Assembly: GCA_017464045.1 (NCBI GenBank)
Contig: JAFUEG010000096.1
Location: 1-14,488, forward strand
Source: Lachnospiraceae bacterium
GTDB lineage: Bacteria > Bacillota_A > Clostridia > Lachnospirales > Lachnospiraceae
DNA: 14,488 nt
Direction of reading: 5' to 3'
Positions 1 to 14,488 of the stretch are shown here, piece by piece. Position 1 is the stretch's first letter; each line of letters starts with the position of its first letter. The notes beneath the pieces were generated by a model. That model was not told the origin of the DNA and did no database searches. It saw only the letters and a program-made list of their open reading frames with translations. A program made the position numbers and the translations under genes.

Positions 1-117
1 ATATCTCTTTGTCTTTTTATCGAATATCTTATGGCTAAGTCTTATGGTCCATGCCGAAAACAATATAAGACTTAATATTATAATTATTTCCTTTATTTCA
101 ATCTTGAATATATCCAT
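1..117 (-). CDS. N-terminal part of a membrane-anchored protein (cut by window edge)
   Basis: An ATG at 117 opens a reading frame that stays open for 39 codons to the window edge. It is preceded by AGGGG seven bases upstream, a good ribosome binding site. The visible residues begin MDIFKIEIKE and are followed by a hydrophobic stretch (about residues 10-27, rich in Ile and Leu, ending near a Trp) and then a basic segment (Arg, His, Lys), as in a signal anchor with the body of the protein outside. It starts 62 bases after the DHHW gene stops, on the same strand, so it is probably the third gene of the acyltransferase operon. Too little is visible to name a family. Confidence 0.5.
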   Translation of the reverse strand, partial: MDIFKIEIKEIIIILSLILFSAWTIRLSHKIFDKKTKRY

Positions 118-179
118 AGAAACCCCTACATCTTCGACTCGACTAAACTAAAACTTTGTTCCTTGTTTTTATTAAGATT

Positions 180-1382
180 TTACATCAGCCATAAAAAGTT
201 ATCATCAGAATTTATAAAATCCACATTGTTTATAAATATTATATCACTTATACCCTCCTCGTGGGCGAGCTCGCTTACGGTCTTTTCGTGATAGTATCTT
301 AAATCCACCACGATTATCTCCTCATAATTATCTGCAAGCAAAGGAAGCAGACTGTGGGCATAGGAATCCTTGACAACTATCACCCTGTTAGCTGAAGTTA
401 TATTGTCAGAGGCTTCGGAATCAATCTCTGCTATAGAATTACTTTCGCCGTCATCATCTTTATTATTATCTTTGTTCGTGTCATCATACGAATTATTCTT
501 TACCCTGATAATCGCATGATTACCGTCAAGATACACCTGATACTTATCCTTTATATCAAGCTTTTCGTAATTATAAAGACTGTCCTGCTTAAATCCCTTG
601 TCGATATAGTCAACCGTATAGCTGTTATTTTCATTTACATATAAGATAATCTCATCGGTATCTGCATTAAATACCGGTGCATCAGAATAAAGCGTACCAA
701 GGAAATCCTCCCTTGCCACTTCTGTCTTATAATTATCTTTCTCAACCGGTTCCCTGCCAAGAGCCTCACAAAGCTTCTTATATCCGATATAAGCACCGTT
801 CATAGTCCAGTGATGATCAGTCTTGTAATATATATATTCATCCTTAGCACTAACAAGCTCATCTGACACATCCACAAAATCAATCCTATCGGATACCTTA
901 TCATTTATGTGCCCGATGGTAGCTGCCTGACTGTCCACGTCCGCGTATGAAGGCAGACTGTCCTCATATACATAGCAGGCATTTGGTACCATAAGCCAGG
1001 TTATGTTAAAGTCCTGATTTGCCTCGGCAAACTCATTGACAAAGCCGACATTTCTGTCTATCTGAGCAGTATTTTCCTTATAATCCCTTATGTATCTTCC
1101 ATCAGCAAAGTAGATATTGTTTACATAGGTCTGATTGAGTGCTTTGTTTTCTGTCACCTTAAGCTTAACCAGAAAATCCTTAAATATAATCTGGTCACTC
1201 ATATACTCTTCAAAGCCGTCCGAGAAATCTCCCGAAAATACGGACTTCGGACTGACTTCCGGAAACTGCGCAAGATTACGGTTTTCCATATCAGAAAAAA
1301 TCCTGTCTTTTGCAATTATTGAACCAGCTGCAAAAACAAGAATATAAAGTATGAAAATTGTCACCGTTATCCTGTTTCTCAT
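180..1382 (-). CDS. DHHW-family cell-surface protein (AlgX/AlgJ-like, SGNH-type fold)
   Basis: This 400-residue protein has one N-terminal membrane segment (about residues 5-24) and an extracytoplasmic body. The family hallmark DHHW is at 189-192, within a YKTDHHWTMNGAY context. Other family traits are the ENRNLAQFPEVS segment at 33-44, the GDFSDGFEEYMSDQ stretch at 51-64, a WLMVPN strand near 129-134 and a KDSYAHS block at 338-344 that would supply the nucleophile-type Ser. In AlgJ/AlgX relatives the Asp-His and Ser residues act in O-acetylation of polysaccharide with an MBOAT partner. A linker at about 296-330 is rich in Asp, Asn and Ser and looks disordered. The start has AGAGG ten bases upstream. 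The MBOAT gene lies 138 bases upstream, which supports a shared surface-polymer acylation role. The polymer is not known from sequence. Confidence 0.85.
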   Translation of the reverse strand: MRNRITVTIFILYILVFAAGSIIAKDRIFSDMENRNLAQFPEVSPKSVFSGDFSDGFEEYMSDQIIFKDFLVKLKVTENKALNQTYVNNIYFADGRYIRDYKENTAQIDRNVGFVNEFAEANQDFNITWLMVPNACYVYEDSLPSYADVDSQAATIGHINDKVSDRIDFVDVSDELVSAKDEYIYYKTDHHWTMNGAYIGYKKLCEALGREPVEKDNYKTEVAREDFLGTLYSDAPVFNADTDEIILYVNENNSYTVDYIDKGFKQDSLYNYEKLDIKDKYQVYLDGNHAIIRVKNNSYDDTNKDNNKDDDGESNSIAEIDSEASDNITSANRVIVVKDSYAHSLLPLLADNYEEIIVVDLRYYHEKTVSELAHEEGISDIIFINNVDFINSDDNFLWLM

Positions 1383-1428
1383 AATTTAATTCCTCTTACA
1401 ATCTTTAAAGTATTATAACAGATAAAAA

Positions 1429-1534
1429 CTTTTAATCGATAAGTATTCACTCTCATTAAAATCTTTAAAATCTCGAAATAGTTAATACCTTTTAATCAAT
1501 AAACCTTTGCTATCATTTCATTAAAACCTAAAAT
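1429..1534. repeat. Diverged direct repeat at the MBOAT 3' end
   Basis: Two related AT-rich copies of about 45 bases lie at 1429-1471 and 1489-1534, 60 bases apart. Both start with CTTTTAATC, continue with ATAA, and share a CATTAAAA core followed by CT and AAAAT. The second copy runs into the last codons and stop of the MBOAT gene. The match needs small gaps and the DNA is AT-rich, so an old tandem duplication is likely but not certain. No terminator-like GC stem is visible in this gap. Confidence 0.35.
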
Positions 1535-3029
1535 ATAAAAACGGATTGAAGGCTTCGCTTGCCAGAAATGCTGTCGACATAAGCAAAACAAAAAGTAAAA
1601 ATACCGCTTCTATAATGCCTGCAGCAAGACCTCTTTTTTCAACGTTTTTAACTACGTTACTGTTCTTGCCGGATTTCTCGTTTATGTTTGACTTATCACT
1701 GGTGTCATCCTCTTTGCTCATTCCCTCAAGCTTGGCTATAAGCTTCCCTGCAAGCTCCCTCGGATACGGAGTAGCCGCAACAAATGCGATAAGCAAAAAT
1801 AATCCGTAAGAAAGCAAAATATATACAGTATAGTTATTGGTAAGTGAAAGACCTCCAAATCCAAACATATTTCTTACTGCGGTCTTTAATTCACCAAATT
1901 TATCATAAGCAAAAATCACCCATCCGAAGTTAATGAAAAAGAGTGCATACAGATGAGCCAGAAGCTTTGGCCATTTATCCAATTTTTTAAGCAGCCACAC
2001 CTTTTCAATCACAAGCAGAACAAAATAATAAAGTCCCCATATAATAAAGTTCCACGAAGCGCCATGCCAGAATCCGGTCAAAAACCACACTATAAAAAGA
2101 TTTCTGTAGGTCTTTGCCGTTCCTTTTCTGTTACCGCCGAGAGGTATATAGACATAATCCCTAAACCAGGTGGATAAGGATATGTGCCACCTCCTCCAAA
2201 ACTCCGTAAGACTCTTTGATATATACGGATAGTTAAAGTTTTCAAGGAACTTAAAGCCAAACATCCTGCCTAAACCTATCGCCATATCCGAATAACCTGA
2301 AAAATCAAAGTATATCTGAAGTGTAAATGCTATCGAACAAATCCATGATAATATTACAGTATTTTGATCCTTTGGAAGTTTGGAAAGCGTATCAAATATC
2401 TCTCCTGCCATATTGGCTATAAGCACCTTTTTACCGAGTCCGGTAACAAATCTTCTTACGCCCTCACCAAAATCATCCACATTTTCCTTACGTTCTTCAA
2501 GCTGCTTTGCAACCGTCTCATATCTTACTATCGGTCCAGCGATAAGCTGTGGAAAAAGCGTTATATAAGTCGCAAGATTAATTATATTCTTCTGCGGCTT
2601 TGCAGTCCTCCTATAGACATCTACCGAATAAGTAAGAATCTGGAAGGTATAAAAAGATATTCCAAGAGGAAGGGAAAGATTAACCGCCTTTATATGAATG
2701 TGCGGAAGCTTATTGATATTATCCGTAAAAAATCCCATATACTTAAAGAAAAACAATATACCGAGATTGATAATAACCGCAAGTGCAACCATCCACTTTG
2801 CCGCTTTTATCTTCTCTTTATTCATATAATAATCAGTAAGCAGCCCCATAACATATCCGACAATTATGGATGCAAGCATCACAAAAACGTACTTAGGCTC
2901 ACCCCATGCATAAAAAAGGAGTGAAAACACCATAAGTACGAAATTCTTAATCGCCCTCGGGCTTATATAATACACCAGCAAAACCGCCGGCAAAAAAGCA
3001 AATAAAAAAGTGATGCTTGAAAATAACAT
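1521..3029 (-). CDS. MBOAT-family membrane-bound O-acyltransferase (AlgI/DltB-like)
   Basis: This polytopic 502-residue protein has many hydrophobic helices from the N-terminus to the C-terminal FLYFRF. The MBOAT signature is clear: LPLGISFYTFQ at 120-130, FPQLIAGPIVRY at 159-170, IYFDFSGYSDMAIG at 239-252, FWRRWHISLSTWFRDY starting at 277, and GFWHGASWNFIIWG at 319-332, whose His322 corresponds to the invariant catalytic His. Family members move acyl groups across the membrane for transfer onto cell-surface polymers. The length matches AlgI-type enzymes. A charged loop at about 445-475 (Lys, Asp, Asn, Ser) interrupts the last helices. The start has AGGAG with a seven-base gap. The DHHW protein follows on the same strand and is the likely extracellular partner. 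DltB is less likely because no dltA, dltC or dltD gene is in view. Confidence 0.9.
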   Translation of the reverse strand: MLFSSITFLFAFLPAVLLVYYISPRAIKNFVLMVFSLLFYAWGEPKYVFVMLASIIVGYVMGLLTDYYMNKEKIKAAKWMVALAVIINLGILFFFKYMGFFTDNINKLPHIHIKAVNLSLPLGISFYTFQILTYSVDVYRRTAKPQKNIINLATYITLFPQLIAGPIVRYETVAKQLEERKENVDDFGEGVRRFVTGLGKKVLIANMAGEIFDTLSKLPKDQNTVILSWICSIAFTLQIYFDFSGYSDMAIGLGRMFGFKFLENFNYPYISKSLTEFWRRWHISLSTWFRDYVYIPLGGNRKGTAKTYRNLFIVWFLTGFWHGASWNFIIWGLYYFVLLVIEKVWLLKKLDKWPKLLAHLYALFFINFGWVIFAYDKFGELKTAVRNMFGFGGLSLTNNYTVYILLSYGLFLLIAFVAATPYPRELAGKLIAKLEGMSKEDDTSDKSNINEKSGKNSNVVKNVEKRGLAAGIIEAVFLLFVLLMSTAFLASEAFNPFLYFRF

Positions 3030-3060
3030 ATCTATCTCCTATGATACGTTAATATTATTA

Positions 3061-3088
3061 ATTATATATTATTCAAACCAGTACATAA
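3061..3088 (-). promoter_or_regulatory. Possible promoter of the MBOAT-DHHW operon
   Basis: On the minus strand a perfect TATAAT lies at 3061-3066, with a weak -35-like TTATGT at 3083-3088 separated by 16 bases. Transcription would begin about 25 bases before the ribosome binding site of the MBOAT gene. The region is very AT-rich, so a chance match is possible. The repeat array begins 25 bases upstream of the -35 hexamer. Confidence 0.35.
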
Positions 3089-3113
3089 TCTAACTATATT
3101 CCAAATTTTTTAA

Positions 3114-3528
3114 TTACCTATAAGATAAGAAATAATTTCAATTTTTATAGGTAAATATATCATTCCATTACAAAATAGATTTCTTCAATTACCTATAAAA
3201 CTGATACATATTACACTTCTTATAGGTAAAAATATTATTCCATTACTAAATAGATTCTTCGATTACCTATAAAACTGATACATTTAACACTTCTTATAGG
3301 TAAAATAATTAATCAAAAAGATGATAAATATCTTAAATTACCTATAAGTCTACTACTTACTACCCATCTTATAGGTAATACCATCAATCGTCAACCTGAT
3401 GAACTTCGTAAATTACCTATAAATCTATCACATGAAATCAACCTTATAGGTAATGCCATCAATTACATAACTGATGCACTTCATAATTTACCTATAAATC
3501 TACCTTATGCAGCCTATATTATAGGTAA
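3114..3528. repeat. Array of six regularly spaced inverted repeats (TTACCTATAA / TTATAGGTAA)
   Basis: Six units, each exactly 41 bases, lie at 3114-3154, 3189-3229, 3263-3303, 3338-3378, 3413-3453 and 3488-3528. Each is TTACCTATAA, 21 bases, then the exact reverse complement TTATAGGTAA. Unit starts are 75, 74, 75, 75 and 75 bases apart, leaving 34-base gaps (33 once). All twelve arms are identical. The 21-base loops diverge: units 2 and 3 differ at two positions, units 4 to 6 share only a TCTA near the start, and unit 1 is unlike the rest. Gaps 1 and 2 resemble each other, as do gaps 4 and 5, which points to growth by tandem duplication. No open frame covers the array. It lies between the helicase terminator and the acyltransferase promoter. 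Function is unknown; the sequence would suit a clustered binding site or a row of short hairpins. Confidence 0.95.
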
Positions 3529-3550
3529 TTTCAAATCACAACCCAACTTA

Positions 3551-3608
3551 ACAAAAGCCTAAATCAGCTTAAAATATAATAATATTAATATAATACAATT
3601 TCAAGGCT
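3551..3608 (-). terminator. Probable terminator after the helicase gene
   Basis: Seventeen bases past the helicase stop, the minus strand has AGCCT, a two-base bulge and AAAT, which pair with ATTT and AGGCT, followed by TTTTGT. The loop between the arms is long (about 33 bases) and AT-rich with its own self-complementarity. The GC part of the stem is short, so this is a weak candidate, but its position and T-run fit the end of the SEC-C/helicase operon. Confidence 0.35.
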
Positions 3609-3624
3609 AATTTTAAATAAACAA

Positions 3625-5436
3625 TCAGTTTAGAAAAGAACTCCTACTCTTCGGTTTACCGGCGACTTCTTTTGGCGTATATACATATAATTCATGCCGG
3701 GCACGTGTCATAGCAACGTACAGCATGCGGCGTTCTTCTTCTATCTCGCCGGCGGTTTTAGCCTTGCGGTATGGGATGCATCCGTCTACTACGTTCATGA
3801 TATATACACAGTCAAACTCAAGTCCTTTTGAACTGTGCATGGTCATAAGCCGAAGACCTTTCTTGTCCTTTTCCTCTATCTGCTGTTTCTTTAAGACCTC
3901 TGAATATTCTTCAATAAATTCAAAAAGCTCGCCGTAGCTTTTAAAGTCAACTATCATACTAGCAAACTCATCCAAAGCCTCATACAGCTCATCTTCATCA
4001 AGCTGTCTGAACTCGGCATAGTCCTTTATGTAATCATCAAAGCCGACTGCATTTCTTATAAAATTAAGCGCCGGATATGGCCGCATCTTGCTTATAAGTC
4101 TTAAGTCTGCGATAAGCTTGTCGATTCTTTCAACCACATATTCCTTATCCCTTGCCCGATATCTTAGAGCATTAAAATCAATCTCCTCTTCAAGCAGAAG
4201 ATTTCTGCTTATATATCTGCTTGGCTTATTCATTATCTGCAGGAAAATCGACCTGCTCCTGTCACCCATGGCAAAGCGCATATAATTAAGCACACCCTTT
4301 ACGACAAAATGCTCAAATATATTGGGCAACGTATCGCTTATGGTATAAGGTATGTTAAATTGATTAAGCTTATATACAAGACGTCTTGGCTCGATATTGG
4401 TTCGATAAAGCACAGCCTGTTCTTCGTAAGGTATGCCTGCCGCAAAATGCTCTCTTACACTTGAAATAATCGCATCATTTTCAGAATTGGTATCTTCTGT
4501 TTCAATTATTTCAAACTTGCCCTCAGAAGTATTATTTGAAACCAGTTTCTTATCAAATCTCTTTTTATTGTCTGCAATAAGCTTGGACGATACCTTCGTA
4601 ATCACTTTGTCGCATCTGTAGTTTTCTACCAGATAATATTTCCTGGTGTTTTTAAAATCCTTCTCAAACAAAAACATTATCTCAGGTCTGGCTCCGCGAA
4701 AGCCGTAAACCGACTGGTCATCATCGCCGACTACAAATACATTTTCCAAAGGCTTTGCCAAAAGCTTAAATATCTCATATTGAATTTTATTACTGTCCTG
4801 AAATTCATCAATCATTATATACTTAAATATTTCCCTGCAGCGTTTAAGTATATCCGGTCTCTTATTTAAAAGCTCATAGCACATAACCATCATATCGTCA
4901 AAATCAATTTTGCCGAATCGTTTCATCTCATGATTAAATCTTTTATAAATCTCCCTAAATTCATCCTCAGGTATATCCTTGCTGTAGTAGTTTTCTATGT
5001 CTATCATATCGCATTTAACGATCCCTATCTGCGCGATAATACTTGATATGATATCCTCTTTATTTTCATATTCAAGAGACATCCCCGAAAGAATTTTATC
5101 TATTAACTTTCTTTTTTCATCATTTGAGATTACACTGGAATTGTTTAGATTGTATGCTGTCTTAATAATCCAAAAATAAATCGAATGAAATGTACCGAAT
5201 CTTACCTGATGGTTTTTTCCTCTTGTCATAGCCTTGAATCTTTGTTCCATCTCGCGGGCTGCCGCTCTTGTAAAGGTTATAACAAGAATATCTGCGGGCG
5301 AAACACCCGCAGATTCTATTAAATACTTTATTCTACCTGTAATGACTGCTGTCTTTCCGGAACCCGGCCCTGCAATTACCATACACGGCCCATCTACATG
5401 CTTTATGGCATGCTCCTGTTCCTTACTGTAATTCAT
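3625..5436 (-). CDS. UvrD/PcrA-type superfamily 1 ATP-dependent DNA helicase (compact form)
   Basis: This 603-residue protein has the full set of SF1A helicase motifs: Walker A GPGSGKT at 23-29, motif Ia TFTRAAAREM at 54-63, motif II IMIDEFQDS from 207 with the DExQ residues, motif III VVGDDDQSVYGFRGA at 235-249, motif V TMHSSKGLEFD at 532-542, and motif VI ending in YVAMTRAR at 573-580. Family members move 3' to 5' on single-stranded DNA and act in repair or removal of bound proteins. At about 600 residues it is shorter than standard UvrD/PcrA (over 700), as in a common clostridial paralogue group, and it ends in KSRSSFLN without the usual long tail. The frame extends upstream to a TTG at 5454, but the ATG at 5436 has AGGAG seven bases before it and was chosen. 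It follows the SEC-C gene by 85 bases. Whether it replaces or supplements a housekeeping PcrA cannot be told here. Confidence 0.9.
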   Translation of the reverse strand: MNYSKEQEHAIKHVDGPCMVIAGPGSGKTAVITGRIKYLIESAGVSPADILVITFTRAAAREMEQRFKAMTRGKNHQVRFGTFHSIYFWIIKTAYNLNNSSVISNDEKRKLIDKILSGMSLEYENKEDIISSIIAQIGIVKCDMIDIENYYSKDIPEDEFREIYKRFNHEMKRFGKIDFDDMMVMCYELLNKRPDILKRCREIFKYIMIDEFQDSNKIQYEIFKLLAKPLENVFVVGDDDQSVYGFRGARPEIMFLFEKDFKNTRKYYLVENYRCDKVITKVSSKLIADNKKRFDKKLVSNNTSEGKFEIIETEDTNSENDAIISSVREHFAAGIPYEEQAVLYRTNIEPRRLVYKLNQFNIPYTISDTLPNIFEHFVVKGVLNYMRFAMGDRSRSIFLQIMNKPSRYISRNLLLEEEIDFNALRYRARDKEYVVERIDKLIADLRLISKMRPYPALNFIRNAVGFDDYIKDYAEFRQLDEDELYEALDEFASMIVDFKSYGELFEFIEEYSEVLKKQQIEEKDKKGLRLMTMHSSKGLEFDCVYIMNVVDGCIPYRKAKTAGEIEEERRMLYVAMTRARHELYVYTPKEVAGKPKSRSSFLN

Positions 5437-5521
5437 ACACAAACTCCTATACAATTAGTTCCACAGCATTAACAAAGTTCTTTTATTCATTAGCTCAAAA
5501 GCTTCCATAAACGTATAATCA

Positions 5522-6028
5522 CTATGCGTTAGCTCCACAGCACTTCTTATACTTCTTTCCGCTTCCGCAAGGACATGGATCATTACGTCCAACCTTTGGA
5601 GGTTTAACTACAGTCTTTGAAGACTTCTGAACCTTGTATAATTCCTTACGTTTTTCCTCTGAGAAAATCTTGTCCCACTGCGGAAGTGTATATAACCACT
5701 CTGCGTTACATCCAACCATATTCATATAAAGCTTTTCCGGATCAAATAAAAGTGATACCTCACTATCCTCAGTTATATTATCAATATCATTTGGCTTTAT
5801 CAAACTTTCCTCTATACCATCAAGGAATCCAACCATAAGCTCAAGCGGCATATCATACTTTTCGCTAAGTTCCTTTACTGTTCCTTTAACTTCCTTTGCA
5901 GGAGTCTCTAAAAGCTGCTCATATATAGCCTTTTCTCTTTGAAAATAATCAAGCCAAAACTTATTTCCTTCCGGAGTTCTTTCATCAAGTCCATATGCGT
6001 GATCACGCCATTCCTTTAATAAACTCAT
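5522..6028 (-). CDS. SEC-C zinc-motif protein of unknown function
   Basis: This 168-residue protein ends in a SEC-C motif, [18 protein letters not shown] (147-164), whose Cys152, Cys154, Cys163 and Cys164 would bind one zinc ion. The same motif ends SecA, where it helps bind SecB and ribosomes, but nothing else here resembles SecA. The N-terminal 130 residues look soluble and mostly helical, with many Glu and Lys, a Trp-rich start (KEWRD, FWLDYF) and a [21 protein letters not shown] block. I do not recognise that domain. The frame extends seven codons further, but the ATG at 6028 has AAGGAG seven bases upstream and was chosen. The helicase follows on the same strand, so the two may be co-transcribed from the promoter at 6120-6148. 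Confidence 0.8.
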
Positions 6029-6119
6029 ATCTATCTCCTTGCATTTCATGTTTTTTAAATTGATTCAAACTTATATTTTAACATTTTTATCAAAAAAAAG
6101 TGCCTATCAACCAAAGCAT

Positions 6120-6148
6120 AGTATATCAAAAATATGCGCTAATTTCAA
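6120..6148 (-). promoter_or_regulatory. Sigma-A-type promoter upstream of the SEC-C gene
   Basis: On the minus strand TTGAAA (6143-6148) and TATACT (6120-6125) are separated by exactly 17 bases, each one mismatch from consensus. Transcription would start near 6112 and leave a leader of about 85 bases before the SEC-C start. The leader contains an A/T-rich stretch with a run of eight T on the minus strand but no obvious riboswitch. Confidence 0.6.
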
Positions 6149-6223
6149 TCATTTTATTTATCATCAGATTTTTATCGACTTATTTCAACACATTATTACC
6201 TTTACCGATATCTATTACAGAAA

Positions 6224-6490
6224 TTAATCATTTTTATTATCCTGTACATCTCTACCGGCCCCACTCAATACTTTTCCAAGCCATAATGCTATGTACATAA
6301 AAAACGGTATCGTTATAGTCAAAGCCAAAAATGGCAAAAAAAGCTTACTTCCCATAATTCCGGTAATAAACGTTGCTATAATAAGTGCTGCTATAATTAA
6401 CAGGCATATCCAAGCTATAACTCTTGATATCTTTCTTTTAGAAAGTCTTGATAAATATTCAGCATTTTCCTCTCTTATATCCTTAGCCAT
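6224..6490 (-). CDS. Small membrane protein with two helices
   Basis: This 88-residue protein has a charged N-terminus (MAKDIREENAEYLSRLSKRK), two hydrophobic segments at about 22-44 and 50-73, and a polar tail rich in Asp, Asn and Lys. Both ends are predicted on the cytoplasmic side. The ATG has AGAGG six to seven bases upstream. It lies 79 bases after the permease gene on the same strand and is the last gene before the SEC-C promoter, so it may be the final gene of the exporter operon. I do not recognise a family and the link to export is only positional. Confidence 0.7.
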   Translation of the reverse strand: MAKDIREENAEYLSRLSKRKISRVIAWICLLIIAALIIATFITGIMGSKLFLPFLALTITIPFFMYIALWLGKVLSGAGRDVQDNKND

Positions 6491-6569
6491 CTTTTACCTC
6501 TCACATTTTACAATCCATAAATATAAAAAGCCGGTATACCATTTTATTTGGTTCTTTTATAAGCAATAT

Positions 6570-7874
6570 CTACTCATATCTTAATGCATCTATTGGATTT
6601 AAATTTGCAGCCTTAACTGAAGGTATAAATCCAAACACTATTCCTATCACCATCGAGAATACAACTGAAACAATTATCGCTACTCCGCTTATTGCGACAG
6701 GTACCTTGGCAACATCAGCTATAATGTAAGCAAGACCTATACCTGCTCCCACACCGATAACTCCTCCAAGACTCGTAAGCACTGCTGCCTCTGTAAGGAA
6801 CTGAGCAAGTATAACCTTCTTTCTTGCTCCAAGTGCTTTTTTTAGACCGATTTCTCTTGTTCTTTCGGTAACTGATACCAACATTATATTCATAACACCT
6901 ATACCACCTACTATAAGTGATATGCTTGCTATCCATATAAGCTGCTTGCTGGTTGAAGCACTAACCTCCTGTAACGCCTTTGCCTTTTCAAGCAAATCCT
7001 CACTTCTATATTTAAGAGTCATACCCATACTTTCATCTTCATTCGTATCACCCATTCCGCCTGCACCGTTATTGACTCCAATATAATTGTTTAAAATATC
7101 TGCAGTCTTTCTGCCTGCTCTTGTCATATCCTCTGTACTTCTTGGCTTTACAACCACGTTATATGGTTCATCAAAACCAAAAAGCATAGGCCATACATCA
7201 TCTGTGACAAATATCTTTCCACCTATATCTGTACCATAGTAGGTATACCAGTCATTTAAGTTTTCAACCTTTGGACTAAATGAATCCTGCTGTTCAACAA
7301 CACCTATAACGACATATGCATCACTTCTTATTATGACAGTTTTTCCTACAACGTCTTTTTCACCTGAAAAGAGTGTATCTGCAGCAACGGAGTCAAGAAC
7401 AACAAACTTATTATAATTCTTTCTATCATGTTCGGCAAATACCCTGCCCTTTTTTACACTATAACCCATAACAGTAAAATAGTCCTCATCTACTCCTACG
7501 AATGTTGCGTTATTTAACATATTATCATTGTACATAATTCCGTTATACATGGATCCCATTCTATAGGCTGCAACGGCTGTTACTTCATCCAAATCAAGAA
7601 TCTCATCTTTTAATGAATCATTAAATGGTGTCAGCTTATTACCACCTGAACCATCACCCGAAACATAATTCCAATCTCCCTGGTATAGCTCAACCTTTAC
7701 CACACTTGAACCTGACCCAACAAGATTGTCCTTTATCTGTTCACTTGTACCTTTTATAGTTGAAACTATGGCAATTATGGCTGCTATACCTATAATAATA
7801 CCTAGCATAGTAAGGAAGGAACGCATCTTGTGTGCCCATATTCCCTGAAAAGATAGTCGTATGTTTTCAATCAT
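6570..7874 (-). CDS. MacB/FtsX-type ABC transporter permease
   Basis: This 434-residue permease has the standard layout of this family. It has one N-terminal helix (about 18-40) after the conserved LSFQGIWAHKMRSFLTMLG segment, a large extracytoplasmic MacB core domain (about 41-305), and three C-terminal helices (about 312-336, 357-388 and 394-418). The cytoplasmic loop carries ERTREIGLKKALGA (from 337), which contacts the ATPase, and the protein ends in NPIDALRYE, both hallmarks of the group. The core domain holds typical blocks such as VGVDEDYFTVMGY and VVLDSVAA. The start has GGGAGGA ten bases upstream and lies 18 bases after the stop of membrane fusion protein 2. MacB-type transporters use long-range motion rather than substrate transport through the membrane, often to export peptides or to remove drugs. 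The substrate here is unknown. Confidence 0.93.
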   Translation of the reverse strand: MIENIRLSFQGIWAHKMRSFLTMLGIIIGIAAIIAIVSTIKGTSEQIKDNLVGSGSSVVKVELYQGDWNYVSGDGSGGNKLTPFNDSLKDEILDLDEVTAVAAYRMGSMYNGIMYNDNMLNNATFVGVDEDYFTVMGYSVKKGRVFAEHDRKNYNKFVVLDSVAADTLFSGEKDVVGKTVIIRSDAYVVIGVVEQQDSFSPKVENLNDWYTYYGTDIGGKIFVTDDVWPMLFGFDEPYNVVVKPRSTEDMTRAGRKTADILNNYIGVNNGAGGMGDTNEDESMGMTLKYRSEDLLEKAKALQEVSASTSKQLIWIASISLIVGGIGVMNIMLVSVTERTREIGLKKALGARKKVILAQFLTEAAVLTSLGGVIGVGAGIGLAYIIADVAKVPVAISGVAIIVSVVFSMVIGIVFGFIPSVKAANLNPIDALRYE

Positions 7875-7892
7875 ATATGTCTTCCTCCCTTT

Positions 7893-9335
7893 CTAATAAT
7901 ATAAGCTGTCAGCAGTTGCATGATTGGTTTTTAAACCTTCTTCTACACCGCTCGCATATGGAAATGCTATATAATCTCCGTAAGATACGCCTCTTTTTAC
8001 CTCTATCAGCTCTCCCCACATAATCTTACCGGTTTCGACATAAGCCTTCTTAAGCTTGCCATTTTCTTCCTTCATAACATAATAATTATCATTTTCTCTC
8101 ATAACAAAAGCTAAAGGAAGATACATAGAACCCATCGAATCCGTATTGTTACTTGGAAGTGTTATTTCCATATACATACCACGTTCCAAGCCATCAGCGT
8201 CTTCGATATTTATAGTTATAGGATAAAAAGTCTCAAGTTTCTCACTATATGAGTAATTATTTGTTGCAGGTATAAGCTGTTTATCAACTACTGTTCCGGT
8301 ATAACCCATGCCTGTATCATAGCAATAAAGGTCAACGGTATCACCAAGCTTAACCCTGTCCAATGAAAGCTCTCCAATTGTAGCATTTACAGTGTATCCA
8401 GATGTTCCGCTTATAACAATCATAGCTGTATTATCTGCCAAAGCCTGTTCCTCATCTAAAGCAGTCTTTACCACACCATCAAAGTTTGCAGTAACCTGTC
8501 CTGATGATAGTTGATATTCCATAATATCATATTCGACCTGCTGTAACTGATATGCAGTGTTGAGACTATTAATCTCATTTTGCTTGTCGGCTATTGCCTT
8601 CTTTAACTCTTCTCTCGTATATGTTATCTCATCGTTAAAATCATCTAAATTATTATCAGTATTATTTGTATCAACAGGTATATTAACATTAGCCGGATTT
8701 ACATCCGGAATATTAACATCTGCCGGATTTGAATTCTGGTCATAATTATCAAAATCTTCATCTGCATCCTGAGGCAATGCATCTGTATCTGTACTTAAAG
8801 GTATCTCAGGAGTATCAGCAGGCTGTTCCGGAGAAACAGGTTCATCTACAACCGGAACCTCTGTTGTCGGTGTCTCCGTAACCGGAACCTCTGTTGTCGG
8901 CTCAGGCACAGGCATATCCTCAATCGGTACAACTTTTTTTAACTCATCTAACTCCCTTTGGGCAGCAAGAATATTTGTCCTTGCAAGCTCAACCTCTGTT
9001 CTTTTTGTCTCTAACGCAAGATTCTGGGAGGTTGTATCGTACTCGATAATTAAATCTCCTGTCTTAACCTTATCGCCTTCCTTTACATGAACTGCTTTTA
9101 TTTTCTGAGATTTAATCGGGTAAACTTTTTGCTCCATATTTACGGAAACGGAGCCTCCGATTGAACTGAAATCCCCAAACCAGCTTCCATCCTGTCCAAT
9201 TTCGCTTACAGAATATACATCTATTGTTTTACTGTTTACATTTTTCTTTTTAAGAAAATGAAGTGCTGTAACAGTCACTCCCGCAAGAACAAGGATAACA
9301 AGTATACCAATGATTATCTTTTTTCTAGTACTCAT
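7893..9335 (-). CDS. MacA/HlyD-type membrane fusion protein 2, with a Pro/Thr/Asp insert
   Basis: This 480-residue adaptor has an N-terminal membrane helix (about 6-27). The two halves of a lipoyl-like domain are VYPIKSQKIKAVHVKEGDKVKTGD (71-94) and SGQVTANFDGVVKTAL (278-292). A helical hairpin (101-135 and 239-275) and beta-barrel and membrane-proximal domains follow. Between the hairpin helices is an insert at about 136-238 rich in Pro, Thr, Glu, Val, Asp and Asn, with repeats such as TEVPV and NPADVNIP. Such a spacer is unusual in this place, where the tip of the hairpin would be. The longest frame starts at 9377, but the ATG at 9335 has AGGAGG seven bases upstream. It overlaps the ABC gene by 11 bases, so translation is probably coupled. 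It presumably links the permease to the cell exterior. It differs clearly from the other adaptor in the operon. Confidence 0.9.
   Translation of the reverse strand: MSTRKKIIIGILVILVLAGVTVTALHFLKKKNVNSKTIDVYSVSEIGQDGSWFGDFSSIGGSVSVNMEQKVYPIKSQKIKAVHVKEGDKVKTGDLIIEYDTTSQNLALETKRTEVELARTNILAAQRELDELKKVVPIEDMPVPEPTTEVPVTETPTTEVPVVDEPVSPEQPADTPEIPLSTDTDALPQDADEDFDNYDQNSNPADVNIPDVNPANVNIPVDTNNTDNNLDDFNDEITYTREELKKAIADKQNEINSLNTAYQLQQVEYDIMEYQLSSGQVTANFDGVVKTALDEEQALADNTAMIVISGTSGYTVNATIGELSLDRVKLGDTVDLYCYDTGMGYTGTVVDKQLIPATNNYSYSEKLETFYPITINIEDADGLERGMYMEITLPSNNTDSMGSMYLPLAFVMRENDNYYVMKEENGKLKKAYVETGKIMWGELIEVKRGVSYGDYIAFPYASGVEEGLKTNHATADSLYY
8851..8900. repeat. Direct repeat inside membrane fusion protein 2
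   Basis: Two identical 20-base copies begin ACCGGAACCT at 8851-8870 and 8881-8900, 30 bases apart. They encode the ten-residue TEVPV-type repeats of the Pro/Thr-rich insert. Perfect identity in a 30-base period suggests a recent duplication or slippage, and the number of copies may vary between strains. Confidence 0.9.
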
Positions 9336-10125
9336 TTGGCACCTCCTGTTCTTCCATATACACATCTGCTCCATCAAGTGTATGAGAGTTGCTGTCCATA
9401 TAATTGTTTTCTAAATTCATATTATCCGCATTAATGTTATCTGTATTATCTACACGTGAATTATCTATGAGCTCTCCATCAATAATTCTAACCGTTCTGT
9501 CAGCATAAGCAGCAATCTCATCTGAATGGGTAATCATAATGATGGTCGCACCTCTTTCATGAAGCTCTCTGAAAAGATTCATAACCTGTATACCCGATTT
9601 TGAATCAAGTGCACCTGTGGGTTCATCCGCAAGAAGTATCTTTGGCTGATTAACCATGGCTCTTGCTATAGCAACTCTTTGCTTTTGTCCTCCGGAAAGC
9701 TGTGTAGGCTTAAAATTAACACGATCAGATAATCCTACCATATCCAATGCTTCAAGACACATCTTCTTTCTTTCCTTTTTAGGAACCTTTGCATACTGAA
9801 GCGGAAGACCTACATTGTCAAGTGCAGACTGCCTCGGCATAAGGTTAAATGTCTGAAACACAAAACCTATCTGCTTATTTCTTACAAATGAAAGCTCCTT
9901 ATCCTTTAAATTATTTATCTCCTGTCCGTCTAAAAGATATGTTCCGGCCGTCGGCTTATCTATACATCCTATGATATTCATAAGCGTGGATTTACCTGAA
10001 CCCGACGGACCCATTATGGCTACATATTCACCTTCTTCAACTGAAAGATTAATATTTTTAAGTACCGGAACATCCATATTACCTTGAACATAATTTTTGT
10101 ATATGTTTTTTAATTCAAGTAACAT
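9325..10125 (-). CDS. MacB/LolD-type ABC transporter ATPase with Asp/Asn-rich tail
   Basis: This 266-residue ATPase powers the operon's exporter. All nucleotide-binding motifs are intact: Walker A GPSGSGKST at 39-47, Q-loop Gln91, signature LSGGQ at 143-147, Walker B ILLADE at 163-168 and H-loop His200. The first 220 residues are a complete MacB/LolD/LptB-type domain. The last 46 residues (221-266) are an added tail rich in Asp, Asn and Glu. Its final codons overlap the ribosome binding site and start of the next gene. Its own ATG shares one base with the preceding stop (TAATG) and has GAGGGGG eight bases upstream. The ATPase is assigned to the permease two genes on because all are in one operon and no other permease is present. 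Confidence 0.95.
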   Translation of the reverse strand: MLLELKNIYKNYVQGNMDVPVLKNINLSVEEGEYVAIMGPSGSGKSTLMNIIGCIDKPTAGTYLLDGQEINNLKDKELSFVRNKQIGFVFQTFNLMPRQSALDNVGLPLQYAKVPKKERKKMCLEALDMVGLSDRVNFKPTQLSGGQKQRVAIARAMVNQPKILLADEPTGALDSKSGIQVMNLFRELHERGATIIMITHSDEIAAYADRTVRIIDGELIDNSRVDNTDNINADNMNLENNYMDSNSHTLDGADVYMEEQEVPNEY

Positions 10126-11666
10126 TATTCTGCCCCCTCTCCTGCAGGGACAGCATCGTCTGACGCACCTTCATCCACGTCCGTATAGTCCGCATCACTG
10201 TCTGTAGCTGCATCATTCAAATATATAATATTGCCCTCTTCATCATACGTTATCGGATTACCGTTTTCATCAAACATATTACCTTCATCATCAATCTTTA
10301 TCAGAACACCATTTTCATCATAAAACATGACATTACCGTCTTCATCAAACATTACCTCGTTATCATAGCCTGTTCCGTCATCATAGTACTCTCCGTCAAA
10401 CATCATGCCATCATCGTAATATTCATCACCATAGTCCTCATATATCATTACATCCTCATAATTTCTGGTGGTCTTCATTCCCTCTTTAATCCTTGCTTCC
10501 GGGAATGCTATATAATCATCATTGCTTAATCCTGATGTTATAAGATATGACATCATCATTTCATCATAATCGCTAAGTGTTACCTTTCTTTTTTCAATCT
10601 TACCTTTGGAATTTTCCACCCAAACGTATGAACCTCCGGATTCCTCTACTATATAAAACTCACTTAACCATACGCCTTCCTTTACCTCACTCTGACCGTA
10701 ATCTGGCTCTATAAATACATGTTCTCCAAGTATCAGTCCGTCTGTATTTTCGAGAGTTACATAAAAAGGATAATTGCTTGTTGATTCTGAGTTTCCTCCA
10801 TCATAATAATACATATTATTGTTATTATTTTCTGTATGCTCCAGATCCACACTCTGTATGGTACCTTTCCAAGTAAGTGTTTCATCAAGTCTTGAGTGAA
10901 CAATAACAGGGTCTCCCTTTGACATACTTCTGACATTAAGTTCACTTGCAGTACCTTTTATTCTATATTCACCCATAGCCATAATGGTTATATATGCTTT
11001 ATCACCGGAATTCCCCGAATCATAGCCATAATCGTAGCCTTCATTTGATGAAAATGAACCGCCGTTTTCCGCAACCGACTCATTAATTTCTTTAATAACT
11101 CCATCCATAGGAGAAGTAACTTTATTATTTTCCATAGCGGCCTGTTGTCTGTCTATCTCAAGCTGCTTAGAACTTGCATCATAATTACTCTGATTCACCT
11201 GTGCCTGAAGATTTTGGATCTGTGCCGTATACTCAATTTTATTCTCTGCGGGTGCCGCATCCCTTTCCTTAACGAGCTCAGCAATCTGTGTATTGGTTGT
11301 TGTGATTCCGTTATTAATATTTTGAAGTTCAAGCTGAAGCTGTCTTAATTTAAGTTCCATTTCCTCCGTATCGTATTCAAATAGAACATCACCTTTTTTT
11401 ACTGAATCTCCGGCACTTACATATAGCTGCTTAACCTTTTTATCGCTGTCAGGATTGACATTTTTAGTTTCCTGAGTCTCAACTATACCCATATATCTGC
11501 TTTCGACAGATACACCGATACCCATGATATTTTCTACAGAATCAACATAGACAAGCTCCACTGATTCATCATCATTCTTGTCCTTTAAAAAAAGGTAAGC
11601 TGTCAATCCTCCTGCTATTGCAAGAAGTACAATAATTGTAATAATAATCTTTATTTTCTTTTTCAT
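10125..11666 (-). CDS. MacA/HlyD-type membrane fusion protein 1, with a long acidic tail
   Basis: This 513-residue adaptor opens with a basic MKKKIKIII and a membrane helix (about 6-27). Lipoyl-like halves (KVKQLYVSAGDSVKKGDVLFEYD at 77-99 and NKVTSPMDGVIKEINESVAENG at 181-202) flank a helical hairpin of about 80 residues. Barrel and membrane-proximal domains run to about residue 404. The last 109 residues (405-513) are highly acidic, with 37 Asp or Glu and one Lys. They include DE-x-G-N motifs whose glycines fall at 444, 453, 462, 469 and 478, mostly nine residues apart, resembling Ca-binding or YD-type repeats. Family members end near the membrane-proximal domain, so this tail is an addition. 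The start has GGGAGAG upstream. It is the first gene of the exporter operon and its stop overlaps the ATPase start. Confidence 0.9.
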   Translation of the reverse strand: MKKKIKIIITIIVLLAIAGGLTAYLFLKDKNDDESVELVYVDSVENIMGIGVSVESRYMGIVETQETKNVNPDSDKKVKQLYVSAGDSVKKGDVLFEYDTEEMELKLRQLQLELQNINNGITTTNTQIAELVKERDAAPAENKIEYTAQIQNLQAQVNQSNYDASSKQLEIDRQQAAMENNKVTSPMDGVIKEINESVAENGGSFSSNEGYDYGYDSGNSGDKAYITIMAMGEYRIKGTASELNVRSMSKGDPVIVHSRLDETLTWKGTIQSVDLEHTENNNNNMYYYDGGNSESTSNYPFYVTLENTDGLILGEHVFIEPDYGQSEVKEGVWLSEFYIVEESGGSYVWVENSKGKIEKRKVTLSDYDEMMMSYLITSGLSNDDYIAFPEARIKEGMKTTRNYEDVMIYEDYGDEYYDDGMMFDGEYYDDGTGYDNEVMFDEDGNVMFYDENGVLIKIDDEGNMFDENGNPITYDEEGNIIYLNDAATDSDADYTDVDEGASDDAVPAGEGAE

Positions 11667-11707
11667 AATGTCTCTCCCATTTTATAAAAAATTATCATGC
11701 TTATTAG

Positions 11708-11713
11708 ATTATA
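11708..11713 (-). promoter_or_regulatory. Candidate -10 element of the exporter operon
   Basis: A perfect TATAAT occurs on the minus strand, about 42 bases before the start of membrane fusion protein 1. The hexamer 17 bases upstream (TATATT) is a poor -35, which would fit a promoter that needs an activator. The TTAAGAT inverted repeats lie just upstream. Because the DNA is very AT-rich, the assignment is tentative. Confidence 0.45.
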
Positions 11714-11737
11714 CAAAAATATTAATTATAAATATAT

Positions 11738-11777
11738 ATCTTAAACTTTTAAGATTTTATTAAAATTAAAATCTTAA
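11738..11777. promoter_or_regulatory. Cluster of TTAAGAT inverted half-sites
   Basis: Within 43 bases the motif TTAAGAT or its complement ATCTTAA occurs four times (11738-11744, 11749-11755, 11771-11777, and 11774-11780 as the other half of ATCTTAAGAT). ATCTTAAA pairs with TTTAAGAT across two bases (11738-11755). TTAAGATTTTA pairs with TAAAATCTTAA across seven bases (11749-11759 and 11767-11777). Relative to the candidate -10 the two dyads centre at about -44 and -62, good places for an activator. The region also follows the rarA stop by 20 bases, so it could serve as a weak terminator, but no T-run follows. Confidence 0.45.
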
Positions 11778-11796
11778 GATGTTTCTCAACAAATTT

Positions 11797-13128
11797 CTAT
11801 TCGGATTTATTATCACCCTTTAAATAATCAAACCATTTTTTGATGTCCTTTTCATAGCCATTATCACCCGGTTCATAAAACCTGCTTCCCATCAGATTGT
11901 CAGGAAGATACTGCTGACTAACAAAATGCTTTGGATAATCATGTGCGTATTTGTAACCCACATTTCCGAGATTCTTTGAACCCGAATAATGCGCATCTCT
12001 AAGATGATTCGGTACAGCAGCATTGGCAGTATTTTTTACTGCATCCATAGCGGCATATATGGCGTTGGTAACAGAATTGCTCTTAGGTGCGCAGGCAACA
12101 TATATAGCTGCATGAGCAAGGATAAGCTGTGACTCCGGCATACCTACTCTTTCAACAGCCTGAGCACACGCTGTAGCTACAACTATAGCCTGAGGGTCAG
12201 CATTTCCCACATCCTCACATGCACAAATCATGATTCTTCTCGCTATAAATGTAACACTTTCACCTGCATACAGCATCTTGGAAAGCCAGTAAACCGCTGC
12301 ATCAGGATCAGAACCGCGCATACTTTTTATAAATGCAGATATCACATCATAATGATTATCCCCATCCTTATCATACTTTATGTTACGTCTTTGAACACAT
12401 TCCTCTGCCACAGAAAGATCAATAACTATCTTGCCTGTTTTCTCATCTCTTTCCGTTGAAAGTATGCCAAGTTCAATTGCGTTTAATGCAGTTCGTGCAT
12501 CTCCCTCCGAAACATCGGCAAGAAAGCTCACTGCCTCATCTGTGATAACAGCATCAAAAGAGCCCATGCCCTTTTCCACATCAGATACGGCTCGTCTTAT
12601 AAGAACTTCAATATTTTCTTTTGAAAGCGGTTTTAATTGAAAAATCGTCGAACGTGATACAAGCGCATTATTGACCTCAAAATAAGGATTTTCAGTAGTC
12701 GCACCTATAAGTATAACTGTCCCATCCTCAACAAAAGGCAAAAGATAATCCTGCTGAGCTTTGTTGAATCTGTGTATCTCGTCAACAAAAAGTATGGTCT
12801 TTTTACCATACATTTTTAAATTATCCTGTGCCTCATTTACAACCTCTCCGATATCTTTTTTGCCGGATGTAGTTGCATTTATCTCTCTGAAATTAGCACT
12901 TGTGGAATTTGCTATGACCATAGCCAATGTTGTTTTACCCGTTCCCGGTGGGCCATAAAGTATTATGGAGCTAAGCTTGTCCGCTTTAATAATACGATAT
13001 AAAAGCTTATCAGTTCCCAATATATGTTCTTGACCGACAACCTCATCCAGTGTTGTCGGTCTAAGTCTTTTCGCCAACGGAGAATCCTTTTCTTTATTAT
13101 TCTCGCGTATATAATCAAATAAATCCAT
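11797..13128 (-). CDS. rarA: Replication-associated recombination protein A (RarA/MgsA, AAA+ ATPase)
   Basis: This 443-residue protein matches the RarA family over its full length. It has PLAKRLRPTTLDEVVGQEHILG at 17-38, Walker A GPPGTGKT at 59-66, Walker B ILFVDEIH at 112-119, sensor 1 IGATTENP at 141-148, a SRS Arg-finger region near 158-160 and sensor 2 GDARTALN at 209-216. The C-terminal helical and tetramerisation region includes KSMRGSDPDAAVYWL and the family-typical HLRDAHYSGSKNLGNVGYKY. RarA tetramers act at stalled forks and interact with single-strand binding protein. The longest frame starts at 13185, but the ATG at 13128 has GGAG eight bases upstream and begins MDLFDYIREN, a start seen in related Firmicutes. 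It lies between a regulator pair and the exporter; no functional link is evident. Confidence 0.95.
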   Translation of the reverse strand: MDLFDYIRENNKEKDSPLAKRLRPTTLDEVVGQEHILGTDKLLYRIIKADKLSSIILYGPPGTGKTTLAMVIANSTSANFREINATTSGKKDIGEVVNEAQDNLKMYGKKTILFVDEIHRFNKAQQDYLLPFVEDGTVILIGATTENPYFEVNNALVSRSTIFQLKPLSKENIEVLIRRAVSDVEKGMGSFDAVITDEAVSFLADVSEGDARTALNAIELGILSTERDEKTGKIVIDLSVAEECVQRRNIKYDKDGDNHYDVISAFIKSMRGSDPDAAVYWLSKMLYAGESVTFIARRIMICACEDVGNADPQAIVVATACAQAVERVGMPESQLILAHAAIYVACAPKSNSVTNAIYAAMDAVKNTANAAVPNHLRDAHYSGSKNLGNVGYKYAHDYPKHFVSQQYLPDNLMGSRFYEPGDNGYEKDIKKWFDYLKGDNKSE

Positions 13129-13149
13129 ATCCAGTCTCCGCATGTAACA

Positions 13150-13232
13150 TATATAATTAACATATTTCAGACACACGCACGGCATGTGTTACTTAACGCC
13201 ATGCTTAGCACCTAAAATATGCTAATTATATA
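13150..13232. repeat. Long intergenic inverted repeat upstream of rarA
   Basis: TATATAATTAACATATTT (13150-13167) is complementary to AAATATGCTAATTATATA (13215-13232) at 17 of 18 positions, across a 47-base loop. The loop is less AT-rich than the arms and has its own short dyads, including GCATG with CATGC and GTTA with TAAC. The element fills most of the gap between the receiver gene stop and the rarA start, and contains TATAAT-like sequences. It could be a terminator plus promoter, a structured leader or a small mobile-type palindrome. Confidence 0.8.
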
Positions 13233-13248
13233 CATCCCATGATACATA

Positions 13249-13638
13249 TTATTGCAGTCCCAGTTTCTTTATAATCTCATCGAATTTTATTATGTCGATA
13301 GGTTTGCACATGTACTCCTCGTAATCATCACTCGCATAATTTGAATCGAAGCCCTCATCAAGAGCACTTATCATAATAACCTTACATCTTGAATCTCTTG
13401 CAAGTCCGAGCTTTCTCTCTGCATCTCTTATAGATGCAAGCGCCTTATATCCATCTATCTTTGGCATCATAATATCCATACAGATAAGGTCAAATTTTTC
13501 GTTATTATTGACAGCATTTACAAATTCATCCACTGCTGCTATACCGTCTCTGGCAAGTACAACCTCACCGTACTTTGATAAAAGCTTCTCCATGAATTTT
13601 CCGCTTGCTATATCATCCTCCGCTACCAAAACCTTCAT
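13249..13638 (-). CDS. Stand-alone response-regulator receiver domain (CheY-like)
   Basis: This 129-residue protein is one receiver domain with no output domain. The acidic pair Asp8-Asp9, phosphoacceptor Asp55 (in ICMDIMMPKIDGY), Ser91 and the conserved Lys112-Pro113 are all present, so it should be phosphorylated by a histidine kinase. No kinase gene is in the window. A loop before Lys112 is rich in Asp, Glu and Tyr. Its ATG shares one base with the TetR stop (TAATG), with AAGGAG ten bases upstream, so the two are translationally coupled. Single-domain regulators act by protein contact or in phosphorelays. The pairing with a TetR-type regulator suggests a shared role but does not show one. 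Confidence 0.9.
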   Translation of the reverse strand: MKVLVAEDDIASGKFMEKLLSKYGEVVLARDGIAAVDEFVNAVNNNEKFDLICMDIMMPKIDGYKALASIRDAERKLGLARDSRCKVIMISALDEGFDSNYASDDYEEYMCKPIDIIKFDEIIKKLGLQ

Positions 13639-14249
13639 TAAACTTCTTCTCCTTTCTGATCCGAAATTATTAATAAATCAAGCCATTTATCCAAATTTCC
13701 CATAAATTCCTGTTTAAATGTCTTTTTATGATAGGTAATTCTTCTGTCTAAAATATGAGTGGTAAGCATACCTGTTGCATTATTTGCCAACTCTTCCGGT
13801 GTGAATATATCAACTATCTCGCCATTTGCAATTGCACCCTTAAACATTTCTTCCACAAACTGCCTACGCTGTGTGATACAAAGCGAAATCTTATCTCTCG
13901 TATTTACATTATGCAATAATTCTTCATATTGCAGCATAAGCGTTGAAAGTGAATAATAATTATCATAGTAGGATGCATAATCGTTAAAATACATCCTTAT
14001 CTTTTCAACATAAGAAATCTCTTTAGAACTAACTGTTTTCCTGATTCCATCATCAAAGCTCGAATAGTAATCCACAACCTCGACCAAAACTTCGTCGATT
14101 CCACTGAAGTATTTGTACATTAGTGCTTCAGAAGTGTTTTCTTTTTCTGCAAGATTGTGAGTAGTTAATGCCGAAAGACCCAATTCACTTATTAAATCTA
14201 TAGCCGAGGATACTATTCTATACTTTCTTGAAACAAAATTATCTGCCAC
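13638..14249 (-). CDS. TetR/AcrR-family transcriptional regulator
   Basis: This 203-residue protein has an N-terminal TetR-type DNA-binding domain (about 9-58), with a helix-turn-helix at about 28-48 (LTTHNLAEKENTSEALMYKYF) followed by the characteristic SGIDEVLVEVVDYY helix. The remaining helices (about 60-195) form the variable ligand and dimer domain, which has many Tyr and Met residues near 88-107 as in a hydrophobic pocket. The start codon is GTG at 14249, with AGGGGGG about seven bases upstream, and no better ATG fits. It is preceded by a consensus promoter. It could control itself and the nearby exporter, a common arrangement for TetR repressors, though rarA lies between. The ligand is unknown. 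Confidence 0.9.
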   Translation of the reverse strand: MADNFVSRKYRIVSSAIDLISELGLSALTTHNLAEKENTSEALMYKYFSGIDEVLVEVVDYYSSFDDGIRKTVSSKEISYVEKIRMYFNDYASYYDNYYSLSTLMLQYEELLHNVNTRDKISLCITQRRQFVEEMFKGAIANGEIVDIFTPEELANNATGMLTTHILDRRITYHKKTFKQEFMGNLDKWLDLLIISDQKGEEV

Positions 14250-14303
14250 AAAAAAGCCCCCCTCTCTCTTCGGTTATAATCTCACCCCATACTACTACCT
14301 TTA

Positions 14304-14332
14304 ATTGTATGTCATTTACCTGTTTTTGTCAA
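14304..14332 (-). promoter_or_regulatory. Strong sigma-A promoter of the tetR-receiver operon
   Basis: On the minus strand TTGACA (14327-14332) and TACAAT (14304-14309) are separated by exactly 17 bases, a near-perfect consensus. Transcription would start near 14297, giving a leader of about 48 bases before the GTG start. Confidence 0.85.
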
Positions 14333-14359
14333 ATATGATTACTGTATTGTTTCTGTCAA
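14332..14359 (-). promoter_or_regulatory. Possible second promoter overlapping the first
   Basis: A second TTGACA lies at 14354-14359, with CATATT at 14332-14337 after a 16-base spacer; the latter overlaps the -35 of the main promoter. The two -35 regions share a 12-base direct repeat, TTGACA(G/A)AAACA, 27 bases apart. The second may be a weak start or part of a duplicated binding site. Confidence 0.4.
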
Positions 14360-14361
14360 GT

Positions 14362-14377
14362 AATCGTTGGCACGATT
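14362..14377. promoter_or_regulatory. Operator-like palindrome upstream of the tetR promoters
   Basis: AATCGT, four bases and ACGATT form a 16-base dyad directly upstream of the second -35 element. Its size and form suit a TetR-family operator, although its site upstream of both promoters would fit partial rather than full blockage. Confidence 0.4.
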
Positions 14378-14402
14378 CTTATCTCATAAAAAATCTTTAT
14401 AT

Positions 14403-14425
14403 AAAGTTACCCGTCTGGGTACTTT
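14403..14425. terminator. Hairpin upstream of the tetR promoters, possible bidirectional terminator
   Basis: AAAGT, one bulged T and ACCC pair with GGGT and ACTTT across a four-base loop, nine pairs in all. Short T-rich stretches occur on both sides (TTTTATT on the plus strand, ATTTTTT about 15 bases further on the minus strand). It could end transcription from a gene outside the window or be another protein-binding dyad. The remaining DNA to 14488 has a further TTGACA at 14471-14476 but no supported gene. Confidence 0.35.
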
Positions 14426-14488
14426 TATTCATTAGCTGCTTAATCATCATTTATCATGCATGTATGCTCCTGTCAAGGGTGCGAAGCA

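Follow-up and report, generated by a model that had tools for sequence, protein, structure and literature searches.

MITEs are short, non-autonomous repeats with inverted arms that spread in intergenic DNA, and type III toxin-antitoxin systems place an RNA repeat array before the gene of a nuclease, a ToxN-like endoribonuclease. REP sequences and REPINs are short palindromic intergenic repeats that occur as inverted pairs and form clusters beside a cognate RAYT gene; the partner is an HUH/tyrosine transposase of the IS200 type, and the repeats carry a GTAG or CGTC tag at one end (PMC3116915, PMC3733652). Here we describe an array of palindromes in a 14,488-nucleotide stretch of Lachnospiraceae DNA (the window). 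The array is probably one of the dispersed copies of an element made of palindrome arrays and linked to a family of PD-(D/E)XK-like proteins of ~280 aa, an arrangement that would resemble REPIN/RAYT with another enzyme and another geometry. Genomes and loci are cited below by G and L numbers.

An earlier note on this DNA described six inverted-repeat units with exact arms, 21-base loops and a period of 75 bases (74 once), lying in a 595-base gap. Our recount agrees: the array consists of six exact units TTACCTATAA-N21-TTATAGGTAA in which all loops have 21 bases and successive units are spaced by 75, 74, 75, 75 and 75 bases. All 12 arms are exact, with starts at 3114, 3145, 3189, 3220, 3263, 3294, 3338, 3369, 3413, 3444, 3488 and 3519. 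The gap (3030-3624) has the length given in the note and separates an MBOAT gene from a UvrD-type helicase gene, both on the minus strand. The features are as follows.

1521..3029, strand -, MBOAT acyltransferase gene; flanking context outside the element, with the array before its 5' end
3114..3528, strand., complete phased palindrome array, about 7 helical turns per unit
3114..3154, strand., unit 1, TTACCTATAA-N21-TTATAGGTAA
3189..3229, strand., unit 2
3263..3303, strand., unit 3, loop almost equal to that of unit 2; tandem duplicate
3338..3378, strand., unit 4
3413..3453, strand., unit 5
3488..3528, strand., unit 6
3625..5454, strand -, UvrD-type helicase gene; flanking context outside the element, with the array behind its 3' end

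The window contains 16 matches to the arm with at most one mismatch, against a mean of 2.21 and a maximum of 7 in 200 dinucleotide shuffles. Units 2 and 3, and also parts of units 4-6, are visibly related to each other, and so some of the units are tandem duplicates; the wide divergence of loops and gaps that the note reported is thus not independent divergence. A CRISPR array, dismissed in the note as well, was rejected: the arms are 10-bp and inverted, neighbouring spacers are related, and no cas gene was found among the nine window proteins scanned.

The note suggested looking for the unit in related genomes. A scan of the genome collection for both arms 18-24 bases apart returned 77 stretches, 46 of them with at least two exact units, and places the unit at many intergenic sites. 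Most of the stretches belong to MAGs from rumen or gut, of Lachnospiraceae and other Clostridiales, with several in each genome; Fibrobacter genomes hold mainly single TTACCTATAA units. Among the 31 genomes reached by the scan, 11 have two or more units (maximum 39) and 20 have one; a reversed control pattern gave 0 in each of the same 31. Different arrays have only the arms and their spacing in common, and within an array the units are related to each other, which implies that units multiply in tandem. Arrays of one genome may share sequence, and the common part is then mostly the array rather than its flanks.

Some further stretches can be noted here. One genome (G006) contains a compound array, in which CGGTAACAA units are followed by TTACCTATAA at a fixed 82 bases, with copies at three places; compound arrays of these two kinds of unit are found in L237, L239, L240 and L242. 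In L037, L061 and L065, a single unit lies inside a conserved coding sequence of ~125 aa that is 90-96% identical in three genomes; we take this as chance plus descent. The exact unit was also found in 30 stretches of viral contigs, each with a single unit and a varying loop, and these were set aside as chance. Over 5.2 kb, the L021 contig, from a MAG of Ruminococcus flavefaciens, has 95.8% identity with L054, from a Lachnospiraceae MAG, a probable binning error.

In five loci, an array of the TTACCTATAA type adjoins, at a distance of 11-73 bp, the gene for a protein of ~280 aa; a Lachnospiraceae member of the family is encoded at L002 563-1417 on the minus strand. The nuclease partner of the window array is deduced from such loci of relatives, in other genomes. 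The protein has a predicted C-terminal PD-(D/E)XK-like fold (AF2 pLDDT 87.7), with weak to middling structure matches of the model to PD-(D/E)XK proteins, and the residues E176, D207, E222 and H223, of catalytic type, are invariant in the family. No family above the Pfam cut-off and no transposase family was found in three members with Pfam and NCBIfam, and a sequence search of the PDB gave a best match of E 0.029 alone, taken as noise. The closest known enzymes are PD-(D/E)XK nucleases: the homing endonuclease I-Bth0305I, TnsA of Tn7, Bax1 and Vsr. The ~280-aa protein differs from them in its N-terminal helix-hairpin-helix region, and we know of no record of dispersed palindrome arrays as a partner of any of the four. 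An AP2-like integrase arm-binding domain was considered for the N-terminal part and rejected, since the model there is a helix, a beta hairpin and a long helix; prefoldin- and Rad50-like matches in this part may reflect nothing but a coiled coil. The family is present (E <=1e-30) in 77 of 250 genomes of G001's family and comprises more than 5,500 proteins annotated as 'hypothetical'.

Relatives of the protein adjoin palindrome arrays of their own, with other arms: each array-bearing member of the family has its own arm beside its gene, and four Saccharofermentans-type relatives have different arms despite forming a common clade. An inverted-repeat array detector was applied to 600-bp flanks at 98 nuclease loci, a non-random set (30 from a protein search of the genomes with units, 29 best-per-genome and 40 hand-picked from the 250-genome list, with L122 left out for want of a family match), and scored at least 28 in 70 of them and at least 39 in 57. 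Shuffled flanks reached 28 in 0 of 1950 cases; windows of real DNA did so in 4 of 741, one of them at 39 or more, and two of the four are evident arrays of other families. In 60 helicase flanks, the three known arrays alone scored. Of the flanks scoring at least 39, 54 are upstream of the nuclease gene and 5 downstream.

Four arms read beside nucleases were each searched in 16 genomes (their own and 15 others). TTACTTGCTG has 24 copies in G016 (20 away from the nuclease), TACGCGCA has 44 in G104 (40 away) and CCGACTGA has 12 in G252 (5 away), and each of these arms has 0 in the 15 other genomes. CGGTAACAA has 3 copies in G002, all beside the nuclease, 1 in G001, 24 in G006 and 0 in the remaining 13. 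The predicted dispersal in the arm's own genome is therefore seen for three of the four arms, and CGGTAACAA is dispersed only in a relative. A search of G006 found no nuclease with the CGGTAACAA arm, despite the 24 copies. Confinement of CGGTAACAA to genomes with its own nuclease was rejected: L120 and L129 adjoin arms of the ATGGCTAA type. These two are 92% identical to each other and only 57-59% identical to L127. In L244, L246, L252 and other array loci of G016, a second palindrome (of the TTTACGTACCTAAA type) is appended to TTACTTGCTG arrays; in L246 it stands about five helical turns from the last TTACTTGCTG unit.

For TTACCTATAA itself, 10 of the 11 genomes with at least two units hold a family member. 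The nuclease lies beside TTACCTATAA-type arms in six of the 11 (G001-G005, G008), and the four others have nucleases with different arms only. The family member is absent from G015, whose array contig is closely similar to one from another MAG and may on that ground be misbinned. The 20 single-unit genomes include four with a full member (G011, G013, G014, G016), one with a weak domain match (G022) and 15 with none. Incomplete MAGs, loss of the nuclease or a change of arm can explain such gaps; on the sequences at hand, the unmatched genomes remain evidence against a strict dependence of the array on the nuclease.

The spacing of the units is related to the DNA helix. Taken as the modal value of each array, unit spacings cluster near 53, 63, 74, 85, 95 and 106, and a period of 10.6 bp fits best, its phase lying near 0 (R 0.896; L194, with a spacing of 168, was left out of the test). 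With one locus per cluster of proteins below 60% identity (n=43), R is 0.899, and below 45% identity (n=19) it is 0.885; in each case 0 of 20000 random sets reach the value. The turn number is the same in 51 of 53 protein pairs with at least 50% identity, compared with 295 of 1333 pairs below 40%, and it changes 16 times on the protein tree, compared with at least 23 times in 500 shuffles. A single clade is rejected for the proteins beside TTACCTATAA-type arms (AU p 1.3e-33, with five changes), and their arrays have periods of 63, 73, 75, 84 and 95. Since the turn number tracks protein relatedness and TTACCTATAA-type arms span several periods, spacing follows the protein, not the arm. Whole-turn spacing is explained by units that would all face one side of double-stranded DNA, not by RNA hairpins. 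Of the options in the note, we favour the clustered binding site for an unknown protein: a candidate protein has been found, and the periods are quantised by the helix. In L108-L113, L117 and L118, the arm TTACCTATAA (or nearly so) lies beside nucleases that belong to different phyla, fall outside a single clade and have differing periods; the sharing may reflect convergence, a restricted code or arrays having been exchanged.

The note also held that selection or repeated correction must act on the arms and their spacing, and named free variation of the arms in close strains as a result that would count against it. In most orthologous arrays, the arms have fewer differences than the loops and spacers, in agreement with the note, in a comparison biased toward conserved arms by the finding of loci through exact arms. 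Between the window and G001, differences number 2/100 in arms, 10/105 in loops, 18/136 in spacers and 29/275 in the flank. The corresponding values for arms, loops and spacers are 0/60, 3/61 and 3/68 for G002/G006; 0/50, 2/51 and 5/68 for L017/L043; 1/80, 7/84 and 7/99 for L059/L016; and 0/60, 19/62 and 34/83 for L034/L008; the L054/L021 arrays are identical. Arm positions have changed in two exceptions, 10/55 in L011/L050 and 19/60 in L072/L012, through poor alignment, lost units or real decay.

Arrays are seldom found between divergent genes. The orientation set holds 85 array loci, 24 of them at contig edges, and the 61 classified (orthologous sites counted separately) are 28 convergent, 30 co-directional and 3 divergent, two of the three at the nuclease gene itself. 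Eighteen single-unit loci judged to be chance and L021, a near-duplicate of L054, were left out before the counts, and L267, at the same place as L034, was left out of the orientation count. At the window's own position, three of the 30 loci returned for helicase orthologues in the genus have the array (G001, G002, G006); the window and G001 have units in common there, and G002 and G006 have others. Helicase relatives without the array carry another gene behind the helicase, so that no empty site can be read at this position. Near the 5' side of the helicase gene in G006 (L209), there are ~34-bp direct repeats of the CTCCTATGCATTAG... type, unrelated to the arms, and behind the helicase gene in G281 (L211) there is a run of GCAA/CAAG tetranucleotide repeats.

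One convergent site could be compared in eight close genomes. Seven have arrays of differing arms, TTACCTATAA in G004, TTACCTATCA and TGACGGATAA in G009, ATTACGGCT in G318, CATTCCAAA in G327, CTACCGACAAAAT in G355 and GTGTACCTAAAAGTG in both G335 and G338, and G010 is without an array. The arm at this site is the arm beside a nuclease of the same genome in G004, G009 and G318, and nearly so in G327; there is no such match in G355, G335 and G338, and the arm of G355 resembles one beside a G318 nuclease. From its sequences, this looks like a favoured site repeatedly colonised, with three genomes that do not fit. A search for a clean empty site among close genomes found replacement by other families instead, and inspection of the flanks of 62 arrays by eye identified no target-site duplication. 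By eye, some arrays of G016 and G004 appear to adjoin terminators, and in L244, L246, L268 and L270 arrays start in or just behind the T-run of terminator-like hairpins, a possible insertion preference.

From the pairing and the phasing, both read directly from sequence, we infer binding, cutting and mobilisation along the following lines. The protein would bind double-stranded DNA at each palindrome, either as a dimer or in some larger assembly, and neighbouring units on one helix face would join in one complex. The upstream array may tune expression of the nuclease's own gene. The nuclease activity would cut or copy arrays, leading to tandem multiplication, and would move or copy arrays into further intergenic space, chiefly that between convergent or co-directional genes.

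The strongest competitor, which we consider unlikely yet worth keeping in view, has a sequence-specific regulatory or DNA-organising protein whose nuclease fold does little or no cutting; its arrays would be static binding sites, serving as operators or in folding the chromosome, which ordinary duplication has spread and selection maintains. Phasing by whole turns and the conservation of the arms suit any cooperative DNA-binding protein, and the position of most arrays upstream of the nuclease gene (54 versus 5 downstream) is operator-like. Against it, few arrays are divergently placed (3 of 61 loci, two of these at the nuclease gene); the presence of several arm families in one genome, like the replacement of arrays at individual sites between close species, gives an impression of mobility; and the catalytic-type residues are invariant. 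A role of the arrays in a defence- or addiction-like system, as a sink for the nuclease or a mark of self DNA, is improbable. The C-terminal domain does match the end of the PADLOC candidate family PDC-S68 (E about 1e-23), but the match is confined to the nuclease domain. A PHROGs search with the protein gave nothing beyond one weak match, and the few matches among phage and plasmid records are weak and incomplete, so that no tie to phage biology is shown. When viral contigs were searched with the protein alignment, one stretch fitted the pattern and zero encoded a relative.

The earlier note had left room for rows of RNA hairpins and for an origin or segregation element, and neither fares well. 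Hairpins acting in mRNA or as guide- or antitoxin-like RNAs are very improbable as the main function: every unit is able to fold as RNA, with energies of -7.1 to -12.1 kcal/mol (z between -1.6 and -4.9), and many arrays lie behind gene 3' ends, but quantisation with a 10.6 bp period has no reason in RNA, the loops are unconstrained, an Rfam scan of the window found no family at the gathering score, and the arrays are scattered through the genome. Still harder to credit is an element of the origin, partition or terminus kind. Such elements typically contain repeated, phased binding sites, but a genome can have up to 39 exact units at many places and arms of several families, and most species have no array at the same site. 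Returning to the nuclease-linked element, we incline to a broader statement, that PD-(D/E)XK-like nucleases of gut bacteria may each write and maintain their own palindrome code, in whole-turn arrays scattered genome-wide, as an undescribed partnership; specificity would change fast, favoured sites would be re-colonised by a new code, and the turn number would be a property of the protein that changes slowly. The whole would be a counterpart of REPIN/RAYT that is driven by a nuclease and works on double strands.

From the loci compared, many gut bacteria seem to have this partnership of array and nuclease, each protein with a palindrome of its own. If so, more than 5,500 'hypothetical' proteins gain a testable role, and dispersed intergenic repeats of major gut and rumen bacteria gain a candidate author. 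Whole-turn phasing over dozens of unrelated arms would be a rare and clean sign, in raw sequence, of a protein assembly reading many sites on one helix face, and the many naturally matched pairs of protein and arm offer existing data from which the DNA choice of such proteins could be learnt. The open-access literature that was searched yielded no description of such a pair, and the arm and its complement, searched there as text, gave no title or abstract about such repeats.

Compared with the systems described at the outset, the arrays are like MITEs in being short non-autonomous repeats with inverted arms in intergenic DNA, but MITEs have one pair of terminal repeats, whereas these are tandem phased units. 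They are like type III toxin-antitoxin loci in placing a repeat array directly before a nuclease gene, but consist of inverted DNA palindromes in whole-turn phase, dispersed from the gene. The likeness to REPIN/RAYT goes further: palindromic inverted pairs between genes, clusters beside a cognate gene, arrays copied between sites, a different repeat beside each paralogue (found here too) and a preference for co-directional or convergent space (here 30 and 28 loci, with 3 divergent). The differences are that the partner is PD-(D/E)XK-like, with no IS200/IS605-like tyrosine (HUH) transposase family in three members; that neither the window's arms nor those of five searched families carry GTAG or CGTC at an end; that the units are phased by whole helical turns; and that arrays share ~10-bp arms and spacing only, not a whole conserved element. 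Because two defining features, the enzyme and the tag, are lacking here, we do not file the arrays as a REPIN/RAYT member. We call the pair categorically new by its enzyme and its phased double-strand geometry; giving more weight to the shared layout would make it a new variant of REPIN/RAYT.
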